This document shows positions 1-64,000 of a DNA stretch of 64,000 nt, piece by piece (position 1 is the first letter of the stretch; the number at the start of each line of letters is the position of its first letter). The DNA is from Amnibacterium kyonggiense (GTDB lineage: Bacteria > Actinomycetota > Actinomycetes > Actinomycetales > Microbacteriaceae). The position numbers and the translations under genes were made by a program. The notes under the pieces were generated by a model. It saw only the letters and a program-made list of their open reading frames with translations. It ran no database searches and was not told where the DNA came from. Where the stretch lies: the NCBI RefSeq assembly GCF_004364555.1, contig NZ_SOAM01000002.1, positions 434,001-498,000 on the forward strand. Reading direction: 5' to 3'.

Positions 1-125
1 AGCACGGGGAGGACTCCGGCGGCTGGGCGTGGAGCCCGCACGGCGTCTGGGACAGCCACATCCCGGAGCTGTTCCCGCTCGTGACGTTCGTCGACCGCCC
101 CGGGGAGGCCGTCACACCGCGGTGA
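1..125 (+). CDS. 3' end of an unidentified gene
   Basis: Only the last roughly 40 codons are in the window. Reading in the frame that starts at base 3 gives a tail rich in Trp, His and Gly (it includes GGWAWSPHGVWDSH and LFPLVTFVD) ending at TGA 123-125. The composition looks like real protein, not a random frame. No family is assigned because the diagnostic part lies outside the window. It converges on the downstream short-chain dehydrogenase and the two stop regions overlap by 14 bp, so no terminator separates them. Confidence 0.5.
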   Translation, partial: HGEDSGGWAWSPHGVWDSHIPELFPLVTFVDRPGEAVTPR

Positions 126-864
126 AGCCGCCGTCCACGCTGTACTGGGCGCCGGTCACGAAGGACGCGGCGTCGGAGAGCAGGAACAGGACGACCTCCG
201 CGGCCTCCTCCGGCCGGCCGAGGCGCTCCATGGGGTTGCGGCGCTGCAGCACCTCCCGCTCCTCGCGGGTCGTGTGCGTCGGCAGCGCCGTGTCGACCCA
301 GCCGGGGTGCACCGAGTTCACCCGGATGCCGTGCGCCGCGTACCCGGCTGCGGCCGCCTTCGTCAGCCCGGTCACGCCGTGCTTCGCGGCCGTGTAGGCG
401 ACCGAGTCGCCGTCGCCGACGAGGCCCAGGAAGCTCGACACGTTCACGATCGAACCGCCGCCGGACTCGAGCATCGCCGCGGCCTCGTACTTCATGCCGA
501 AGAAGACGGCGTCGAGGTTCACGGTCATCACCCGTCGCCACGCCTCGAGGTCGACCTCGTGCACGAGGCCGTGCGCGCCGCCGACGCCGACGTTGTTCAC
601 GGCGAGGTGGAGGCCGCCGCGGCGCTCGACCGCCGTCGCGACGACGCGCTCGACCGCCGACGGGTCCGTGACGTCCTCGACGACGGGGATCAGCAGCCCG
701 CCGCCGATCTCGATCCGTCGCTCGACGTTGTGGAGGCGGTCGCCGTCGATGTCGACGCCCACCACGACGGCGCCCTCCGCCGCGAGCCCGCGCGCGATCG
801 CCGCCCCGATGCCGGAACCCGCTCCGGTCACCATCGCGACCCTGCCCTCGAACCTGCCTGCCAT
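112..864 (-). CDS. SDR family NAD(P)-dependent oxidoreductase
   Basis: A classical short-chain dehydrogenase of 250 residues, the normal family length. The cofactor motif TGAGSGIG is at residues 13-20, the NNVG variant of NNAG at 90-93, and the catalytic Ser (143/144), Tyr157 and Lys161 are all present, so it should be an active cytosolic oxidoreductase acting on an alcohol or ketone. Asp38 after the second beta strand suggests preference for NAD(H) over NADP(H). The ATG at 864 is preceded by a good GGAGG ribosome site. It stands alone, with an unrelated gene on each side, so the substrate cannot be inferred; family members range from glucose to acyl and sterol dehydrogenases. Confidence 0.9.
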   Translation of the reverse strand: MAGRFEGRVAMVTGAGSGIGAAIARGLAAEGAVVVGVDIDGDRLHNVERRIEIGGGLLIPVVEDVTDPSAVERVVATAVERRGGLHLAVNNVGVGGAHGLVHEVDLEAWRRVMTVNLDAVFFGMKYEAAAMLESGGGSIVNVSSFLGLVGDGDSVAYTAAKHGVTGLTKAAAAGYAAHGIRVNSVHPGWVDTALPTHTTREEREVLQRRNPMERLGRPEEAAEVVLFLLSDAASFVTGAQYSVDGGFTAV

Positions 865-979
865 CGCGCGCTCCTCCGTGTTCGTACTACGGACTGTAGA
901 ACTTCCGGATGTGCGGCCGGTGTTCGCGGATCCGGGGCCTCCTGCCGGATGATGGCAGCCACCGACGCGAGGAGGCAGC

Positions 980-1477
980 GTGCCGAGTGCAGGCGACCAG
1001 CCCGGCTGGCAGCCGGACCCCGAGCGCCCCGGTCAGCTCCGCTGGTGGAACGGCCTCGGGTGGTCGGACGCGCGCAGGGCGGCCGACGACGCGACCGAGC
1101 GCGCGCGGCAGGCGGTGACGGAGGCGGCGCGCAGCAGCACGGTCACGCCGGAGCAGGTCGCGAGGACCACGGCGACGAAGGTCGCGTCCCGCGCGGTGCC
1201 CGCCGCCGCGGCCGGCACGAACGGCACCGCGGGGGCCGCACTCGGCCTCGGCATCGTCGGCTTCGGGCTGGGCGTCGGCGGGATCCTCCCGCTCATCGCC
1301 CTCGTGCTCTCGATCGCGGGGCTCGTCCGCGCCCGCCGGCTCGCGGCGCAGGGGTCGAAGCGGACCGGCCTCGGCACGTCGCTCGCGGGCCTCGTCGTCT
1401 CGATCGTCGGCCTCGTGCGGTGGCTGCCCCTGCTCGCCCAGCTGCCCGACGTCGTGCAGCAGATCCTGAACAGCTGA
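980..1477 (+). CDS. DUF2510/DUF4190-type membrane protein
   Basis: A 165-residue protein. The N-terminus (residues 9-30) carries the DUF2510 signature of paired Trp residues, GWQPDPERPGQLRWWNG, a short actinobacterial domain found at the cytoplasmic face of membrane proteins. Two hydrophobic segments follow, roughly residues 86-115 and 128-155, in the arrangement of DUF4190 proteins. The biochemical role of such proteins is unknown. The start is GTG at 980, with GAGGAGG just upstream. It is followed directly by a long palindrome that may end its transcript. Confidence 0.8.
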   Translation: MPSAGDQPGWQPDPERPGQLRWWNGLGWSDARRAADDATERARQAVTEAARSSTVTPEQVARTTATKVASRAVPAAAAGTNGTAGAALGLGIVGFGLGVGGILPLIALVLSIAGLVRARRLAAQGSKRTGLGTSLAGLVVSIVGLVRWLPLLAQLPDVVQQILNS

Positions 1478-1480
1478 CGC

Positions 1481-1573
1481 GAGGAGCACGACAGCAGGAA
1501 GCAGGCGCTTCAGCAGGAAGGAATCGGCGATCCGTTCCTGCTCAAGCGTTTCGTTCCTGCCGTCGTGCTCGAG
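1481..1573. repeat. Long imperfect palindrome between convergent genes
   Basis: Arms of 39 bp (1481-1519 and 1535-1573) match at most positions around a 15-base loop; the outer parts read GAGCACGACAGCAGGAA and TTCCTGCCGTCGTGCTC. A third copy of the right outer arm follows at 1576-1594. It lies between the convergent DUF2510 and Old Yellow Enzyme genes and could act as a two-way terminator. No T tract is present, which is common in GC-rich actinobacteria. Its sequence differs from the five-copy palindrome family elsewhere in the window. Confidence 0.7.
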
Positions 1574-1598
1574 GGTTCCTGCCGTCGTGCTCCGGGCG

Positions 1599-2672
1599 TC
1601 AGGCGGAGCGGCGCGGGTAGTCCGTGTAGCCCTCCGCGCCGGCCGTGTAGAAGTGCTCGGGGCGCGGCGCGTTCTCCGGCGCCCCCGCCCGCCAGCGCTC
1701 GACGAGGTCGGGGTTCGCGATGATCGCGCGGCCGACCGCGACGGCGTCGGCGTGGGCGCCCTCGGTGAGCGCGAGCGCCTCCTCCCGGGTCGTCACCGAG
1801 CCGAAGCCGCTGTTGATGACGAGCTTCCCGCCGAACCAGGAGCGGAGGTCGCGCACGAGCGCGCCGGCCGGCTCGGCGTGCAGCACGCTCAGGTAGGCCA
1901 GGCCGAGCGGGCGGAGGCCGTCGAGCAGCGCCCGGTAGGTCGCGCGGGTCTCGGTCTCATCGGTCTCGAACACGTCCTGCGCCTGGTTGCCCGGCGACAG
2001 GCGGATTCCGACGCGGCCCGCACCGATCGCGCCGGCGACCGCCTCGGCGACCTCCACGACGAACCGCGCCCGCGCCGCGGGCGAGCCGCCGTGGTCGTCC
2101 GTCCGCACGTTCGACACCGGCGACAGGAACTGGTGCAGCAGGTAGCCGTTCGCGCCGTGCAGCTCGACGCCGTCGAAACCGGCCCGGACCGCACGACGGG
2201 CCGCCTCGACGAACGCGTCGCGCACTTCGACGAGCTCCTCGGCGGTCAGGGCGTCCGGCACGACGTGGCGCTGCTTCCCGTGCTGCGTGTGCGTCTCCCC
2301 GTCGATCGCGACGGCGGAGGGCGCGACGGTCCGGCCCGTCTCGGAGAGGTCGGGGTGCACGACCCGGCCCGAGTGCATGAGCTGCATCACGATGCGCCCG
2401 CCCTCGCGGTGGACCGCGTCGGTGACGACGCGCCAGGCGGCCTCCTGCTCGTCGGTGACGATGCCGGGCTGCCCGAAGTAGCCGCGCGAGTCGCGGGTCG
2501 GGTACACCCCCTCGCTCACGATCAGCCCCACGGAGGCGCGCTGCGCGTAGTACTCCGCGACGAGGCGCGTGGGCACGCCGTCCGCGCCCGAGCGGACCCG
2601 GGTCAGCGGTGCCATCACCACCCGGTTCGCGAGGTGCAGGTCGCCGAGCTCGATCGGGCTGAAGAGATCCAT
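1599..2672 (-). CDS. Alkene reductase, Old Yellow Enzyme family (NADH:flavin oxidoreductase)
   Basis: FMN-dependent TIM-barrel ene-reductase, which reduces activated C=C bonds of unsaturated aldehydes, ketones, nitro compounds or nitrate esters with NAD(P)H. The first residues, MDLFSPIELGDL, are typical of the NemA/OPR subgroup. The active-site segment ELHGANGYLLHQFLSP holds the His172/Asn175 pair and the proton donor Tyr177. The C-terminal phosphate-binding segment and a GR..I.NPDL motif are also present. At 357 residues it has the usual length. An in-frame ATG 15 bp upstream (2687) is possible, but MDLF is the family start. It is a single gene upstream of the VOC/sigma operon's 3' end. Confidence 0.9.
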   Translation of the reverse strand: MDLFSPIELGDLHLANRVVMAPLTRVRSGADGVPTRLVAEYYAQRASVGLIVSEGVYPTRDSRGYFGQPGIVTDEQEAAWRVVTDAVHREGGRIVMQLMHSGRVVHPDLSETGRTVAPSAVAIDGETHTQHGKQRHVVPDALTAEELVEVRDAFVEAARRAVRAGFDGVELHGANGYLLHQFLSPVSNVRTDDHGGSPAARARFVVEVAEAVAGAIGAGRVGIRLSPGNQAQDVFETDETETRATYRALLDGLRPLGLAYLSVLHAEPAGALVRDLRSWFGGKLVINSGFGSVTTREEALALTEGAHADAVAVGRAIIANPDLVERWRAGAPENAPRPEHFYTAGAEGYTDYPRRSA

Positions 2673-2759
2673 CGGTGTTCCGTCCATCCGCGCCGGGTCG
2701 ACGGCGCGGGAAAGGGGAACGACCGCGATGCCCAGGAATTCCCGGGCAGCCCGAGCCGG

Positions 2760-3152
2760 TCAGAACGCCTCGCCGGTGCGCCAGGCCATCTCCTGCAGCA
2801 GGAAGCCGTTCCCGTCGGGATCGGCGAACGAGGCGTAGCGGACGCCGCCGCCCGCGTCCCACACCGGCGCGACGTCGACGCCCCGGGCGACGAGCTCGGC
2901 GCGCGCCGCGTCGAGGTCGGCGACGACGAGGTGGAGGTTCCGCACCGACCGCGGCTCGCCCTCGTACGCGCCGAGCCCGGTGCCGAACCCGAGCGAGCAG
3001 CCCGAGCCGGGCGGCGTCACCTGCACGACGCGCACCCCGGGCGCGGGCGCGGCGTCGACGTCCGCGGCGAAGCCGAGCGTCTCGACGTAGAACGCCTTGG
3101 ACCGGTCGACGTCCGCCACCGGGAGGAGTACCAGCTCGAGCTTCATCTCCAT
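2760..3152 (-). CDS. VOC family protein (glyoxalase/bleomycin-resistance fold)
   Basis: A 130-residue single VOC module with two beta-alpha-beta-beta-beta repeats: LELVLLPVADVDRSKAFYVETLGF at the start and NLHLVVADLDAARAELVARGV plus FADPDGNGFLLQE in the second half. Such proteins bind a divalent metal and act as lyases, dioxygenases or drug-binding proteins. The substrate is not evident. The ATG at 3152 follows the sigma factor's TGA within a few bases, with an AGGG ribosome site, so it is the last gene of the DGPF-sigma-VOC operon. VOC proteins are frequent neighbours of ECF42 sigma factors. Confidence 0.85.
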   Translation of the reverse strand: MEMKLELVLLPVADVDRSKAFYVETLGFAADVDAAPAPGVRVVQVTPPGSGCSLGFGTGLGAYEGEPRSVRNLHLVVADLDAARAELVARGVDVAPVWDAGGGVRYASFADPDGNGFLLQEMAWRTGEAF

Positions 3153-3156
3153 CGGC

Positions 3157-4398
3157 TCACCCTGCCGCACCGGCCGTCACCTCGACCAGCCGTCGCGCGA
3201 GGAACCGCCGCTCCGGCTCCGTCCGCACGGTCTCCAGGGCGGCGCGGTACGCCGTCGCGGCCTCCTCGTCGCGGCCCGCACGACGGAGGAGGTCCGCCCG
3301 TGCGGCCGGGAGGGTCGCACCGCCGCCCGAGACCTCGTCGAGCAGCGCGAGCCCGGCCTCCGACCCGTCGGCCAGGCCGACCGCGACCGCGTGCGCGATG
3401 GCGAGCTGCGGCGACCCGCTGAAGGCGCGAAGCAGCCCGTAGGCCCGCGCGATCGCGGCGCGGTCGACGGAGCCCGTGTCGAGCGAGCGAGCGTGCTGCG
3501 CCGCGATCCGGGCCTGCAGCACGTAGTACCCGATCGGCCGCCCGGGCCGGTCCGCGGCGAGCAGCGCCGCCTCCCCCGCGGCGATCGACTCGCGCGACCA
3601 GAGCGACCGGTCCTGCTCGTCGAGGGGCACGAGGGACCCGTCCGGCGCCGTCCGGGCGGCCCGCCGCGAGTCCTGGAACCGCATGAGCGCGAGCAGGCCG
3701 AGCGCCTCCAGCTCGTCCGGCATCAGGTCGGCGAGGACCGCTGCGAGCCGGATCGCCTCGGACGACAGCTCGGGCCGCACGACGGCGTCGCCACCGCTCG
3801 GCGCGTACCCCTCCGTGAAGAGCAGGTAGAGCACCGCGAGCACGCCACCGAGCCGCTCCCCCAGCGCCGCGCCGCTCGGCACGCGGTACGGGATGCCGGC
3901 TCGCTGGATCTTCTGCCGGGCGCGGACGAGGCGCTTCGCCGTCGCGGCCTCCGACCAGCCGAACGCCTGGGCGATCTCGTCGACCGTCAGGCCGCACAGG
4001 GTGCGGAGGGTGAGCGCGACGCGCGCCTCGAGCGCCAGCGCCGGATGGCAGCAGGTGAAGATCAGCCGGAGGCGGTCGTCCGGCACGTCGTCGGGCTCCA
4101 CGTCCACGTCCTCCCTCCCCTCCAGCCGCACGCCCTCCGCGGCGATCACCGACCGTTCGACGCCGCCACGGCGGAGGACGTCGAGCGCCCGGTTCCGCGC
4201 GACCGTCGTCAGCCACGCGCCCGGGTTCCGGGGCACGCCGTCCCGCGGCCACGTGGTCGCCGCCTTCGCGAACGCGTCCTGCGCCGCGTCCTCCGCGATC
4301 GACCAGTCCCCGGTCGTGCGGACGAGGGCGGCGACGACCCGCCCCCACTCGTCCGCGAACGCCCGGACCAGCGCCTCCTGCGTCGCGGGCGTCGTCAC
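3157..4398 (-). CDS. ECF42-type RNA polymerase sigma factor with C-terminal extension
   Basis: A 413-residue sigma-70 family protein. Region 2 (about residues 10-75) contains DWSIAEDAAQDAFAKA and WLTTVARNRALDVLRR. Region 4 holds LTLRTLCGLTVDEIAQAFGWSEAATAKRLVRARQKI, a helix-turn-helix. The following 200 or so residues form the alpha-helical extension of this group, which replaces an anti-sigma factor. ECF42 factors occur beside DGPF (YCII-like) proteins, as here: the upstream DGPF gene overlaps this start by 4 bp (ATGA). It probably controls its own operon in response to an unknown signal. Confidence 0.9.
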   Translation of the reverse strand: MTTPATQEALVRAFADEWGRVVAALVRTTGDWSIAEDAAQDAFAKAATTWPRDGVPRNPGAWLTTVARNRALDVLRRGGVERSVIAAEGVRLEGREDVDVEPDDVPDDRLRLIFTCCHPALALEARVALTLRTLCGLTVDEIAQAFGWSEAATAKRLVRARQKIQRAGIPYRVPSGAALGERLGGVLAVLYLLFTEGYAPSGGDAVVRPELSSEAIRLAAVLADLMPDELEALGLLALMRFQDSRRAARTAPDGSLVPLDEQDRSLWSRESIAAGEAALLAADRPGRPIGYYVLQARIAAQHARSLDTGSVDRAAIARAYGLLRAFSGSPQLAIAHAVAVGLADGSEAGLALLDEVSGGGATLPAARADLLRRAGRDEEAATAYRAALETVRTEPERRFLARRLVEVTAGAAG

Positions 4399-5102
4399 CG
4401 CGCCGGGAACGGCCGCACCTCGATCGCGCCGATGATGGAGGTCGGGTGCGCCGCGGCCAGCGCGATCGCCTCGTCCAGGTCCGCCGCACGGACCAGGTCA
4501 ATGCCGGCGATCTGCTCGCCGAGCTCCGCGAACGGACCGCGGGTGACGAGCACCTCGCCGTCGCGCGAGCGGACGGTCGCCGAGGCGTCGGCCTCGTCGC
4601 GAAGGCGCGCGCCGCCGAGCGTCACGCCCTCGTCCTCGACCCGCCGCACCCACTCGGTCGGGTCGAGCCGCTCGTTCGCGAGCCGGCGGTAGACCTCCGG
4701 GTCCGGCACGTGGAGGAACAGGTAGTCCCGTCCGTCCGTGCGCGGCTCGCGCGCGGGCGCCTCGCGCGGGGCGACGAAGTCCTCCCAGACCTCGCGCACC
4801 TCGAGCGCGCCGATCGCGGCGACCGGGTGCCGGGTCGCGTAGTCGACCGCGGTCGCGAGGTCGGGCGCCTCGAGGAGGTCGTAGCCGGCGACGACCTCCT
4901 TCGTCTCGGCGAACGGGCCGTCGCTGAGGAGCACCTCGCCCTCGCGCACCCGGACGGTGGTCGCGGCCTCCGGGTCCTCGACCGGGGCACCCTGGACGCG
5001 GAGGCCGCGCCGGGCCCCCTCCTCCACCCACGGCTCGACGTCGTCGGTCGCGGTGGTCGCGGCGAGCTCCGGGTCGACCCGGACGAGCATCACGTACTGC
5101 AT
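4395..5102 (-). CDS. Tandem DGPF (YCII-related) domain protein
   Basis: A 235-residue protein made of two YCII-like ferredoxin-fold modules. The first has the full DGPF motif (GEVLLSDGPFAETKEVVAGYDLLE) and the second a variant (GEVLVTRGPFAELGEQIAGID). Each module ends in a similar HP(V/T)..IGA(L/I)EVR strand, so an internal duplication is clear. Most DGPF partners of ECF42 are single-domain. ATG 5102 has a near-perfect GAGGAGG site; an upstream in-frame extension to 5216 is rejected because it is Arg/Pro-rich and lacks such a site. It is the first gene of the operon and probably works with the downstream sigma factor, perhaps as sensor. Confidence 0.85.
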   Translation of the reverse strand: MQYVMLVRVDPELAATTATDDVEPWVEEGARRGLRVQGAPVEDPEAATTVRVREGEVLLSDGPFAETKEVVAGYDLLEAPDLATAVDYATRHPVAAIGALEVREVWEDFVAPREAPAREPRTDGRDYLFLHVPDPEVYRRLANERLDPTEWVRRVEDEGVTLGGARLRDEADASATVRSRDGEVLVTRGPFAELGEQIAGIDLVRAADLDEAIALAAAHPTSIIGAIEVRPFPAR

Positions 5103-5295
5103 GGTTCCTCCTCTACCGCGCGGACGGGCGGCCTCGCAAGGACGACGAGCGGGATCGGGCCACGAGGACACCCGTCTCGAAGAATCCGTCCGGACTTCCC
5201 GCAGCCGCACTGGCACCGCCGCGGGTCCCGGGCCACGATGGCGGTGGCACGCGGCGGTGCGGAGGTCGCCCCCGGTGCACCAGTGAGGAGACCGG

Positions 5296-6486
5296 ATGAA
5301 CGCCGTCGTCGTCGGCTACGCCCGCACCCCGTTCGTGAAGGCGGCGACGTCACCGGGCGGCGGCGCGTTCGCCGAGGTCCCGGCCACCGCGCTCGGCGCG
5401 CACGCGGTCGCGGCGGCGCTCGAGCGCGCCGGCGTCGCCCCGGACGAGGTCGACCGCGTCGTCGGCGGCCAGGTGCTGCAGGCGGGCGCGGGCCAGAACC
5501 CGGCCCGGCAGTCGGCCGTCGGCGCGGGGATCCCGCTCACCGTGCCCGCGATCACGCTGAACGCGGTCTGCCTCTCCGGCCTCGAGGCCGTCGCCGAGGG
5601 CGCGCGGATGATCGCGGACGGCCGCGCCCGCGTCGTCGTCGCGGTCGGCCAGGAGTCGATGAGCCTCGCGCCGCACGCCTGGCCGGGCAGCCGGCTCGGC
5701 AAGCGGTACGGCGCGATCGAGTTCCTCGACACGATGGACCACGACGGCCTCACGGACGCCTTCGAGCACCGGAGCATGGGCGCCTCCACGGAGGACCGCA
5801 ACGCGGCGAACCGCGTCACCCGGGCCGACCAGGACGCGTGGGCGGCGCTCTCCCACGCGCGGCTCGAGGCCGGCGCCGGGTTCCTCGAGGGCGAGATCGC
5901 GCCGTTCACGACCCCGGGGCGCCGGGGCCGGACGGTCAGCGCCGACGACGGCCTCCGCCCGGGCACGACCGCGGAGACGCTCGCCGCGCTCCGTCCCGCG
6001 TTCAGCGCGGAGGGCGGCATCACCGCGGGCAACTCCAGCCAGATCACCGACGGCGCCGCGGCCGTCGTGCTCATGGCCGAGGGGCTCGCGCAAGAGCGGT
6101 CGGTCCGGCCCCTCGCCCGCGTGCTGGCGTCCTCCTTCGTGGCGGGGCCGGACGTGTCGCTGCACGCCCAGCCAGCGAACGCGGCGCTGGCGGCGCTCCT
6201 CCTCGCGGATCGGGAGACGAGCGAGCTGCAGGTCGTCGAGATCAACGAGGCGTTCGCCGCCGTCGCGGTGGTGTCGACGCGGCTCCTCGGCGTCGACCCG
6301 CTCATCGTGAACATGAACGGCGGCGCGATCGCGCTCGGGCACCCGATCGGCGCGTCCGGCACCCGCATCGCAGGGCACGTCGCGCGCAGCCTCGCCGCGC
6401 TCGGCCCGGGCAGCCTGGGCGTCGCCGCGATCTGCGGCGGCGGCGGGCAGGGCGCGGCGGTCCTCCTCGAGGCCGTGGAGGCGTGA
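5296..6486 (+). CDS. Acetyl-CoA C-acetyltransferase (thiolase)
   Basis: Type II thiolase of 396 residues, condensing or cleaving acetoacetyl-CoA or 3-ketoacyl-CoA in the cytosol. The acyl-accepting Cys92 lies in NAVCLSGLEAV; the C-terminal motifs NEAFAAVAV, NMNGGAIALGHPIGASGTR and the second active Cys in CGGGGQGA are all intact. ATG 5296 follows GAGGAG. It precedes a thiamine-binding protein (opposite strand) and a 3-hydroxybutyrate dehydrogenase, a neighbourhood suggesting acetoacetate/3-hydroxybutyrate or polyhydroxybutyrate turnover. Sequence alone does not separate the biosynthetic from the degradative class. Confidence 0.92.
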   Translation: MNAVVVGYARTPFVKAATSPGGGAFAEVPATALGAHAVAAALERAGVAPDEVDRVVGGQVLQAGAGQNPARQSAVGAGIPLTVPAITLNAVCLSGLEAVAEGARMIADGRARVVVAVGQESMSLAPHAWPGSRLGKRYGAIEFLDTMDHDGLTDAFEHRSMGASTEDRNAANRVTRADQDAWAALSHARLEAGAGFLEGEIAPFTTPGRRGRTVSADDGLRPGTTAETLAALRPAFSAEGGITAGNSSQITDGAAAVVLMAEGLAQERSVRPLARVLASSFVAGPDVSLHAQPANAALAALLLADRETSELQVVEINEAFAAVAVVSTRLLGVDPLIVNMNGGAIALGHPIGASGTRIAGHVARSLAALGPGSLGVAAICGGGGQGAAVLLEAVEA

Positions 6487-6494
6487 TGCGGGCG

Positions 6495-6797
6495 TCAGTC
6501 GCCGAGCGCGGCCTCGAGCCGCTCGAGCTTCCCGTCGATCTCGCCGGTGCGGCCCGGGCGGATGTCCGCCTTGAGCACGAGCGAGACGCGTGGGCCGAAC
6601 GCGCCGACCGCCTCCGTGGCGCGGCGGACGACGTCCATGACCTCGTCCCACTCCCCCTCGAGCTCCGTGAACATCGAGCCGGTGCGGTTCGGGAGGCCCG
6701 ACTCCCGCACGATCCGCACGGCCGCGGCGACCGCGTCGTGCACCGAGCCGTCCGGGCTGTCGCCGCCGCTGGGGGCGACCGAGAACGCGATGAGCAT
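6495..6797 (-). CDS. MTH1187-type thiamine-binding protein
   Basis: A 100-residue protein of the UPF0045/MTH1187 family, which forms ferredoxin-fold tetramers; relatives bind thiamine or hydroxymethylpyrimidine. It starts MLIAFSVAPSG and has the family core TGSMFTELEGEWDEVMDVV and GPRVSLVLKADIRPGR. It ends 8 bp from the thiolase stop (convergent) and diverges from the dehydrogenase remnant. No TPP riboswitch was seen upstream, so thiamine regulation is not supported here. Confidence 0.8.
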   Translation of the reverse strand: MLIAFSVAPSGGDSPDGSVHDAVAAAVRIVRESGLPNRTGSMFTELEGEWDEVMDVVRRATEAVGAFGPRVSLVLKADIRPGRTGEIDGKLERLEAALGD

Positions 6798-6835
6798 GGC
6801 CCCAGGGTGGCAGCAGGCGGATCGGAGGAGGCGGC

Positions 6836-7582
6836 ATGACGGACCTGACCGGCAGGCGCGCGGTGGTCACCGGCGGCGGGAGCGGGATCGGGGCGGCGAT
6901 CGCACAGGCCCTCGCCGGTGCGGGCGCGCACGTCGTCGTCGCGGACCTCGACGGCGACGCAGCCGCCCGCGTCGCCGAGCCGATCGGCGGCGAGGTGTGG
7001 CAGGTCGACCTGTCGCAGCCGGCCGCGCTCGACGACCTCCGGCTGTCCGCCGACGTCCTCGTGAACAACGCCGGCGTGTAGACCGTGAGCGCGGTGGAGG
7101 ACTTCGACCCCGCGCGCTGGCGGTTCATCGTCGACCTCATGCTCGTCGCACCGTTCCAGCTCGCCCGCGCCGTCCTGCCCGGCATGTACGACCGGGCCTG
7201 GGGCCGCATCGTCAACATCAGCTCGGTGCACGGGCTGCGCGCGAGCCCGTACAAGTCCGCGTACGTCTCGGCGAAGCACGGCCTCGAGGGCCTCTCGAAG
7301 ACGATCGCGCTCGAAGGAGGCGGCAGGGGCGTGACGAGCAACTGCGTCAACCCGAGCTACGTCCGCACACCGCTCGTCGAGCGGCAGATCGCGGACCAGG
7401 CAAAAGTCCACGGCATCCCGGAGGACCGCGTGGTCGAGGAGGTCATGCTCACCGAGGCCGCCGTGAAGCGCCTCGTCGAGCCCGCGGAGGTCGCCGACCT
7501 GGTGCTGTGGCTCACCGGCGACACGGCCGCGATGGTGAACGGCGCGAGCTTCGCGATGGACGGCGGATGGACGGCGAAGTGA
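6836..7582 (+). pseudogene. 3-hydroxybutyrate dehydrogenase interrupted by an in-frame amber codon
   Basis: Across 6836-7582 one frame encodes a complete SDR closely matching bacterial D-3-hydroxybutyrate dehydrogenases: TGGGSGIG near the N-terminus, NNAG, then ISSVHGLRASPYKSAYVSAKHGLEGLSK (catalytic Ser/Tyr/Lys), NCVNPSYVRTPLVE and a C-terminal MDGGWTAK. Codon 82 (7079-7081) is TAG, placed just after NNAGV where relatives usually have Gln. A single CAG to TAG change would explain it, and no frame shift is involved. A GTG at 7085 could allow reinitiation, but that product would lack the cofactor-binding half. The ATG at 6836 has GGAGGAGG. A sequencing error or recent inactivation are both possible. 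Confidence 0.85.
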
Positions 7583-8481
7583 CGGGCGCGCCCGCGGTCC
7601 GCGACCGCCGTGTGCCCGTCGACGGCGGCAGCCTGGCGGTCGCGGAGTACGGCGACCCCGACGGGCCGCCCGTGCTCGCGATCCACGGCATCTCCGCGTC
7701 GAGCCGGTCGTGGCTCGCGGTCGCCCGGCTCCTGCCGGACGTGCGGCTGATCGCGCCCGACCTCCGCGGGCGCGGGCGCAGCACCGGGTTCACCGACCGT
7801 CTCGGGCTGGCGCAGCACCGGGACGACATGCGGGCCGTGCTCGACGTGCTGGGCCTCGACCGCGTGGTCGTCGTCGGGCACAGCATGGGCGGCTTCGTCG
7901 CCCTGCCCCTCGCCGCGGCCGAGCCGCAGCGGGTCGCGTCGATCGTGCTCGTCGACGGCGGCCTGCCGCTCGCGCCGCCGCCGGGCGTCGACCTCGAGGA
8001 CCTGCTCGCCCTCTCGCCCGAGGCCCTGCTCGGCCCGGCCTGGCGGCGGCTGACGACCGTGTTCCCGTCGCGGGAGGCCGCCGCCGGCTTCTGGCGCGCC
8101 CATCCCGCGTTCGCCGACGCCTGGACCGACGACGTCGCCGCGTACGCCGACTACGACCTGGAGCCGGTCGACGGCGGCTTCCGGCCCTCCGCGGATCCGG
8201 AGGCGGTGGCCGTGAACCAGAAGGAGCTGTTCGGCCCGCCCTGGTACCGCGACGCGCTGCACCGGGTGCGGCAGCCGGTCGCGGTGCTCCGCGCGCCGCT
8301 CGGCCTGCAGGCGGAGCCGCCCGGGCTCTACCCGCCCGACGCGCTCGAGGGCTTCGTCGCGGACGTGCCGCAACTCGAGGTGGTCGAGGTGCCGGACGTG
8401 AACCACTACACGGTGCTCATGACGCGGCCTGGCGCGGACCGCGTCGCGGAGGCCGTCCGCGCCGCCCTCGACCACCGCTGA
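7567..8481 (+). CDS. Alpha/beta hydrolase
   Basis: A 304-residue alpha/beta-hydrolase-fold enzyme. The oxyanion segment IHGISASSRSWLAVARLL and the nucleophile elbow GHSMGG (Ser in VVVGHSMGGFVAL) are clear. The acid probably lies in the later beta strands and the catalytic His in VPDVNHYTVLM near the end. The product is cytosolic, with no signal peptide. ATG 7567 overlaps the preceding dehydrogenase by 16 bp; GTG 7579 would give a GTGA overlap and is an equally good start. Translation through the dehydrogenase may matter for its expression, so the upstream amber codon could be polar. The substrate is unknown; an ester or lactone is likely. Confidence 0.85.
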   Translation: MDGEVTGAPAVRDRRVPVDGGSLAVAEYGDPDGPPVLAIHGISASSRSWLAVARLLPDVRLIAPDLRGRGRSTGFTDRLGLAQHRDDMRAVLDVLGLDRVVVVGHSMGGFVALPLAAAEPQRVASIVLVDGGLPLAPPPGVDLEDLLALSPEALLGPAWRRLTTVFPSREAAAGFWRAHPAFADAWTDDVAAYADYDLEPVDGGFRPSADPEAVAVNQKELFGPPWYRDALHRVRQPVAVLRAPLGLQAEPPGLYPPDALEGFVADVPQLEVVEVPDVNHYTVLMTRPGADRVAEAVRAALDHR

Positions 8482-8507
8482 TCCACCCCGGAACGAAGGA
8501 GTCCACC

Positions 8508-9566
8508 ATGCAGTCCGTCCTCGACGGCATCGAGGAGTTCGACGTCGCCACCCCGCGCCTGCGGGCGCACGTCCTCGATCGACGCAGCCTCGACCGCCCC
8601 GGTGAGAGCGGCGGGCCGACCGTCGTGCTGATCCACGGCAACGTGTCGTCGTCGCTGTTCTTCCAGCCGCTGATGCTGGCCCTGCCGCCGGACGTGCGGG
8701 CGCTCGCGATCGACCTCCGCGGCTTCGGCGGCAGCGAGACGCTGCCCGTCGACGCGACCCGCGGCCTGCGCGACTTCTCGGACGACGTCGCGAGCGTGCT
8801 CGACGAGCTCGGCACCGGCGCGGTGCACCTCGTCGGCTGGAGCATGGGCGCCGGCGTCGCGCTGCAGCTGCTGCTCGACCGCCGCGACCTCGTCTGGACG
8901 GTGACGCTCGAGTCGCCCGTCAGCCCGTACGGGTTCGGCGGCACCGCGCTCGACGGCACGATCCTGAACGGCGCCGCCGGCTCGGGCGGCGGGGGCGCGA
9001 ATCCCGACTTCGTCCGCGCCCTCGAGGAGCAGGACCGCGGCGAGGGCCCCGCCTCCCCGCGCACCGTCTACCGCACCGCGTACGTCGCCCACCCGGAGGG
9101 GATCCCGTCCGAGGACCTCTGGGTCGAGAGCATGCTGACGACCCGCACCGGTCTCGACAACTACCCCGGCGACTCGACGACGACCGACGCCTGGCCGGGC
9201 TTCGGGCCCGGCACGCGGGGCGTGCTCAACACGATGACGCCGGACCACCTCGACCTCACGGGGATCGTCGACATCGCCGACAAGCCGCCGATCCTCTGGA
9301 TCCGCGGGGAGGCCGACGCGATCGTCTCGGACGCGAGCTTCTTCGACCTGAACACGCTGGGCGCCGCCGGGATCGTGCCGGGCTGGCCGGGCGCGGAGGT
9401 CGCCCCGTCGCAGCCGATGGTGTCGCAGACGCGCGCCGTGCTCGACCGGTACGCGGCGGCAGCGGGCTCGTACCGTGAGCTCGCCCTCCCCGACACGGGG
9501 CACGCACCGCACCTCGAGCGGCAGGCCGAGTTCGTCGAGGCCCTCGTCGCCCACGTCCGCGGCTAG
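8508..9566 (+). CDS. Alpha/beta hydrolase (second of the pair)
   Basis: A 352-residue alpha/beta hydrolase. It has the oxyanion motif VVLIHGNVSSSLFFQPLM, the DLRGFGGSE strand-loop, nucleophile elbow GWSMGAGVAL, and a terminal ALPDTGHAPHLERQAEFVEAL with the catalytic His. A longer cap region (about residues 140-260) containing YGFGG and DAWPGFGPGTRG sets it apart from its 5' neighbour. The ATG at 8508 follows AAGGAG and is 26 bp after the previous stop, consistent with cotranscription. Its TAG stop shares a CTAG tetramer with the stop of the convergent oxidoreductase. Confidence 0.88.
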   Translation: MQSVLDGIEEFDVATPRLRAHVLDRRSLDRPGESGGPTVVLIHGNVSSSLFFQPLMLALPPDVRALAIDLRGFGGSETLPVDATRGLRDFSDDVASVLDELGTGAVHLVGWSMGAGVALQLLLDRRDLVWTVTLESPVSPYGFGGTALDGTILNGAAGSGGGGANPDFVRALEEQDRGEGPASPRTVYRTAYVAHPEGIPSEDLWVESMLTTRTGLDNYPGDSTTTDAWPGFGPGTRGVLNTMTPDHLDLTGIVDIADKPPILWIRGEADAIVSDASFFDLNTLGAAGIVPGWPGAEVAPSQPMVSQTRAVLDRYAAAAGSYRELALPDTGHAPHLERQAEFVEALVAHVRG

Positions 9567-10558
9567 CGCGACGAGGTCTCGTGCCGGGTGCGCATCTTCT
9601 CGCGGAGGTACTGCCCGGGCGCGGCGGTCGGGTCCATGCCGACGACGACCACGCCGCGGCTGTGCCGGGCGTCCAGGTCAGCGAGGGCGCGGTGGAGGGC
9701 GGTGAACGGGTAGTAGCCGGAGACGAGGACGCGGATGTTCCACTCGGCGACGAGCTCGGCGACGTCCCGCAGCTCCTCCGCGAGCCGCCGATCGGGGCCG
9801 GCGAGGTACAGCTCGACCTCGGTGTCGCGTCGGGCGTCGGTCGAGGAGAGCCGCGACGGGGCGATGCCGAGCTCCGCGGCCAGGTCCTCGTACCGCCCGT
9901 AGTTGTCGAGCATCGCGGTGAGCGGTCGTCCCGCGGCGGCCGTCCGCACGGCCTCCGCGAGGTCCTCGCCGTAGGCGACGGGCTTCACGCCGATGGAGCG
10001 GAGGTAGTCGTGGTTCTCGGCGCCCGCGATGCCGACGACCCGCGCGCCCGCGAGCCGCGCGAGCTGGCACTCGAGGTGCCCGACGCCGCCGGCCGCGGCC
10101 GAGACGACCACGGTGTCGTCCGGGGTGAGGCGCAGCGACTGGATGAGGCGGTACGCGGTGAGGCCGACGAGGTAGAGCGCGCCGGCGACCTCCCACTCCA
10201 TCCGCGCGGGACGGCGGATCAGCGCGCCCGGCTCCACGACGACGTGCGTCGCGTGCGCGCCGTGCGCCGGGTCGTGGCCGAGGACCTCGTCGTGCACGGA
10301 GACGCCGCGCACGTCCTCCCCGACGGCGCGGACGATGCCGGCGAAGCTGACGCCCTCGCGGGCGGGGAGCTCGAGCGGCACCGCGTCGCGGAAGCGGCCC
10401 TCCCGCACGTACGCGTCCATGTGGCTGACGCCCGACGCGACGACCTGCACCAGCACCTCGCCCGGTCCGGGCTCCGGTCGTGGGACCTGCTCGACGCGCA
10501 CGGCGTCGATCCCGCCGTAGTCGACGAACGTGGCGATGGAGGCGCTGCGCTGGGCCAT
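9563..10558 (-). CDS. MDR-superfamily NADP-dependent oxidoreductase, quinone-reductase-like
   Basis: A 331-residue medium-chain dehydrogenase/reductase. The N-terminal GroES-like domain begins with VEQVPRPEPGPGEVLVQVVASGVSHMDAYVREG. The Rossmann motif VVSAAAGGVGHLECQLARLAGARVVGIAG is the AxxGGVG form of zinc-free quinone oxidoreductases, and no catalytic Cys/His zinc set is seen. The family reduces enones or quinones with NADPH. ATG 10558 is the natural start; the frame stays open upstream across the exporter gene, but that part is a shadow. It is convergent with the hydrolase, sharing CTAG at the stops. Confidence 0.88.
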   Translation of the reverse strand: MAQRSASIATFVDYGGIDAVRVEQVPRPEPGPGEVLVQVVASGVSHMDAYVREGRFRDAVPLELPAREGVSFAGIVRAVGEDVRGVSVHDEVLGHDPAHGAHATHVVVEPGALIRRPARMEWEVAGALYLVGLTAYRLIQSLRLTPDDTVVVSAAAGGVGHLECQLARLAGARVVGIAGAENHDYLRSIGVKPVAYGEDLAEAVRTAAAGRPLTAMLDNYGRYEDLAAELGIAPSRLSSTDARRDTEVELYLAGPDRRLAEELRDVAELVAEWNIRVLVSGYYPFTALHRALADLDARHSRGVVVVGMDPTAAPGQYLREKMRTRHETSSR

Positions 10559-10626
10559 GCCCGCACGGTAGGACTCCCCCGACCCGCCCGACAAGCCGTG
10601 CAGCGACTTCCGGGCGCACGGGGTCG

Positions 10627-12687
10627 TCAGCGGACCGCGCCCGCCGTCGCGATCGGCCGCGAGGGCCACCAGAACCGGTCGCCGGTGATGAGCACCAGGG
10701 CCGGGACGAGGAGCGTCCGCACGACGAGCGTGTCGAGCAGGACGCCGATGCAGACGAGCGTGCCGATCTGCGCGAGCGCGACGACCGGCAGCACGCCGAG
10801 CACGACGAACACGGCGGCGAGCAGGATCCCCGCGCTCGTGATCACGCCGCCGGTCGCCCCGAGCGCGACGACGATCCCCTCCCGCGTGCCGTGCCGCGCG
10901 CGCTCCTCCCGCGCCCGCGCGGTGAGGAAGATGTTGTAGTCCACGCCGAGCGCGACGAGGAACAGGAACGCGAAGAGCGGCACCTGCACGTCGAACCCCG
11001 CGAACCCGAACACGTGCTGGAACAGCAGGTTCCCGAGCCCGAGGCTCGCGGCGAAGGTCGCGAGGACGCTCGCGAGCAGCAGCACCGGCGCCACGAGGGA
11101 CCGCAGCAGCAGCGTCAGGATCACGAACACCACGGCGAGGATCGACGGCACGATCACGAGCTGGTCCCGCTGCTGCGCCTGCTGCTGGTCGTACGCGGTC
11201 GCGTCGCTGCCGCCGACGAGGGTGCCTGCCACCGCGCCGCCCTCGTCCGCGAACGCGGCACGGAGGTCGCGGATCGAGTCGAACGCCTCGGCGCTCACGG
11301 GCGCGCCGGCGAGCCGCACGTCGAGCTCGGTGCGGCCGTCCGACGACGCGCCGGCGGTGACGGCGTCGACGCCCGCCACGCCCTCCGCGATCGTCTCGAC
11401 CCGGGAGGCCTCCGCGCTCGGGGCGAGCACCACGGTCTGGGCGGAGGTGCCGGAGGAGAACGCGCGGTCGAGCACGGCCTGCGCCTGCACGCTCTCCGGG
11501 TCGCCGAGCAGCTGCTCCGTCTGGGACAGCCCGAAGCGGAAGCCGACGAGCCCGGATCCGAGCACGACGATCGCGAGCAGGGAGACCGCGGCGACCAGCC
11601 GCGGGCGCCGCGCGACGCGGCGTCCGATCGCGGTCCACACGCCGGGCCGAGCGACCTCGCCCTCGGGGACGACCTTCGGCACGAAGGGCCAGAACAGGCG
11701 CCGACCGAACACGACGATCGCGGCGGGCAGCCAGAGCACCGCGGCGAGGATCGCGACGACGACGCCGATCGCGCAGGCGACGCCCAGCGCGCGGTTCCCG
11801 GACAGCTCGCCGAGGAGCAGGGTGAGCAGGCTCAGGGCGACGGTGCCGCCGCTGGCCGCGATCGTCGGACCGGCGGCCGTGAGCGCGACCCGCATGGCGT
11901 CGTGGTGATCGGGGCGGCGGCGCAGCTCCTCCCGGTAGCGCGAGATGAGCAGCAGCGCGTAGTTCGTCCCCGCGCCGAACACGAGGACCGACTGGATGCC
12001 GGAGATCGAGGCGTCGACCGTGATGCCGACCGCGCTCGTGATCGCGGCGACGACCACGCGGGCGAGCCCGTCCGCGGCGCCGACGACGACGAGCGGCACG
12101 ATCCAGAGCAGCGGGCTGCGGTAGGTGACGATCAGCAGCACCGCGACGACCGACGCCGTCACGACGAGCAGGCGGAGGTCCGCGCCCGCGAACGCATCGG
12201 CGATGTCGGCCTGGAACCCGATCGGCCCGGTGAGGCGAGCCGTGAGCCCGGCGGGCAGGTCGGTCCGGGCCGCGGTGCGGAGCGCGGTCGCGGCCTTCTC
12301 CGGCTCGTCGGTCGCCTTCCCGTCCAGCGGCACCGCGACGAGCGCGACGTCCCCGTCGTCGCTGAACTGCGGCCGCACCGCCTGCGGCAGGACGGACTGC
12401 TCGGCGAGCGCCGCCGCGCGCTGCCCGATCGCCGTCCGATCGGCGGCGGTGAGGCCGCTCGCCCGCTCGAAGACGAGGATGCCGACCGTGCGGTCCGCGC
12501 CCGGGAACGTCTTCAGCAGCGCCGCGACCCGCTGCGACTCGGCGGACGCGGGCAGGCCGGTCGTCGGCGTCGCCGCCGAGCCCGGCTGCGGCAGCAGCGC
12601 GAACAGCGCGCCCACCACGACGAGTCCCCCGATCGCCGCGAGCCACGCGGTCCGTCGTCCGGTCAGGAAGCTCGCCACCCGGCGCAT
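10627..12687 (-). CDS. MMPL family (RND-type) membrane transporter
   Basis: A 686-residue inner-membrane protein with the duplicated MMPL layout: TM1, a periplasmic/extracellular domain of about 130 residues, TM2-6, a TM7 around VAAVSLLAIVVLGSGLVGF, a second exterior loop, then TM8-12. Charged intramembrane residues after GVDYNIFLTARAREE and in GAGTNYALLLISRYREE match the proton relay motifs of actinobacterial MMPL exporters of lipids or drugs. ATG 12687 follows GGAGGACC; an ATG at 12702 would lie within the operator. It is divergent from a MarR regulator across a 15-bp palindrome, pointing to drug- or lipid-responsive control. Confidence 0.92.
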   Translation of the reverse strand: MRRVASFLTGRRTAWLAAIGGLVVVGALFALLPQPGSAATPTTGLPASAESQRVAALLKTFPGADRTVGILVFERASGLTAADRTAIGQRAAALAEQSVLPQAVRPQFSDDGDVALVAVPLDGKATDEPEKAATALRTAARTDLPAGLTARLTGPIGFQADIADAFAGADLRLLVVTASVVAVLLIVTYRSPLLWIVPLVVVGAADGLARVVVAAITSAVGITVDASISGIQSVLVFGAGTNYALLLISRYREELRRRPDHHDAMRVALTAAGPTIAASGGTVALSLLTLLLGELSGNRALGVACAIGVVVAILAAVLWLPAAIVVFGRRLFWPFVPKVVPEGEVARPGVWTAIGRRVARRPRLVAAVSLLAIVVLGSGLVGFRFGLSQTEQLLGDPESVQAQAVLDRAFSSGTSAQTVVLAPSAEASRVETIAEGVAGVDAVTAGASSDGRTELDVRLAGAPVSAEAFDSIRDLRAAFADEGGAVAGTLVGGSDATAYDQQQAQQRDQLVIVPSILAVVFVILTLLLRSLVAPVLLLASVLATFAASLGLGNLLFQHVFGFAGFDVQVPLFAFLFLVALGVDYNIFLTARAREERARHGTREGIVVALGATGGVITSAGILLAAVFVVLGVLPVVALAQIGTLVCIGVLLDTLVVRTLLVPALVLITGDRFWWPSRPIATAGAVR

Positions 12688-12700
12688 CGGTCCTCCACTC

Positions 12701-12715
12701 ATTCGGTCACCGAAT
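12701..12715. promoter_or_regulatory. Probable MarR operator
   Basis: ATTCGGTCACCGAAT is a perfect inverted repeat of 7 bp around one central base. It sits between the divergent MMPL transporter (start 12687) and MarR gene (start 12740). A weaker related half, ACGGTAGCCGAA, follows at about 12719-12730. The length and position fit a MarR dimer repressing both genes; this is inferred, not tested. Confidence 0.6.
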
Positions 12716-12739
12716 CGTACGGTAGCCGAAGGGGAGAGA

Positions 12740-13207
12740 ATGGTCGACATGGAGCCCATCCCGTTCGAGGCCGAGCCCGAGACGCGCGCCCTCCGCCGCC
12801 TGCAGAGCGCGATGGCGGACGCCGACGCGGCCCTCGCCCGCCGGATGGCGATGCACCCCACGGACCTCGCCGCCATGGCCCACCTCGGCTTCGCGCCGGA
12901 CCCCGTCGGCCCGGGCGAGCTCGCGCACCGGCTCGACATCTCGCCCGCGGCGGCGACGGAGCTGGTCGACCGGCTCACCGCGGCCGGACACGTCGAGCGA
13001 CACCGCGACCTCGCCGACCGGCGCCGCATCCGGCTCGAGCCGAGCGAGGCTGCGATGCGCGACGTCCTCGGTCGCATCAGCGGCCTCATGGCGGCGCTCG
13101 ACGACGCGGCCCGGGCCGCACCGCCGGAGGAGCGCGCCGCCATCGCCCGGTTCCTCGACCGCGCGACGGCCGCGTACGCCTCCTGGGCGGACCGCGACCG
13201 GGATTGA
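12740..13207 (+). CDS. MarR family transcriptional regulator
   Basis: A 155-residue winged-helix regulator. The recognition region GPGELAHRLDISPAAATELVDRLTAAGHVERHRDLADRRRIRLEPSE contains the MarR helix-turn-helix and the DxRxxR wing. Dimerisation helices lie at both ends. ATG 12740 has GGGGAGAG at the right spacing; a second ATG lies 9 bp on. It is divergent from the MMPL exporter and probably represses it through the palindrome between them. The effector ligand cannot be deduced. Confidence 0.88.
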   Translation: MVDMEPIPFEAEPETRALRRLQSAMADADAALARRMAMHPTDLAAMAHLGFAPDPVGPGELAHRLDISPAAATELVDRLTAAGHVERHRDLADRRRIRLEPSEAAMRDVLGRISGLMAALDDAARAAPPEERAAIARFLDRATAAYASWADRDRD

Positions 13208-13214
13208 CGGCGTC

Positions 13215-13928
13215 CTACGCGCGCAGCTCGCCGCGCACGATGGAGTCGCCGGAGTGCGCCGGGTTCCCGTCCCGCGGCTCGTCGGAGACGTCGACGAGGC
13301 GGAAGCGGGTGATGTCGAGGCCCTCCGGGACGAGGAACACCCCGCTCGTCCCGTGCAGCATCCCGAGGCTGACGAGTCGGCGGGCGCCCGCCGTCATCAG
13401 CCAGACCTCGTGATCGGTGCTCCGGTCCGGCGGCACGTCGGTCTGGATGCGGAGGGCGAGCCGCCCGCTCGCCAGCCGCTCGAGCTGCGCCGTGCCGCTC
13501 GCACCCGCCCACGCCGGGAACGCGCGTAGCCGGGCGGTCTCGAGCTGCTGCGAGGGCGGGTTCGTGCGGAGGAGCGTCACGCCGACGCCGCCGATGACGA
13601 GCACCGCGGCGGCCGCGGCGAGGGCCGCGACGATCCGGCGCCGCCGACTCGGCGGCCTCCGGCGCAGCGGGACCGCCGGGGCCGGGCGCGCGTCGGCCAG
13701 GGGGTCCGGGGCGTCGACGCCGACGTCGGCGGCGATCCCGGCCCAGACCCTCGGCCCGGGGGTCTCGAGCGCCTCGTCGCCGCCGCGCGCGGCCGCGACC
13801 GCGCGGCCGAGGCGAGCGACCTCGTCGCGGCACTCGGCGCAGCCGGCGAGGTGGAGGCGGTCCTCCGCGGACGCGGCGTCCTCGCCGAGTGCGAGCAGGG
13901 CGAGGAGCTCGGGGTCAGGGTGCGCCAT
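13215..13928 (-). CDS. rskA: Anti-sigma-K factor, RskA type
   Basis: A 237-residue membrane anti-sigma factor. The N-terminal cytosolic part has the zinc-binding HxxxCxxC (His26, Cys30, Cys33: LHLAGCAEC). A single membrane span lies at about residues 99-120, followed by an extracytoplasmic RskA domain with ALRIQTDVPPDRSTDHEVWL and a C-terminal FRLVDVSDEP. It should hold the cognate ECF sigma factor inactive until regulated proteolysis. The start overlaps the sigma factor gene by 14 bp, so the two are translationally coupled. Confidence 0.9.
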   Translation of the reverse strand: MAHPDPELLALLALGEDAASAEDRLHLAGCAECRDEVARLGRAVAAARGGDEALETPGPRVWAGIAADVGVDAPDPLADARPAPAVPLRRRPPSRRRRIVAALAAAAAVLVIGGVGVTLLRTNPPSQQLETARLRAFPAWAGASGTAQLERLASGRLALRIQTDVPPDRSTDHEVWLMTAGARRLVSLGMLHGTSGVFLVPEGLDITRFRLVDVSDEPRDGNPAHSGDSIVRGELRA

Positions 13929-14511
13929 CGTCCACCTCCAGACGTCGGCGCATCCGCTCGAGGCTGCGGCGGATGAGGCTCTTGACGGTACCGAGCGGCA
14001 TGCCGAGGCGCTCGCCGATCTGCTGGTGCGTCAGATCCTCGAAGAACGCGAGCCGGACGACCTGCTGCGCCACGGGCGACAGCCGGGCGATCTCCGCGTC
14101 GACGAGGACGCGGTCGCCCGGTTCGACGTGGGGCGCGGCGGGCTCGTCCTCCCCCGCCTCCGGCATCGGGACCGCGGCGGTACGACGCCGGGCCTCGTGC
14201 GCGTCGGCGATCTGGCGGCGCGTGATGCCGACCAGCCAGGCCGGCAGATCGGCGCGGTCGGGGTCGAAGGTCTCCCGCTTGCGCCACGCCGCGATGAACA
14301 CGCGCTGCGTGACGTCCTCCGCGTCCTGCACCTGCCCGAGGCTGCGGAGCGCCAGCGTGTACACGAGCCGCCCCCAATCCCGGTACGCGGTGACGAGCGC
14401 GGCCGTGTCCCCGGCCCGGAACGCGGCACCGACGGCGCGGGCATCCACGTCGTCCTGCATGCCTCGGTCTCCGGTTCCGGCAGCGCCGGACGCCTCGGCT
14501 GCTGGCGTCAT
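13915..14511 (-). CDS. sigK: ECF RNA polymerase sigma factor, SigK-like
   Basis: A 198-residue ECF sigma factor. Region 2 contains YRDWGRLVYTLALRSLG and VQDAEDVTQRVFIAAWRKRETFD, and region 4 LSPVAQQVVRLAFFEDLTHQQIGERLG plus GTVKSLIRRSLERMRRRL. Pairing with the zinc-finger RskA-type gene immediately downstream identifies the SigK/SigL-like group. A first start at 14511 is used; a shorter product from the internal Met at residue 18 (MQDDVDARAVG) is plausible and would match relatives better. The secreted DUF4397 gene just upstream on the same strand is a likely regulon member. Confidence 0.88.
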   Translation of the reverse strand: MTPAAEASGAAGTGDRGMQDDVDARAVGAAFRAGDTAALVTAYRDWGRLVYTLALRSLGQVQDAEDVTQRVFIAAWRKRETFDPDRADLPAWLVGITRRQIADAHEARRRTAAVPMPEAGEDEPAAPHVEPGDRVLVDAEIARLSPVAQQVVRLAFFEDLTHQQIGERLGMPLGTVKSLIRRSLERMRRRLEVDDGAP

Positions 14512-14595
14512 CGGCGGGCCGCGCCCGAGTGTAGGGGCGCGGCCCGCCGACGGTGCAGGGGCGGAGGCGTGCGCGTGCCCGCCTCCGCCCGCATG

Positions 14596-15285
14596 TCAGC
14601 GGTTGGTCCTGACCGTCTGGACCGCGACCGTCAGGTTCCCCTGGGCGGCGCTGCCCCAGGCGTAGACGATCGTGTCCGTGTACCGCTTGACCTTCACGGG
14701 CGCCGGGCCGATGACCGGGGCCTTCTTGCCGGCCAGCGTCACCGCGATCCGGTAGGTGCCCGCCGGCACGTTCGCCTTCGACTGGTGCGGGTTCCTCAGG
14801 TGCCGCATGCTCAGCTTCCCGTTCGCGTACACGTCGACCGCCGGAGCCGCGGCGACGTGGCGGACGATCAGGCGTCCGTCGCCCTTCGGCGTCTTCTTGA
14901 TGGTGTTCAGGTACTTGGTCGCCGTCGGCTTCCCCGACGCGGTCAGGTGCGCCACGACCGTGTAGCTGCGCGCCGCGTGGAACTGCAGCTTCACCGGGCC
15001 GATCACCGGGTGGCGGTCGTTCTTGGCGGTCGCCGCGGTGATCGACACCGTGTAGGTGCCGGCCTTCAGGTTCAGCGGGCCCACGAGCGTGCCCGGCTCG
15101 AAGTCGTTCAGGATCCGCTTGTGGTTCAGGTAGACGTCGACCGGGGTGTTCGGGACGGCGTGCAGGATCGAGACCTCGGCGGTCCGGTGCGGGAACCGGT
15201 GCTGGGGCGCCGCCTGTGCCGTCCCGGCCGTCCCGAGCGCGAGCGCCGCCGCGAGGGCGACGCCGGTGAAGAGTGCTCTGCGCAC
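14596..15285 (-). CDS. Secreted DUF4397 domain protein
   Basis: A 229-residue exported protein. The Sec signal peptide is MRRALFTGVALAAALALGTAGTAQA, with likely cleavage after AQA. The mature part contains two DUF4397 beta-sandwich units, each with a VD(V/VY) core (VDVYLNHKRILNDFEPGT and VDVYANGKLSMRHLRNP) and an SVY-like TY..(S/A)(I/V)T strand. The start is GTG 15285, preceded by AAGGAG; an upstream in-frame ATG (15336) would spoil the signal peptide. DUF4397 proteins are commonly linked to sigK/rskA in actinobacteria, which suggests control by the adjacent sigma factor. Function is unknown; probably a cell-wall or adhesion role. Confidence 0.88.
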   Translation of the reverse strand: MRRALFTGVALAAALALGTAGTAQAAPQHRFPHRTAEVSILHAVPNTPVDVYLNHKRILNDFEPGTLVGPLNLKAGTYTVSITAATAKNDRHPVIGPVKLQFHAARSYTVVAHLTASGKPTATKYLNTIKKTPKGDGRLIVRHVAAAPAVDVYANGKLSMRHLRNPHQSKANVPAGTYRIAVTLAGKKAPVIGPAPVKVKRYTDTIVYAWGSAAQGNLTVAVQTVRTNR

Positions 15286-15391
15286 GTTCGACTCCTTCGT
15301 TCGTGTGGACCGCGGGATCGCGTCCATCACCACCACTACGGCCGGAGGAGCCGCTGCGGATGCGGCCGAAGCTGGGAGTCGGCTCCGAGCG

Positions 15392-15955
15392 TTAGGGGTC
15401 CTGCGGCTTGGACAGTGCGTCGAGCGAATCGAGCTCGATCTGCAGCCAGGCGCGCTGCGCCGGGTCCGTCTCGGCGAGGCGGCGTTCGTGCTGGTCCCGC
15501 CGGAGGCGCCACCGCGCCCGCCGCCACGCGGCGAGCACCGCGTTCCGCTGCGCGTCCACCTCGTCGGCCGGGAACTCGGGGAGGCCGTCCGTCGCCTCGA
15601 GGAGCTCGAGGGCCAGGCGGATGCGGACCCGGCGGTCCTCGTCGTCCTCCCCCTCCCAGTCGGCGTCGTCGAGGAAGCGGGGCAGCGCGCGCAGCAGCGC
15701 GGGCGCGGTGGCGATGCGGGCCGCGGCGCCCACGGGGTCGAGCTGCACCTCGAGCTCGACGAGCCGGAGCTCGGGCAGCGTCAGGATCCGGCCCGCGTTC
15801 ACCTCGACGCAGCGGCGCAGCGCGTCCTCCGCGTCCTCGAGGCGCCGCCGGCGGCGGCCGTGCAGCGGCTCGACGAGCGGGTCGACGAGCGCGTGCAGCA
15901 CCTCGTCGAGCCGCCGCACCGGGCGGTCGTCCTCGTGCAGGTGCTCGGCCGTCAT
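15392..15955 (-). CDS. Hypothetical acidic protein
   Basis: A 187-residue protein I do not recognise. It is rich in Asp, Glu, Arg and Leu with long predicted helices (LEDAEDALRRCVEVNAGRIL and QRAWLQIELDSLDALSK), no signal peptide and no membrane span, so probably a soluble helical protein. The ATG at 15955 is chosen because the open frame before it is low-complexity; no strong ribosome site is visible. It is transcribed in the same direction as the DUF4397/sigK cluster but separated by about 105 bp. Confidence 0.6.
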   Translation of the reverse strand: MTAEHLHEDDRPVRRLDEVLHALVDPLVEPLHGRRRRRLEDAEDALRRCVEVNAGRILTLPELRLVELEVQLDPVGAAARIATAPALLRALPRFLDDADWEGEDDEDRRVRIRLALELLEATDGLPEFPADEVDAQRNAVLAAWRRARWRLRRDQHERRLAETDPAQRAWLQIELDSLDALSKPQDP

Positions 15956-16072
15956 GCGGGTACTGAACCGCAGGCCTCCGACGATCGCCGCATCCCGCGC
16001 CGGTCCGTCACACGCCGGAAACGCGCGGCGCGTCGGCCACCGCGCCCCTCGCGCGGTCTCCCGTGTCGACCG

Positions 16073-16144
16073 GACCTCAGGGTTGCCACTTCGGGCACGT
16101 TCTCGCCTCGAAACCGTGTCCGAACCGGCAACCCCTGAGGGGTC
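16073..16144. repeat. Large imperfect palindrome in a 356-bp gene-free gap
   Basis: The gap between the acidic hypothetical protein (start 15955) and the alcohol dehydrogenase (start 16312) is divergent and holds one obvious structure. Left arm 16073-16099 and right arm 16115-16144 pair over about 27 bp (left core TCAGGGTTGCC, right core GGCAACCCCTGA; inner parts TTCGGGCACG and CGTGTCCGAA) around a 15-base loop. It is unrelated in sequence to the other palindromes. Because the flanking genes diverge, it is not an ordinary terminator. I see nothing else in this gap. Confidence 0.7.
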
Positions 16145-16311
16145 GGACTCGCGATCTGTCCGACCCGGAGCCCACGCCGACCCGGCGAACGCCCGGACGG
16201 GGCGCCCTACGATCGTCCGGCCGCCGCCGACGTCCTCGCGTCCGGACCGGCGCCCCTCATCCACCGACGCCGGTGCCGATCGCACCCGCGCGTCCGCCTC
16301 CGGAGGCCCGC

Positions 16312-17361
16312 ATGACCACCACCGTCCCCGCCCTGCTCACCGACGGCCCCGGCGCGGCCTTCCACCGCGGCACCGTCGAGCGCCGCGACCTCGGCCCGAA
16401 CGACGTCGCGATCGACATCGCGTTCGCCGGCATCTGCCACTCCGACATCCACCAGGCGCGCGAGGAGTGGGGCGGCGCGATCTTCCCGATGGTGCCCGGC
16501 CACGAGATCGCCGGCACGGTCAGCGCGGTCGGCTCGGAGGTCACCCGGTACGCCGTCGGCGACCGCGTCGGCGTCGGCTGCTTCGTCGACTCCTGCCGCG
16601 AGTGCGAGTACTGCCTGGCCGGCGAGGAGCAGTTCTGCCTGAAGGGCAACGTCGCGACCTACAACGGGCGCGGCTACGACGGCGACCCGACCTACGGCGG
16701 CTACAGCACCGCGGTCGTGGTCGACGAGCGGTACGTCCTCCGCGTCCCGGAGGGCATCGCGCTCGACGTCGCGGCGCCGCTCCTCTGCGCCGGCATCACC
16801 ACGTACAGCCCGCTCAAGCACTGGGGCGCCGGCCCCGGCACGAAGGTCGCGGTCGTCGGGCTCGGCGGCCTCGGCCACATGGCGGTCCAGCTCGCGCACG
16901 CGATGGGCGCCGACGTGACCGTGATCTCCCGCACCCGTCGCAAGGAGGCGGATGCGACCGGGCTCGGCGCCGACCACTTCGTCGCGACCGCCGAGGAGGG
17001 CGCGCTGAAGGGCCTCCGGAACACGTTCGACCTGATCATCAACACGGTGTCGGCGGACGTCGACCTCGACGGCCTCCTCTGCACGCTGCGCGTCGGCGGC
17101 AGCCTCGTGTACGTCGGTGCCCCGAGCGAGCGGCAGTCCTTCGCCGTGTTCTCGCTGATCGGCGGGCGGCGGAGCGTGGCCGGCTCGAACATCGGCGGCA
17201 TCCGCGAGACGCAGGAGATGCTCGACTTCTGCGGCGAGCACGGCATCGGTGCGGTCATCGAGACGATCGGCGCGGACGAGGTCACGGCGGCGTACGACCG
17301 CGTCGTCGACGGCGGCGTGCACTACCGCTACGTCATCGACACGGCCACGATCCCGGCCTGA
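16312..17361 (+). CDS. Zinc-dependent alcohol dehydrogenase, CAD/YahK type
   Basis: A 349-residue medium-chain dehydrogenase of the cinnamyl-alcohol/YahK subgroup that interconverts aldehydes and primary alcohols. Catalytic zinc ligands are Cys42 (GICHSDIH), His64-Glu65 (PGHE) and a later Cys in LLCAGITTYSPL. The structural zinc cluster is Cys95, Cys98, Cys101 and Cys109. The Rossmann motif GLGGLGHMAVQLAHAMGA is intact and followed by SRTRRK, which favours NADP(H). ATG 16312 follows CGGAGG. It is a single gene with no evident operon partner. Confidence 0.93.
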   Translation: MTTTVPALLTDGPGAAFHRGTVERRDLGPNDVAIDIAFAGICHSDIHQAREEWGGAIFPMVPGHEIAGTVSAVGSEVTRYAVGDRVGVGCFVDSCRECEYCLAGEEQFCLKGNVATYNGRGYDGDPTYGGYSTAVVVDERYVLRVPEGIALDVAAPLLCAGITTYSPLKHWGAGPGTKVAVVGLGGLGHMAVQLAHAMGADVTVISRTRRKEADATGLGADHFVATAEEGALKGLRNTFDLIINTVSADVDLDGLLCTLRVGGSLVYVGAPSERQSFAVFSLIGGRRSVAGSNIGGIRETQEMLDFCGEHGIGAVIETIGADEVTAAYDRVVDGGVHYRYVIDTATIPA

Positions 17362-17403
17362 CACCGCGAGCGGACGGTCAGGACGACCGGCCACACTTCG
17401 GGC

Positions 17404-17820
17404 ATGGCGAACGGCGTCGGATCGATCATCAGACTCGCGGCGAAGCACGGGCCGAAGATCGGCGTCGCCGCGACGGCGATCGGCGGCTTCCTCGCGAAGA
17501 ACCCGGAGGTCTCCGCGTGGCTGAAGGGCCGCGTGGAGACGCTCCCGAAGCAGCTCGACGCGATCCGGAAGCGTCGGGGTGACGCCGCGCAGATCCGGGG
17601 CATGCTCGAGATCGTCCGCGACGTCGCCGGGAAGCTGCACGCCGAGGGCGCTGCCGCCGCGGTCGCCTCGGACTGGGTCCGCCGCGCGGACGACGTCGAG
17701 CTCGGCGTGCAGCTCGCGGAGCGATTGAGCCCGCCCGCGAAGAAGGAGGCGGTGTCGCGCCTGAAGACCCGGGCGGAGGCGCTCCTCGCGGAGCTGATCG
17801 AGGCCACGACTGCGACCTGA
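17404..17820 (+). CDS. Hypothetical helical protein
   Basis: A 138-residue basic, alpha-helical protein of unknown function. The N-terminal 30 residues are moderately hydrophobic with glycine (GVAATAIGGFLAKNP), perhaps a membrane-surface helix, followed by amphipathic charged helices such as AIRKRRGDAAQIRGMLEIVRDVAGKL. No known motif is visible. It starts 40 bp after the dehydrogenase stop and ends 4 bp before the convergent epimerase stop. There is no clear ribosome site at ATG 17404. Confidence 0.65.
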   Translation: MANGVGSIIRLAAKHGPKIGVAATAIGGFLAKNPEVSAWLKGRVETLPKQLDAIRKRRGDAAQIRGMLEIVRDVAGKLHAEGAAAAVASDWVRRADDVELGVQLAERLSPPAKKEAVSRLKTRAEALLAELIEATTAT

Positions 17821-17824
17821 GCCG

Positions 17825-18796
17825 TCAGGCCGTGAGCGCCGGGATCCCGTCGTCGCCGTGGACCGCGAGCCAGGCCACGGCCTCGCGGGCCGCCTCGAGC
17901 GCCGTGTACCGCGGGGCGTAGCCGAGCCGTTCCCGCGCCGCGGCGATCGAGGCCGACGGGCTGCGGCTGATGTGGTCGAGCGTGATCGCGGCCTGCTCCT
18001 CCGAGGTCGTCGCGGCGAACCGGTCGAACGGCGCGAACGCGAGCACCGCCTCCCGGCCCCACCAGCCGGCGGCCGCCTCGGCGTAGCCGCGGAGGGTGAG
18101 CGCCCGCTCGGCGACGACGTGGAAGGCGCGGCCGGCGGCGTCCTCCTGCCGTTCGACCGCGAGCTGGAACGCCTGGGCGACGTCGTCCGCGTGGACGTGG
18201 TGCAGCGTCTCGAGCCCGGAGTTCGGGAGGGTGAGCGACTCCCCCGCCGCGAGCCGCCGCCACACGGCGGGTTCGAGGTTGCCCGCCGCGTTGATGACCG
18301 GCCAGCCCGGCCCGCTGATGTGGCCCGGGTGGAGGACGGTCGCGCGCAGGCCGTCGGGACGGTCCGCCTCCTCGAGCACGAGGTCCTCGATCGCGGCCTT
18401 GCCGATGCCGTACTCGCCCCAGGGCCGCCGGTCCTCGTGCTCGAGGACCGGCACGGCGGTGGCGGTGCCGTGCGTCCAGATCGTGCCGCACATCGCGAGG
18501 AACGCGCCCGTGCCGCGGAGGGACGCGAGCAGCTTCGCGGCGGACTCCGGGGTGAAGCAGACCATGTCGATCACCGCGTCGGGGCGCAGTGCCGCGATCC
18601 GCGGCCCGAACGTGCCGGCGGCGTCCTCCGCGTCGCGGTCGACGACGAGTCGTTCGACCTCCGTCCACGCCGGGTCCTCGCGGTAGGGCTCCCGGAGGCC
18701 GCGGCTGATCGCGACGACCTCGTGGCCGGCGCCGACGAGGCGCGGGATCAGGTACCCGCCCACGTGGCCGGTCGCGCCGATGACGACGATGCGCAT
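17825..18796 (-). CDS. NAD-dependent epimerase/dehydratase family protein
   Basis: A 323-residue extended SDR. The N-terminal MRIVVIGATGHVGGYLIPRLVGAGHEVVAISRG has the GxxGxxG cofactor loop. The usual YxxxK appears as YGIGKAAIEDLVLEE, preceded by CGTIWTHG. The C-terminal half resembles sugar-nucleotide or UDP-glucose epimerase-like reductases, including HHVHADDVAQAFQLAVE. Substrate specificity is unknown. ATG 18796 has GGAGGAC upstream; longer frames are rejected. Confidence 0.88.
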   Translation of the reverse strand: MRIVVIGATGHVGGYLIPRLVGAGHEVVAISRGLREPYREDPAWTEVERLVVDRDAEDAAGTFGPRIAALRPDAVIDMVCFTPESAAKLLASLRGTGAFLAMCGTIWTHGTATAVPVLEHEDRRPWGEYGIGKAAIEDLVLEEADRPDGLRATVLHPGHISGPGWPVINAAGNLEPAVWRRLAAGESLTLPNSGLETLHHVHADDVAQAFQLAVERQEDAAGRAFHVVAERALTLRGYAEAAAGWWGREAVLAFAPFDRFAATTSEEQAAITLDHISRSPSASIAAARERLGYAPRYTALEAAREAVAWLAVHGDDGIPALTA

Positions 18797-18905
18797 GGCG
18801 TCCTCCTCCGCTCGCCCCGATCGTGCCCCGAGGCCGCTGTGATCGCGCCGAACCGGCTCGACGGCGCCCGAGACGCGAGCCGGGCGGCAGGAGCAGAATC
18901 GGACG

Positions 18906-20015
18906 ATGACCCGCGCAGCCGCCCCCTTCCGCGCCGACGAGGTCGGCAGCCTCCTCCGCCCCGACCGCGTCCACGAGGCCCGCGCCGAGCACGCGGCCGG
19001 GCGGCTCGACGACGCCGGGCTCGCGGCCGTCGAGGACGCGGCGATCGTCGAGGTCATCCGCCAGCAGGAGGAGGCGGGCCTGCATGCCGTGACGGACGGG
19101 GAGTTCCGCCGCGGCTGGTGGCACTTCGACTTCTTCGGCGGGCTGGACGGGGTCACCGTGAAGCCGGGCGACAGCGGCATGGCGTTCCAGGGCAGCGCCG
19201 CGCCGCCGCTCGGTGTGCACGTCGAGGGGAAGGTCTCGTTCCCGGCCGACCACCCGATGCTGCGGCACTTCGCGTTCGTCCGCGACCACACGTCCGTGCT
19301 GCCGAAGATGTGCATCCCGTCGCCGACCGTGCTGCACTTCCGGCTCACCTCGTCGGACGAGGACGTCTACCCGGACCGCGACGCGCTGTTCGCGGACCTC
19401 GCGGCGACCTGGCGCGCCGCGATCCGCGCGTTCTACGACGCCGGCTGCCGCTACCTGCAGTTCGACGACACCGCGTGGGCGTACCTGTGCTCCGAGGTCG
19501 AGCTGGAGCGGGCCCGCGACCGGGGCATCGACACCGACGGGCTCGCGGACGCGTACGCGGCGCTGCTGAACGAGGCGCTCCGCGACCGCCCGGCCGACAT
19601 GACGATCACGACGCACGTGTGCCGCGGCAACTTCCGCTCGACCTGGATCGCATCCGGCGGGTACGAGCCGGTCGCCCGCCAGCTGCTCGAGGTCTGCGAC
19701 TACGACGGCTACTTCCTCGAGTACGACTCCGACCGCGCGGGCGGATTCGAGCCCCTCCGCTTCCTGCCGAAGGGCGACAAGCGGGTCGTGCTCGGGCTCG
19801 TCACCTCGAAGTCGGGGACGCTCGAGGACCCGGGGGACGTCGAGCGGCGCATCCGGGAGGCGACCGCATTCGCCCCGCTCGAGCAGCTCGCGGTGAGCCC
19901 GCAGTGCGGCTTCGCGTCGACCGAGGAGGGGAACGTGCTCACCGAGGACCAGCAGTGGGCGAAGCTCCGCGAGATCGTCCGGATCGCCGAGGAGACCTGG
20001 GGCTCGATCGACTGA
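18906..20015 (+). CDS. MetE C-terminal-like (YxjG/H-type) methyltransferase
   Basis: A 369-residue single-domain homologue of the catalytic half of cobalamin-independent methionine synthase. FRADEVGSLLRP at residues 8-19 is the family opening. Zinc ligands are His237 and Cys239 (THVCRGN) and Cys334 (SPQCGF), with LEYD providing the acidic partner. Such stand-alone proteins transfer methyl groups to homocysteine or a related thiol from a donor other than polyglutamated folate. The N-terminal folate-binding domain of full MetE is absent, as usual in this subgroup. It is a single gene with a weak ribosome site. Confidence 0.88.
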   Translation: MTRAAAPFRADEVGSLLRPDRVHEARAEHAAGRLDDAGLAAVEDAAIVEVIRQQEEAGLHAVTDGEFRRGWWHFDFFGGLDGVTVKPGDSGMAFQGSAAPPLGVHVEGKVSFPADHPMLRHFAFVRDHTSVLPKMCIPSPTVLHFRLTSSDEDVYPDRDALFADLAATWRAAIRAFYDAGCRYLQFDDTAWAYLCSEVELERARDRGIDTDGLADAYAALLNEALRDRPADMTITTHVCRGNFRSTWIASGGYEPVARQLLEVCDYDGYFLEYDSDRAGGFEPLRFLPKGDKRVVLGLVTSKSGTLEDPGDVERRIREATAFAPLEQLAVSPQCGFASTEEGNVLTEDQQWAKLREIVRIAEETWGSID

Positions 20016-20061
20016 CCGGCGCAGCCGCCGCTGCGTCGACCTGCCGTCGATCGAGGCGCGA

Positions 20062-20250
20062 TCAGGCGCCGACGGTGACCTTGACGGCTGCCGGGTCGAC
20101 GATCTCGAGCCCGGCCTCCCAGGCGTGGCGGCGGATGAGCTCGGCGATGGCCTCGCCGAGCCGCTCGTCGGAGGGGTTGCCGAGCCGAGCCGGGTCCGTG
20201 ACCCGGATGTCGGCGTTCACGGTCAGGTGCTTCGCGTCATCGCTCATCAT
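20062..20250 (-). CDS. Small hypothetical protein
   Basis: A 62-residue soluble protein: a beta strand with VNADIRVTDPARLG, a central helix GEAIAELIRRHAWEAG and a C-terminal DPAAVKVTVGA strand, a compact alpha/beta layout. The codon pattern and the ordered alternation of strands and helix support a real gene. Function is unknown. Two ATG codons in tandem (20250, 20247) may both serve. It is convergent with the MetE-like gene. Confidence 0.55.
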   Translation of the reverse strand: MMSDDAKHLTVNADIRVTDPARLGNPSDERLGEAIAELIRRHAWEAGLEIVDPAAVKVTVGA

Positions 20251-20324
20251 CCGAGGCTAGGCGGGCTCCTACCGCGTCGACTGTGCCCCGCCTCCCGCTC
20301 TCCTCCGAGGTCCGCACGGGCGCC

Positions 20325-20969
20325 TCAGCCCGCGCGCTCCCCCGTCTCGAGCGCGATGCGCTGCGCCTCCTCCACCGCGGATCGGAAGTCGCGGGCGAGG
20401 CCGTCGAGCACGAGCAGGGTCGCGTGCGCGTGGACGCGGGCGGCGAAGACGCCGGTCTCGGCGACGCGGTCGAGCACGGGGCGGGCGTCCTCCCCGAACT
20501 CCGCGAGCGACCGGCTGAGGCTGCGCCAGCACTCGCGGTTCCGCCGCCCGAGCTCGGTCCCGAGGTCCGCCGCGACCGCCGGACCCTCGCCCGGCGCGTG
20601 CAGCACCACCGCGGTCCGCCAGGCGGCGCGCGCGACCTCGTCCTCCTCGTCGTGGAGGAGCGCGGGCGTGAGCGCCGCCCGCGCCCGCGGGTCCCCGATC
20701 TTCGAGAGCGTGTGCAGCGCCTGGCTGCGCGCCTGCGGGAACGGCGAGCCGAGCTCCTCGAGCAGCCGCGGGACGGTCAGATCCGCGGGCAGGCGGGTCA
20801 GCGCCCACGTGAGCATGTCGCGGACGAAGAAGTCGGGCTCGACGCCGCAGCGCTCGACGAGCAGGTCGACAGCCGCGGGGTCCGGTCGGGTGCCGGCCGC
20901 GAGCGCGGCCTGCAGGCGGCCGCTGCCGCTCTCCTGCCGCAGCCGCGCCGCCAGGTCGTCGAGGGTCAT
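20325..20969 (-). CDS. HEAT-repeat protein
   Basis: A 214-residue alpha-solenoid protein with several HEAT-like units, for example DFFVRDMLTWALTRLPADLTVPRLLEELGS, PFPQARSQALHTLSKIGDPRARAALTPALL and DEEDEVARAAWRTAVVL. Such repeats are protein-binding scaffolds. No catalytic residues are evident. The ATG at 20969 is preceded by GGAG; upstream frame extensions are low-complexity. No operon partner is close, so the binding partner is unknown. Confidence 0.8.
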   Translation of the reverse strand: MTLDDLAARLRQESGSGRLQAALAAGTRPDPAAVDLLVERCGVEPDFFVRDMLTWALTRLPADLTVPRLLEELGSPFPQARSQALHTLSKIGDPRARAALTPALLHDEEDEVARAAWRTAVVLHAPGEGPAVAADLGTELGRRNRECWRSLSRSLAEFGEDARPVLDRVAETGVFAARVHAHATLLVLDGLARDFRSAVEEAQRIALETGERAG

Positions 20970-21085
20970 CGCTCCATGGTCGCCTCGATCCGGGCGGCCG
21001 GTGCGCAGCGGGGCACCGAACGTCCACGCTGAGCAGCGCGCGCAGGTGCGGCGTGCAGAGTGCTGGGGTGCCCGAGCAGCGAGCG

Positions 21086-21790
21086 ATGACGGAGGAGCAC
21101 TCGGACCTCGATCGACTCCGTCGGCGGCTGTACCACCCGGACGCGACGGACGCCGATCGTCGGGCGTACGAGCTGCTCGCCGACCGCCTGGACGAGGCGC
21201 CGCGCTCCGCGACCGGGCCGGCGCCCGTGCACGAGCCCGAGCCCGAGCCCGAGCCGATATCCACCCGGCAGGCGCGATCGCGCCACCGGCCGTTGCTCCT
21301 GGTCGCCGCGGGCGCCGGGCTCGCCGTCGCCGCCGCGACCGCGTTCCTCGGCGCCCGGGCCGCGGCACCCGGTCCGGCGGACGCGAGCACCGCTCCGATC
21401 TGGGCCGGTGCCGCGGCCCCGACCGCCGCGCCCGCCCCGACGCCGATCGTGCTCGAGCGCGGTGGCATCCGGCTCGCAGCGCAGCAGACGCTCGGCAGCG
21501 GCAGCGCGATCCTCCCGCTGCGGTTGGACACCGCCCCCGCGAACGGCGGCCGGCTGCTCGTCCGGCTCACGTCCTCGGACCCCTCCCCCGTCGGCTGGCT
21601 CGCGGAGCGGCCGCGGACCGACCCCGACGGGCCGGGCGGGGTGGAGGTCGTCGCGACCGACCCGCCCGCACTCCGGCAGGGTCGCACCGGACCCGCCGAC
21701 GTCCGCTGGTCCGGTCCGCCGCCGACGGAGGTCGTCGTGCGGGCGCCCGCGGGCACGGGCTGGAGCATCACCGTCGCGTTCCTCGACTGA
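21086..21790 (+). CDS. Single-span membrane protein, LRRRLY-motif family (copy 1)
   Basis: A 234-residue protein from ATG 21086 (GTG 21068 and ATG 21053 are alternatives; none has a strong ribosome site). The cytosolic N-terminus has LDRLRRRLYHPDATDADRRAYELLADR, then a Glu-Pro repeat (EPEPEPEP), a membrane span LLLVAAGAGLAVAAATAFLGA, and an exterior beta-rich domain ending TEVVVRAPAGTGWSITVAFLD. A second protein at 55982-56728 has the same architecture and the motif LDALRRRLYRPGSTESDLRRY, so the two are paralogues. Function unknown. It is followed by the DUF4232 gene 30 bp downstream. Confidence 0.75.
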   Translation: MTEEHSDLDRLRRRLYHPDATDADRRAYELLADRLDEAPRSATGPAPVHEPEPEPEPISTRQARSRHRPLLLVAAGAGLAVAAATAFLGARAAAPGPADASTAPIWAGAAAPTAAPAPTPIVLERGGIRLAAQQTLGSGSAILPLRLDTAPANGGRLLVRLTSSDPSPVGWLAERPRTDPDGPGGVEVVATDPPALRQGRTGPADVRWSGPPPTEVVVRAPAGTGWSITVAFLD

Positions 21791-21820
21791 ACCCGCGCAC
21801 GCCTCCGTACGATCGACCGG

Positions 21821-22900
21821 ATGCTGTCGACCCGTGCGCTCGTCGCGACCGTCCTCGTGTCGAGCGCGCTCTGGGTCGGGCTCGGTGCCGTCGGGGCGGC
21901 GCTGACCTACTGGGATGCCGTGCCCGCGCCGGTGACCTCCCTGCTGCTGCCGCCGACCGTGCCGTCGTCGCTGTGGACGGGTCCGACGCGGACCGTGGTC
22001 CTCACGGCCGTGGTCGCCGGGGTGGTGCACGCGGCGGTGCTGGCCCTGCTCCTCCGCGTCGTGCTGCGGAGGGTGGCGCCCGGCCTGATCCCGGTGTGGT
22101 TCGCGGTCGTCCTCACGTCCTTCCTCGCCGCGGGGGTGCTCGCGGTCGGCTTCCTGCTCGGGCAGCCCTGGGCCGCCGGCCTCCGAGCGCTCTCCGGGCA
22201 GACGGTCGCCCTGTTCACCCCGTCCGGGCTGTGGGGCGTCGTCTGGGGCTGGGTCCCCGCGATCGTCGCCGTCCGGGTCGGCAGGTCGAGCCGGGTGGCG
22301 GCCCGGACCCGGGTCGCGCCACCGGTACTCGTCGCCGCGGCCGCGGTCGCGGTCGCCGTCCTCCTGCTGCCCGGACTCGGTCGCCAGCAGGAGGAGACGC
22401 CGACCGCCGCGCCGAGCCCGGCGCCGTCGATCACCTACTACAGCTGGGCTGGCATCGCTCCGGTGGCCGATGGTTCCGCCGCGGTCCGGGGGGCCTGCCA
22501 CGCCGCCGACCTCGCGGTGAGCGTCGACCAGGGCGACGCGGCGACCGGCCACCGTGCGCTCAGCATCCGCGCCGTCAACCGCGGCGACCGCGCGTGCGTG
22601 CTCGACGGGTACGCCGATGTCGTGTTCGACGACCGGGACGGGAACGCGATGGACGTGCTCGTGACGCGCGGCGGCTCCTTCCTGACGACCGACGAGGGCG
22701 CTCACCGGGTTCGCCTCGATCCGGGCGCGGCCGCCGTCGCGGCGCTCGGCTGGAACGCGCAGAGCGCCGCGGGCGAGCAGCGGGCGGGCACGCTCTTCGT
22801 CTCGCCGAGGCCGGGGACGGCGCGTCTGCCCGTGACCGTCGACCTCGACGTCAAGGACGGCGGCGCGGTCGCACTCACCGCATGGCGTCTCGCTTCCTGA
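21821..22900 (+). CDS. Multi-span membrane protein with C-terminal DUF4232 domain
   Basis: A 359-residue protein. Four or five hydrophobic segments occupy residues 1-190 (for example TRALVATVLVSSALWVGLG and VVLTAVVAGVVHAAVLALLL). The last 140 residues form an exterior DUF4232 domain: ACHAADLAVSVDQGDAATGH, then LSIRAVNRGDRACVLDGYADVVFDD with a conserved Cys pair likely bridged, and ALGW. DUF4232 usually occurs in secreted lipoproteins; here it is attached to a membrane-embedded N-terminus. Function is unknown. It may be cotranscribed with the preceding gene. Confidence 0.82.
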   Translation: MLSTRALVATVLVSSALWVGLGAVGAALTYWDAVPAPVTSLLLPPTVPSSLWTGPTRTVVLTAVVAGVVHAAVLALLLRVVLRRVAPGLIPVWFAVVLTSFLAAGVLAVGFLLGQPWAAGLRALSGQTVALFTPSGLWGVVWGWVPAIVAVRVGRSSRVAARTRVAPPVLVAAAAVAVAVLLLPGLGRQQEETPTAAPSPAPSITYYSWAGIAPVADGSAAVRGACHAADLAVSVDQGDAATGHRALSIRAVNRGDRACVLDGYADVVFDDRDGNAMDVLVTRGGSFLTTDEGAHRVRLDPGAAAVAALGWNAQSAAGEQRAGTLFVSPRPGTARLPVTVDLDVKDGGAVALTAWRLAS

Positions 22901-22985
22901 GCAGATCCTTCGCGTCGCCACCACGTCTCCTGACCCCGCTGAGCGGCGCGGTCGCGGATCGCGGGTCGAGCGGCCTACTGGACGC

Positions 22986-23195
22986 ATGACCGACACCACC
23001 GCGTCCGACCCGCTGCTCGAGCACCACCTCGGCGACCTGCCCGTCGTCGCCGCCGACGGCCGGGAGACCCTCGTCCACCTGGGCCGTGTGAGCGCCGTCG
23101 GCGACTTCGACCGGCCGGGCGAGTTCGACGTGCCGCCCGCCGAGCCGGTCGTGCTCGTCGGCGACGTCCCGTGGGAGCTCCGCGACGCCGAGTGA
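22986..23195 (+). CDS. Small acidic hypothetical protein
   Basis: A 69-residue acidic soluble protein with no Cys and no recognised domain (LEHHLGDLPVVAADGRETLVHLGRVSAVGDFDRPGEF is its central part, given here only in outline by position 11-47). The steady amino-acid complexity and high third-position GC support coding. The start is ATG 22986 after the DUF4232 gene, 86 bp downstream. Confidence 0.5.
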   Translation: MTDTTASDPLLEHHLGDLPVVAADGRETLVHLGRVSAVGDFDRPGEFDVPPAEPVVLVGDVPWELRDAE

Positions 23196-23226
23196 AAGCG
23201 TGCGTCGCACGACGAGGACTGACGGG

Positions 23227-23553
23227 TCAGCCGCCGCGGCGGTCCGCGTCGATCCCGCGGACCGTCTGCGTCTGCGGCAGCCCGCACCGCGCGCACTCGC
23301 GGCGGAGGACGACGTCGATCCGGTCCGGCAGCTCCCGGCCCTCGTCGACCTCCCCGTAGAGGTGGATGCGGCGCTCCTCCAGGATCTCCCACCGCGTCCA
23401 GCGGTGCCGGTGCCGGTCGGACACGACGCCCGGGCGCGGGGCGGCGGCCTGCGCCGGCGAGGACCCGGATCGCCCGCCGACGATCGCGGCGATCGCGATG
23501 CCGATGAGCACGATCACGCCGAGCCCCGCGATCAGCTCGAGCAGCGCACCCAC
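23227..23553 (-). CDS. Small membrane-anchored protein with CxxC
   Basis: From GTG 23553 the product is 108 residues: an N-terminal membrane span (LLELIAGLGVIVLIGIAIAAIVGG), a short linker, then a cytosolic or exterior part with HRHRWTRWEILEERRIHLYGE and a Cys-x2-Cys pair (ECARCGLPQTQTVRG) that could bind zinc. A GTG at 23589 is in frame but lies inside the adjacent palindrome, so the shorter form is preferred. Function unknown. Confidence 0.6.
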   Translation of the reverse strand: MGALLELIAGLGVIVLIGIAIAAIVGGRSGSSPAQAAAPRPGVVSDRHRHRWTRWEILEERRIHLYGEVDEGRELPDRIDVVLRRECARCGLPQTQTVRGIDADRRGG

Positions 23554-23583
23554 TCCGGGAGTAGACCACGCCCGCCCGGGCGC

Positions 23584-23669
23584 TTTCACGGATCAGGACG
23601 GATTTCCGACATGCCGCCTCCGGAGTCCCAGGAGGCGGCGTGTCGTTGAATCCGTCCTGATCGGTGAAA
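23584..23669. repeat. Dispersed palindrome family, copy A
   Basis: An 86-bp palindrome. The outer arms are GGATCAGGACGGATT and AATCCGTCCTGATC, flanked by TTTCAC/GTGAAA; the inner arms are GACATGCCGCCTCC and GGAGGCGGCGTGTC around a 9-base loop. This copy has the longest continuous pairing of the family. It sits just 5' of the small CxxC membrane protein and 5 bp beyond the stop of the lipoprotein gene, so it could end the lipoprotein transcript. Confidence 0.85.
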
Positions 23670-23673
23670 CCGG

Positions 23674-24819
23674 CTAGCGCGCAGTGGCGAGGATCGCCTC
23701 CGCCACCTGCACGGCTCGCGGGGTGTTCTCGATCTGGATCGCCGTCGAGCCCAGCGTGAACAGGACAGTGCACGGGGTGCTGCCGGAGCCGCAGTTCGAC
23801 AGGGCCCGCTCCCCCGACGCCAGGCCCTCGAGCCGGATCGGCCGGAGGTCGCCGCGCTGCGCCGAGTCCGTCGCGATCTCATCGACGGCCCACGCCTGCT
23901 CGGGTCCGACCGTGACCGACGCCAGCTCGGTCGCGGACGAGTACCGCGCGTCCTCGACGACGCAGACCGAGTCGCCGAGCCGCAGCTCGGCGGCGCCGAA
24001 GAGCGAGTCGACCTTCGGGTCCGGTGGGAAGTCCGTGCTGACGCGGGTCCGCTGCACCTTCAGGGCGCCCTCGAGGTCGACCTTCGTCAGGTAGTTCGTG
24101 CACGGCGCCGCGCTGTCGGCGGGCACATGGTCGGGGAACCGCAGCTGCGCCGCGCTCGCGTCCTGCACGGTGCGGAAGACGGTCTCGACGGCGGGCTTCA
24201 GCCCCGCGAAGACCTGGTCGTCGGTCTCCTTCGCGAACGCGCTCGTCCCGCCCTCACGCGAGCCGGTGAGCAGGTCGACCCGGACCCAGCTCGAGCCGAC
24301 GGCCGCGGTCGCCCCGCAGCCCGGGTCGCCGCAGGTCGCCGCGGCGGAGATCCCCGCGAACGTCCGACGCTGCTCGGTCGGCGCATCGCCGTAGAGCGCG
24401 CCGGTCCACTGGTTGGCGGCGCCGGGGAGGATCGAAACGGTCAGCGTCGCGATCCCGGTCTCCGAGTTCGGCGGCCCGGCCCGCCACGAGCAGCCGAGCC
24501 CGCCGGCGCCCTCGAGCGCCTTCTGCCCCGTGATCGAGCCGTCGACCGTGCTGACCGGCAGCACGACCCAGTCGTCCGCGGGCTGCCCGGCGGCGAGCGC
24601 CCGGACGATCTCCGCCTTCGGCACGAGATCGGCACAGCTCAGCGGTGCGGCGGAGGGCGTCGGCGACGGGGACGGCGTCTCGGCGCTCGCCGGGGCGACC
24701 GACGACACCGCGGGTGCGCCGGCACCGGCGGAGCACCCGGCGGTGCCGAGCGCCACCAGCAGGGCGACGGCGACGGGTCCGGCCCATCGGGACCGGACGG
24801 AGGAGTGGAGCGGGCTCAT
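23674..24819 (-). CDS. Secreted lipoprotein of unknown function
   Basis: A 381-residue protein. The signal peptide WAGPVAVALLVALGTAGC ends in a lipobox-like TAGC with Cys at about residue 29, then a Ser/Pro/Thr-rich linker (TPSPSPTPSAAPLSC). The mature part appears duplicated: two similar halves each open with a C..L.....(V/L)..AL motif (SCADLVPKAEIVRALA; PCTNYLTKVDLEGALK). This resembles actinobacterial DUF3558-like lipoproteins, but I cannot confirm a family. Several Cys pairs suggest disulfides. ATG 24819 lacks a good ribosome site. It is flanked on both sides by copies of the dispersed palindrome. Confidence 0.75.
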   Translation of the reverse strand: MSPLHSSVRSRWAGPVAVALLVALGTAGCSAGAGAPAVSSVAPASAETPSPSPTPSAAPLSCADLVPKAEIVRALAAGQPADDWVVLPVSTVDGSITGQKALEGAGGLGCSWRAGPPNSETGIATLTVSILPGAANQWTGALYGDAPTEQRRTFAGISAAATCGDPGCGATAAVGSSWVRVDLLTGSREGGTSAFAKETDDQVFAGLKPAVETVFRTVQDASAAQLRFPDHVPADSAAPCTNYLTKVDLEGALKVQRTRVSTDFPPDPKVDSLFGAAELRLGDSVCVVEDARYSSATELASVTVGPEQAWAVDEIATDSAQRGDLRPIRLEGLASGERALSNCGSGSTPCTVLFTLGSTAIQIENTPRAVQVAEAILATAR

Positions 24820-24851
24820 GTAGAGGACTGTCCGCTCGGCCCCCTCCGGTT

Positions 24852-24931
24852 CCCCGATCAGGACGGATTCCGGGACACGCCGCCCGGGGCGCGCGGCGGA
24901 CGGCGTGTCGCCCGATCCGTCCTGATCCGGG
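24852..24931. repeat. Dispersed palindrome family, copy B
   Basis: About 80 bp. Outer arms CGATCAGGACGGATT and GATCCGTCCTGATCCG; inner arms GGACACGCCG and CGGCGTGTC, separated by a GC-rich 19-base loop ending GGA. It lies between the lipoprotein start region and the stop of the AAA ATPase gene on the same strand, only 6 bp from that stop, a position expected for a terminator of the ATPase transcript. Confidence 0.85.
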
Positions 24932-24937
24932 AAGCGC

Positions 24938-25948
24938 TCAGGCGAACCAGCGGCGCCAGCGGGACTCCGGCGGCGGGTCCTCCCCCAGCATGCGGGCGGC
25001 GGAGGCGATGTCCTCCGGCGTGAGCAGGGTGACCGCATCGGCGTCGAGCGCCCCCGCGTCGAGGTCGGCCCCGGCGAGCCGCATCGCCTGCCGGTTGATC
25101 GCCTGCTCGAACAGCGTGCGCGCGAAGCGGGCGTTCCCGGAGTCCTCCCCGCGCCGCAGCCCGCCGAAGACGCGGTGCAGCACCTCGCCGACGCCCTCCG
25201 CCAGCTCGTACCGGTGGTCGATCACGATCGTCCCGAAGATCGCCTCGAGCTCCGCGGTCGAGTAGTCCGGGAAGTCGATCTCCCTCGCGAACCGCGACCG
25301 CAGCCCGGGGTTCGAGAGCAGGAACCGCTCCATCAGCCGCGGGTACCCGGCGACGATGACGACGAGCCGGTGGCGGTGGTCCTCCATCCGCTTCAGCAGC
25401 ACCTCGATCGCCTCGGGGCCGAAGTCCATGCGGCCCTCGCCCTCCGGCGAGAGGGAGTACGCCTCATCGATGAACAGCACCCCGTCGAGCGCCCGCCGGA
25501 TCACCCGGTCCGTCTTGATCGCCGTCGAGCCGACGTACTGCCCGACGAGCCCGGCGCGGTCGACCTCGACGAGGTGCCCCTTCGACAGCAGCCCGACCGC
25601 GCGGTACATCTCGGCGAGCAGCCGTGCGACCGTCGTCTTGCCGGTGCCGGGGTTGCCGAGGAAGACGAGGTGCTGGGAGGTCGCGGCCTCCGGCAGCCCG
25701 TGCCGCTTCCGCTGTGCCTGCACCTGGAGGAACGCGACGAGGCCGCGCACCTGCTCCTTCACGTCCGCGAGCCCGACGAGGCCGTCGAGCTCCTCGAGCA
25801 GCACCGGCAGTGGCCGGGCGGGCGCGGGGCGGTCGAGGACGCCGCCGACGACCTCCTCCACCTTCTCGAGCCCCGGGCGCTGCAGCTGCTCCCGGAGCCG
25901 GTCCGTCGCGTAGCGGACCACGGGGTTCGAGCGGGAGGGGCGTGCCAC
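24938..25948 (-). CDS. AAA+ ATPase, CbxX/CfqX (EccA-like) type
   Basis: A 336-residue AAA+ protein. Walker A is GNPGTGKT (residues 98-105), Walker B VLFIDEAY, followed by a sensor-1 region in VVIVAGYP and an arginine-finger segment NPGLRSRF. The N-terminal 55 residues are a short helical leader, lacking the TPR-like domain of full EccA proteins, so it corresponds to the isolated CbxX module. Relatives remodel Rubisco or support type VII secretion; no ESX genes are nearby, so its client is unknown. The start at 25948 gives [18 protein letters not shown]. Confidence 0.9.
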
Positions 25949-26103
25949 GCGCGGAGCCTAGGCGTCGCGGCGGGGAGGATGGCGCGGGCCGGACGGGAGG
26001 ACCGTCGACCCGCGCCACCGCCGTCAGTACGGGAGCCGCGGATGCGTGGGGAGGCCGCCGCGGCCGTCACGCGCCCGAAACGTCCCTCCGCCACCCTGGC
26101 CCG

Positions 26104-26628
26104 ATGCCGTACTCGCTGTACCTCGCCGGCCCGGAGGTCTTCCTCCCGAACGCGCGCGAGGTCGTCGACGAGCAGCGGCGCGTCTGCCGCTCGGCCGGCC
26201 TGACCCCGATCTCGCCGCTCGACAAGGGCGACGGCCCGGGCGACCAGACCGTCAGCCGGCAGGACAGAATCTTCGCGGGCAACATCGCGCTCATCCACGC
26301 CGCTGACGCGATCGTCGCGAACGTGCAGCCGTTCCGCGGCCCCGATCCCGACGCCGGCACCGCGTTCGAGGTCGGCTACGCGCACGCCCTCGGCAAGCCG
26401 ATCTACCTGTGGGCGGAGGACGTCGCGTCGAACCGGGAGCGCGTCGAGCGCGCGTTCGGCCCGCTGCACCGGCGCGCGGACGGCATGCTCGCCGACCGCG
26501 ACGGCCTCATGGTCGAGGACTTCGGCGGCCCGGTGAACCTCATGCTCGTCTCCCCCGCGACGGTCGTGCTCGGCTCGTTCGCCGCCTGCATCGCCCGCGT
26601 CGCGGAGGACGTCCGGATCCACGTCTGA
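26104..26628 (+). CDS. Nucleoside 2-deoxyribosyltransferase-like protein (copy 1)
   Basis: A 174-residue protein of the NDT Rossmann-like family that cleaves or exchanges the N-glycosidic bond of 2'-deoxynucleosides. It opens with SLYLAGPEVFLPN, binds via RIFAGNIALIHAADAIVANV, and has GPDPDAGTAFEVGYAHALGKPIYLW with the catalytic Glu. A C-terminal NLMLVSP closes the active site. A second copy at 37358-37882 has the same length and motifs. ATG 26104 has little ribosome-site similarity. It is convergent with the lipid kinase, with palindrome copy E between. Confidence 0.88.
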   Translation: MPYSLYLAGPEVFLPNAREVVDEQRRVCRSAGLTPISPLDKGDGPGDQTVSRQDRIFAGNIALIHAADAIVANVQPFRGPDPDAGTAFEVGYAHALGKPIYLWAEDVASNRERVERAFGPLHRRADGMLADRDGLMVEDFGGPVNLMLVSPATVVLGSFAACIARVAEDVRIHV

Positions 26629-26642
26629 CGACCGCGCGCGAG

Positions 26643-26728
26643 GTTCGCGGATCCGGAGATCCGGCGCGACACCCCGAGCAGCGGACCCGAATCGCGGCGT
26701 GTCGCCGAGGATCTCCGGATCCGCGAGC
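26643..26728. repeat. Dispersed palindrome family, divergent copy E
   Basis: About 86 bp between convergent genes. The inner arms CGACACCCCG and CGGCGTGTCG match the family, but the outer arms are GCGGATCCGGAGATCC and GGATCTCCGGATCCGC, not the GGATCAGGACGGATT type; they still pair with each other. This compensated change in both arms suggests selection for the hairpin. It would serve as terminator for both flanking genes. Confidence 0.75.
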
Positions 26729-26737
26729 GGCCCCGCC

Positions 26738-27778
26738 TCAGGAGGAGGTCGAGTCCGCCTCCGCGAGGGACGAGCCCTCCTGCTCCCCCTCCTCGGCCAC
26801 GTCCGCCGGCACCCGCACGGTGAGCGCGCCGGGCGCCACGGTCACGACCATGCCGAGCGCCTTCCCCAGCGGGTCGCCGTCGAGCTCGATCTCCTGCGGG
26901 TGGTCGAGCCGCACGCGGAACTCCTGCCCGCGCAGGTAGTTGATCGACTTCACCTCCCGCTCGCGGAACCGGCGCCCGAGCTTCGTCCGCCGGACGACGC
27001 CGTTCTCCCAGAGCACCTTCACGAAGACCTGGATCCAGCCGACGAGCTCCTCCGGCCGCAGGATCACGACGTCGAGCTGCCCGTCGTCGACCGCGGCCTC
27101 CGGCAGCAGCAGGATGTTGCCCGGCAGCGAGCCCGCGTTCCCGACGATGACGGTGTTCACCCGCATGTGCCGCACCTCGCCGCCGTCGAGCGAGAAGCGC
27201 GCGCGCAGCAGGTTGTCGCCGCGGAGCACGGTCGCGAACGCCTTCACGTAGGCGAGCCAGCCGACCTTCGCCTTCAGGTCGTCGTCCGTCGCGCTGAGCA
27301 TCTTCGCGTCGATGCCGAACCCGGCCATGACCAGGAACGCGTGCTTCGAGTGCCCGCCGTCGGCGCGGCGGATGTCGATCAGGCCGGCGTCGATCGACCG
27401 GTCGCCGCCCGAGAACGCGGCGTGCACCGAGTGCTCCATGTCGTTCAGCGTCAGCGACAGGTTGCGGGCGAGGAGGTTGCCGGTGCCGGAGGGCAGCAGC
27501 GCGAGGGACGCGTGCGTGCCCTGCAGCGCCTCCGCGACCTCGCGGACGGTGCCGTCGCCGCCGGCGGCGAGCACCATCGTCGCGCCGGCGTCGAGCGCCT
27601 GCCGCGCCTGACCGCCCCCGGCGTCGTCCTCCGAGGTCTCGTACCAGAGCGAGGGCTCCCAGCCCGCGGCGCGCTCCTCCGCCTCGACGACGGGCCGGAG
27701 GTCGTCCAGCTCGACCTTCACGGGGTTGTAGACGACGGCGGCGAGCTTGCGCCGCCCGGTCTCAGAGGAGTCGCTCAT
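26738..27778 (-). CDS. Diacylglycerol kinase family lipid kinase
   Basis: A 346-residue soluble or membrane-surface kinase of the DagK/YegS family, which phosphorylates diacylglycerol or related lipids with ATP. The nucleotide motif GGDGT is at residues 73-77, followed by LALLPSGTGNLLARNL, the second conserved loop. The C-terminal beta-sandwich contains the IELDGDPLG segment typical of the family. It begins at ATG 27778, with no close upstream partner; the 172-bp gap to the cupredoxin gene holds small hairpins only. Confidence 0.92.
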   Translation of the reverse strand: MSDSSETGRRKLAAVVYNPVKVELDDLRPVVEAEERAAGWEPSLWYETSEDDAGGGQARQALDAGATMVLAAGGDGTVREVAEALQGTHASLALLPSGTGNLLARNLSLTLNDMEHSVHAAFSGGDRSIDAGLIDIRRADGGHSKHAFLVMAGFGIDAKMLSATDDDLKAKVGWLAYVKAFATVLRGDNLLRARFSLDGGEVRHMRVNTVIVGNAGSLPGNILLLPEAAVDDGQLDVVILRPEELVGWIQVFVKVLWENGVVRRTKLGRRFREREVKSINYLRGQEFRVRLDHPQEIELDGDPLGKALGMVVTVAPGALTVRVPADVAEEGEQEGSSLAEADSTSS

Positions 27779-27950
27779 AGGTCAGAGCACTCTGCTGCAT
27801 GCCGGCTGCACGGAACACCCCCCACGACTGGGTGTCCGCTGCACAGGTGCTCGAGTCCTCACGTGCTGCAGGGCGAGCGGCCGCGCCCACGACCGCCGTG
27901 CACGGCGGCGGACCCGCACCACCAGGACGCGGGCCCGCCGTCGCTCGCGG

Positions 27951-28958
27951 TCAGTGCCGCGGGTGGTGATGGTGCCGCGGGAGGACGATCACCGTGCCGA
28001 CCATGCCCATCGAGTCGTGCAGCGCGCAGATGTAGTGGTACGTGCCGGGCTTCACGAACCGGACGCGGAACGTGGCGCCGGGTGGCTGGATGCCGGAGTT
28101 GAGGTCCCCGCCCCGGTAGTGCCGCGGATGACCGGAGGGCGCGAAGACGTCCGTCGGCTCCTTCCCGAAGGTCACGGCGTGCGGCGCACCCATCCCGATG
28201 TTCGCGAACGTCACGGTGCGTCCCGCTCGAACGCGCACGGTGGGCCGGACGAAGCGCATCAGCATCGCCTTCCCGTCGTCGTTGCCCTCGATGACCCGGC
28301 GGTGCGTCGCCTGCTGCTTCGTCGCCGCCCAGAGGCGGTACCCGTCGGCCAGCACGGCCTTCGCCTGGTGCGCGGCCTGGCGGTCGTACTGCGCCTGCGT
28401 GAAGGGCAGGTGGGCGTGCCGCGGGCGGACGTGGACCGTCCCCTTCATCGCCTTGCCGTGGACGATGCACCAGTAGGTGAAGGTCCCGGGGCGCCCGAAC
28501 GACAGGCGGTAGTCGCGGACCGTCGGCATCCCGAGCACGGGCCCGCGCTCCGTCGTGAGCACGCCGGAGTTGAAGTAGTGCCCGGGGCGGTATCGGTCAC
28601 CGCCCTGCCGGAGCGTGTCGAGCGGGTCCTTCGGGTCGAACGGCTTGAGCGCCTGATGCCGCGCGAGGAACGTGACGGTGTGGATCTCCGTCGAGCCCGC
28701 GGTCCAGCGGATCGCGTCGCCCGAGTGGATCCAGATGTTCGATGGCAGGTAGCGCATGCCCTGGATCGCCTTGTCGGGCGACTCGTTGCCGACCTGGACG
28801 CTCCAGGTGGTGTGGTGATGGTGGCCGTGGTGCGCGGGCGTCGGCAGCGCGGCACCCGTCACGGTCATGGGAAGCACGAACGCGGCGAGCGCCGTGACGA
28901 AGGCGGTCAGCAGTCGCAGCCCTTTCGGCTGCGACTCGACCGATGAGGTGGTGGTCAT
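27951..28958 (-). CDS. Exported protein with two cupredoxin domains
   Basis: A 335-residue exported protein. After a signal segment (LLTAFVTALAAFVLPMTVTGAALP) come a His-rich stretch (HHGHHHH), a first cupredoxin domain with ligands in STEIHTVTF and TYWCIVHGKAM, a linker, a second cupredoxin domain with APHAVTF and YHYICALHDSMGM, and a His-rich tail. The His-Cys-His-Met sets of both domains fit type-1 (blue) copper sites. A role in copper binding, electron transfer or copper handling is likely. The start is ATG 28958 with AAAGG upstream. It is not obviously in an operon. Confidence 0.88.
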   Translation of the reverse strand: MTTTSSVESQPKGLRLLTAFVTALAAFVLPMTVTGAALPTPAHHGHHHHTTWSVQVGNESPDKAIQGMRYLPSNIWIHSGDAIRWTAGSTEIHTVTFLARHQALKPFDPKDPLDTLRQGGDRYRPGHYFNSGVLTTERGPVLGMPTVRDYRLSFGRPGTFTYWCIVHGKAMKGTVHVRPRHAHLPFTQAQYDRQAAHQAKAVLADGYRLWAATKQQATHRRVIEGNDDGKAMLMRFVRPTVRVRAGRTVTFANIGMGAPHAVTFGKEPTDVFAPSGHPRHYRGGDLNSGIQPPGATFRVRFVKPGTYHYICALHDSMGMVGTVIVLPRHHHHPRH

Positions 28959-29277
28959 GGTGCGACCTTTCTGATGTGGAGACCGGTCGTGCCGGCGGTG
29001 GCTGGGATGGAGCGCGACGGATCGGCGGCACTCCGTGACGGGATCGGAGGGCGGCGGAGGCGGGCGGGCAGGACGGAACAGGCGCACGAGGACACCTCGA
29101 GGTCGGCATGGGCGGCGAGGGGTGCCCGCGGAACCCCTCCCGCTGCGCACCCCGTTCGGACCCCGTCACGGTCCGTCGGGGCGTCCGGGACGACCACGGA
29201 CTTAAGGCCCGCTCATCGCCCGCGTCCAGCGGGCGGTCGGCAGCCGACGCGGGCCCGCACCGCGTACCGTCGCTCGG
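28959..29277. other. 319-bp gene-free gap, divergent
   Basis: The gap between the cupredoxin gene (minus) and the CxxC/HNH-like gene (plus) must hold both promoters. A minus-strand open frame through it ends with an ATGA overlap to the cupredoxin start, but its translation is Arg/Pro/Ser-rich and looks like a shadow. No operator, riboswitch or strong hairpin was recognised. Confidence 0.5.
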
Positions 29278-29724
29278 GTGAGCACCCTGCAGCAGGTCGG
29301 CGACAAGGACGGCTGGCGCTGCTGGCTCTGCGACGAGCCGGTCGACCCCGACATGAGCGTCAACGACCCGCGCGGTCCGAGCATCGACGCGGTCGTGACG
29401 AACGCGAAGGCGAAGAAGGGCGCGCCCGCGCAGGAGCGCCTCGCTCACCGCGCCTGCAACACGCGCAAGGGCGCGGTGAAGGCGGTCGTGCCGTGGCGGT
29501 CGGACCTCTTCGTGGTCGACCCCGCGCCGATCGTCGACGCGGTCGAGCGGCTCTCCCGCAAGGGCGGGAAGGAGGTCGTCGCCCGCTGCCCGAGCCGCGA
29601 CGACGCCGAGCAGGCGAGCGAGTGGCTCCTCGACCGGCTCTCGCGCCTCGCCCCGGACACCGCGTTCTCGACGGAGGTCAAGCCGGGCGGCGGGCAGTTC
29701 CTCCTGGCGCTCGTCGCCCGCTGA
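29278..29724 (+). CDS. CxxC/HNH-like protein
   Basis: A 148-residue protein. Its N-terminal 65 residues contain WRCWLCDEPVDPD and, after a basic linker, RLAHRACNTRKG: a Cys-x2-Cys ... His-x2-Cys-Asn arrangement like the zinc-stabilised HNH nuclease fold, with the Asn and following Lys typical of HNH. The C-terminal 80 residues form a helix-strand domain ending FLLALVAR that I do not recognise. Nuclease activity is only possible; the first catalytic His of a canonical HNH is not obvious. The start is GTG 29278. No operon partner. Confidence 0.65.
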   Translation: MSTLQQVGDKDGWRCWLCDEPVDPDMSVNDPRGPSIDAVVTNAKAKKGAPAQERLAHRACNTRKGAVKAVVPWRSDLFVVDPAPIVDAVERLSRKGGKEVVARCPSRDDAEQASEWLLDRLSRLAPDTAFSTEVKPGGGQFLLALVAR

Positions 29725-29824
29725 CGACGGGCTCCCCGCGACCTCCGGCCGGGGGCGATCTGCGCGCGACGAGCCCCCTCCCGTAGGCTCCCGGCGTTCG
29801 GCAGGCGGGCTCGGAGGTGCGGAC

Positions 29825-31531
29825 GTGGGGGCACCGCAGGAGCTGATCGCCGGTCGCTACCGCCTCGAGCGGCGCATCGCCGCCGACGGCATGGGCGTCG
29901 TCTGGGAGGCGCGGGACGAGCTCCTGCGGCGGACGGTCGCGGTGAAGCAGCTGCGGACCACCGCGGGCGTCCCGGAGGACGAGGCGGACCTCGCGAAGCA
30001 GCGGGCGATGCGTGAGGCCCGCATCACCGCGCGCCTGCACCACCAGCACGCGGTCCCCGTCTTCGACTCGGTCGAGCACGACGGCGAGCCCTGCCTCGTC
30101 ATGCAGTACGTGCCGTCGGAGCCGCTGTCGGCGGTGATCAAGCGGCGCGGGGGGCTGCCCGTCGCGGAGGTCGCGCGCATCGGCGCGGAGGTCGCCGACG
30201 CGCTCGCCGCCGCCCACGCGCTCGGCATCGTGCACCGGGACGTGAAGCCGGGGAACATCCTCATCGCCGACGTGGACGGCTCGGCGATGCTCAGCGACTT
30301 CGGCATCTCGCACGCCCTGGGCGACGCGACCCTCACCTCGACCGGCTTCATGCACGGCACGCCCGCCTACCTGGCGCCGGAGGTCGCGCGCGGCGACGAG
30401 TCGACCTTCGCCTCCGACGTCTTCTCCCTCGGCTCGACGCTCTACGCGGCGTCCGAGGGCCGGCCGCCGTTCGGCGAGGAGCCGAACTCGATCGCCGTCC
30501 TGCACCGCGTCGCGGTCGGCGGGTTCCAGGCGCCGACCGACAGCGGCCCGCTCGGCCCGCTGCTGCTGCAGATGATGGCCTCGGAGCCGGACGACCGGCC
30601 CACGATGCAGGAGGTCGCGCGTCGCCTCGCCGCGCTGCACGCGGACCTCGGCGAGGAGCTCGTGCCGACGCTCCCGCTCGCGGCCCGCGAGCAGGCTGCG
30701 GAGGACGACCCCGACCAGCCGACCGCGTGGGTGCCCGTCGAGCACGACGCTCCGGCGACCCTCGTCGCCGAGGCCGTGGCGACGCCCGAGGACACCCCTG
30801 CCGCCGAGGAGCCGGCTCCCGCGGACACCGCGTCGCACCCGACCGGGCCGCGGGCCGCGACCGCTCCGGTGCCTCGCTCCGCACCGCCTCCCCCGGCGGA
30901 GGCCGGCGACGCCGGGAACGGCGGCTCGGACGACCGGCCACGCCGCCGCCGGGCGGTCGTGATCGGCGTGCTCGTCGCCGTGGTGCTGCTCGCCGCGCTG
31001 GCGGTGGGCCTGCTGCTCCTCATCCGCCCGGGGGCGCCCTCGACGGGCATCCGCTCCCCCGCCGCGGGCCCGTCGGCGTCCACATCGGCGCCGGCTGCCT
31101 CGCCCTCGGCGACGCCGTCCGCGTCCACCCCGTCCCCGACGCCCTCCACCCCGTCGCCGCCCCCGTCGTCATCGAGCCCGGCGCCCACCCCCTCCTCGAC
31201 GCCGAGCACGAGCAGCGGGAACGGCACCGCCACCTCGCCAGTCGCCGCGATCGAGCGCTACTACACGCTCGTGCCGGGGAACACCGACGCCGCGTGGCCG
31301 CTGATGACCGCCGACTACCAGCAGAACCACGCGGGCGGCCGGGCCGCGTACGACGAGTTCTGGGCGCAGGTCCGCTCCATCCGGGCGACGAACGTCCGGC
31401 AGATCGGCCCGGACCAGGTCGAGGCGACCCTCACCTACACGCGCGCGAGCGGCGTCGAGGTGGACGACACCACGTTCCGGCTCGTCCGCGAGGGCGGCGT
31501 GCTGAAGATCGCCGACTCCGCCGTTCGCTGA
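29825..31531 (+). CDS. Transmembrane Ser/Thr protein kinase with extracellular NTF2-like domain
   Basis: A 568-residue receptor-type kinase. ATP-binding Lys41, the catalytic HRDVKPGN (residues 138-145) and DFG (158-160) are intact, so it should be active. After the kinase domain (to about 280) comes an Ala/Pro/Thr linker, a membrane span VVIGVLVAVVLLAALAVGLLLL, a Ser/Pro/Thr-rich stalk, and an exterior domain (AIERYYTLVPGNTDAAWPLMTADYQ...) resembling NTF2-like folds, a likely ligand sensor. GTG 29825 is preceded by GGAGGT. A shorter paralogue lies at 41271-42662. Confidence 0.9.
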   Translation: MGAPQELIAGRYRLERRIAADGMGVVWEARDELLRRTVAVKQLRTTAGVPEDEADLAKQRAMREARITARLHHQHAVPVFDSVEHDGEPCLVMQYVPSEPLSAVIKRRGGLPVAEVARIGAEVADALAAAHALGIVHRDVKPGNILIADVDGSAMLSDFGISHALGDATLTSTGFMHGTPAYLAPEVARGDESTFASDVFSLGSTLYAASEGRPPFGEEPNSIAVLHRVAVGGFQAPTDSGPLGPLLLQMMASEPDDRPTMQEVARRLAALHADLGEELVPTLPLAAREQAAEDDPDQPTAWVPVEHDAPATLVAEAVATPEDTPAAEEPAPADTASHPTGPRAATAPVPRSAPPPPAEAGDAGNGGSDDRPRRRRAVVIGVLVAVVLLAALAVGLLLLIRPGAPSTGIRSPAAGPSASTSAPAASPSATPSASTPSPTPSTPSPPPSSSSPAPTPSSTPSTSSGNGTATSPVAAIERYYTLVPGNTDAAWPLMTADYQQNHAGGRAAYDEFWAQVRSIRATNVRQIGPDQVEATLTYTRASGVEVDDTTFRLVREGGVLKIADSAVR

Positions 31532-31585
31532 CGACCGAATCGCGGCGCCAGGACCTCCGCATCCGGGCGGGCGGAGGATGACCCG

Positions 31586-32704
31586 GTGACCGAGGATCCC
31601 CGCCTGTTCGTCGTCCGCGACTTCGCGACCGAGTCCGGCGCGGTGCTGCCGGAGGCGCGCCTCGCCTACCGGACATTCGGCTCGCCCGACGCGCCGCGCG
31701 GCGCGGTCCTGGTCCCGTCGCACTTCATGGCGGGCTCCGCGGACAACGACTTCGTGATCGGCGACGGCCTCGCGCTCGACCCCGCCGAGTTCTTCGTGGT
31801 CGCGACCGAGCTGCTCGGGAACGGCGTCTCGTCGTCGCCGAGCACCACGCCGCCGCCGTTCGACGGTCCCCGCTTCCCGGTGACGACGATCCGCGACTCG
31901 GTGGCGCTGATCCGGCGGCTGCTCGTCGAGGAGCTCGGCGTCGACCATCTCGCCGCGGTCGTCGGCTTCTCGATGGGCGCGATGCAGGCGTTCCAGCTCG
32001 CCGTCAGCGCGCCCGGGTTCATCGACCGCGTCGTCGCGCTCGCGGGCACGGCCCGGTGCACACCGCACGGCGTCGCCCGCCTGGAGGGGCAGCTCGCGGC
32101 GCTGTTCGCCGACCCGACCTTCGCGGATGGTGACTACGCCGAGCAGCCGGCGACCGGCATCCAGGCCTTCGGCACGGTCTGGGCGGCGTGGCTGTACTCG
32201 CAGCAGTGGTGGCGGGACGAGCTGTGGCGGGAGTCGGACCCGGACGCCACCTTCGACTCCACGATGGCGGCGTTCCGCGACGACTTCCTCCCGGGCGCCG
32301 ACGCGAACGACGTCGTCCTCCACTGCCGCACCTGGCAGCAGCACGACGTCGGCACGACGCCCGGCTTCGACGGCGACACCGCCGCGGCGCTCGCCTCGAT
32401 CACCGTTCCGGTCCTCGTCATGCCGGGCGCGACCGACCTCTACTTCCCCGCCGACGACGCCCGGCTGGAGGCGCGGAGCATCCCGCAGGCGACGTTCCTC
32501 CCGATCCCGTCGCTCTGGGGCCACCCGGCCGGCGCGGGCGAGGCCCCTGCGGACCGCGACTTCCTCAACGACGCGATCCGGCGGTTCCTCGCGGGCGAGG
32601 CGATCCCGGAGGCGGAGGACCTCTCGCGGGGCCGGGGCGAGATCGAGAGGACGGACGACGAGCCCGTCCGTCGGCCCGCCCCGGGAGGCGAGGCCGTCGG
32701 CTAG
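31586..32704 (+). CDS. MetX-like alpha/beta hydrolase (homoserine acetyltransferase family)
   Basis: A 372-residue alpha/beta-hydrolase-fold protein of the MetX/homoserine O-acetyltransferase family. The opening (AYRTFGSP) and the oxyanion segment VPSHFMAGS resemble it; the nucleophile elbow is GFSMGAMQAFQLA and the catalytic His lies in SLWGHPAGAG. True homoserine acetyltransferases have a different elbow context, so this is more likely a hydrolase or an acyltransferase of the family with another substrate. The start is GTG 31586 after GCGGAGG. Its stop shares CTAG with the stop of the convergent permease gene. Confidence 0.82.
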   Translation: MTEDPRLFVVRDFATESGAVLPEARLAYRTFGSPDAPRGAVLVPSHFMAGSADNDFVIGDGLALDPAEFFVVATELLGNGVSSSPSTTPPPFDGPRFPVTTIRDSVALIRRLLVEELGVDHLAAVVGFSMGAMQAFQLAVSAPGFIDRVVALAGTARCTPHGVARLEGQLAALFADPTFADGDYAEQPATGIQAFGTVWAAWLYSQQWWRDELWRESDPDATFDSTMAAFRDDFLPGADANDVVLHCRTWQQHDVGTTPGFDGDTAAALASITVPVLVMPGATDLYFPADDARLEARSIPQATFLPIPSLWGHPAGAGEAPADRDFLNDAIRRFLAGEAIPEAEDLSRGRGEIERTDDEPVRRPAPGGEAVG

Positions 32705-34305
32705 CGCCCCCGCATCTCGAAGCGCTTCGTCACGGCGCGCTCGACCAGTCCGATGCCTCCGTAGAGCAGAACGGACACCCCGACGATCACGACCGATTCC
32801 GACCACAGCGCGTCGAATCGCGAGGCCGCGTAATCCTGCACGAGCATGCTGCCGAGCCCTTCACCGGTGGCGAGCCATTCGGCGAGCGTCGCTCCGGCGA
32901 CCGCCCCGGGCACGGCGACGCGAGCGGCCGCGAACAGCGCCGGGATCGCGTACAGGAGACGCACCCGGGTCATCACCTGCGCGGTCGAGCCGCCCATCGA
33001 CAGCACGACGTCGCAGGCGAGCGCCGGCGTCGATCGCAGCGCGGTCGCGACGGTGACGAGCGTCGGGAAGAAGGTGACGAGCGTCACGATCACCGTCACA
33101 CCGCCGAGGCCGCGCCCGAACACCAGCGCGAGCAGCGGCGTCATCGCGACGATGGGGATCGAGCGCATCACGATCGCGATCGGCATCACGAACCGTTCCG
33201 CGCCGGCGCTCGACACGATGAGGACCGCGATGCCGCTGGCGAGCACGGTCCCGACGACGTAGCCGAGCCCCGCGTCGCGCAGCGTGATGAGCAGCCCGTC
33301 GAGGATGACGGATCGATTCGCCGCGGCCTCCGAGTCGGACAGCAGGTAGCCGAGCACGTCGACCGGCGTCTTCGCGAAGTACGGGCTGAGCCCGAATGCC
33401 GCGATCACGCCCCACCAGACGGCGACGACGACGGCGATGGAACCGAGCAGGCCGAGCACTGCCGAGCCGGCGTTCCGAGCGGTGGCCAGGCCCGCCTCCG
33501 CTTGGATGTCCTGCCCGACCGCCGTCGAGACCTCCTTGCCGACCCACGGCGTGAGCAGCGCGCCGACCCGGCCGGTGCCCCAGTACACGACGCCGGCGAG
33601 CGCTGCCATCGTGAACGCGACGCCCCAGGCCCGCGGGATCTGGAACGCCGACTGCGCCTGCACGAGCAGGACGCCGAGCCCCTCGTTGGCGCCGAGGTAC
33701 TCGCCGAGGATCGTCCCGAGAACAGCGGCCGGCGCCGCGATCTGCAGCCCCGCGAAGAGGCTCGGCAGCATCGCCTTCACGCGGGTCCGCCGCAGGATCT
33801 CGCCCTCCGTGCCGCCCATCGAGCGGACGAGGTCGATCATGGTCGAGCTGACCGATCGCAGCCCCAGCACGCAGGCGACGAGCGTGGTGAAGAACACCGA
33901 GATCGCGGCGAGGATCTGCTTGGGGACGTCGTCCGGGAACAGCACCGTGAGGATCGGCGTGATCGCGACGAGCGGGACGCAGAAGGTCACGACGGCGACG
34001 CGCATGAGCACGCGCTCGGCCCACTCCACGCGGACGAAGACGACGGCGAGCACGATGGCGAGCGCGTTGCCTGCGACGTAGCCGATCGCCGCGTTCCGCA
34101 GGGTGGCCAGGATGTTGACCGGCCAGATGGAGAGATCACCGATCCACGCCGTCGCGACGGCCCACGGGGTCGGGACGACGCGGATGGGCGCGAGCAGCAG
34201 CGCCGCGACGGTCCAGAGCACGAGCACGACGGCGAGCGGCGGCAGGAACCGCAGGCGCCGCAGCCGCTGGAACCCACCCGGCCGCGGCATCGGCACGGCC
34301 GTCAT
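32701..34305 (-). CDS. Fused double permease of an NMT1/NitT-type ABC transporter
   Basis: A 534-residue membrane protein with two BPD-type permease units in tandem. Each half contains about six membrane spans and its own EAA-like coupling loop ([21 protein letters not shown] and [22 protein letters not shown]). In most NitT/TauT/SsuC-type systems the permease is a homodimer of a single-unit protein; the fusion makes a pseudo-heterodimer. It overlaps the upstream ATPase gene by 4 bp (ATGA), and is the last gene of the binding protein/MgsA-like/ATPase/permease operon. Confidence 0.9.
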
Positions 34306-35096
34306 GCGGCAGGTGCTCGGACGTCGCCGAACAGGCCCTGCGACAGGTGGTCGCAGTACGCGTGGAACTCGGGCGTCTGCATGACCTCCGCGGTCCTCGG
34401 CCGAGGCATGTCGATGTCGACGACCTCGACGACCCGGCCCGGCCGGGCAGCCATGAGCACGACCCGGTCGGCCAGGAACACGGCCTCGCTGATGCTGTGC
34501 GTGACGAGGAGGGAGGTCGTCGACCGCTCCCGCCAGATGCGCTGCAGCTCGAGGTTCAACCGGTACCGCGTGACCTCGTCGAGCGCCCCGAACGGCTCGT
34601 CGAGCAGCAGCGCGTCCGGCTCCATCGCGAGCGCTCGAGCGAGCGAGACGCGCTGCCGCATGCCCCCGGAGAGCTGCGACGGCTTCGCCCGCTCGAAGCC
34701 GGTCAGCCCCACTAGGTCGACGAGGTCCCGAACGGCGGCCTTATCGACCTTGCGGTGCGAGACCTCGTACGCGAGGGCGATGTTCCCCACCACGTCGCGC
34801 CAAGGAAGCAGGGCGGCGTCCTGGAACGCGACGCCGACCTTGTGAGCCGTTCGTGCCGCGCCCGGGGCGGCGCCGTGCAGCAGCGCCGTCCCGGAGGTCG
34901 CCTCCTCGAGGCCCGCGAAGATCCGGAGGAGCGTCGACTTGCCGCAGCCCGAGGGCCCGAGCAGGGCGGTGAACTCCCCCTCCTTCGTCACGAGGTCGAT
35001 GCCGTCGAGCGCTCGGACGGCGGCACCCGACGCCCCGAACTCCTTCACGACCTCCTCGGCGACGAGGCCGAGACGGTCCGCTGGTGCGGCGGTCAC
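34302..35096 (-). CDS. ABC transporter ATP-binding protein, NitT/TauT type
   Basis: A 264-residue ATPase. Walker A is GPSGCGKST (residues 47-55), the signature is LSGGMRQR, Walker [12 protein letters not shown], and the switch His lies in VTHSISEA. The length and the ALDEVTR motif match the NitT/TauT/SsuB family of small-molecule importers. The start is GTG 35096, overlapping the preceding stop as GTGA. It pairs with the fused permease directly downstream and the NMT1-like binding protein upstream. Confidence 0.92.
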
Positions 35097-35674
35097 GCCT
35101 TCCACTCCCCGGACGCCCGCAGACGCACGATCTCCTCCTTCATGGCGGTGCTGCGCCCGGGGCGCTCGTTCGCGAGGGTCGCGCCGTCCTCCCAGAAGTC
35201 GTCGACCGACCTGCCCTCGAGCTGTCCTCGGCGGGTGTGCACGTCGATCGCGTAGTCCGGGATCTCGAACGGGTGGTCGGAGGCGTTGATGAGGTGCATC
35301 GTGAGGTTCGCGTACTCGTCGCTCGTGCGGTCCTTGACGCGCTCGGCGAGGAACCGGATCGCGTGGGTGGCGAAGAGCCAGCGGTCGCCGAACGACCGGT
35401 CGAGACGCGTGTGCATGTCGTACAGCGCGTTGACGACGACCGGCTCGCTGAAGCTGCCGTCGCCGACGTCCTCGCAGCTGATGACGCAGAGGCGGGACCA
35501 CATCATCTCCTCGAGCGCAGCGCTGCTCTCGAACATCTCTCGGCCGACGAGTAGCGCGAGCTGCGTGTCGCCGCGGCGGATGGACTTCTGCAGGGTGGAG
35601 ATGAGCTCGTCGGCGGCGTAGCCGCGCTTGCTGGTGACGAGGGTCCAGGGGTCTTCGGAGAAGTGGACGGGCAT
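35093..35674 (-). CDS. Stand-alone RarA/MgsA C-terminal-like helical protein
   Basis: A 193-residue protein that resembles the C-terminal clamp-loader collar of MgsA/RarA ATPases, without the AAA+ domain. [23 protein letters not shown], the CEDVGDGS segment and [22 protein letters not shown] parallel RarA's helical bundle, and [24 protein letters not shown] is a motif I associate with small RarA-C-like proteins. It has no Walker motifs. It sits inside the ABC operon, 79 bp after the binding-protein gene and overlapping the ATPase gene by 4 bp. Its role there is unknown; a nucleobase- or nucleotide-related adaptor is speculation. Confidence 0.65.
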
Positions 35675-35753
35675 GGCGTGTTCCTGTTCGTGAGGAGGGG
35701 TGCCGGGGCGACGCGGCGCGGCGCCGCCCCGGCGGATCGAGTGGGGACGGGTG

Positions 35754-36812
35754 CTAGTCGAGCGTCGGTCCGTCCTTGTAGATCTCCGAGAGGAGGGAGG
35801 TGTCGAAGAGCGCGTCGAGATCGCCGGAGATCTTCTCCGAGCGCATCGTCGCGATGTTCTGCGCGATGCCGGCCTTGCTCATCGTGAGGAGCCCGTCCTC
35901 CGTCGTCCCGCTCGTCTTGATGAGCGGCACGAAAGCGGCCGCCTGCAGCTTCTGCTGCGCGAGGTCGAGCTTCTGGTTCTTGCCCGGGCCGTCGACGACG
36001 TACTGCGCGGAGGCGTCCGGATCGGCGATGGCGTCCTGCCAGCCCTCGGCCACGGACTTCACGATGCCTTCGACCGCGGCGCGCTTCGTCGGGTCCTTCA
36101 GCGCCTCCTTCGTGGTGAACAGCACGTCGCCCCACAGGTGGTACCCGTAGTCGCTCATCGGGAACACCTTCGTGTCGACGCCCTGCAGCTTGAGGGTCAC
36201 GGGCTGGTTGTTCGAGAACGCCTCGAACGCGTCGCACTGGCCGGACACGAGCGGCGACGGGTCGAAGTCGGCGTTCACGTACTCGACCTTCGACTTGTCG
36301 ACGCCGTTCGCCTTGAGGATGCCGTCGGTGATCGCCACGCCGGAGGTCTGCACGCAGAAGCGCTTGCCCTCGAGCTCCTTGAGCGTGTTCACCGGCTTGC
36401 TCGCGAGCGACATCACGCTCATGGGGTTGATCTGCAGGGTCGCGCCGACGATGACGAGATCGGCGCCTTCGTTCACGGCCCGGGCGATCGTATCGACGGA
36501 CGACAGCCCGACGAGCGCCTTGCCGCTCGCGACGAGCGGCTCGACCGTGGTGGTCGGTCCGCCCGGCTTGATCGTGATGTCGACACCGTTCTTCGCGTAG
36601 TAGCCGTTCTTCTCGGCGAGGTAGGGGCCGCCGTTCTCGCTGTTGGCGATCCAGCCGAGCTGGAGCGTCGCGGGAGTCGGGGAGGAGCTGGTGCCGGCGG
36701 CCGAGGTGCCGGCGGAGCAGGACGAGAGCGCGAGCACGGCGGCGACGGCGCCCACGAGGGCGGTCGTCGTCCGCGCCCGGCGGGATCGGGAGATGGACAG
36801 GAGGGAGGTCAT
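35754..36812 (-). CDS. NMT1/THI5-like ABC substrate-binding lipoprotein
   Basis: A 352-residue lipoprotein. The signal peptide ends in LALSSC (lipobox) and the mature part starts with a Ser/Thr linker. The core, LQLGWIANSENGGPYLAEKNGYYAKNGVDITIKPGG, is the opening of the NMT1/THI5 family, whose members bind pyrimidines, riboflavin, nitrate, taurine and similar small molecules. GKRFCVQTSGVAITDGIL and WGDVLFTTKEALKDP are further family segments. It is first in the ABC operon. The ATG at 36812 has GAAGG upstream. The substrate is inferred only from neighbours: a nucleobase or related amide. Confidence 0.88.
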   Translation of the reverse strand: MTSLLSISRSRRARTTTALVGAVAAVLALSSCSAGTSAAGTSSSPTPATLQLGWIANSENGGPYLAEKNGYYAKNGVDITIKPGGPTTTVEPLVASGKALVGLSSVDTIARAVNEGADLVIVGATLQINPMSVMSLASKPVNTLKELEGKRFCVQTSGVAITDGILKANGVDKSKVEYVNADFDPSPLVSGQCDAFEAFSNNQPVTLKLQGVDTKVFPMSDYGYHLWGDVLFTTKEALKDPTKRAAVEGIVKSVAEGWQDAIADPDASAQYVVDGPGKNQKLDLAQQKLQAAAFVPLIKTSGTTEDGLLTMSKAGIAQNIATMRSEKISGDLDALFDTSLLSEIYKDGPTLD

Positions 36813-37357
36813 GGTGGCCTTCGCTGTGAGGAGGTGTGCGGGATCACGGATGCAGGTGCACGCGTTCCGGGCACGACGCTGTCGCCGTGCGGAGAGGCGC
36901 GGCGATGCGCAAGAGAGAGGTCGGCGCACCGATGCGGCGCGGCGCGAGAGAGCGCTCGCGAGGGTGCGGCAGCGACCGGTCCCCGACGGAGGGGACGGTG
37001 GATCGAGCGCGAGCCTGAACGGCTCACGGCGACGTCAGCGGACGGCGGGCGCTCGGCTGTTCGAGAGGCGCCACGATCCGCAGTCCCCCTCGGGGAAGCG
37101 GTGTGCGGGCATGTCGACCTCTCGTCTCGGGGTGGATCCGCGAGGACTGTAGCCGGACGCTTCGGGCGGTGCGCAAGCCGCCGCCGCTGTTGTAACAGCC
37201 TCGAAACGCGCTGAAACACCGGGTTCACACCGCCGCGTCTAGCCTGCCTCCGGACGCACCTGGAAATACGACATGCGGTCGACGGCCTCCGTCGGCGTGA
37301 CCCGTAATCGCGACATTCCGCGTCCGCCTCTCGATGTCGTGATCGAACGGAGCAGCC
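36813..37357. promoter_or_regulatory. 545-bp divergent intergenic region with long leader
   Basis: This gap separates the binding-protein operon (minus) from the deoxyribosyltransferase/amidase genes (plus). On the minus strand a -10-like TACAGT (37146-37151) with TTGCGC 19 bp upstream (37171-37176) suggests a start near 37139 and hence a leader of about 325 nt. That leader carries a possible 25-codon reading frame at 37035-37112 with GAGAGG before its ATG. On the plus strand TAGCCT (37240-37245) could be a -10 and the leader contains a CGACGG/CCGTCG hairpin near 37280. No known riboswitch was recognised. Confidence 0.4.
37192..37207. promoter_or_regulatory. GlnR-type nitrogen-regulation site (predicted)
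   Basis: GTAAC at 37192-37196, six bases, then GAAAC at 37203-37207 matches one a/b half-site pair of the actinobacterial GlnR consensus. A further six bases on is AAACA, only a partial repeat. It lies about 45 bp upstream of the predicted plus-strand start and about 45 bp upstream of the predicted minus-strand -10, a sensible place for an activator of both divergent operons. The match is by eye and short enough to occur by chance. Confidence 0.45.
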
Positions 37358-37882
37358 ATGTCGTACGCCGTCTATCTCGCCGGCCCCGAGGTCTTCCACG
37401 CCGACGTCGAGGCGATCGCGGAAGCGCAGCGGAGCGTCTGCCGCGCCTACGGTCTCGTCCCGATCTCCCCGGCCGACAAGGGGCTCGAGGACGGTGACCA
37501 GTCGCTCGCGGCGGACGATCGGATCTTCGCCAACAACATCGAGATGATCGAGCGGGCAGACGCGGTCGTCGCCAACATCGATCCGTTCCGGGGCCCCGAT
37601 CCGGACGCGGGCACGGCCTTCGAGGTCGGCTACGCCCACGGCCGAGGCAAGCCGATCTACGCCTGGACCGCGGACACGGCCACAGCCGCCGAACGCGTCG
37701 AGCGCCTCCACGGCCCGCTCCACACCAGGGCCGACGGCGCGCTCGCCGATCGGGACGGGTTGATGGTCGAAGGCTTCGGCGGCCCGGTCAACCTGATGCT
37801 CGTCTCACCGGCCACCGTCGTCCTCGGCACGTTCGAGGACTGCATCCGTCGCGTCGCCGCAGACATCGCCGCCCGTGCGTGA
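37358..37882 (+). CDS. Nucleoside 2-deoxyribosyltransferase-like protein (copy 2)
   Basis: A 174-residue NDT-family protein, the same length as the copy at 26104-26628 and sharing the motifs VYLAGPEVFHAD, RIFANNIEMIERADAVVANIDPFRG, DPDAGTAFEVGYAHGRGKPIYAW and NLMLVSPATVVLG. The Glu of FEVGYA is the expected nucleophile. ATG 37358 follows CGGAG. Its end overlaps the amidase gene by 8 bp, so both are made from one transcript. Acting on a nucleoside or nucleobase-like substrate imported by the divergent ABC transporter is a reasonable inference. Confidence 0.88.
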   Translation: MSYAVYLAGPEVFHADVEAIAEAQRSVCRAYGLVPISPADKGLEDGDQSLAADDRIFANNIEMIERADAVVANIDPFRGPDPDAGTAFEVGYAHGRGKPIYAWTADTATAAERVERLHGPLHTRADGALADRDGLMVEGFGGPVNLMLVSPATVVLGTFEDCIRRVAADIAARA

Positions 37883-39206
37883 CGGCGGCTCGATCGCCGC
37901 ACTGCATGCGGTGTACCGCTCCGGAGCCGCGTCCGCGGAGTCCGTGATCGGCGAGCGTCTCGCGGCGATCACCGCGGACAGGACGATCCGGGCCGTCGTC
38001 GACCTCGACGTCGAGGGCGCCCTCGCGAGCGCCCGCGCCCTCGACACCGCACTCGACGCGGGCGAGCCGCTGGGACCGCTGCACGGCCTCCCTGTGACCG
38101 TGAAGGCGTCGTTCGCAGTCGCAGGCGCGACCGTTTCCGTCGGCATCCCGGACACGGCCGTTCGCGCCGAGGTCGACGCGCCCGCGGTCGCCCGGCTCCG
38201 CGCCGCCGGCGCGGTGATCCTCGGGTCGTCGAACGTGCCGCCGATGCTCGACGGCTTCCACAGCGACAGCCCGCTCGGGGGGCGCACCGTCAACCCCCGG
38301 GATCCGTCGAGGACGCCGGGCGGCTCTTCGGGCGGCGCAGGCGCGGCGATCGCCGCGGGCTTCTCGGACGGAGACATCGGCAGCGATCTCGGCGGCTCCA
38401 TCCGGGTGCCCGCTGCGTTCTGCGGCGTCGTCGGGCACCGTCCGTCCCAGTTCGCCGTGTCGAAGCGCGGCCATCTCCCGTGGCCGCTCGACGCGCTCGT
38501 CGAGCCGCCGCTCTCGGCGGCGGGGCCGATGGCGCGCACCGTCGCCGACGTGCAGCAGCTGTTCGAGGTGCTGCTGCGCGTCGATCCGGAGGCGACCGGC
38601 ATCGCGCCGGTGACGCTCGCCGAGCTGCGGGGTCTCCGAGTCGGCGTCTGGCGCGATGAGCCCGGCGCCGAGTGCGACCCGGAGGTCGACGCGGTGCTCG
38701 ACTGCTTCGTCGCCGCACTCGCCGACGCGGGGTGCGTCCTGGTCCCCCTGTCCGGCACGGTGCTCGGGCGCCCGCAGTCCGCCGACCTGTTCGATCGGCT
38801 GGTCGCCGTCGAGCTCGCCTTCACGAGCGACGGCGGCGCGTCGATCGGTCAGGTGTGGGCCGACTGGGAAGCGCAGCGCGGCGTCCGTGCCGAGTGGGCG
38901 GCGACCGTCGCGGATGTCGACATCGTGATCGCGCCGGCGGTGCCCGTCGTCGCCCCGCTGCACGACGAGGTGCAGGCCGATGCGGAGCTGCGCCGGCGCA
39001 TCACGCGCTGGAGCGCCATGACGAACCTGGCAGCCGTGCCGTGCACGGTCCTCCCGGTCGGCCTGGACCCCGTCCACGGCATGCCGGTCGCGGTCCAGGT
39101 CATCGCGCCGTTCGGTCGTGACCGCGACGCGTTGGTGATGGCTCGCGCCCTGCAGGACGCGGGGCTCGCTCCGGCTCTCGCACCCGGTTCCGTGCTGCTG
39201 AGCTGA
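37875..39206 (+). CDS. Amidase signature family enzyme
   Basis: A 443-residue amidase. The Ser-cisSer-Lys triad is visible: Lys77 in LPVTVKASFAV, cis-Ser151 in GGSSGGAGAAIAAGF, and nucleophile Ser175 in GSDLGGSIRVPAAFCG. Such enzymes hydrolyse amides to an acid plus ammonia or an amine in the cytosol. The GTG start at 37875 lies within the end of the deoxyribosyltransferase-like gene (8-bp overlap). Release of ammonia fits the predicted GlnR site upstream. It is not a GatA subunit, since gatB/gatC are absent nearby. Confidence 0.9.
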   Translation: MRDGGSIAALHAVYRSGAASAESVIGERLAAITADRTIRAVVDLDVEGALASARALDTALDAGEPLGPLHGLPVTVKASFAVAGATVSVGIPDTAVRAEVDAPAVARLRAAGAVILGSSNVPPMLDGFHSDSPLGGRTVNPRDPSRTPGGSSGGAGAAIAAGFSDGDIGSDLGGSIRVPAAFCGVVGHRPSQFAVSKRGHLPWPLDALVEPPLSAAGPMARTVADVQQLFEVLLRVDPEATGIAPVTLAELRGLRVGVWRDEPGAECDPEVDAVLDCFVAALADAGCVLVPLSGTVLGRPQSADLFDRLVAVELAFTSDGGASIGQVWADWEAQRGVRAEWAATVADVDIVIAPAVPVVAPLHDEVQADAELRRRITRWSAMTNLAAVPCTVLPVGLDPVHGMPVAVQVIAPFGRDRDALVMARALQDAGLAPALAPGSVLLS

Positions 39207-39273
39207 AGCGAGCAGAACGCGGCGCACGAACGCACCGGACGAGCCGTTCGGCCGGCCGGACGAGACTGGTCTG

Positions 39274-40437
39274 GTGACCGACGACGACCTGACCGCGCTC
39301 CGCGACCGCTGCGATCGGCACCTCACCGGGCACGGCCCGGTCCGGGCGGCCGACCTCCTCGCGACGATCCCGGCCGACACCGAGGTCGACGTCTACGGCG
39401 ACGGCGGCGTCGTCGCGGCGCTCGAGGCGGAGGTCGCCCGCCTGCTCGGCAAGCCCGCCGCGGTGTTCCTGCCGAGCGGGATCATGGCGCAGCAGGCGGT
39501 GCTGCGGGTCCACGCCGATCGGACCGGCCGCCGCACCGTCCTCTTCCACCCCACCTGCCACCTGGCGATCCACGAGGACGGTGCGCTCGAGCGCGTCCTC
39601 GGCCTGCACGGCCGAACCGTCGGGGACCCGAACCGGCTCATCACGCTGGAGGACCTCCGGGCCGTCGCTGAGCCGCCGGCCGCCCTGCTGCTCGAGCTGC
39701 CGCAGCGGGAGCTCGGGGGCCTGCTGCCCGACTGGGACGACGTGCTCGAGCAGGTCGCCTGGGCGCGCTCGCGCGGCGCGGCCGTGCACTGCGACGGCGC
39801 CCGGATCTGGGAGGCGTCCGCCGGCTCCGGCCGCTCCCCGGCCGAGCTGGCCGAGCTGGCCGAGCCCTTCGACAGCGTCTACGTCTCGTTCTACAAGGGC
39901 ATCGGGGCGCTCGCAGGCTGCTGCCTGGCCGGCGAGGAGGACGTGGTCGCGGAGGTCCGGGAGTGGCGCAAGCGCCTCGGCGGCACCCTCTACGGGCTCT
40001 GGCCGGCGGCCGCCTCCGCGCTGACGCTGCTGCCGCAGCGCCTCGCCCGGATGCCCGAGTACCTGGCGCACGCCCGCGCGATCGCCGCGGCGCTGTCCGA
40101 CGTCGACGGCGTCCGCGTGCTGCCGGACCCGCCGCAGGTGCCGATGATGCACCTCCTGCTCGCCGCGCCGCACGAGCAGGTGCGGGCGGCGGTGCGCCGG
40201 ATCGCGGAGACCCGCGGGATCTTCACCTTCCGCGGCATCGGGACGACGCAGGACCCGGGCGTGCAGCGGGTGGAGCTGAGCGTCGGCGAGGCGACCATGC
40301 GCCTGACGCCCGAGGAGGTCGCGGCCGTGTTCCGGGAGCTCGTCGACGGCCTCGCACCCCGGCGCGCCAGCGGCGATGATGGACACGAGCCGGCTGCGCT
40401 GCCCGCGGCGGACGCACCGAGGGAAGAGGCACCGTGA
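39274..40437 (+). CDS. Threonine aldolase family (beta-eliminating lyase) protein
   Basis: A 387-residue PLP enzyme of fold type I. The PLP lysine lies in VSFYKGIGALAGCC, preceded by the Asp/Ala cofactor-binding segment VHCDGARIWEAS. It may cleave L-threonine or L-allo-threonine to glycine and acetaldehyde, or another beta-hydroxy amino acid. It is slightly longer than typical low-specificity threonine aldolases (about 340-350) owing to an N-terminal LRDRCDRHLTGHGP segment. The start is GTG 39274. The stop overlaps the next gene as GTGA. Confidence 0.85.
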   Translation: MTDDDLTALRDRCDRHLTGHGPVRAADLLATIPADTEVDVYGDGGVVAALEAEVARLLGKPAAVFLPSGIMAQQAVLRVHADRTGRRTVLFHPTCHLAIHEDGALERVLGLHGRTVGDPNRLITLEDLRAVAEPPAALLLELPQRELGGLLPDWDDVLEQVAWARSRGAAVHCDGARIWEASAGSGRSPAELAELAEPFDSVYVSFYKGIGALAGCCLAGEEDVVAEVREWRKRLGGTLYGLWPAAASALTLLPQRLARMPEYLAHARAIAAALSDVDGVRVLPDPPQVPMMHLLLAAPHEQVRAAVRRIAETRGIFTFRGIGTTQDPGVQRVELSVGEATMRLTPEEVAAVFRELVDGLAPRRASGDDGHEPAALPAADAPREEAP

Positions 40438-41060
40438 TCGAGGCGCTGACGGGGACGGGGCTCGCCGCCGCTGCGGGCCTGAACGCCTACATCCCGATGC
40501 TCGCGCTCGGGCTGCTCTCGCGGTTCACCGACGTCGTGACGCTGCCCGCCGGCTGGTCGTGGCTCGAGAACCCGTGGGCGCTCGGCATCCTCGGCGTCCT
40601 GTTCGTGGTGGAGGTCGTCGCCGACAAGGTGCCCGCCGTCGACCACGTGAACGACATCGTGCAGACCGTCGTGCGTCCCGCGGCGGGCGGCATCGTCTTT
40701 GGCTCCGGCACGGCCTCCGAGACGCCGGCGATCAGTGACCCGGGCGGCTTCCTCGCCTCCGGCGGCTGGGTCCCCGTCGCGATCGGCGTCGTGCTGGCGC
40801 TGACCGTGCACCTCGGCAAGGCGGGCACCCGCGCCGTCGCGAACACGGCGACGGTCGGCGTCGCCGCTCCCGTGCTGAGCACCCTGGAGGACGTCTCGAG
40901 CGTCGCGCTCGTCGCCGCGGCGATCCTCCTGCCGGCCCTCGTCGCCGTGCTGCTGATCGGCCTGGTGGTCGGGCTCGTGGTCGGGCTCGTGCTCCTCGTC
41001 CGCACTGCGCGTCGCCGCCGCGCCCGACGCCGCGCCCCCGGCCTCGCGCCGACCGGCTGA
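40434..41060 (+). CDS. DUF4126 family membrane protein
   Basis: A 208-residue integral membrane protein. Residues 1-30 (GTGLAAAAGLNAYIPMLALGLLSRF) are the DUF4126 opening; further hydrophobic segments lie at about 47-63, 111-130 and 150-190, with a basic Arg-rich tail. VVEVVADKVPAVDHVNDIVQTVVRPAAGG is a family motif. Function is unknown. The GTG start overlaps the aldolase stop (GTGA), so the two are coupled. Palindrome copy C follows directly. Confidence 0.85.
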   Translation: MIEALTGTGLAAAAGLNAYIPMLALGLLSRFTDVVTLPAGWSWLENPWALGILGVLFVVEVVADKVPAVDHVNDIVQTVVRPAAGGIVFGSGTASETPAISDPGGFLASGGWVPVAIGVVLALTVHLGKAGTRAVANTATVGVAAPVLSTLEDVSSVALVAAAILLPALVAVLLIGLVVGLVVGLVLLVRTARRRRARRRAPGLAPTG

Positions 41061-41066
41061 CGCTCG

Positions 41067-41153
41067 TTGCACGGATCAGGACCGACCGCGCGACACGCCG
41101 CAGGTGGGACGCCGTAGGACGGCGTGTCGGCAAATCCGTCCTGATCCGCGCAA
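41067..41153. repeat. Dispersed palindrome family, copy C
   Basis: An 87-bp palindrome starting 6 bp after the DUF4126 stop. The outer arms are TTGCACGGATCAGGAC and GTCCTGATCCGCGCAA, extended inside by CGCGACACGCCG and CGGCGTGTCGG. The left arm has drifted (GACCGACC where others have GACGGATT), giving an internal mismatch, while the right arm keeps the consensus. A terminator between two same-strand genes (DUF4126 and kinase) is the simplest role. Confidence 0.85.
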
Positions 41154-41270
41154 GGTGGCGCGGCCCCCGACTCGAAGCAGCGGGTTCGTCAGCCGATCGG
41201 CGGGGTCGGCGGGCCGCTTCGGCAGCCGCTCCTATGCTCGTCGGGCCATGGACGGGTGCGGGAGAGCGGC

Positions 41271-42662
41271 GTGAGCGAGCCCGGCGACCGGATCGCGGAC
41301 CGCTACCTCCTGACCCGGCGCATCGCCGCTGGCGGGATGGGCGTCGTCTGGCAGGCCGAGGACGAGGTGCTGCGGCGGACCGTCGCCGTGAAGCAGCTGC
41401 GGGTCGGCGCCGCGGCGAGCGAGGCGGACGCCGCGCTCGCACGGCAGCGCGCGATGCGGGAGGCGCGCATCACCGCCCGCCTGCACCACCCGCACGCGGT
41501 CTCGATCTTCGACGTCGTCGACCACGACGGCGCGCCCCACATCGTCATGCAGTACGTGCCGTCGGAATCGCTCGCGGCGGTGCTCCGCCGCCGATCGGCG
41601 CTGCCGGTCGAGGACGCGGCGCGCATCGGGGCGGAGGTGGCCTCGGCGCTGCAGGCGGCGCACGCGCTCGGCATCGTGCACCGCGACGTGAAGCCCGCGA
41701 ACATCCTGATCGCGCAACCCGGCGGCGAGGCGCTGCTGACCGACTTCGGCATCTCGCACGCCGCGGACGACGCGGCGCTGACCTCCACGGGGATGCTGTC
41801 GGGCACCCCGGCCTACCTCGCACCCGAGGTGGCCCTCGGCGGGGAGTCCGCACCCGCCTCCGACGTGTTCTCGCTCGGCTCCACGCTCTACGCCGCCGTC
41901 GAGGGGCGGCCGCCCTTCGGTGACGAGGCGAACGGCATCGCGGTCCTGCACCGCGTCGCCGCCGGCTCGTTCACGGCGCCGACGCGCAGCGGCGCGCTGC
42001 AACCGGTGCTGCTGCGCATGATGCGGCCGGATCCCGACGAGCGCCCGACGATGGCGGAGGCGGCCGCGGCGCTCAGTTCGGTGGCGACGCAGCAGGCCGG
42101 CGCGGACGCCCCGACGGCGGTGCTCGTGCCGGAGGGCGACGGTGACGACGCGACGCAGGCGTTCGGCGAGGCGCCGACCGAGCAGGACCGGGCCGCGGCG
42201 ACCTTGATCGCTCCAGCGGCGGCTCCAGCGACAGCGACGACCGCTGTGCCCGCTGCCGACTTCGCGCAGCCGACCGCCGCGCCGACCGTGCGATTCGCGG
42301 CCCCGTCTGAGGAGGCAGCTCCCCGGCGTCGTCGGCGGGCGCTGCTCTGGCTGATCGGGGCCGCGGCCGTGCTCGTCATCGCGATCGCGGGCTTCGGCCT
42401 GCTCCGCGGCGGCGCCTCGGGCGGTCCCGCGCCGGCGCAGAGCACGAGCAGGCTGGCCGTCGCGGTGCGCTCCGCGACGCCCAGCGCGTCGACGCCGACG
42501 CCGACCGCCACCACCCCGACGGCCTCCGCGCCGGCGTCCGCATCGACCGCACCCGTCGGGACCGGCGGTCAGGGGAACGGCACCGGCAAGGGCAAGGGGA
42601 ACGACAAGGGCGACAAGGGCGGCAAGGGGAAGGGCGGCGGGAAGGGCCCGAAGGGCGGCTGA
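41271..42662 (+). CDS. Transmembrane Ser/Thr protein kinase (short paralogue)
   Basis: A 463-residue kinase. From GTG 41271 (GGAG upstream; GTG 41256 is an alternative) its residue numbering matches the 29825-31531 kinase exactly: Lys41, HRDVKP at 138-143, DFG at 158-160, so this start is favoured. The kinase domain is followed by an Ala-rich linker and a membrane span [21 protein letters not shown]. The exterior part has no folded sensor domain: it is Ser/Pro/Thr-rich and ends in a Gly/Lys repeat ([18 protein letters not shown]). The cationic tail might contact wall polymers or nucleic acid; this is speculation. Confidence 0.9.
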
Positions 42663-42739
42663 TCCCCGACCCCGGGCCCGCACACCGGCCGCCCGGGTGG
42701 ATCGCCTACTGTGCTGGCGTTCCGAGCGAAGGAGACGGC

Positions 42740-43714
42740 ATGCAGTACCGCGATCTGGGCCGCGCCGGCCTGCAGGTGTCCGACATCGGCTACGGCGCGT
42801 GGGGCATCGGCGGCGCGGGCGGCGGCTGGGTCGGCGCCGAGGACGACGAGTCGCTGCGCGCGCTCGAGCGCTTCATCGAGCTCGGCGGCACGTTCATCGA
42901 CACGGCGCGCGGTTACGGCCGCAGCGAGGAGCTGGTCGGCCGCGTCCTCCGGGAGCACCGGGACGAGGGCCTGATCGTCGCGACGAAGGTGCCGCCGAAG
43001 AACGGCGAGTGGCCCGCGCGCGCCGGCGTGCCCGTCGAGGAGGCGTTCCCGGGCGACCACATTCGCGCGAGCCTCGAGACGAGTCTCAAGGCGAGCGGCC
43101 TCGACGCCTTCGACGTGGTGCAGTTCCACGTCTGGAGCGACGAGTGGGTCGGGAACGGCGACTGGCTGGAGACCGTCCAGGCGCTGAAGGAGGAGGGCAA
43201 GCTCCGCCACTTCGGCGTCTCGATCAACGACTACGAGCCGGAGAACGCCCTCGCGCTGATCCGGTCCGGCGCCGTCGAGACCGTGCAGGTGATCTACAAC
43301 GTGTTCCACCAGCAGCCGGAGGAGCAGCTGCTCGCCGCCTGCCACGAGCACGGGGTCGGGGTGATCGTCCGCGTCGCGCTCGACGAGGGCGGCCTCACCG
43401 GGCGCATCACGAAGGACACGACGTTCGAGGAGGGCGACTTCCGCCGCACCTTCTTCCAGGGCGACCGCCCGGCGCAGGTCGAGCAGCACGTGCAGGCGCT
43501 CGCGGACGACCTCGGGATCGCCGTCGACGAGGTGCCTGACGTCGCGCTCCGGTACGTGCTGTCGCACCCGGCGGTCTCGACCGTCATCGCGGGCATGCGC
43601 ACGGTCCGCAACGTGGAGCGGAACGCGGCCACGAGCGACCGTGACGCCCTCCCCCAGGCGACCGTCGCGCGGCTCAAGGCGCACCGCTGGGAGCGCAACT
43701 GGTACCGCGGCTGA
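42740..43714 (+). CDS. Aldo/keto reductase
   Basis: A 324-residue TIM-barrel oxidoreductase using NADPH. The N-terminal [42 protein letters not shown] (with Asp and Tyr of the catalytic tetrad), VATKVPPKN (Lys) and DVVQFHVW (His) are family landmarks. The C-terminal [20 protein letters not shown] binds the cofactor. ATG 42740 follows AAGGAG. The substrate is unknown; the IGRP-like motif set suggests the YghZ/IolS type of general aldehyde or sugar reductase. Confidence 0.92.
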
Positions 43715-43763
43715 CGGTGGTGCTCGTCAGGTCCTGATGGACGCGACCGGGCAGACTGCAGCG

Positions 43764-44315
43764 ATGGCGCACCGGACGTACGTGCTCATCGACGGCGAGA
43801 ACCTCGACACGACGCTCGGCGTCTCGATCCTCCGGCACGCGCCGAAGTCGGGCGAGCGGCCGCGGTGGGAGCGGGTGATCGAGTTCGCGCGCACCCTCGG
43901 CTCGGACGACGTCGTCGCGCTCTTCTTCATCAACTCGACCTCCGGGAACACGCCCTGGCCGTTCGTCGCGGCGATCCAGAACGCCGGCTTCCGCGCCGTG
44001 CTGCTGAGCGGCACGGGCAACGAGAAGGTCGTCGACGTCGGCATCCAGCGCACGCTGGAGGCGCTGACGAAGCGCGACGGGGATGTGCTGCTCGGCTCCC
44101 ACGACCGCGACTTCCTGCCACAGGTCGAGCAGCTGCTCGACTCCGGGCACGGCGTCGCGATGCTCGGCTTCCCGGAGATGATGAGCGGCGTCTACGCCGA
44201 GCTCGGCGTGCAGATCCACGACCTCGAGTACGACGTGAAGGCGTTCAACGTGCGCCTGCCGCGCATCCGCGTCATCCCGCTGGCGGAGTTCGACCCGGAG
44301 GACTTCCTCGACTGA
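43764..44315 (+). CDS. NYN domain protein (PIN-like ribonuclease)
   Basis: A 183-residue single NYN domain, a PIN-like fold found in RNA-processing nucleases. Asp10 in YVLIDGENLD, the acidic residues after VALFFINSTS, and LLGSHDRDFLPQVEQLL form the expected metal-binding carboxylate set. The C-terminus is a short acidic tail. ATG 43764 is taken; earlier frame is a shadow. It stands alone; RNA substrate is unknown. Confidence 0.88.
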   Translation: MAHRTYVLIDGENLDTTLGVSILRHAPKSGERPRWERVIEFARTLGSDDVVALFFINSTSGNTPWPFVAAIQNAGFRAVLLSGTGNEKVVDVGIQRTLEALTKRDGDVLLGSHDRDFLPQVEQLLDSGHGVAMLGFPEMMSGVYAELGVQIHDLEYDVKAFNVRLPRIRVIPLAEFDPEDFLD

Positions 44316-44343
44316 GCGGTCCTGGGCGCTCGTCGGGTCGTCG

Positions 44344-45150
44344 TCAGCCCGGCGGGCGCGGCGCGCTCGTGCGCGCGTCGAGCTCCACGACGCGCTCGGC
44401 CTCGCGCCGCATCGCGGGGTCGACCATCCGCCCGTCGGGCAGGCGGGCGACGCCGCCCTCCGCCGTCGCCGCGAGCACCGCGTGAGCGAGCGCGACGGCC
44501 TCCTGCGCGGGGGCGAACGCTCGCTCGACCACCGCCAGCTGTCGCGGGTGAACGGCCATGCGCCCGACGAAGCCGAGCGCGGCGCCGGCGCGCGTGTCCG
44601 CCTCCAGGCCCGCCTCGTCGTCGAGCCGGGTCCAGGCGGAGAGCATCGGCGCCGGGAGCCCCGCGGCCGCCGCCGCGTAGACGAGGCCGACCCGGGCGAA
44701 CTCGATCACGGGCGCACCCGAGCCGACGGCGCTGCGGAGGTCCGCCTCGCCCAGGCCGACCCGGGTCACGGCGGCCTGCGCAGCGATCGACCGGGCGTCG
44801 AGCACGCCGGCCGCGTCCTCGAGCAGCGCGGTGAGGGGCACGCCGGGCAGCGCTGCCGCCACCGCGTCGAGGCGGGCCGCGGAGGCCTTCGGCACCCGCA
44901 CCTCGAAGGGCGTCGACACCGCCGCCAGCGCGTGGAGGTCGTCCGGCCCGTCGATGCGGACCTGCACGACCACGCCCGGGTGCGGCTCCGCGAGCGCGGC
45001 GACGACGGTCTCCCGCGCTGCGGCCTTCCGGTCCGGTGCGACGGCGTCCTCGAGGTCGAGCACGACGAGGTCGGCGCCCGAGGCGAACGCCTTCGCGAAC
45101 CGGTCCGGCCGGTCGCCGGGCACGTACAGTCCGGTCAGCAGGGGGGTCAC
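44344..45150 (-). CDS. CitE-like (HpcH/HpaI family) CoA-ester lyase
   Basis: A 268-residue TIM-barrel lyase. LYVPGDRPDRFAKAFASGADLVVLDLEDAVAPDRKAAARE is the classic opening of citrate-lyase beta-like proteins, with the metal-binding Glu and the conserved Arg later (VQVRIDG; RVGLGEADLR). Relatives cleave citryl-CoA, malyl-CoA, citramalyl-CoA or related 3-hydroxy-acyl-CoA thioesters. Start is GTG 45150 overlapping the CoA-transferase stop (GTGA). It is the last gene of the LacI operon and acts after the CoA-transferase: the transferred CoA thioester is probably its substrate. Confidence 0.9.
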   Translation of the reverse strand: MTPLLTGLYVPGDRPDRFAKAFASGADLVVLDLEDAVAPDRKAAARETVVAALAEPHPGVVVQVRIDGPDDLHALAAVSTPFEVRVPKASAARLDAVAAALPGVPLTALLEDAAGVLDARSIAAQAAVTRVGLGEADLRSAVGSGAPVIEFARVGLVYAAAAAGLPAPMLSAWTRLDDEAGLEADTRAGAALGFVGRMAVHPRQLAVVERAFAPAQEAVALAHAVLAATAEGGVARLPDGRMVDPAMRREAERVVELDARTSAPRPPG

Positions 45151-46343
45151 ACGATCCCCCGCTCGCGCAGCGCGGCGACCTGCTCGGGAGTCAGGCCGAC
45201 CTCCGCGAGCACCGCATCGGTGTCCGCCCCGTGCGCGCGCCCGGTCCAGCGCACCGCGCCCGGGGTGCCGGACATGCGGGACAGGACGTTCTGCATCCGG
45301 ATCGGCCCGAGGTCCTCGTCGTCGATCGTGAGGACCGTGCCGATCGCCCGGTACTGCGGGTCGTCCACGACGCCGCGGACGTCGTAGACCGGCGCGACCG
45401 CGGCCTCGACGCGCTCGAACTCCCCCAGCACCTCGTCGAGGTCCCGATCGCCGATCCACCCCTGCACGGCGGCGTCGAGCTCGTCCGCGTGCTCGGCGCG
45501 GCTGTGCCCGGAGGCGAACCACGGCTCGGCGAGCACGTCCGCCCGGCCGACGAGCCGCATCACCCGCTCGGCGATCGACTGCGAGCTCGTCGACACGGCG
45601 ACCCACGAGCCGTCCCGCGTCCGGTACACGTTCCGCGGCGCGTTGTTGACGGAGCGGTTGCCGGTGCGCGGCTGCACGAGCCCGAGCTGATCCCACGCCG
45701 TGATCTGGCCGCCGAGCAGCATGAGGATCGGCTCGATGATCGCGACGTCGATCACCTGTCCCTCGCCGTCCCGGTCGCGCGCGCGCAGCGCGCTGAGGAT
45801 CGCGGTGCTCGTCGCGAGCGCGGCGACGCCGTCCGCGAGCCCGAACGGCGGCAGGGTCGGCGGGCCGTCCGGCTGCCCGGTCAGCGCCGCGAAGCCGCTC
45901 ATCGCCTCGGCGAGACTCCCGAATCCCGGGCGCCGGGACGAGGGGCCGACCTGCCCGAACGCGGTGACCCGCGCGATGACGAGCCCGGGGTTCGCCGCGA
46001 GCAGGCGGTCCGGGCCGATGCCCCACCGCTCGAGCGTGCCGGGCCGGAAGTTCTCGATGAGCACGTCCGCGCCGCGCGCGAGCGTCTCGAGCAGGTCCGC
46101 GCCCTCCGGCTGCGAGAGGTCCGCGGTCACGGTGCGCTTGTTCCGGCCGAGCGTCTTCCACCACAGGTTCACGCCGTCCTTCGCGGGCCCGTGCCCGCGC
46201 GCGGCGTCCGGTCGCCGCGGATGCTCGACCTTGACGACGTCCGCGCCGGCGTCGCCGAGGAACGTCGCGGCGAGCGGTCCGGCGAAGAGCGTGGAGACGT
46301 CGAGGACCCGGAGGCCCGCGAGCGCGGGAGCCCGCCCGGTCAT
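45147..46343 (-). CDS. CaiB/BaiF family CoA-transferase
   Basis: A 398-residue family III CoA-transferase that moves CoA between carboxylic acids. LAGLRVLDVSTLFAGPLAATFLGDAGADVVKVEHP is the diagnostic opening; LIENFRPGTLERWGIGPDRL and the catalytic Asp region (QVIDVAIIEP) follow. It starts at ATG 46343 and overlaps both neighbours by 4 bp. In this operon it probably activates the acid released by the glycosidase genes, supplying the CitE-like lyase. Confidence 0.92.
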   Translation of the reverse strand: MTGRAPALAGLRVLDVSTLFAGPLAATFLGDAGADVVKVEHPRRPDAARGHGPAKDGVNLWWKTLGRNKRTVTADLSQPEGADLLETLARGADVLIENFRPGTLERWGIGPDRLLAANPGLVIARVTAFGQVGPSSRRPGFGSLAEAMSGFAALTGQPDGPPTLPPFGLADGVAALATSTAILSALRARDRDGEGQVIDVAIIEPILMLLGGQITAWDQLGLVQPRTGNRSVNNAPRNVYRTRDGSWVAVSTSSQSIAERVMRLVGRADVLAEPWFASGHSRAEHADELDAAVQGWIGDRDLDEVLGEFERVEAAVAPVYDVRGVVDDPQYRAIGTVLTIDDEDLGPIRMQNVLSRMSGTPGAVRWTGRAHGADTDAVLAEVGLTPEQVAALRERGIV

Positions 46344-48322
46344 GCGGCGTCCCAGGCGATCCGGAAACCGATCGACGGGCTCCGGTCCACCCCGAGCCCG
46401 GGCAGGAGGAGCTTCAGCGTGAACCCCGGCGCCTGCACGCCGCCGTCGACGTACCAGTCCGAGCCCGTGATCCGGGTCTCGCTGCCGCCCTTCAGGACGC
46501 ACCAGCGGGTGACGCCGTCGGTCCGCTCGCTCTCCGTCCAGTTCCAGACCGCGGGGACCCGCCGCTCGAGCCCGGGGCCGGCGGTCTGCCACTCGTGCTC
46601 GGTCGGCAGGCGGGCGCCGCACCAGGCGGCGTAGGCGCGGGCGTCCTCGAGCGAGACGCCGGTGACCGGCGCCGCCGGTTCCGTCGACCCGACCAGGAAG
46701 CGCTGCTCGACCGCGGGGCGGTAGCCGGTCGCGGACAGGAACGCCGCGAACTCCGCGACGCTCACCTCCCGCCGGGCGACGCGCGCCTTCCCGAGCCGCA
46801 CGCGCACCGTCCGCTCCTGCGGGTCGTGCAGGCGCGGCGGCAGCGGCTTCCACTCCTCCACGTAGGGCGCCTCGTCGTCGATCCCGGTCTCGCGGCGGCG
46901 CCAGGTCTGCACGAGCTCGGGCTCGTCCTCGGCGACGGCCACCGCGTCCGGATCGGGCTGACCGGCCGTGCGGTGCGGCGGGTGCGCGAGGACGGACCGC
47001 CGGGCGGGGAACGTCGCGTCCGTGCCGCCCGGGTCCGCGGCCTGCTCGGCGAGCAGCGGCGCGAGCCAGGCGGGCTCGCCGGCCGGGGCGAACAGGCCGA
47101 GCACGCCGTGCGCCGGGACGGTCTGCTCCGCACCGGCCTCGCGGCCCGCGGTCACGTCGACGAGTCGCCCGGCCGGCGGCTGCGCGAGCACGCGTCCGGT
47201 CCAGTCGGTGTCGCCGCGGTTCACCACGGTCCACAGGACGCCGTCGGCGTGCTCCCACCGGGACGCGAAGACGCCGGCGGCGATCGCCGCGTCGGACGCG
47301 CCGTCGAGCGGGGTCCACGCCCCCTCGAGCAGGATCCGGGAGGCGGCGCGCTGCACCCGCAGCACGCGGCGGAGGGTCGCGGCGTCGCGGTCGTTCCAGC
47401 CGACCCAGACGCCGAACACGGTGTCCCAGACGAGCACGCCCGTCCCGTTCATCCAGGCGGACTGCACCTCCTCCGCGTGGTCGCGGTTCCAGCGCCGCGT
47501 CGCGTGGAGCATGTGGCGGCGCTCGTACCAGTGCGCGCGCAGCACTCCGGGCGCCCGACTGTCGGCGAACCACTGCGCCCAGCTCAGCTGGTGATCCGGG
47601 ACGCGCTGGTTCGGCACCCGGGACTCGCCCTCGAGCAGCAGCGGCGGATCCGCCTCGGTCGCCGCGCGGACCAGCGCGTCGTCGGCCTGCTTCAGCGTGT
47701 CGAGGAACACGCCGTCCGCGCCGACCTCGGTCGCGAGCGCGCGGAGCTCCTCCGCGTCGCTCCGCCCCGTGCGCCGGGTGCCGGTGTCCCACGGGTTGTA
47801 GTCGACGAAGACCAGCAGTCCGGCGTCCCGGAACGCGGTGACGAGGTCCGCGAGCCCGGGCACGTCGCGGTAGAAGTCCCACTGGTTCCGGTCGTCGATG
47901 CCGATGACCGGGTACGCGTGCCAGAGCACGAGCCCGTCCAACCCGCCGGTCCGCGCCATCGCGGCGAGCAGCCGCTCCGGGGTGAAGCGCCCCGCGGCGC
48001 GGTCGAAGAGCCGCTCGTCCCACAGCCAGACGAGCGCCACGGCGAAGGCCGTGGAGGCGCGGCGCCCGCGATCGGTCCGGTAGAGGGCGTCGTCCGGGTG
48101 CAGGCGCGCTCGGGCGGCGTCCCGCCACGCGGCCAGGTCGGCGCGCCAGCGCGGCCAGTCGGCGGGGTCGTCCGGGGCCGCGAACACCTTCGCGATGTCG
48201 CCCTGCTCCGGGTCGAGCACGCCGGCCGGCGGCAGCACGGTCGGCAGGTCGATCGGCCTCGGCCGGAGCGGGTCGAGCAGCGGCACCGGGGCCTCGTCGA
48301 CGTCGACGATCGGCTCAGCCAC
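46340..48322 (-). CDS. TIM-barrel glycosidase-like/SUMF1 fusion protein
   Basis: A 660-residue two-part protein. Residues about 40-440 look like a glycoside-hydrolase TIM barrel (LVLWHAYPVIGIDDRNQWDFYRDVP; LVFVDYNPWDTGTRR; GADGVFLDTLKQADDALV), with Asp and Glu (LLLEGESRVP) in positions expected for a catalytic pair. The C-terminal 200 residues are a SUMF1/FGE-sulfatase-modifying-like domain (VSLEDARAYAAWCGARLPTEHEWQ; GGSETRITGSDW; IGFRIAWD). The paired catalytic Cys residues of formylglycine synthases are not evident, so it is unlikely to mature a sulfatase. Start GTG 48322 overlaps the previous gene by 8 bp. No signal peptide: cytosolic. Confidence 0.75.
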   Translation of the reverse strand: MAEPIVDVDEAPVPLLDPLRPRPIDLPTVLPPAGVLDPEQGDIAKVFAAPDDPADWPRWRADLAAWRDAARARLHPDDALYRTDRGRRASTAFAVALVWLWDERLFDRAAGRFTPERLLAAMARTGGLDGLVLWHAYPVIGIDDRNQWDFYRDVPGLADLVTAFRDAGLLVFVDYNPWDTGTRRTGRSDAEELRALATEVGADGVFLDTLKQADDALVRAATEADPPLLLEGESRVPNQRVPDHQLSWAQWFADSRAPGVLRAHWYERRHMLHATRRWNRDHAEEVQSAWMNGTGVLVWDTVFGVWVGWNDRDAATLRRVLRVQRAASRILLEGAWTPLDGASDAAIAAGVFASRWEHADGVLWTVVNRGDTDWTGRVLAQPPAGRLVDVTAGREAGAEQTVPAHGVLGLFAPAGEPAWLAPLLAEQAADPGGTDATFPARRSVLAHPPHRTAGQPDPDAVAVAEDEPELVQTWRRRETGIDDEAPYVEEWKPLPPRLHDPQERTVRVRLGKARVARREVSVAEFAAFLSATGYRPAVEQRFLVGSTEPAAPVTGVSLEDARAYAAWCGARLPTEHEWQTAGPGLERRVPAVWNWTESERTDGVTRWCVLKGGSETRITGSDWYVDGGVQAPGFTLKLLLPGLGVDRSPSIGFRIAWDAA

Positions 48323-49673
48323 GGGAGGCCGATCGCTGCGGCACGAGCGCGAGCGTGCGGTCGGCGAGCGCGGAGAGCCGGGCGCCGTCCTCGCCGGGCA
48401 CGCTCGTCGCGAGCCGGTCGTGGATCGGGTCCGCGAACGACGGCGGCACGGCTCCGAGGCCGCCGAGCGCACCGACGATCGCGCCCGCGGTCGCACCGAC
48501 GGAGTCCGTGTCCCATCCGCACTCGACCGCGAGACCGGTGGTGCGGGCGAAGTCGCCGTCGCCGCGGGCGACCGCGAAGGCGAGCAGCGCGGCGTTGTTC
48601 AGCACGTGCACCCAGTGGAGGTCGCCGTAGCGCTCGTGGAGGGCGTCCAGTCCGGCGTCGTCGCTCCCCGCGGCCTCGGCGGTCGCGAGTCCGAATCGGA
48701 CGGCCGCGGCGTAGCGGCTCTCGGGCGGCACGACCTCGAGGCCCGCTTCCAGCACGGCCCGCGGATCGTCGAGCACGACGGCGGCGGACGCGCACGCGGC
48801 GGCGAAGAGCGCGCCGAAGAGGCCGTTCCGCCGGTGGCTGAGCCGAGCGTCCGCCCAGGCGAGTCGCGCCGCGGCGGTCCGGTCGCCCGGCCGAGCCCAG
48901 CCGTAGACGTCGGTCCGGATCTGCGCGCCGATCCAGTCGGTGAAGGGGTTGCCGACGACGGCGGCTTCATCGGGCTCGCCGCCGTCGAGCAGGTTCCGGT
49001 ACGCGATCCGCTCGGCGGTGAAGACGCGGCCGCCGGGCAGCTCGTTCAGCCAGCGGGTCGCGACGTCGTCCGTCGTCGGATCGCCGTCGGTCTGCTCGAG
49101 CAGGTGGAGGACGATGAGCGGGAAGTTGAGGTCGTCGTCCTCCGGCATCCCGTCGATCCGTTCCGCGAGGCTCGTCGGGCGGCTCCGCCGGTTCCACGGC
49201 CACCGCTCGGCGATCGCGTCCGGCAGTCCGACCGCCGTGAAGTACGCGCGGACCGGGAGGTTGCCGGTCGCCTCGGCGATCGCGGCGATGCCCTCCCGCG
49301 GCAGCTTCTCCACGGGCTTGCCGAGCAGGCAGCCGGCGGCACGGCCGAGCCAGGCGCCGTGCACGCGGTCGGCGAGGTCGTCGCCGACCGGCAGGAGCGG
49401 CAGGTCCGGGATCGCGTCGAGCCCGTCCGGCTCTGCGGCGAGCAGCGCGAGATCGCGCGGCAAGGCGTCGAGGTCGTCGAGCAGGGTGCGGGCGAGCCGG
49501 CGCTGATCGGGTGTCCCGGGCGTGCCGGCGCCCTCCCGGTCGGGCCGGTCGTCGCGTCCGGCGGCGATCCAGCGCCGCCGGACCGCCTCGACGTCGGCAC
49601 CGTCGCGTGCCGCGGCGTCGAGCGCATGCGGGACGAGGTCCTCGGGTCGCGCCCAGGTCAGTCGGAACGTCAC
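48315..49673 (-). CDS. ADP-ribosylglycohydrolase family protein (with N-terminal extension)
   Basis: A 452-residue member of the ADP-ribosylglycohydrolase (ARH) superfamily. After an N-terminal segment of about 105 residues, the core begins DRVHGAWLGRAAGCLLGKPVEKL, a variant of the GDALG opening. Metal-binding acids are in PEDDDLNFP and GWDTDSVGATAGAIVGALGG. ARH enzymes break N- or O-ribosyl/glycosyl bonds, usually with two Mg ions. GTG 49673 overlaps the upstream ARH gene as GTGA. Together the two ARH proteins may act on different linkages of an imported glycoside. Confidence 0.88.
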   Translation of the reverse strand: MTFRLTWARPEDLVPHALDAAARDGADVEAVRRRWIAAGRDDRPDREGAGTPGTPDQRRLARTLLDDLDALPRDLALLAAEPDGLDAIPDLPLLPVGDDLADRVHGAWLGRAAGCLLGKPVEKLPREGIAAIAEATGNLPVRAYFTAVGLPDAIAERWPWNRRSRPTSLAERIDGMPEDDDLNFPLIVLHLLEQTDGDPTTDDVATRWLNELPGGRVFTAERIAYRNLLDGGEPDEAAVVGNPFTDWIGAQIRTDVYGWARPGDRTAAARLAWADARLSHRRNGLFGALFAAACASAAVVLDDPRAVLEAGLEVVPPESRYAAAVRFGLATAEAAGSDDAGLDALHERYGDLHWVHVLNNAALLAFAVARGDGDFARTTGLAVECGWDTDSVGATAGAIVGALGGLGAVPPSFADPIHDRLATSVPGEDGARLSALADRTLALVPQRSASRG

Positions 49674-50827
49674 GGGGCCGCCGTGAGGGCAGAGGCGGCC
49701 AGGTCGCGGCGCGCGGCCGCACGGGCGGCGGCGCGCTCGCCGTCGGCGGCCCAGACGTCGCGCGCGACGGCGGCCATCGTCCGCCCGGGCCGCTCCAGGT
49801 CGATGCGGCTCGCCTCCCCGATCCGCTGCACCCACTCCGCGTCCACCGAGCGGCGCCCGCCGAGCGCACCGGCGATCGACCCCGCCATCACGGCGATGGA
49901 GTCGGAGTCGCGCCCGTAGTTGACGGCGCCGAGCACGGCGGCGCGGTGGTCGCCGCTCGCCGCGAGCAGCATCCCGAGCGCGACCGGCAGCTCCTCGATC
50001 GACTTCGTGCGGTTCGGGAGGCGCGCGTCGCGGGCGGGCGACCGGTAGGTCTCCCCCACGGTGTCGAACGGCCGGACCGCGTCGCGGATCGCGTCGATCG
50101 CGCCCATCGGGTCCCGGTGCCGCGCGGCGACGGTCGCCACCGCGTCGATCGCGTCGCGCGTGCCGTCCTTCGCGAGCCGCAGCGCGGTGTCGACCACGTC
50201 CTGCACGCCCGCGCCCGGCCGCATCGCCTCGGCGACGGCCGCCGCGAAGACCCCGGCGGCCTCGCGGCCGTAGCTGGACTGGTGCGCCCCGGCGATGTCG
50301 ACGCCCTCCGCGTACGCGGTGTCCGGGTCGCCGGCGTTCACGACGCCGACGGGCGGCATGATCATCGCCGCGCCGCAGTTGACGATGTTCCCCACCCCGG
50401 CCTCCCTCGGGTCGACGTGCCCGTAGTGGAGGCGCGCCACGAGCCACTTCTCTGCGAGGAAGAGCCGCTGCAGCAGGATCGTCTCGGTCTCGAGCTCCGG
50501 GATCCAGCGCCGCTCGCCGATCAGTCGCGGCACGAGGTGGTCGGCGACGTCGAACGCCGTGAGGTGACGCCGGACCTCGTCGTAGACCTCGACGAGCGCG
50601 ACGGTGAGCAGGGTGTCGTCGGTGACGTGCCCGTCGCCCTTGTGGTACGGCGCGATCGGCCTGGCGGTGCGCCAGTCCGCGTTGAACGGACCGACGATCC
50701 CCTCGATCGGGCCGCCGTAGCGCGCACGGATCGCCTCCGGGGTGTTCCCCTCGGCCGCGCCGCCGAGCGCGTCCCCGACCGCCGCGCCCGCGAGCGCGGC
50801 GATCGCCTTGTCCTCGAACAGGTCCAT
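49670..50827 (-). CDS. ADP-ribosylglycohydrolase family protein (canonical)
   Basis: A 385-residue ARH protein with canonical motifs: AALAGAAVGDALGGAAEG (GDALG), GHVTDDTLLTVAL (TDDT metal ligands) and NYGRDSDSIAVMAGSIAGAL (RDSDS). The central part includes GHVDPREAGVGNIVNCGAAM and HQSSYGREAAG. Catalytic acids are intact. ATG 50827 has a strong GGAGGGGGAG. It follows the binding-protein gene by 17 bp. In actinobacteria, ARH-family genes often sit with sugar transport and kinase genes, consistent with nucleoside- or glycoside breakdown. Confidence 0.9.
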   Translation of the reverse strand: MDLFEDKAIAALAGAAVGDALGGAAEGNTPEAIRARYGGPIEGIVGPFNADWRTARPIAPYHKGDGHVTDDTLLTVALVEVYDEVRRHLTAFDVADHLVPRLIGERRWIPELETETILLQRLFLAEKWLVARLHYGHVDPREAGVGNIVNCGAAMIMPPVGVVNAGDPDTAYAEGVDIAGAHQSSYGREAAGVFAAAVAEAMRPGAGVQDVVDTALRLAKDGTRDAIDAVATVAARHRDPMGAIDAIRDAVRPFDTVGETYRSPARDARLPNRTKSIEELPVALGMLLAASGDHRAAVLGAVNYGRDSDSIAVMAGSIAGALGGRRSVDAEWVQRIGEASRIDLERPGRTMAAVARDVWAADGERAAARAAARRDLAASALTAAP

Positions 50828-50844
50828 GGACTCCCCCTCCGACG

Positions 50845-52158
50845 TCACTTGTTCACCGACTGCCACCCGGCCGTGAGCTGCGACTTCAGCTGATCGGTCG
50901 TGATGCTGCCGGCGAAGTACTTCTGCAGCAGCGGCGTCGCGTACTGGTCCTTCCACTGCGGGTAGTTCGTCGCGGTCTGGAACGGCGCCGCGGTGAGGCC
51001 CTTGCCGCTCGCGATCGTCTGCTCCCAGCCGTCCTTGCCGCCCGTCTCCTTCAGCACCTCCTGCTGCGCGGGCTCGGAGGCCGGGATCAGCCAGTCGCCC
51101 TGCGCCAGCGCGGCCTGGTTCGTCGCGCTCATGAAGTAGTCGATGAACTGCGCGGCCTGCTGCTGCGCCTTGCTCGTCGCGGAGACGGACATCGTCTGCG
51201 GATCGGCCGCCTGCGCCGTGCCGGCGGAGCCCGCGAGCGGCGGCAGGACGTCCCACTCGAAGCCCTTCGGCCCGGACTGCGTGATCTGCTGGGCGACGTA
51301 GTTGCCGCCGACGTACATCGCGTACTTGCCGCCGAAGAACCCCGGCAGCGCGTCCGAGCCCGACTGGGTGATGGAGGTCGGCGCGATGCTGCGGTCGGTC
51401 CGGGCCATCGCCTGGATCGTCTCCGGCACCTTCAGCTCGTTCGCGCCGATCTGGATCTGCGCGTCCTTGCCCGTGCCGGTGAACCAGGTGCCGCCGTAGT
51501 TGAGGGAGGTGCTGAGCACGGTGGCGGCGGGCTGCGAGAGCCCCCACCCGACCCCGTACTTCCCGTTCTTCGTCAGCTGCTTCGCGATCGACCGGAACCG
51601 GTCCCAGGTCATCGAGTCGCCCGTCGGCATCGAGACGCCCGCATCGGCGAAGGCCTTCTTGTTCGCGAAGACGACGTAGGTCTGCAGCAGCGTCGGCGCG
51701 GCGACGATCTTGCCGTTCACCGTCACCGCCTTCCAGATGCCCGCCGGGACCGCCTGCTGCACGGAGGAGGACAGGTACGGCTTGAGATCGGCGAGGTAGC
51801 CCTGCTCGGCGAAGCCGGTGATGTCCGCGGCCTCGTCGTGGATGATGTCCGGCGCCGTGCCGCCCTGGAACTGCGTCACGAGCTGGTCGTGCACGTTGTC
51901 CCAGCTGCCCTGCCGCAGGTCGATCTGGATGTCCGGGTGGCTCGCGTTCCAGCTGGTGACGATCTTCTTCACCGCCGCGATGGTCGTGGCCTGGAACGCG
52001 AGGCTCTGGAACGTCAGCGTGACCTTCTTGCCGCTCGACGCCTGCGGGGTGCTGCCGCCGCTGTTGAACGCGCAGGCGGAGAGCAGGCCCGCGGACGCGG
52101 CGAGCACGGCGCCGCCGAGCACGGTGCGGCGGGCGACGGGGGTGGTGCGGATGGACAT
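50845..52158 (-). CDS. Sugar ABC transporter substrate-binding lipoprotein
   Basis: A 437-residue extracellular solute-binding protein of family 1. The signal contains twin Arg residues (ARRTVLGG, Arg10-Arg11) and a lipobox LLSAC with Cys29, so Tat export and lipidation are possible. The mature protein has WNASHPDIQIDLRQGSWDNVHDQLVTQFQGGTAPDII, diagnostic for oligosaccharide-binding proteins. ATG 52158 follows AAGGAGACACC. It is the third transport component of the LacI operon. No ATPase gene lies in the operon, as is common where a shared MsiK-like ATPase is used. Confidence 0.92.
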   Translation of the reverse strand: MSIRTTPVARRTVLGGAVLAASAGLLSACAFNSGGSTPQASSGKKVTLTFQSLAFQATTIAAVKKIVTSWNASHPDIQIDLRQGSWDNVHDQLVTQFQGGTAPDIIHDEAADITGFAEQGYLADLKPYLSSSVQQAVPAGIWKAVTVNGKIVAAPTLLQTYVVFANKKAFADAGVSMPTGDSMTWDRFRSIAKQLTKNGKYGVGWGLSQPAATVLSTSLNYGGTWFTGTGKDAQIQIGANELKVPETIQAMARTDRSIAPTSITQSGSDALPGFFGGKYAMYVGGNYVAQQITQSGPKGFEWDVLPPLAGSAGTAQAADPQTMSVSATSKAQQQAAQFIDYFMSATNQAALAQGDWLIPASEPAQQEVLKETGGKDGWEQTIASGKGLTAAPFQTATNYPQWKDQYATPLLQKYFAGSITTDQLKSQLTAGWQSVNK

Positions 52159-52196
52159 GCGGTGTCTCCTTCGACAGGGGGTGGGAACGGCGGGCG

Positions 52197-53078
52197 TCAG
52201 CCCTTGACGGCGCCGGAGAGAAGGCCGGAGGTGAGCCGGCGCTGGATCAGGACGAAGAACAGGAGGCTCGGCAGCGTCGCGAGCAGCGCGCCCGCGGCGA
52301 GCTGGCCGAGCTGCACCTGCCCTTCCGACCCGACGAAGCGGGCGAGGGACAGCGGCAGCGTCTGCAGCGCCGGGTTCTGGATCAGCACCAGGGCGAAGAA
52401 GAACTCGTTCCACGCCGAGATGAAGGTGAACAGGCTGGTCGCGACGAGGCCGGGGCCGAGCAGCGGCAGCACGATCGACACGAGGACGCGCAGTCGGCCG
52501 GCGCCGTCGGTCGCGCCGGCCTCCTCGAGGTCGACGGGGATGGAGGCGACGTGCCCCTGCAGCATCCAGAGCGTGAACGGCAGCGACCAGACCGTGTACA
52601 CGAGCACGAGCCCGACGAGGCTGTCGACCAGGCCGACCTGCTTGAGCACGAGGAACAGCGGGATGATCACGAGGATGAAGGGGAAGACCTGGCTGAGCAG
52701 GATCCAGCCCGTCGCCGCGCTGCGGATGCGGCTCCGGAACCGGGCGAGCGCGTAGGCCGCCGGCAGGGAGATCACCGTCACGACGATCGTCGTCGACACG
52801 GCGACGATCACGCTGTTGAGCCCCGACTGCAGCAGGTTCGCCTGCTGGATCGCCTGACCGAAGTTGGAGAGGTCGAGGCTCTGCGGCAGCAGCGTCGGGT
52901 TCGGTGCGAGCAGCTCCCGGGACGACTTGAACGACGTCGTCAGCAGGAACAGCAGCGGGAACCCGAGGAACACGACGTACGCCGCGAGCGCCACGTACTG
53001 CAGCGGGCGGACGACGCGGTTGCGGCGTCGGATGGAGGGGGTGCGGCGCCTGGCCGTCCCCGCGGTGACTGCGGTCAT
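52197..53078 (-). CDS. Sugar ABC transporter permease, MalG type
   Basis: A 293-residue inner-membrane protein with six spans. The EAA-like coupling loop is SIPVDLEEAGATDGAGRLRVLVSIVLPLLGPGL, typical of the CUT1 MalG subgroup. The N-terminus is short and basic. ATG 53078 overlaps the stop of the MalF-type permease gene (ATGA). It forms a heterodimer with that permease. Confidence 0.93.
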   Translation of the reverse strand: MTAVTAGTARRRTPSIRRRNRVVRPLQYVALAAYVVFLGFPLLFLLTTSFKSSRELLAPNPTLLPQSLDLSNFGQAIQQANLLQSGLNSVIVAVSTTIVVTVISLPAAYALARFRSRIRSAATGWILLSQVFPFILVIIPLFLVLKQVGLVDSLVGLVLVYTVWSLPFTLWMLQGHVASIPVDLEEAGATDGAGRLRVLVSIVLPLLGPGLVATSLFTFISAWNEFFFALVLIQNPALQTLPLSLARFVGSEGQVQLGQLAAGALLATLPSLLFFVLIQRRLTSGLLSGAVKG

Positions 53079-54028
53079 GCGCGCTTCGCTCTTGCCTGGG
53101 CACGGAGGTACAGGACGAGGAACACCGAGATGATGACGACCATCACGTTGCCCATCGCCGCCGCGCTGCCGAAGTCGCCGTAGCGGAACGCCTCGTTGTA
53201 GGCGAACAGCATCGGGAGCATCGTCTGGCCGCCGGGCCCACCGGCGGTCAGCACGTAGACGAGCGCGAACGAGTTGAAGTTCCAGATCAGATCGAGCGTC
53301 GTGATCGCGATGATCACCGGCTGCAGCCCGGGCAGCGTCACGTGGAGGAAGCGCTGCCAGGTGCCCGCCCCGTCGATCTCCGCCGCCTCGTGCAGCTCGC
53401 CGGAGATGTTCTGCAGACCGGCGAGGAGGGTGATGGTCGTCTGCGGCATGCCCGACCAGACCCCGACGACGATCACCGTCGGCAGCGCGATCGCGAAGCT
53501 GCCGAGCCAGTTGATGTCGCTCGGCAGCCCGAGGAAGCCGAGGATCTGGTTCACGGGGCCGTAATCGGGGTTCAGGATCAGCCGCCACATGATCGCGATG
53601 GTCACGGGCGGGATCGCCCAGGGCACCAGGGCCAGGGTGCGGGCGAGCCAGCGGCCGCGCAGCTTCAGGTTCAGCAGCAGCGCCAGCCCGAGCGCGGCGA
53701 GGAACTGGAGCAGGGTCACGGAGATCGCCCAGACCGCGCCGATGCGGAACGAGCTCCAGAAGAGGCTGTTGCCGAGCAGGTCGACGTAGTTCTGCAGGCC
53801 GTTGAAGGAGACGACCTGGTTCAGGCCCGCTTGCGCGTTCGTGAAGCCGAGCGCGATGCCCTGCACGAGCGGGTACACCGACAGCAGCGCGACCGGGATC
53901 AGCGCCGGCAGCAGCAGGAGCCAGGTCTCCCGTGCCTGGGCGCGGCGCTGTCGACTGCGCTTGGGCCGCTGCGGACCCGGCTTGCGCTGCGCGGTGTCCG
54001 CGAGCGGCGCCTCGGTGACGGCGGTCAT
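53075..54028 (-). CDS. Sugar ABC transporter permease, MalF type
   Basis: A 317-residue inner-membrane protein with six spans and a basic N-terminal leader (RPKRSRQRRAQARE). The coupling loop ELHEAAEIDGAGTWQRFLHVTLPGLQPVI is the MalF-type EAA motif. ATG 54028 overlaps the LacI stop (ATGA). It pairs with the MalG-type permease; transported substrate is likely a saccharide or glycoside. Confidence 0.93.
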   Translation of the reverse strand: MTAVTEAPLADTAQRKPGPQRPKRSRQRRAQARETWLLLLPALIPVALLSVYPLVQGIALGFTNAQAGLNQVVSFNGLQNYVDLLGNSLFWSSFRIGAVWAISVTLLQFLAALGLALLLNLKLRGRWLARTLALVPWAIPPVTIAIMWRLILNPDYGPVNQILGFLGLPSDINWLGSFAIALPTVIVVGVWSGMPQTTITLLAGLQNISGELHEAAEIDGAGTWQRFLHVTLPGLQPVIIAITTLDLIWNFNSFALVYVLTAGGPGGQTMLPMLFAYNEAFRYGDFGSAAAMGNVMVVIISVFLVLYLRAQARAKRA

Positions 54029-55032
54029 GCGGCTCCTCCGCTGGACGCCCGGACGCGCAGGGTCGGTTCGACGACGACGCGCTCGGGCGGCCCGTCGAAG
54101 CCGCCGAGCCGGCGGAGCAGCAGCTGCGCGGCCCGCCGCGCGCGCTCGATCGAGCCGAGGTCGACGCTCGTGAGCGCCGGACGCGTCATCCCGGCGAGGT
54201 CGGTGTCGTCCATGCCGACGACCGCGACGTCCTCCGGGACGCGCAGCCCGCGCTCGCGCAGCACGTTCAGCGCGGCGACGCCGAGCAGGTCGTTCGCGCA
54301 GAGGATCGCGTCCGGGACGCACTGGTCGAGCACCCGCCGGGCCGCGGGCAGGCCCGCTTCGTAGGTGAAGTCGTCCGCGACGACCTGCAGCTCCTGATGC
54401 GTGACGAGGCCGAGGGCGTCGCAGCCGCGCACGTAGCCGGCGAGGCGCGCCGCGCCCGGCACGGTGTCGACGGGGCCGTTGACGAAGGCGATGCGGCGAC
54501 GGCCCTGCGCCACGAGGTGCTCGAGCGCGAGCCGCACGCCCGTCATCGAGTCCGCGCGCACGCTGTCGACCGGCACGTCGTCGGGGACCGAGCCGATCAC
54601 GACGATGGGGTGGCGGCGCCCGCGGAGCCGCTCGACGACCCGCTCGTCGACCTGCAGCGGGCTGAGGATCAGGCCGTCGACGAAGGATCCGTCGAGGTCG
54701 GTGAGCAGACCGAGCGGCCCGTCGGCGCCCTGCCCGGTGGAGGCGAGCAGCAGGCGGAAGCCGCCCTCCTGCACCTCCTCGGTGATGGTCCGCGTCATCG
54801 CGGTGTAGACGGGGTTCCCGAGATCCGCGACCGCGAAGGCGATCTGCTCGGTGCGGCCGACGCGCAGACGGCGGGCCGAGGCGTCGGGCGCGTAGCCGAG
54901 CGCGGCGGCGGAGGCCTGCACCCGCTCGGTGATCGCCGGCGATGCGGGCAGCCCGTTGAGCACCCGCGACACGGATGCCACGGACACCCCCGCGTGCTGC
55001 GCCACCAGGGCGATGGTCGACTTCTTCGTCAT
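54025..55032 (-). CDS. LacI family transcriptional regulator
   Basis: A 335-residue LacI/GalR repressor. The N-terminal helix-turn-helix is IALVAQHAGVSVASVSRVLNG, with the hinge ASARRLRVGRT. The effector-binding core resembles sugar-binding proteins (IAFAVADLGNPVYTAMTRTITEEVQEGG; GLILSPLQ; ILCANDLLGVAALNVLRERG). ATG 55032 lies 8 bp from a palindromic operator, so it probably represses its own operon and is released by the imported sugar or glycoside. It is the first gene of the nine-gene operon. Confidence 0.93.
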   Translation of the reverse strand: MTKKSTIALVAQHAGVSVASVSRVLNGLPASPAITERVQASAAALGYAPDASARRLRVGRTEQIAFAVADLGNPVYTAMTRTITEEVQEGGFRLLLASTGQGADGPLGLLTDLDGSFVDGLILSPLQVDERVVERLRGRRHPIVVIGSVPDDVPVDSVRADSMTGVRLALEHLVAQGRRRIAFVNGPVDTVPGAARLAGYVRGCDALGLVTHQELQVVADDFTYEAGLPAARRVLDQCVPDAILCANDLLGVAALNVLRERGLRVPEDVAVVGMDDTDLAGMTRPALTSVDLGSIERARRAAQLLLRRLGGFDGPPERVVVEPTLRVRASSGGAA

Positions 55033-55040
55033 GCTGCCTC

Positions 55041-55065
55041 GTAATCGATTACAAGAACGATTACA
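55041..55065. promoter_or_regulatory. LacI-type operator with repeated half-site
   Basis: GTAATCGATTAC at 55041-55052 is a perfect 12-bp palindrome. The half-site CGATTACA occurs twice in direct repeat, at 55046-55053 and 55058-55065, giving TGTAATCG twice on the minus strand. The TGTAAT inside either repeat could also serve as a -10 element. The operator touches the ribosome-binding region of the LacI gene, so occupancy could block both transcription and translation. Confidence 0.7.
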
Positions 55066-55209
55066 GCGACCGTACGCGGCGCGCTCCATTCGCGCAACAC
55101 CACCGGGCCCGATTCCGCTTCCCTCGCCCTCGCTGGTCGAGGTGCGAGCGAAACGAGCCTCGAGACCACCCCGAGGGTCCACACTCGACGAGACGATCGA
55201 GGAGGACCG

Positions 55210-55953
55210 ATGGCGCTCGTCACCTGCGGGTTCCGCTCCGAGGTGCTCGGCATCGACACCTCGATGACCGCGGTGCTGCCGCTCGGCGCGGACCGCGCCG
55301 CTCCCCCGGCGCTGCTCTACCTCCTGCACGGCGCGGGCGGGGACCACACCTCCTGGCTGCAGGGCGCCCCGATCGCGCGCCTGGCGGAGGAGGCGGGTCT
55401 CGCGGTCGTGATGCCTTCCGGCGGGCACGGCTACTGGACCGACCAGGTTCGCGGTCCGCGCTGGTGGACCTTCGTCGCGGACGAGCTGCCCACCATCGTG
55501 CGCGACCTGTTCGCCCTCGACCCGCCGCGCGAGCGCACGTTCGCCGCCGGCCTCTCCCGCGGCGGGTACGGCGCGCTGAAGCTCGGTCTCCGTCGGCCCG
55601 AGCGCTTCGCGGCGGTCGCCGGGCTGTCGGCCAAGGTCGACATCGCGAACGAGGACTGGTCGGAGCCCTGGCGGCAGGACGTGTTCGGGAGCGCCGAACG
55701 CGCCCGGCAGGAGGGCGACGACCTCCTCACCCTGCTCGCCGCCGTCGATCCGGGGGCCTGCCCGCGGCTGCTGCTCTCCTGCGGCACCGCCGACCGGCTG
55801 TACGGGGAGAACCTCCGGTTCCGCGACGCCGCGCTCGAACGCGACCTGCCGGTCGACTGGACCGAGGGGCCGGGAGGGCACGACTGGGAGGTCTGGGACC
55901 GCGACATCCGGCCTGTCGTCACCCGGTTTGCCGAGCTCGCCCGCGAGACCTGA
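55210..55953 (+). CDS. Esterase, S-formylglutathione hydrolase/tributyrin esterase type
   Basis: A 247-residue alpha/beta hydrolase of the esterase-D family. Motifs: LLYLLHGAGGDHTSWLQGAPI, the nucleophile elbow GLSRGGYGALKLGLRRP and terminal GPGGHDWEVWDRDI with the catalytic His. It is cytosolic, with no signal peptide. ATG 55210 has GAGGAGGACC. It is divergent from the LacI operon and shares the 177-bp region with the operator, so coordinated control is possible. It might hydrolyse acyl esters of the same imported compound. Confidence 0.9.
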   Translation: MALVTCGFRSEVLGIDTSMTAVLPLGADRAAPPALLYLLHGAGGDHTSWLQGAPIARLAEEAGLAVVMPSGGHGYWTDQVRGPRWWTFVADELPTIVRDLFALDPPRERTFAAGLSRGGYGALKLGLRRPERFAAVAGLSAKVDIANEDWSEPWRQDVFGSAERARQEGDDLLTLLAAVDPGACPRLLLSCGTADRLYGENLRFRDAALERDLPVDWTEGPGGHDWEVWDRDIRPVVTRFAELARET

Positions 55954-55981
55954 GGACGTCGAGCAGGGTGCCTTCGCGGCG

Positions 55982-56728
55982 GTGAGGGCGCAGAGTGAGC
56001 CGGTGGGCACGCCGCGGGACCCGGATGCGGAGGGGCTCGACGCCCTGCGCCGCCGGCTCTACCGTCCCGGCTCCACCGAGTCGGACCTGCGCCGCTACCT
56101 CGCGGAGCGCTCGGCCATCGCACCGGAGCCGGCGCCTCAGTCGGTGCCGGCACTCCCCCACGCGCCGCGTCGCCGGTTCGTGCCCGTCGCGGCGCTGAGC
56201 GCCGTGGTCGCGGTCGCCCTCGCCGTCTCCCTGAGCCAGCTGCACGCACTGCGAGCGCCTGCGCGGAGTGCCGCCACGGCGTCGCCCGTCCCGGTGCTCG
56301 TGCAGGACATCGGCGACGGGACCACCCTGACCGTCCCGCAGCGCGCGTCGATCCGGACGGCGACGACGCCGATCGCCATCGACGGCACCGCGGTCGTCGG
56401 GCAGCGGTTCGAGGGCAGCGGCAACGCGATGCTGGTGGTCGACCCGCCGAGGCGTGCGATGCACGGCGGCGTCGCGACCGTGCTCCTCACGTCGATCGGG
56501 CCCGTCCCGGTCTCCTGGCGCGCCCTGTCGCTGGTGTACCTCGGGCAGTGGACCGCCGTGCCCGTCGTGCTGGCGCGCGGCAGCTCCGCCGAGCCGCCCG
56601 GCGTGGGCGCACCGCGGACGTTCCGCTACCGCGACGCGCCGCCGACCCGGATCGCGGTGATCGCGCCGGCCGGCGTCCGCTGGTCGGTGCTCGTCGGCGT
56701 CACCGGACCGGAGCACGCGCTGCACTGA
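55982..56728 (+). CDS. Single-span membrane protein, LRRRLY-motif family (copy 2)
   Basis: A 248-residue protein from GTG 55982 (GTG 56003 is an alternative; neither has a strong ribosome site). The N-terminal LDALRRRLYRPGSTESDLRRYLAERS motif matches the protein at 21086-21790. A membrane span VPVAALSAVVAVALAVSLSQL follows, then an exterior beta-rich domain ending APAGVRWSVLVGVTGPEHAL, also paralleling copy 1. Function unknown. It is 28 bp after the esterase stop and 107 bp before the SPFH gene. Confidence 0.72.
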   Translation: MRAQSEPVGTPRDPDAEGLDALRRRLYRPGSTESDLRRYLAERSAIAPEPAPQSVPALPHAPRRRFVPVAALSAVVAVALAVSLSQLHALRAPARSAATASPVPVLVQDIGDGTTLTVPQRASIRTATTPIAIDGTAVVGQRFEGSGNAMLVVDPPRRAMHGGVATVLLTSIGPVPVSWRALSLVYLGQWTAVPVVLARGSSAEPPGVGAPRTFRYRDAPPTRIAVIAPAGVRWSVLVGVTGPEHALH

Positions 56729-56835
56729 GCGCGGGGCGAAGCCGCATCCCAGCCCGGCCCGCCCGGACTGGGGATGGAGCACCTGATCGCGACCTGAATA
56801 GCGTTGACGCACCCGACGACCCACCCGGAGCATCC

Positions 56836-57867
56836 ATGGCCGACATCCGCCGCTTCCCGTTCACGCTGCACCTGCGCTCGAACCCGACGAACTACGTCAT
56901 CCACACCCGCAAGGGGGCGCTCGCGCACCGCGGAGCCGGGGCCGCGTTCTTCTTCCGCCCGCTCAACGCGGCGATCAGCGAGGTGCCGATCGCCGAGTCG
57001 GAGCTGTCGATGCTGTTCCGCGCCCGGACGGTCGACTTCCAGGAGGTGTCGGTCCAGGCGACGGTCACCTACCGCTTCGGCGACCCGGCGGTCGCGGCGG
57101 AGCGCATCGACTTCTCCATCGACCCGTACCGCGGGCAGTGGATCGGCAAGCCGCTCGAGCAGGTCGGCACGCGCATCACGGAGCTCGCGCAGCAGTACGC
57201 CGTCGAGCACATCTCGACCGTCCCGCTCGTCGAGCTGCTCAGCACCGGGGTGCCGATCGTCCGCAGCACGACCGCCGCCGGGCTCGCCGCCGACGCGCGC
57301 CTCGCGGAGACCTCCGTCATCGTCATCGCGGTCCGCATCGTCAGCATCCGCCCGCAGCCGGACCTGGAGAAGGCGCTCGAGACGCCCGTCCGCGAGCAGG
57401 TGCAGCAGCAGGCGGACGCCGCGAGCTACGAGCGCCGCGCGCTCGCCGTCGAGCGCGAACGCACCATCGCCGAGAACGAGCTGCAGTCGAAGATCGAGCT
57501 CGCGACCCGGGAGCAGCACCTGGTGCAGCAGGAGGGCGCGAACGCGCAGCGGCGGGCGACCGAGGAGGCCGCGACCGCGCGCATCACGGCGACCTCGGTC
57601 GCGGAGCGGGACCGGATCCGGACCGAGTCGGAGGCGGCGCGCACCCGCGAGCTCGGCACCGCCCGCGCGGAGGCGGAGACGGCGCGGCTCGGCTCCTACG
57701 CCGGCGTCGACCCGGCGCTGCTGACCGCGCTCGCGATGAACGCCCTCGCCGAGCACCTCCCCGCCATCGGCACCTTGAACCTGACGCCGGACGTGCTGAC
57801 GCAGGCGCTGACGAAGCTCGGCGCCGCTCCCGCGGCGGCGCCCGCGCCGGCTCCCTCGAGGGACTGA
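56836..57867 (+). CDS. SPFH/Band 7 domain protein
   Basis: A 343-residue SPFH-family protein. The N-terminal 190 residues form the Band 7 domain (VDFQEVSVQATVTYRFGDPAVAAERIDFSID; YAVEHISTVPLVELLS). A long coiled coil follows (RALAVERERTIAENELQSKIELATREQHLVQQE), and an Ala/Pro-rich tail. No N-terminal membrane anchor is obvious, so it may associate with membranes through oligomerisation. ATG 56836. It is followed 4 bp later by the NAD-kinase-like gene, so the two are cotranscribed and probably act together. Confidence 0.88.
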   Translation: MADIRRFPFTLHLRSNPTNYVIHTRKGALAHRGAGAAFFFRPLNAAISEVPIAESELSMLFRARTVDFQEVSVQATVTYRFGDPAVAAERIDFSIDPYRGQWIGKPLEQVGTRITELAQQYAVEHISTVPLVELLSTGVPIVRSTTAAGLAADARLAETSVIVIAVRIVSIRPQPDLEKALETPVREQVQQQADAASYERRALAVERERTIAENELQSKIELATREQHLVQQEGANAQRRATEEAATARITATSVAERDRIRTESEAARTRELGTARAEAETARLGSYAGVDPALLTALAMNALAEHLPAIGTLNLTPDVLTQALTKLGAAPAAAPAPAPSRD

Positions 57868-57871
57868 CGCG

Positions 57872-58774
57872 GTGGCGCTCGCGCCGCGGATCGTCGTCGT
57901 CCACCGCAGGTCGGAGCTCGACGAGCTGATCGACCGGCACGCGACGTACGGGCAGGCGGAGTTCTTCCTCCGCTCCCGCGGCCGGAGCATCGCGGAGCTG
58001 CAGTCGCGCCACGACGCCGTCGAGGCGGCGCGGACCGCGGTGGAGGACGCCGTCCCGGACGGCTTCCGGCGGGCGACGGTCGAGCGCTCCGAGCTCGACC
58101 GCTACCTGTTCGCACCGGAGGACGTGATCGTCGCCGTCGGCCAGGACGGCCTCGTCGCGAACGCCGCGAAGTACCTGCACGGGCAGCCGGTGCTCGGCAT
58201 CGACCCCGAGCCCGGCATCAACGCGGGCGTGCTCGTCCCGTTCTCCCCGGCGGAGGCGCACGCGCAGATGCTCGCGATCGCCCGCGGCCGGGCCGCGGTC
58301 TCGGAGCGCACGATGGTGGAGGCCCGGCTCGACGACGGCCAGTCCCTCGTCGCGCTGAACGACGTCTACATCGGCAGTCCGGGCCACCAGTCCGCGCGGT
58401 GGACGCTGAGCGACCCCGGCCGCGGCGACGAACGGCAGTCCTGCTCCGGCCTGATCGCCGGGACCGGGACCGGCAGCACCGGCTGGATCTCCTCCATCGC
58501 CTCCGACCGCCGGCTCGCGGACCGGCTCCCGGCGCCGGAGTCGCACGACATCGCCTGGTTCGTCCGGGAGGCGTGGCCGTCCCGATCGACGGGCACCGCG
58601 CTCAGCTGGGGCGTCGTCACCGGCGAGCGGCCGCTGACGATCACCGCGCAGTCCGACCTGCTCGTCGCGTTCGGCGACGGGATCGAGCGGGACCGGCTGT
58701 CGATCGGTTTCGGGCAGCGCCTGACCGTCGCGCCCGCGTCGGCCCGGCTCCGCCTGGTGGTCCGCTCGCGCTGA
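57872..58774 (+). CDS. NAD-kinase-like protein
   Basis: A 300-residue protein related to NAD+ kinases but divergent. The ATP-binding GGDG is replaced by GQDG in IVAVGQDGLVANAAKYL, with the Asp kept; HGQPVLGIDPEPGINAGVLVPF parallels the GxNxGxLG segment; ALNDVYIG stands where kinases have NE; GTGTGSTGW resembles the TPTGSTAY loop. It may phosphorylate NAD(H) or another nucleotide, or bind without catalysis. The start is GTG 57872, 4 bp after the SPFH stop. The N-terminal HRRSELDELIDRH region is helical. Confidence 0.75.
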   Translation: MALAPRIVVVHRRSELDELIDRHATYGQAEFFLRSRGRSIAELQSRHDAVEAARTAVEDAVPDGFRRATVERSELDRYLFAPEDVIVAVGQDGLVANAAKYLHGQPVLGIDPEPGINAGVLVPFSPAEAHAQMLAIARGRAAVSERTMVEARLDDGQSLVALNDVYIGSPGHQSARWTLSDPGRGDERQSCSGLIAGTGTGSTGWISSIASDRRLADRLPAPESHDIAWFVREAWPSRSTGTALSWGVVTGERPLTITAQSDLLVAFGDGIERDRLSIGFGQRLTVAPASARLRLVVRSR

Positions 58775-58783
58775 GCGGGCCGG

Positions 58784-58830
58784 GCTCGATCCGTGACGGG
58801 GCCGGATCGGCCGCCGGTCACGGATCGAGC
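58784..58830. terminator. Bidirectional terminator-like hairpin
   Basis: GCTCGATCCGTGAC (58784-58797) and GTCACGGATCGAGC (58817-58830) are perfect 14-bp complementary arms around a GC-rich 19-base loop. It lies between the convergent NAD-kinase-like and alcohol dehydrogenase genes, 10 bp from each stop, as expected for a shared terminator. No T tract follows. Confidence 0.8.
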
Positions 58831-58839
58831 GCCGGAGGG

Positions 58840-59877
58840 TCAGTCGGGGACGACGACCGCCCGTCCGCGCAGGGACCCGGCGTGCAGCTTCTCGTACGCG
58901 CGCGGAGCGTCCGCGAGCGAGAACTGCTCGATCTCGACGGTGATCTGACCGCGGCGCGCCAGGTCGAGCACCTCGATCAGCTCGCTGCGGCTCCCCCAGT
59001 AGGGCATGCGCAGCGCCGCGTCGAAGGGCACGGAGCCGAACGCGACCGGGACGCTCCCGCCGCCGATGCCGACGATCGTCACGTCCGCTTCGACGGCGGC
59101 GCTCGCGACGGCGATCTCCATTGTCGGCTGCACGCCGACGAAGTCGAACACCGCGTCCGCGCCGAGGCCGCCCGTCAGGTCCCGGATCCGGCCCGTCGCC
59201 TCCTTGTTCGACAGCACGGTCTCGTCGGCGCCGACCTCCGACGCCAGCTCGAGCTTCTCCTCGTTCACGTCGACGGCGATCACCCGGGCGCCGGAGATCG
59301 CCTTGAGGATCTGGATGCCGACGTGCCCGAGGCCTCCGGTGCCCAGCACGACCGCGGTCGCCCCGGCCCCGAGCTTCGGCAGGGACTGCTTGATTGCGTG
59401 GTACGGCGTGAGGCCGGCGTCCGTCAGCGACACGTTCTTCACGGGGTCGAGGCCGTCCAGGGGGACGACGTGCCGCTCGGAGTCGACCAGCATGTACTCC
59501 GCCATCGCACCGGGCGCACCGAGTCCGGGCGGGCGGATGCCCTCCGCGGCGGCGTTGGTGCAGTAGTTCTCCTTGCCCTGGGCGCAGTTGTGGCAGCGAC
59601 CGCAGCCCCACGGCCCGTACACCGCCACCGCGTCCCCGACCGCGACGTGCTCGACGCCCTGGCCGACCGCGGCGACCACCCCGGCCCCCTCGTGCCCGAG
59701 GGTCAGCGGAAACCCGTAGTCGTACGCCTCCGCGGGCAGCGACATCACGAACTCGTCCGAGTGGCACGCGCCCGCGGCCGTCACCTTGAGCAGCAGCTGC
59801 CCCGGCCCCGGCTCCGGCTCATCGATCTCGACGACCTCCGGCCGTGCTCCGATCGCTCGATACTGCAGCGCCTTCAT
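58840..59877 (-). CDS. Zinc-dependent alcohol dehydrogenase
   Basis: A 345-residue medium-chain dehydrogenase. Catalytic zinc ligands are in GACHSDEF and GHEGAG; the structural cluster is GCGRCHNCAQGKENYC with four Cys. The Rossmann motif is GTGGLGHVGIQILKAISGARVIAVDVNEEK; the Asp at the end of the second strand suggests NAD(H). ATG 59877 has GGAGACG. It is separate from the upstream APC operon by palindrome copy D. The alcohol or aldehyde substrate is unknown. Confidence 0.93.
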   Translation of the reverse strand: MKALQYRAIGARPEVVEIDEPEPGPGQLLLKVTAAGACHSDEFVMSLPAEAYDYGFPLTLGHEGAGVVAAVGQGVEHVAVGDAVAVYGPWGCGRCHNCAQGKENYCTNAAAEGIRPPGLGAPGAMAEYMLVDSERHVVPLDGLDPVKNVSLTDAGLTPYHAIKQSLPKLGAGATAVVLGTGGLGHVGIQILKAISGARVIAVDVNEEKLELASEVGADETVLSNKEATGRIRDLTGGLGADAVFDFVGVQPTMEIAVASAAVEADVTIVGIGGGSVPVAFGSVPFDAALRMPYWGSRSELIEVLDLARRGQITVEIEQFSLADAPRAYEKLHAGSLRGRAVVVPD

Positions 59878-59940
59878 AGGGCGTCTCCTTCCGTCGCGTC
59901 CTCCGACGGTAGGCCTCGGACCTGATCGCCGGTCCGCTTC

Positions 59941-60019
59941 CCGGATCAGGACGGATTCGCGACACGCCGCACCCGCGGCCGCACCGGACGGCGTGTCGCC
60001 GAATCCGTCCTGATCCGCG
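59941..60019. repeat. Dispersed palindrome family, copy D
   Basis: About 79 bp, the cleanest consensus copy: outer arms GGATCAGGACGGATTCG and CGAATCCGTCCTGATCC, inner arms CGACACGCCG and CGGCGTGTCG, with a 19-base loop ending GGA. It lies 67 bp beyond the APC permease stop and upstream of the dehydrogenase start on the same strand, consistent with ending the permease operon. Confidence 0.88.
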
Positions 60020-60086
60020 TAACGAGCGCGCGCGGATCGGCCGGGGCGGGCGGGGGTTCGATCCGCCCACCCGCCCCGGGGTCGGG

Positions 60087-61574
60087 TCAGGCGCGCTGCG
60101 AGGCGACGGGCGGCACCGGGTCGCCCTCGATCGCCTCCGCGCCCTCGAGCAGCGCCGGCGCTGCAGCGAGCACCTGCGGCCGCGTCACGGCGAGCACGAT
60201 CGTGTAGACCACGCCGACCGCGATCAGCAGGATCGACAGCAGCGGCATCAGGTCGAACGCGCCGCCCTGCCCCGGCCGCAGGTTGCCCCACACGGGGATC
60301 AGGAGGACGAGCATCCCGATGATCGGCACCACGATCCACAGCACCGGGTTCTTCGCGACGCCGTTGCGGCGCAGTTTGAAGAACTCCACGATCAGCGCGA
60401 GGTTCGTCACGAAGTACATGACGACGACGCCGAAGATGCCGAGGGTCGGCAGCACGCTGCCCGCGTCGCCCGGGTCCGCGAACTGCATCACGCAGCCGAG
60501 CACCAGGCTCGGGACGACGAACGCGACCGCGGCGACCCACGGCGTGCCGAAGCGCGGGTGCAGCCGGTCGAGCGCCGCCGGCCACAGCCGCCCGCGCGCC
60601 CCGGCGAACAGCACGCGCGCGGTCTGCGTGTTCGCGGAGATGTAGGACGACGTGAGGCTGACGAGGAACACCGCGACCAGGAACGGCACCGCGAAGGAGC
60701 TCGACACGTGGAGGAACCGGACGGTCGCCGTGGCGAAGGGGTTCGGGTCCTTCGCGAACTCCGCGACCTTGCTCACGCCGAACGCGGACACGACCGCGTA
60801 GGAGCCGAGGACGTAGAGGAAGCCGCTGATCAGCACCGAGCCGACGAGCCCGATGGGGACGTTCCGGCGCGGGTTGTCGGTCTCCTCCGCCAGCGGCGCG
60901 GAGGCCTCGAAGCCGCCGAACGCGACGACCGCGAGGCCGAAGGTGATGAACACGTTCGTCGCCTCGGTGCCGGTCGGCCAGGTGAACGGCGCCGCGGAGA
61001 GGCCCTCCGCCCCGCCCTGCAGCACGACGGCGAGGCTGATGACGACGATTACGGCGACCTCGATGAGGTACAGCACGACGGTGACGCGCACGCCGAACTG
61101 GAGGCCGACGATCACCGGCACGGTGACGATCACCCCGTACGCCAGCGTGATGCCGACGGTAAGGAGGTTCGTCCCGACCCCGGTCGCCGTGATGCCGAAC
61201 ACGTTCGCGACGATGTACTGGCCCGCGAAGATGTACAGGCCGCCGAAGGTCACCATGTAGCCGACGATCGTGATGACGCCGATCGCCGTCGCCACCCGCA
61301 CGCCGAGCGCGCGGCTGATGTACGTGACGAAGGAGCCGGCGCTCGGGTAGACGCTCGAGAACTGCGCCAGGCTCAGCGCGGTCGCGAGCATCCCGACCAT
61401 CGAGATCAGGAACACGAGCGGCACGGACGGCCCGGCGAGGGACGCCATCACCGCGGTGGTGAAGAACAGGTTGAACGCGGGCGCGATCTGCGCGACGCCG
61501 GGCATCAGCACGCCGAGCGCGCCGAGCTTCTTGGTGGGCTCCGGCGAATCCGGCCGGACGGTGGTGGTGCTCAT
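60087..61574 (-). CDS. APC superfamily amino acid/polyamine permease
   Basis: A 495-residue transporter with about 12 membrane spans. The first span region GVLMPGVAQIAPAFNLFFTTAV and later GFEASAPLAEETDNPRRNVP (the EET/NP motif after span 6) are typical of the APC family. A short hydrophilic C-tail ends DPVPPVASQRA. ATG 61574 overlaps the previous hydrolase stop (ATGA). It is the last gene of the M20/FadR/hydrolase/permease operon and probably imports an amino acid or related amine. Confidence 0.92.
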   Translation of the reverse strand: MSTTTVRPDSPEPTKKLGALGVLMPGVAQIAPAFNLFFTTAVMASLAGPSVPLVFLISMVGMLATALSLAQFSSVYPSAGSFVTYISRALGVRVATAIGVITIVGYMVTFGGLYIFAGQYIVANVFGITATGVGTNLLTVGITLAYGVIVTVPVIVGLQFGVRVTVVLYLIEVAVIVVISLAVVLQGGAEGLSAAPFTWPTGTEATNVFITFGLAVVAFGGFEASAPLAEETDNPRRNVPIGLVGSVLISGFLYVLGSYAVVSAFGVSKVAEFAKDPNPFATATVRFLHVSSSFAVPFLVAVFLVSLTSSYISANTQTARVLFAGARGRLWPAALDRLHPRFGTPWVAAVAFVVPSLVLGCVMQFADPGDAGSVLPTLGIFGVVVMYFVTNLALIVEFFKLRRNGVAKNPVLWIVVPIIGMLVLLIPVWGNLRPGQGGAFDLMPLLSILLIAVGVVYTIVLAVTRPQVLAAAPALLEGAEAIEGDPVPPVASQRA

Positions 61575-62380
61575 CGGGCATCTCCTTCGATGCGGTCGAG
61601 GAACGAGACGAAGGCGGTGTTGAACGCGTCGGGGTGCTCCCAGACGCAGCCGTGACCGCCGGGGGTGGTGGCCCACTCGGAGCCGGGGACAAGCTCGTGC
61701 AGCTCGTGCGACAGGGACGTCGGGATAAGGAGGTCCTCCTCCCCCGCCAGCACGAGCGACGGCACAGAGAGCGAGCCGATCCGGTCCGTCGTGTCGTGCT
61801 GCTGGATGACGGCGAGCTGGGCGAGGTAGGCCGGGATGGGCATGTTCATGTACTTCATGCCCGCCTCGAACTCGGCGAGCTCGTCGCCACGGGTGCGGAA
61901 GAAGTCCTGCGTGAACGCCCACAGCGTGACGTCGCGCATCACCGTCGGCACGCCCATGACGGGCGCGATGGTCTCCCAGAACGCGAACATGCGGGAGCAG
62001 AAGGGGCCGGGTGCGGCGTAGGTGCACGCCATCGTCACGGACTTCAGGTCGCCGGGGTGCTTGAGCGCGTACTCCTGCACGATCATCCCGCCCATGGAGA
62101 CGCCCATGAGGTGGAAGTCCGTGATGCCGAGCTCGTCGACGAGCGCCTTGGCGTCGTCGGCGAGCAGCTCGGACGTGTACGGGCCGGCGGGCTTCGACGT
62201 GGCGCCGACGCCGCGGTTGTCGAAGGTGAGGACGCGGTAGCCCGCTTCGAGGAGGGCGGGGGTCTGGTAGGCCCAGGTCTCCTTCTCGTCGGCGAGGCCG
62301 TTGACGAGGACGACGGTGCGGTCGCCCTCGCCTTCGAGTGTGTAGGCGATGTCGATGCCGTTGACGGACGCGGTGGGCAT
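61571..62380 (-). CDS. Alpha/beta hydrolase
   Basis: A 269-residue alpha/beta hydrolase. The opening VNGIDIAYTLEGEGDRTVVLVNGLADEKETWAYQ, DNRGVGATSKP, nucleophile elbow GVSMGGMIVQEYALKHP and the terminal GGHGCVWEHPDAFN (catalytic His) are clear. The 3-oxoadipate enol-lactonase/haloperoxidase subgroup is the closest by eye. ATG 62380 overlaps the FadR stop by one base (TGATG). It is part of the M20/FadR/permease operon and probably acts on the imported compound. Confidence 0.9.
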   Translation of the reverse strand: MPTASVNGIDIAYTLEGEGDRTVVLVNGLADEKETWAYQTPALLEAGYRVLTFDNRGVGATSKPAGPYTSELLADDAKALVDELGITDFHLMGVSMGGMIVQEYALKHPGDLKSVTMACTYAAPGPFCSRMFAFWETIAPVMGVPTVMRDVTLWAFTQDFFRTRGDELAEFEAGMKYMNMPIPAYLAQLAVIQQHDTTDRIGSLSVPSLVLAGEEDLLIPTSLSHELHELVPGSEWATTPGGHGCVWEHPDAFNTAFVSFLDRIEGDAR

Positions 62381-63186
62381 CAGGCTCCTTCGGTGGGGGG
62401 CGGTTCGGCGGTGGTGGCGGGGGTGGTGCTGGCAGGGCTGGTCGTGCTGGCGGTGGTGCGGTCGTGGAGGTCGTTCAGCAGCTCTTCGGTGAGCGCGAAG
62501 TGCTCGCGGGCGAGCTGCGCGGCCCGGTCGGGGTCGCGGTCGAGCACGGCGGCGGCGAGCACGGCGTGCTGCTCGACGGCGCGGCGGCGGACGTCCTCGC
62601 TGAAGGGCTCGCCGTGGAACCCGAGGCCGACCTCGTGCTGCAGGCGCATGCTCAGCTCGGCGAGCTGCCGGTTGTGCGTGGCGGCGGCGATCGACTGGTG
62701 CACCTCGAGGTCCGCGAGGCGCGAGGCGTTCCGGTCCGTTCCTGCAGCGCCGTAGGCCTCGACGGCGAGGCGGATCCGCTCCTCGTCCTCCGGCACGATC
62801 CGCTGCGCCGCGGTCCGGGCGATCTGCTGCTCGACGAGGGAGCGGAAGTCGAGCGTCTCCTGGAGCGTGCCCCAGCTCTCGCCGAGGGCGCGGCGGACGC
62901 CGGAGTCGGAGGCCGGGCCCCACTGCGAGACGACGAACGTGCCGCCGGCCCGCCCGCGCTGCACGCGGACGTAGCCGAGTGCGGCGAGGCGGGAGATCGC
63001 CTCCCGGACCGTCGTCTGGCTGACCTCGAGCATCGCGGCGAGCTCCGGGAGGCTCGGCAGCTTCTGGCCGACGACGAACTGCCCGAGCGCGAACGCGGTG
63101 ATGAACCGGTCCGCGATCCGCGCCGCAGCGGTCTCGGCTATGAGGGGGCGGAGCGCGGCGACCTCCGCTCGGCGGCTGTCGCTCAT
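62380..63186 (-). CDS. FadR-type GntR transcriptional regulator
   Basis: A 268-residue regulator. The winged helix-turn-helix is LPSLPELAAMLEVSQTTVREAISRLAALGYVRVQRGRAGGTFV (GntR type), followed by an FCD effector domain with metal-binding His residues (LEVHQSIAAATHN; EQHAVLAA; AREHFALTEEL). The C-terminus is a Ser/Thr/Pro-rich tail. ATG 63186 overlaps the M20 gene stop (ATGA). It probably controls this operon in response to an acid or amino acid. Confidence 0.92.
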   Translation of the reverse strand: MSDSRRAEVAALRPLIAETAAARIADRFITAFALGQFVVGQKLPSLPELAAMLEVSQTTVREAISRLAALGYVRVQRGRAGGTFVVSQWGPASDSGVRRALGESWGTLQETLDFRSLVEQQIARTAAQRIVPEDEERIRLAVEAYGAAGTDRNASRLADLEVHQSIAAATHNRQLAELSMRLQHEVGLGFHGEPFSEDVRRRAVEQHAVLAAAVLDRDPDRAAQLAREHFALTEELLNDLHDRTTASTTSPASTTPATTAEPPPTEGA

Positions 63187-64000
63187 GCGCGCTCCTCCCC
63201 CAGGTAGTCGGCGAGGAAGCGCGCGAGGGTGCGTGCGCCGTCGACGACGCTCGCCAGCTCGACGGCCTCGTCGACCCCGTGCATGTTCTGGACCCGCGGC
63301 CCGTAGGCGAGCGCCGGGATGCCCGCCTGGTTGACGTAGTAGCGCGCGTCCGTGGTCGCGCCGATCGACACCGAGGGCGTCGTGCTGCCGTGCGCGGCCT
63401 CGTGCGCCGCGGCGAAGCGCCGCACGAACGGGTCGTCGGGGTCCTGCGCGTACCGCTCGGCGCGGTAGCCGTTCAGCCGCAGGGTCGGCGGGTGCTCGCC
63501 GAGCCAGGAGTCGTCGTGGGAGGCCGCCGCGATAGCCGTCCGCACCTGCTCGAGCGTCTGCTCGGCGCTCCACGCCGCCGGGTGGCCGACGCGGACGTCG
63601 ATGCGGGCGACTTGCGGCACGCTCGACGCCCACGACCCGGACGTGAACCGGCCGACGTTGACGAGGTAGGGCGACTCGATGTCCGCGAACGCCGGATCGG
63701 GGTCGACGCGGTGATCGGCGTTCATCCGCGTCTCGAGCCACCGCAGCCCGGCGAGCACCGGCTCCGCGGCGAGGATCGGGTTGCCCGATCGACCCGACGC
63801 CTCTGCGTGGCCCGCGCGCCCCTCGATGACGACCTCGATCCAGGCGATCGCGATGCCGGCGAGCAGCAGCTCGAGGTCGGTCGGCTCGAGCAGCACTGCA
63901 GCGTCGGCGGTGACGCCCGCGCGGATGGAGGCGAGCGCGCCGTTGCCGGTGCACTCCTCCTCGATCACGGCGATGAGGGTCAGGTCGCCGCGCTGCCAAC
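63183..64000 (-). CDS. M20 family metallohydrolase, 5' end outside window
   Basis: The C-terminal 271 residues of an ArgE/DapE-type M20 enzyme; the frame runs off the right edge of the window. Visible: IEEECTGNGALAS with the catalytic Glu pair and a metal-binding segment, EGRAGHAEASGRSGNPILAA in the dimerisation domain, and SIGATTDARYYVNQAGIPALAYGPRVQNMHGVDEAVEL with the C-terminal zinc His. Relatives remove acyl, carbamoyl or peptide groups from amino acids. As the first visible gene of the operon, it fits a pathway for an N-acylated amino acid taken up by the APC permease. Confidence 0.9.
   Translation of the reverse strand, partial: WQRGDLTLIAVIEEECTGNGALASIRAGVTADAAVLLEPTDLELLLAGIAIAWIEVVIEGRAGHAEASGRSGNPILAAEPVLAGLRWLETRMNADHRVDPDPAFADIESPYLVNVGRFTSGSWASSVPQVARIDVRVGHPAAWSAEQTLEQVRTAIAAASHDDSWLGEHPPTLRLNGYRAERYAQDPDDPFVRRFAAAHEAAHGSTTPSVSIGATTDARYYVNQAGIPALAYGPRVQNMHGVDEAVELASVVDGARTLARFLADYLGEERA

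Follow-up and report, generated by a model that had tools for sequence, protein, structure and literature searches.

A conserved nine-gene operon of Amnibacterium kyonggiense grouping sugar import and two ADP-ribosylglycohydrolase-family hydrolases with a CoA-transferase and an acyl-CoA lyase: a possible catabolic unit for an acylated riboside

Operon organization and control region

The locus lies in a window of 64,000 nucleotides, the whole stretch of DNA analysed (Amnibacterium kyonggiense contig NZ_SOAM01000002.1, positions 434,001 to 498,000); its features are listed in Table 1. Gene calls place nine genes in one minus-strand block (44344-55032) and, together with Pfam matches, confirm the single-strand LacI operon proposed in a preliminary description, as well as the families named there: CUT1, ADP-ribosylglycohydrolase (ARH), SUMF1, CaiB/BaiF and CitE. 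Most junctions had been said to overlap by 4-8 bp, and six of the eight do, with short gaps at the other two (in transcription order -4, -4, +38, +17, -4, -8, -4 and -4). An ORF on the opposite strand, ending at 44315, converges on CitE from its downstream side. The GC content of the operon (74.1%) equals that of the remaining window (73.9%), and thus the operon is not marked as foreign by composition.

Table 1. Positions of the operon genes and adjoining features in the window
Feature	Position	Strand	Remarks
LacI-type operator-like palindrome CGTAATCGATTACA	55040..55053	read on +	just upstream of the lacI ATG
LacI/GalR-family regulator	54025..55032	-	335 aa; Pfam LacI; leads the cassette in 64 of 66 full loci
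CUT1 permease 1 (PermF)	53075..54028	-	317 aa; Pfam BPD_transp_1
CUT1 permease 2 (PermG)	52197..53078	-	293 aa; Pfam BPD_transp_1
Sugar-binding lipoprotein (SBP)	50845..52158	-	437 aa; SBP_bac_1 (PF01547)
ARH-A, ADP-ribosylglycohydrolase-family hydrolase	49670..50827	-	385 aa; ADP_ribosyl_GH (PF03747)
ARH-B, ARH-family hydrolase	48315..49673	-	452 aa; PF03747 at residues 106-411
TIM/SUMF1 fusion	46340..48322	-	660 aa; FGE-sulfatase (PF03781)
CaiB/BaiF family III CoA-transferase	45147..46343	-	398 aa; CoA_transf_3 (PF02515), 1.7e-112
CitE/HpcH-type acyl-CoA lyase	44344..45150	-	268 aa; HpcH_HpaI (PF03328)
PF00756 esterase, divergent, beside the operator	55210..55953	+	Pfam; possible operon partner, unproven

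The single operator suggested earlier was likewise borne out: a search for TGTAATCGATTAC with at most one mismatch found one place in the 3.71 Mb genome (two rows, being the palindrome's two strands). Of 70 examinable relative loci, 56 have a AAACGTTT-type palindrome in the 250 bp that precede lacI, against a background of 14 in 1400 random windows from the same loci, and a Glycomyces variant is found in a further 11, so that either type precedes lacI in 67 of the 70; neither type was seen in three, including L062, which has a near match. A scan of 43600-55600 revealed no terminator-like site, a result of little weight since only 1.5 are expected by chance, nor any sigma-70-type promoter-like site.

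Among NCBIfam models the regulator is nearest to those of RbsR type, at scores far below their cut-offs. The CUT1 importer is represented by its binding protein and two permeases, and the operon includes no gene for an ATPase; a UgpC homologue with 54% identity is located at G000:C1:912307. The binding protein carries, on reading by eye, a twin-arginine-like signal and a lipobox, and its PDB relatives are mostly sugar-binding proteins. Best NCBIfam models were UgpA, GlcT and MalF for permease 1 and GlcU, MalG and UgpE for permease 2, every one below cut-off.

Conservation of the gene set

Comparison with 80 actinobacterial loci, retrieved by means of the fusion protein, showed the complete nine-gene set in 66, in the same order in 64 of these, and 12 of the 14 incomplete loci are on short or cut contigs. 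At uncut loci of genomes from the same family the nine genes stand in order without exception (13 of 13). A search across Actinomycetota for ARH genes neighbouring CaiB and CitE homologues had been recommended in the preliminary description, and the linkage was found: CaiB is present in 77 of the 80 loci, the others being L129, at a contig end, L084, with a 10 kb flank, and L070, with a flank of about 3.5 kb. CaiB and CitE were not seen in the flanks of L070 and L084, nor in the fetched stretch of G017. ARH matches in the family genomes number 62, from 35 of 100 genomes; among the CaiB matches listed, a CaiB gene lies within 12 kb of 12 of them, every one this cassette, and of none of the remaining 50 (compared by eye). 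Six other genomes of the genus do not contain the cassette. A TIM-domain search of 396 genomes of the phylum found it in the A. kyonggiense genome only; as the draw may have contained no other carriers, this is not taken as an estimate of distribution. One genome, G113, carries the TIM domain and is missing from the ARH-A matches; its contig begins just before the TIM gene.

CaiB distances correlated with those of ARH-A, ARH-B and the TIM protein (Spearman 0.59-0.83; 71 sequences, the window included), which in a comparison having no unlinked control gene is little proof alone. The order kept in 64 of the 66 full loci rules out both an accidental grouping and the recent joining of two operons at this locus, and the nine genes are supported as one conserved unit.

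Ensifer/Sinorhizobium replicons carry a diverged version, LacI-CUT1-ARH-ARH-UgpC-CaiB-CitE, that has no fusion gene; 13 rhizobial loci were examined, of which seven have CaiB and six CitE. The rearranged locus L154 also keeps the CaiB/CitE link, independently of the fusion gene. CaiB and CitE thus accompany this ARH clade in two phyla, and because the actinobacterial cassette and the rhizobial version share both pairs, the ARH pair and the CaiB/CitE pair belong together. The possibility that CaiB/CitE always stand apart from the ARH/ABC set is contradicted by all three: the actinobacterial loci, the rhizobial version and L154. Additional ARH genes occur in some relatives that have no fusion protein.

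The hydrolases, the fusion protein and the acyl-CoA enzymes

Both ARH proteins match PF03747 strongly (155.0 and 157.8 bits; cut-off 26.2), and both fall far below the cut-offs of the NCBIfam equivalogs Tri1 and DraG. ARH enzymes bind metal through T/S-D-D and D-x-D-T/S motifs, and those that are characterised cut 1,2-cis (alpha) bonds; relatives of the present pair take ADP-ribose off proteins. The corresponding residues are T69-D70-D71 and D307-x-D309-S310 in ARH-A and D179-D180-D181 and D388-x-D390-S391 in ARH-B, with conservation of 97% or more among 79 and 80 aligned sequences, respectively. ARH-B has about 100 additional N-terminal residues. Its first motif starts with Asp where Thr or Ser is usual, and this we count against the reading preferred below.

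The fusion protein is predicted by structure modeling and Pfam to have a glycosidase-like TIM barrel plus beta-sandwich at residues ~1-430 and a SUMF1/FGE-like domain at ~500-660 (AlphaFold mean pLDDT 75.6 for the whole protein, 83.3 for 1-430). The modeled N-terminal half shows eight barrel strands and the sandwich of a GH13-like architecture, and top Foldseek matches were mostly GH13, at a best TM of ~0.5 by query and an rmsd of 7-10 A. Resemblance to GH13-type alpha-retaining glycosidases is thus one of predicted barrel and sandwich; the fusion differs in its SUMF1-like C-terminus and in that its TIM half gave no Pfam match above cut-off and none to a GH13 catalytic-domain profile. Candidate catalytic residues in the model are D208, after strand 4, and E233, at the end of strand 5, which would account for two of the three members of the GH13 Asp/Glu/Asp triad. 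The domain also resembles by Foldseek the CD98 heavy chain, an inactive relative of GH13-type enzymes, a further point against the reading preferred below. This half is best read, from the model, as another glycosidase-like domain, one that the scheme of the preliminary description left unused.

The C-terminal domain matches FGE-sulfatase at 57.8 bits (vs 23.3), with the best-aligned segment at profile positions 38-138 of 255, and two plasmid relatives bear the database label 'SUMF1/EgtB/PvdO family nonheme iron enzyme'. SUMF1/FGE proteins have a conserved active-site cysteine pair, and EgtB/SenA-type sulfoxide or selenoxide synthases carry, ahead of the FGE domain, a DinB domain that supplies iron ligands. 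No cysteine is found among positions at least 97% conserved in 83 fusion sequences, nor among the invariant or near-invariant alignment columns, and no DinB domain was matched at E 0.01, the predicted TIM barrel standing in its place. An iron enzyme, as in the database name, is ruled out on these two grounds.

CaiB scores 376.6 bits with PF02515 and is 67-80% identical to 14 orthologues from family genomes; D171, corresponding to the catalytic Asp of family III CoA-transferases, is invariant in these 15 sequences and at least 97% conserved among 78. Its top NCBIfam model, succinate-glutarate CoA-transferase, lies far below cut-off. Profile comparison gave succinate-hydroxymethylglutarate CoA-transferase third among named entries (2.6e-56); an unassigned CaiB protein and formyl-CoA transferase came ahead of it. 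CitE keeps R65, E111 and D137 in at least 97% of aligned sequences. Its best PDB relatives are acyl-CoA lyases, and its profile matches PDB 6aq4, which we take to be Rv2498c, at 5e-44. According to PMC6689899, the CitE-family protein Rv2498c cleaves (S)-citramalyl-CoA and (R)-HMG-CoA, and lyases of RipC/Rv2498c type convert a CoA thioester to acetyl-CoA and an oxo acid. The likeness to those systems (itaconate/citramalate and leucine degradation) is in the lyase itself, whereas here the lyase is paired with a family III CoA-transferase in a sugar operon that has no hydratase gene. With the RipC itaconate-degradation C-C lyase model NF038242, CitE scores 129.1 bits, well short of the cut-off of 375. 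As neither CitE nor CaiB comes near the cut-off of any equivalog model, sequence does not give the identity of the acid; first candidates are 3-hydroxy-3-methylglutarate, citramalate and malate. Hydroxyglutarate of methanopterin was considered and dropped, as it seemed not to fit a CitE-type lyase.

A PF00756 esterase gene was found within the cassette at 32 of the 80 loci and missing, as searched, from 48; these proteins are 48-92% identical to the query esterase. The divergent esterase of the window, at 27% identity, is not supported as their counterpart. No match to the cassette esterase was reported in the A. kyonggiense genome, in a search run without a positive control in which even the 27% relative went unreported. 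Given the esterase at these 32 loci, the acid may be an ester substituent rather than the aglycone.

A putative catabolic pathway and its alternatives

The preliminary description had suggested import of a glycoside or ribosylated compound, and the ribosylated option is strengthened by a ribokinase-like gene inside the cassette at 66 of the 79 loci that show this position; the window operon has no such gene. Three cassette kinases reach 265-294 bits against the ribokinase model, whose cut-off is 299.65, and non-ribokinase models give them no more than ~100. Ribokinase-like genes also stand beside ARH genes in Mycolicibacterium, Agrobacterium and Nonomuraea. Since most relatives carry the kinase within the cassette, ribose is the likely sugar. 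Twelve matches in the A. kyonggiense genome itself all score below the ribokinase cut-off. A second operon of the same genome has a ribokinase-like gene beside ARH genes. Compared with rbs ribose operons, the cassette shares LacI/RbsR-like control and, in relatives, the ribokinase-like gene; unlike rbs, it has a CUT1 importer for RbsABC, two or more ARH-family hydrolases, a CoA-transferase and a lyase, and in the window no ribokinase.

On balance, we think it somewhat likely that the operon is devoted to the catabolism of an acylated riboside. The LacI protein would repress from its one operator until the ligand arrives, and the compound would enter through the CUT1 importer, powered by a shared UgpC/MsiK-type ATPase. 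ARH-A and ARH-B would hydrolyse ribosidic bonds, probably of the 1,2-cis (alpha) kind, in a metal-dependent manner, and a further sugar may be removed or trimmed by the TIM-barrel/SUMF1 protein. A ribokinase would then phosphorylate the ribose; most relatives have such a gene inside the cassette, and A. kyonggiense may have one at another place in its genome. The acid, released from the compound plausibly via an esterase, would be activated by the CaiB-type transferase, and the CitE-type lyase would cleave the 3-hydroxyacyl-CoA to acetyl-CoA and an oxo acid by a retro-Claisen reaction. Searches of open-licence papers for this gene set or for ARH enzymes as glycosidases showed no description of the set, which the preliminary description had likewise not recognised as a described pathway.

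A different furanose, such as arabinofuranose or apiose, cleaved by ARH proteins repurposed as general 1,2-cis furanosidases, seems rather unlikely as the substrate sugar. We know of no assayed ARH enzyme of this clade, which counts for it, as does the company kept by the TIM/SUMF1 gene elsewhere: it adjoins a GH28 gene in Spirosoma, and its neighbours on a Sphingopyxis plasmid include a CoA-transferase gene and one for GH127 (beta-L-arabinofuranosidase type), no ARH gene being found in the 19.4 kb fetched. However, the kinase of that Sphingopyxis cluster is annotated as ribokinase, and the cassette kinases are closest to ribokinase.

The name and known chemistry of the ARH family would also fit scavenging of external ADP-ribose, NAD or nucleoside fragments, with CaiB and CitE serving an unrelated acid that shares the signal. 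Some weight is lent to this by E. coli yegTUV, which according to PMC10819704 combines an ARH-family gene with genes for a putative sugar kinase and a nucleoside-transporter-like protein under its own repressor, the genes being described there as without clear function; as presented in that paper, this target of GgaR/YegW differs from the present operon in its nucleoside-symporter-type transporter, GntR regulator, single ARH and lack of a CoA-transferase or lyase. Scavenging is made improbable by an importer of CUT1 sugar rather than nucleoside type, by the scant room in the cassette for more enzymes (gaps that were read held the kinase or the esterase) and by CaiB and CitE travelling with this ARH clade in both phyla. 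It is very improbable that CaiB and CitE build a C-C bond or alter an acyl group in an operon for detoxifying or modifying, not feeding on, a glycosylated natural product: CitE-type enzymes can work in the synthetic direction, and Micromonospora and related genera are rich producers, but LacI control, a binding-protein importer and several hydrolases, joined in relatives by a ribokinase-like gene, are what a utilization operon typically consists of.

In summary, use of an acylated riboside is the reading we prefer. A bolder form of this reading is offered tentatively: the pathway would be new, the compound would be abundant in soil and on plants and overlooked, ARH-fold glycosidases would replace classical GH families, both parts of the molecule would be consumed, ribose through ribokinase and a 3-hydroxy acid through transfer to CoA followed by retro-Claisen cleavage, and the TIM/SUMF1 protein would found a new glycosidase family. 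The cassette is tight, with one binding protein, one regulator and one operator, and its substrate should therefore be findable. If the acylated-riboside reading is true, a branch of the ARH family would be nutrient-acquiring glycosidases, for which reason 'ADP-ribosylglycohydrolase' annotations in such operons would mislead; the TIM/SUMF1 protein would represent an uncharacterised glycosidase-like family, and actinobacteria and rhizobia would be using an unrecognised pool of ribose conjugates.

Layout and conservation of the operon

Gene calls and Pfam place all nine genes on one strand, as the preliminary description had proposed, in the order LacI, two CUT1 permeases, binding protein, two ADP-ribosylglycohydrolase family proteins (ARH-A and ARH-B), TIM-barrel/SUMF1 fusion protein, CaiB and CitE. 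Its mostly overlapping junctions were also confirmed (overlaps of 4 or 8 bp at six of eight, gaps of 17 and 38 bp at the remaining two), and its single upstream operator corresponds to a palindrome that is the sole site of its kind in the 3.71-Mb genome (13-mer, at most 1 mismatch). Of 70 relative loci, 67 have a palindrome of this kind upstream of lacI, 56 being of the AAACGTTT type and 11 of a Glycomyces type; the AAACGTTT type occurs in 14 of 1400 random windows, versus 56 of 70 upstream of lacI.

Features of the operon, its flanks and its fusion protein
Feature	Position	Strand	Remark
Nine-gene operon	44344-55032	minus	gene calls and Pfam
Operator palindrome	55040-55053		upstream of lacI
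ORF downstream of CitE	ending at 44315	plus	convergent with CitE
PF00756 esterase gene	55210-55953		upstream, divergent from operon; Pfam
Barrel strands of fusion protein	residues 94-99, 130-134, 170-175, 204-207, 229-233, 246-250, 271-275, 295-299		AlphaFold model

The fusion protein is present at full or nearly full length, some copies in pieces, in 16 of 299 Microbacteriaceae genomes, its own included; the raw tally of 88 of 299 includes hits no better than E 3e-8, almost all of them confined to the SUMF1 domain, which were excluded from the 16. It is absent from all six other genomes of the genus. Besides the window there are 15 family loci, two ended by contig ends, and the nine-gene order is kept in all 13 uncut ones. 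Scanning named genomes brought up 141 relatives; among the best 80 all nine genes occur in 66 loci, in the window's order in 64; the two exceptions (L067 and L128) have lacI between ARH-B and the fusion gene. Twelve of the other 14 are short or cut contigs; CaiB and CitE were not found in 10 kb of flank in Arthrobacter sp. M4 (L084), nor in about 3.5 kb in Cryobacterium tepidiphilum (L070). Carrier genera among these 80 include Glycomyces, Micromonospora, Asanoa, Microbacterium, Leifsonia, Herbiconiux, Agreia, Cellulomonas and Actinophytocola. The block is a real, conserved utilisation operon.

Association of CaiB and CitE with the ARH pair

Searching from ARH-A rather than the fusion protein gave close homologues in 17 of 299 family genomes, 15 of them carriers of the fusion protein. 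In one genome without it (G258), CaiB (74%) and CitE (54%) precede LacI-CUT1-ARH-A-ARH-B and a further ARH gene. Another (G017) has LacI-CUT1-ARH-A-ARH-B with two further ARH genes, neither the fusion gene nor CaiB being found in the stretch fetched; the four ARH-family matches form a tandem within one LacI-CUT1 operon (L153, 9579-14000). Among 100 family genomes examined as a control, 62 ARH matches were found in 35 genomes, and 12 of these, in six genomes and all in this cassette, have CaiB within 12 kb, the other 50 having none, in a comparison made by eye that covers the best-scoring CaiB matches listed and not weaker CaiB relatives.

ARH-A homologues of about 40-49% identity also occur within LacI-CUT1-ARH-A operons of rhizobia and relatives, sampled as 13 loci of 20 such records listed (Microvirga left out). 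All 13 have the ATPase gene UgpC and 11 a longer ARH-B; CaiB is present in seven, CitE also in six of these, adjoining UgpC. In one of the 13, from Agrobacterium, a ribokinase gene takes the place of CaiB/CitE beside UgpC, and the remaining loci have neither there. At its C-terminus the rhizobial ARH-B is longer by about 400 residues (L136, 10109-12208, and relatives), an extension with no Pfam match in a whole-protein scan. In Rhizobium sp. RCAM05350 (L164, 8811-15288), ARH-A, ARH-B, CaiB and CitE each match in several pieces, so this operon is probably decayed or badly sequenced.

Fusion protein and genes added in relatives

In AlphaFold models of the fusion protein, built from 16 and 20 sequences, an eight-stranded barrel is followed by a beta-sandwich; mean pLDDT is 75.6 over the full chain and 83.3 over residues 1-430. 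Most of the 50 best Foldseek rows for the barrel were GH13 enzymes, and GH129, GH30 and CD98 heavy chain also appeared; TM by query reached 0.51, and rmsd was mostly 7-10 A. The whole chain gave TM about 0.33. In the model D208 comes after strand 4 and E233 is the last residue of strand 5, which is the arrangement of retaining alpha-glycosidases, although GH13 has a third residue whose counterpart could not be placed. Both residues are retained in the distant homologues from Sphingopyxis and Spirosoma (about 32% identity), where E231 is Gln. Alignments of homologues showed no conserved cysteines in the SUMF1 part, which is therefore read as a putative structural or binding module.

The Sphingopyxis fusion gene neighbours genes for a TonB receptor, a ribokinase, a CoA-transferase (33% identity to CaiB) and a GH127 protein; the 19.4 kb fetched there gave no ARH match. 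The fusion gene of Spirosoma adjoins a GH28 gene. From these neighbourhoods, different lineages seem to combine the kinase and CoA-transferase with different, interchangeable hydrolases.

Seven of the 15 family loci have a ribokinase-like gene between ARH-B and the fusion gene (gaps read by eye); such a gene is there too, among the best 80 of 141 relatives, in 66 of 79 loci with the place visible (65 by score and L104 seen separately; L063, cut, left out). Against the ribokinase model (cut-off 299.65) three such kinases scored slightly too low, at 265-294 bits; non-ribokinase models gave them no more than about 100 bits. The window's operon has no such gene; ribokinase-like genes are present elsewhere in its genome (best 219 bits). 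A PF00756 esterase occurs in 32 of the same 80 loci: between fusion gene and CaiB in 16 (the Micromonosporaceae arrangement), after CitE in 15, and after the fusion gene in one where CaiB is absent. Some copies, assigned by Pfam, appear by eye to be secreted. In L110 (11930-14065) and other Micromonosporaceae loci, an esterase within the cassette is fused to SBBP beta-propeller repeats and apparently secreted.

Proposed pathway and related operons

In the pathway proposed, a compound would be taken up by the CUT1 importer, its sugars would be removed by ARH-A, ARH-B and the fusion protein, ribose would be the substrate of the ribokinase, and an acid would be activated by CaiB and then split by CitE. 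Rv2498c, of the CitE lyase family, splits (S)-citramalyl-CoA and (R)-HMG-CoA (PMC6689899). The CaiB profile matches include succinate-hydroxymethylglutarate CoA-transferase, ranked behind an unassigned CaiB protein and formyl-CoA transferase, and among NCBIfam models succinate-glutarate CoA-transferase ranks first, though its score is far below cut-off. On this lyase chemistry and these matches, HMG or citramalate as the acid would be a doubtful first guess only. The esterase in relatives' cassettes suggests an acid that may be attached as an ester substituent instead of being the aglycone.

A second operon of this genome (L156, 6606-12913; contig C4, about 42.6-48.9 kb) contains LacI, an ARH-B relative (39%), a binding protein, two permeases and a ribokinase-like gene, and is probably a simpler riboside operon; Mycolicibacterium arabiense plasmid pJCM18538 carries the same set plus UgpC. 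Another ARH-family gene of the window's genome directly adjoins a PfkB-type kinase gene on contig C1 (701857-703661). The E. coli yegTUV genes, which have no clear function according to PMC10819704, are a precedent for the ARH-plus-kinase theme.

Each protein family of the cassette is already known. No description of the cassette was found in the open-licence literature, a scope outside which most subscription papers fall, and the nine-gene utilisation operon is apparently undescribed; its substrate is worth finding.
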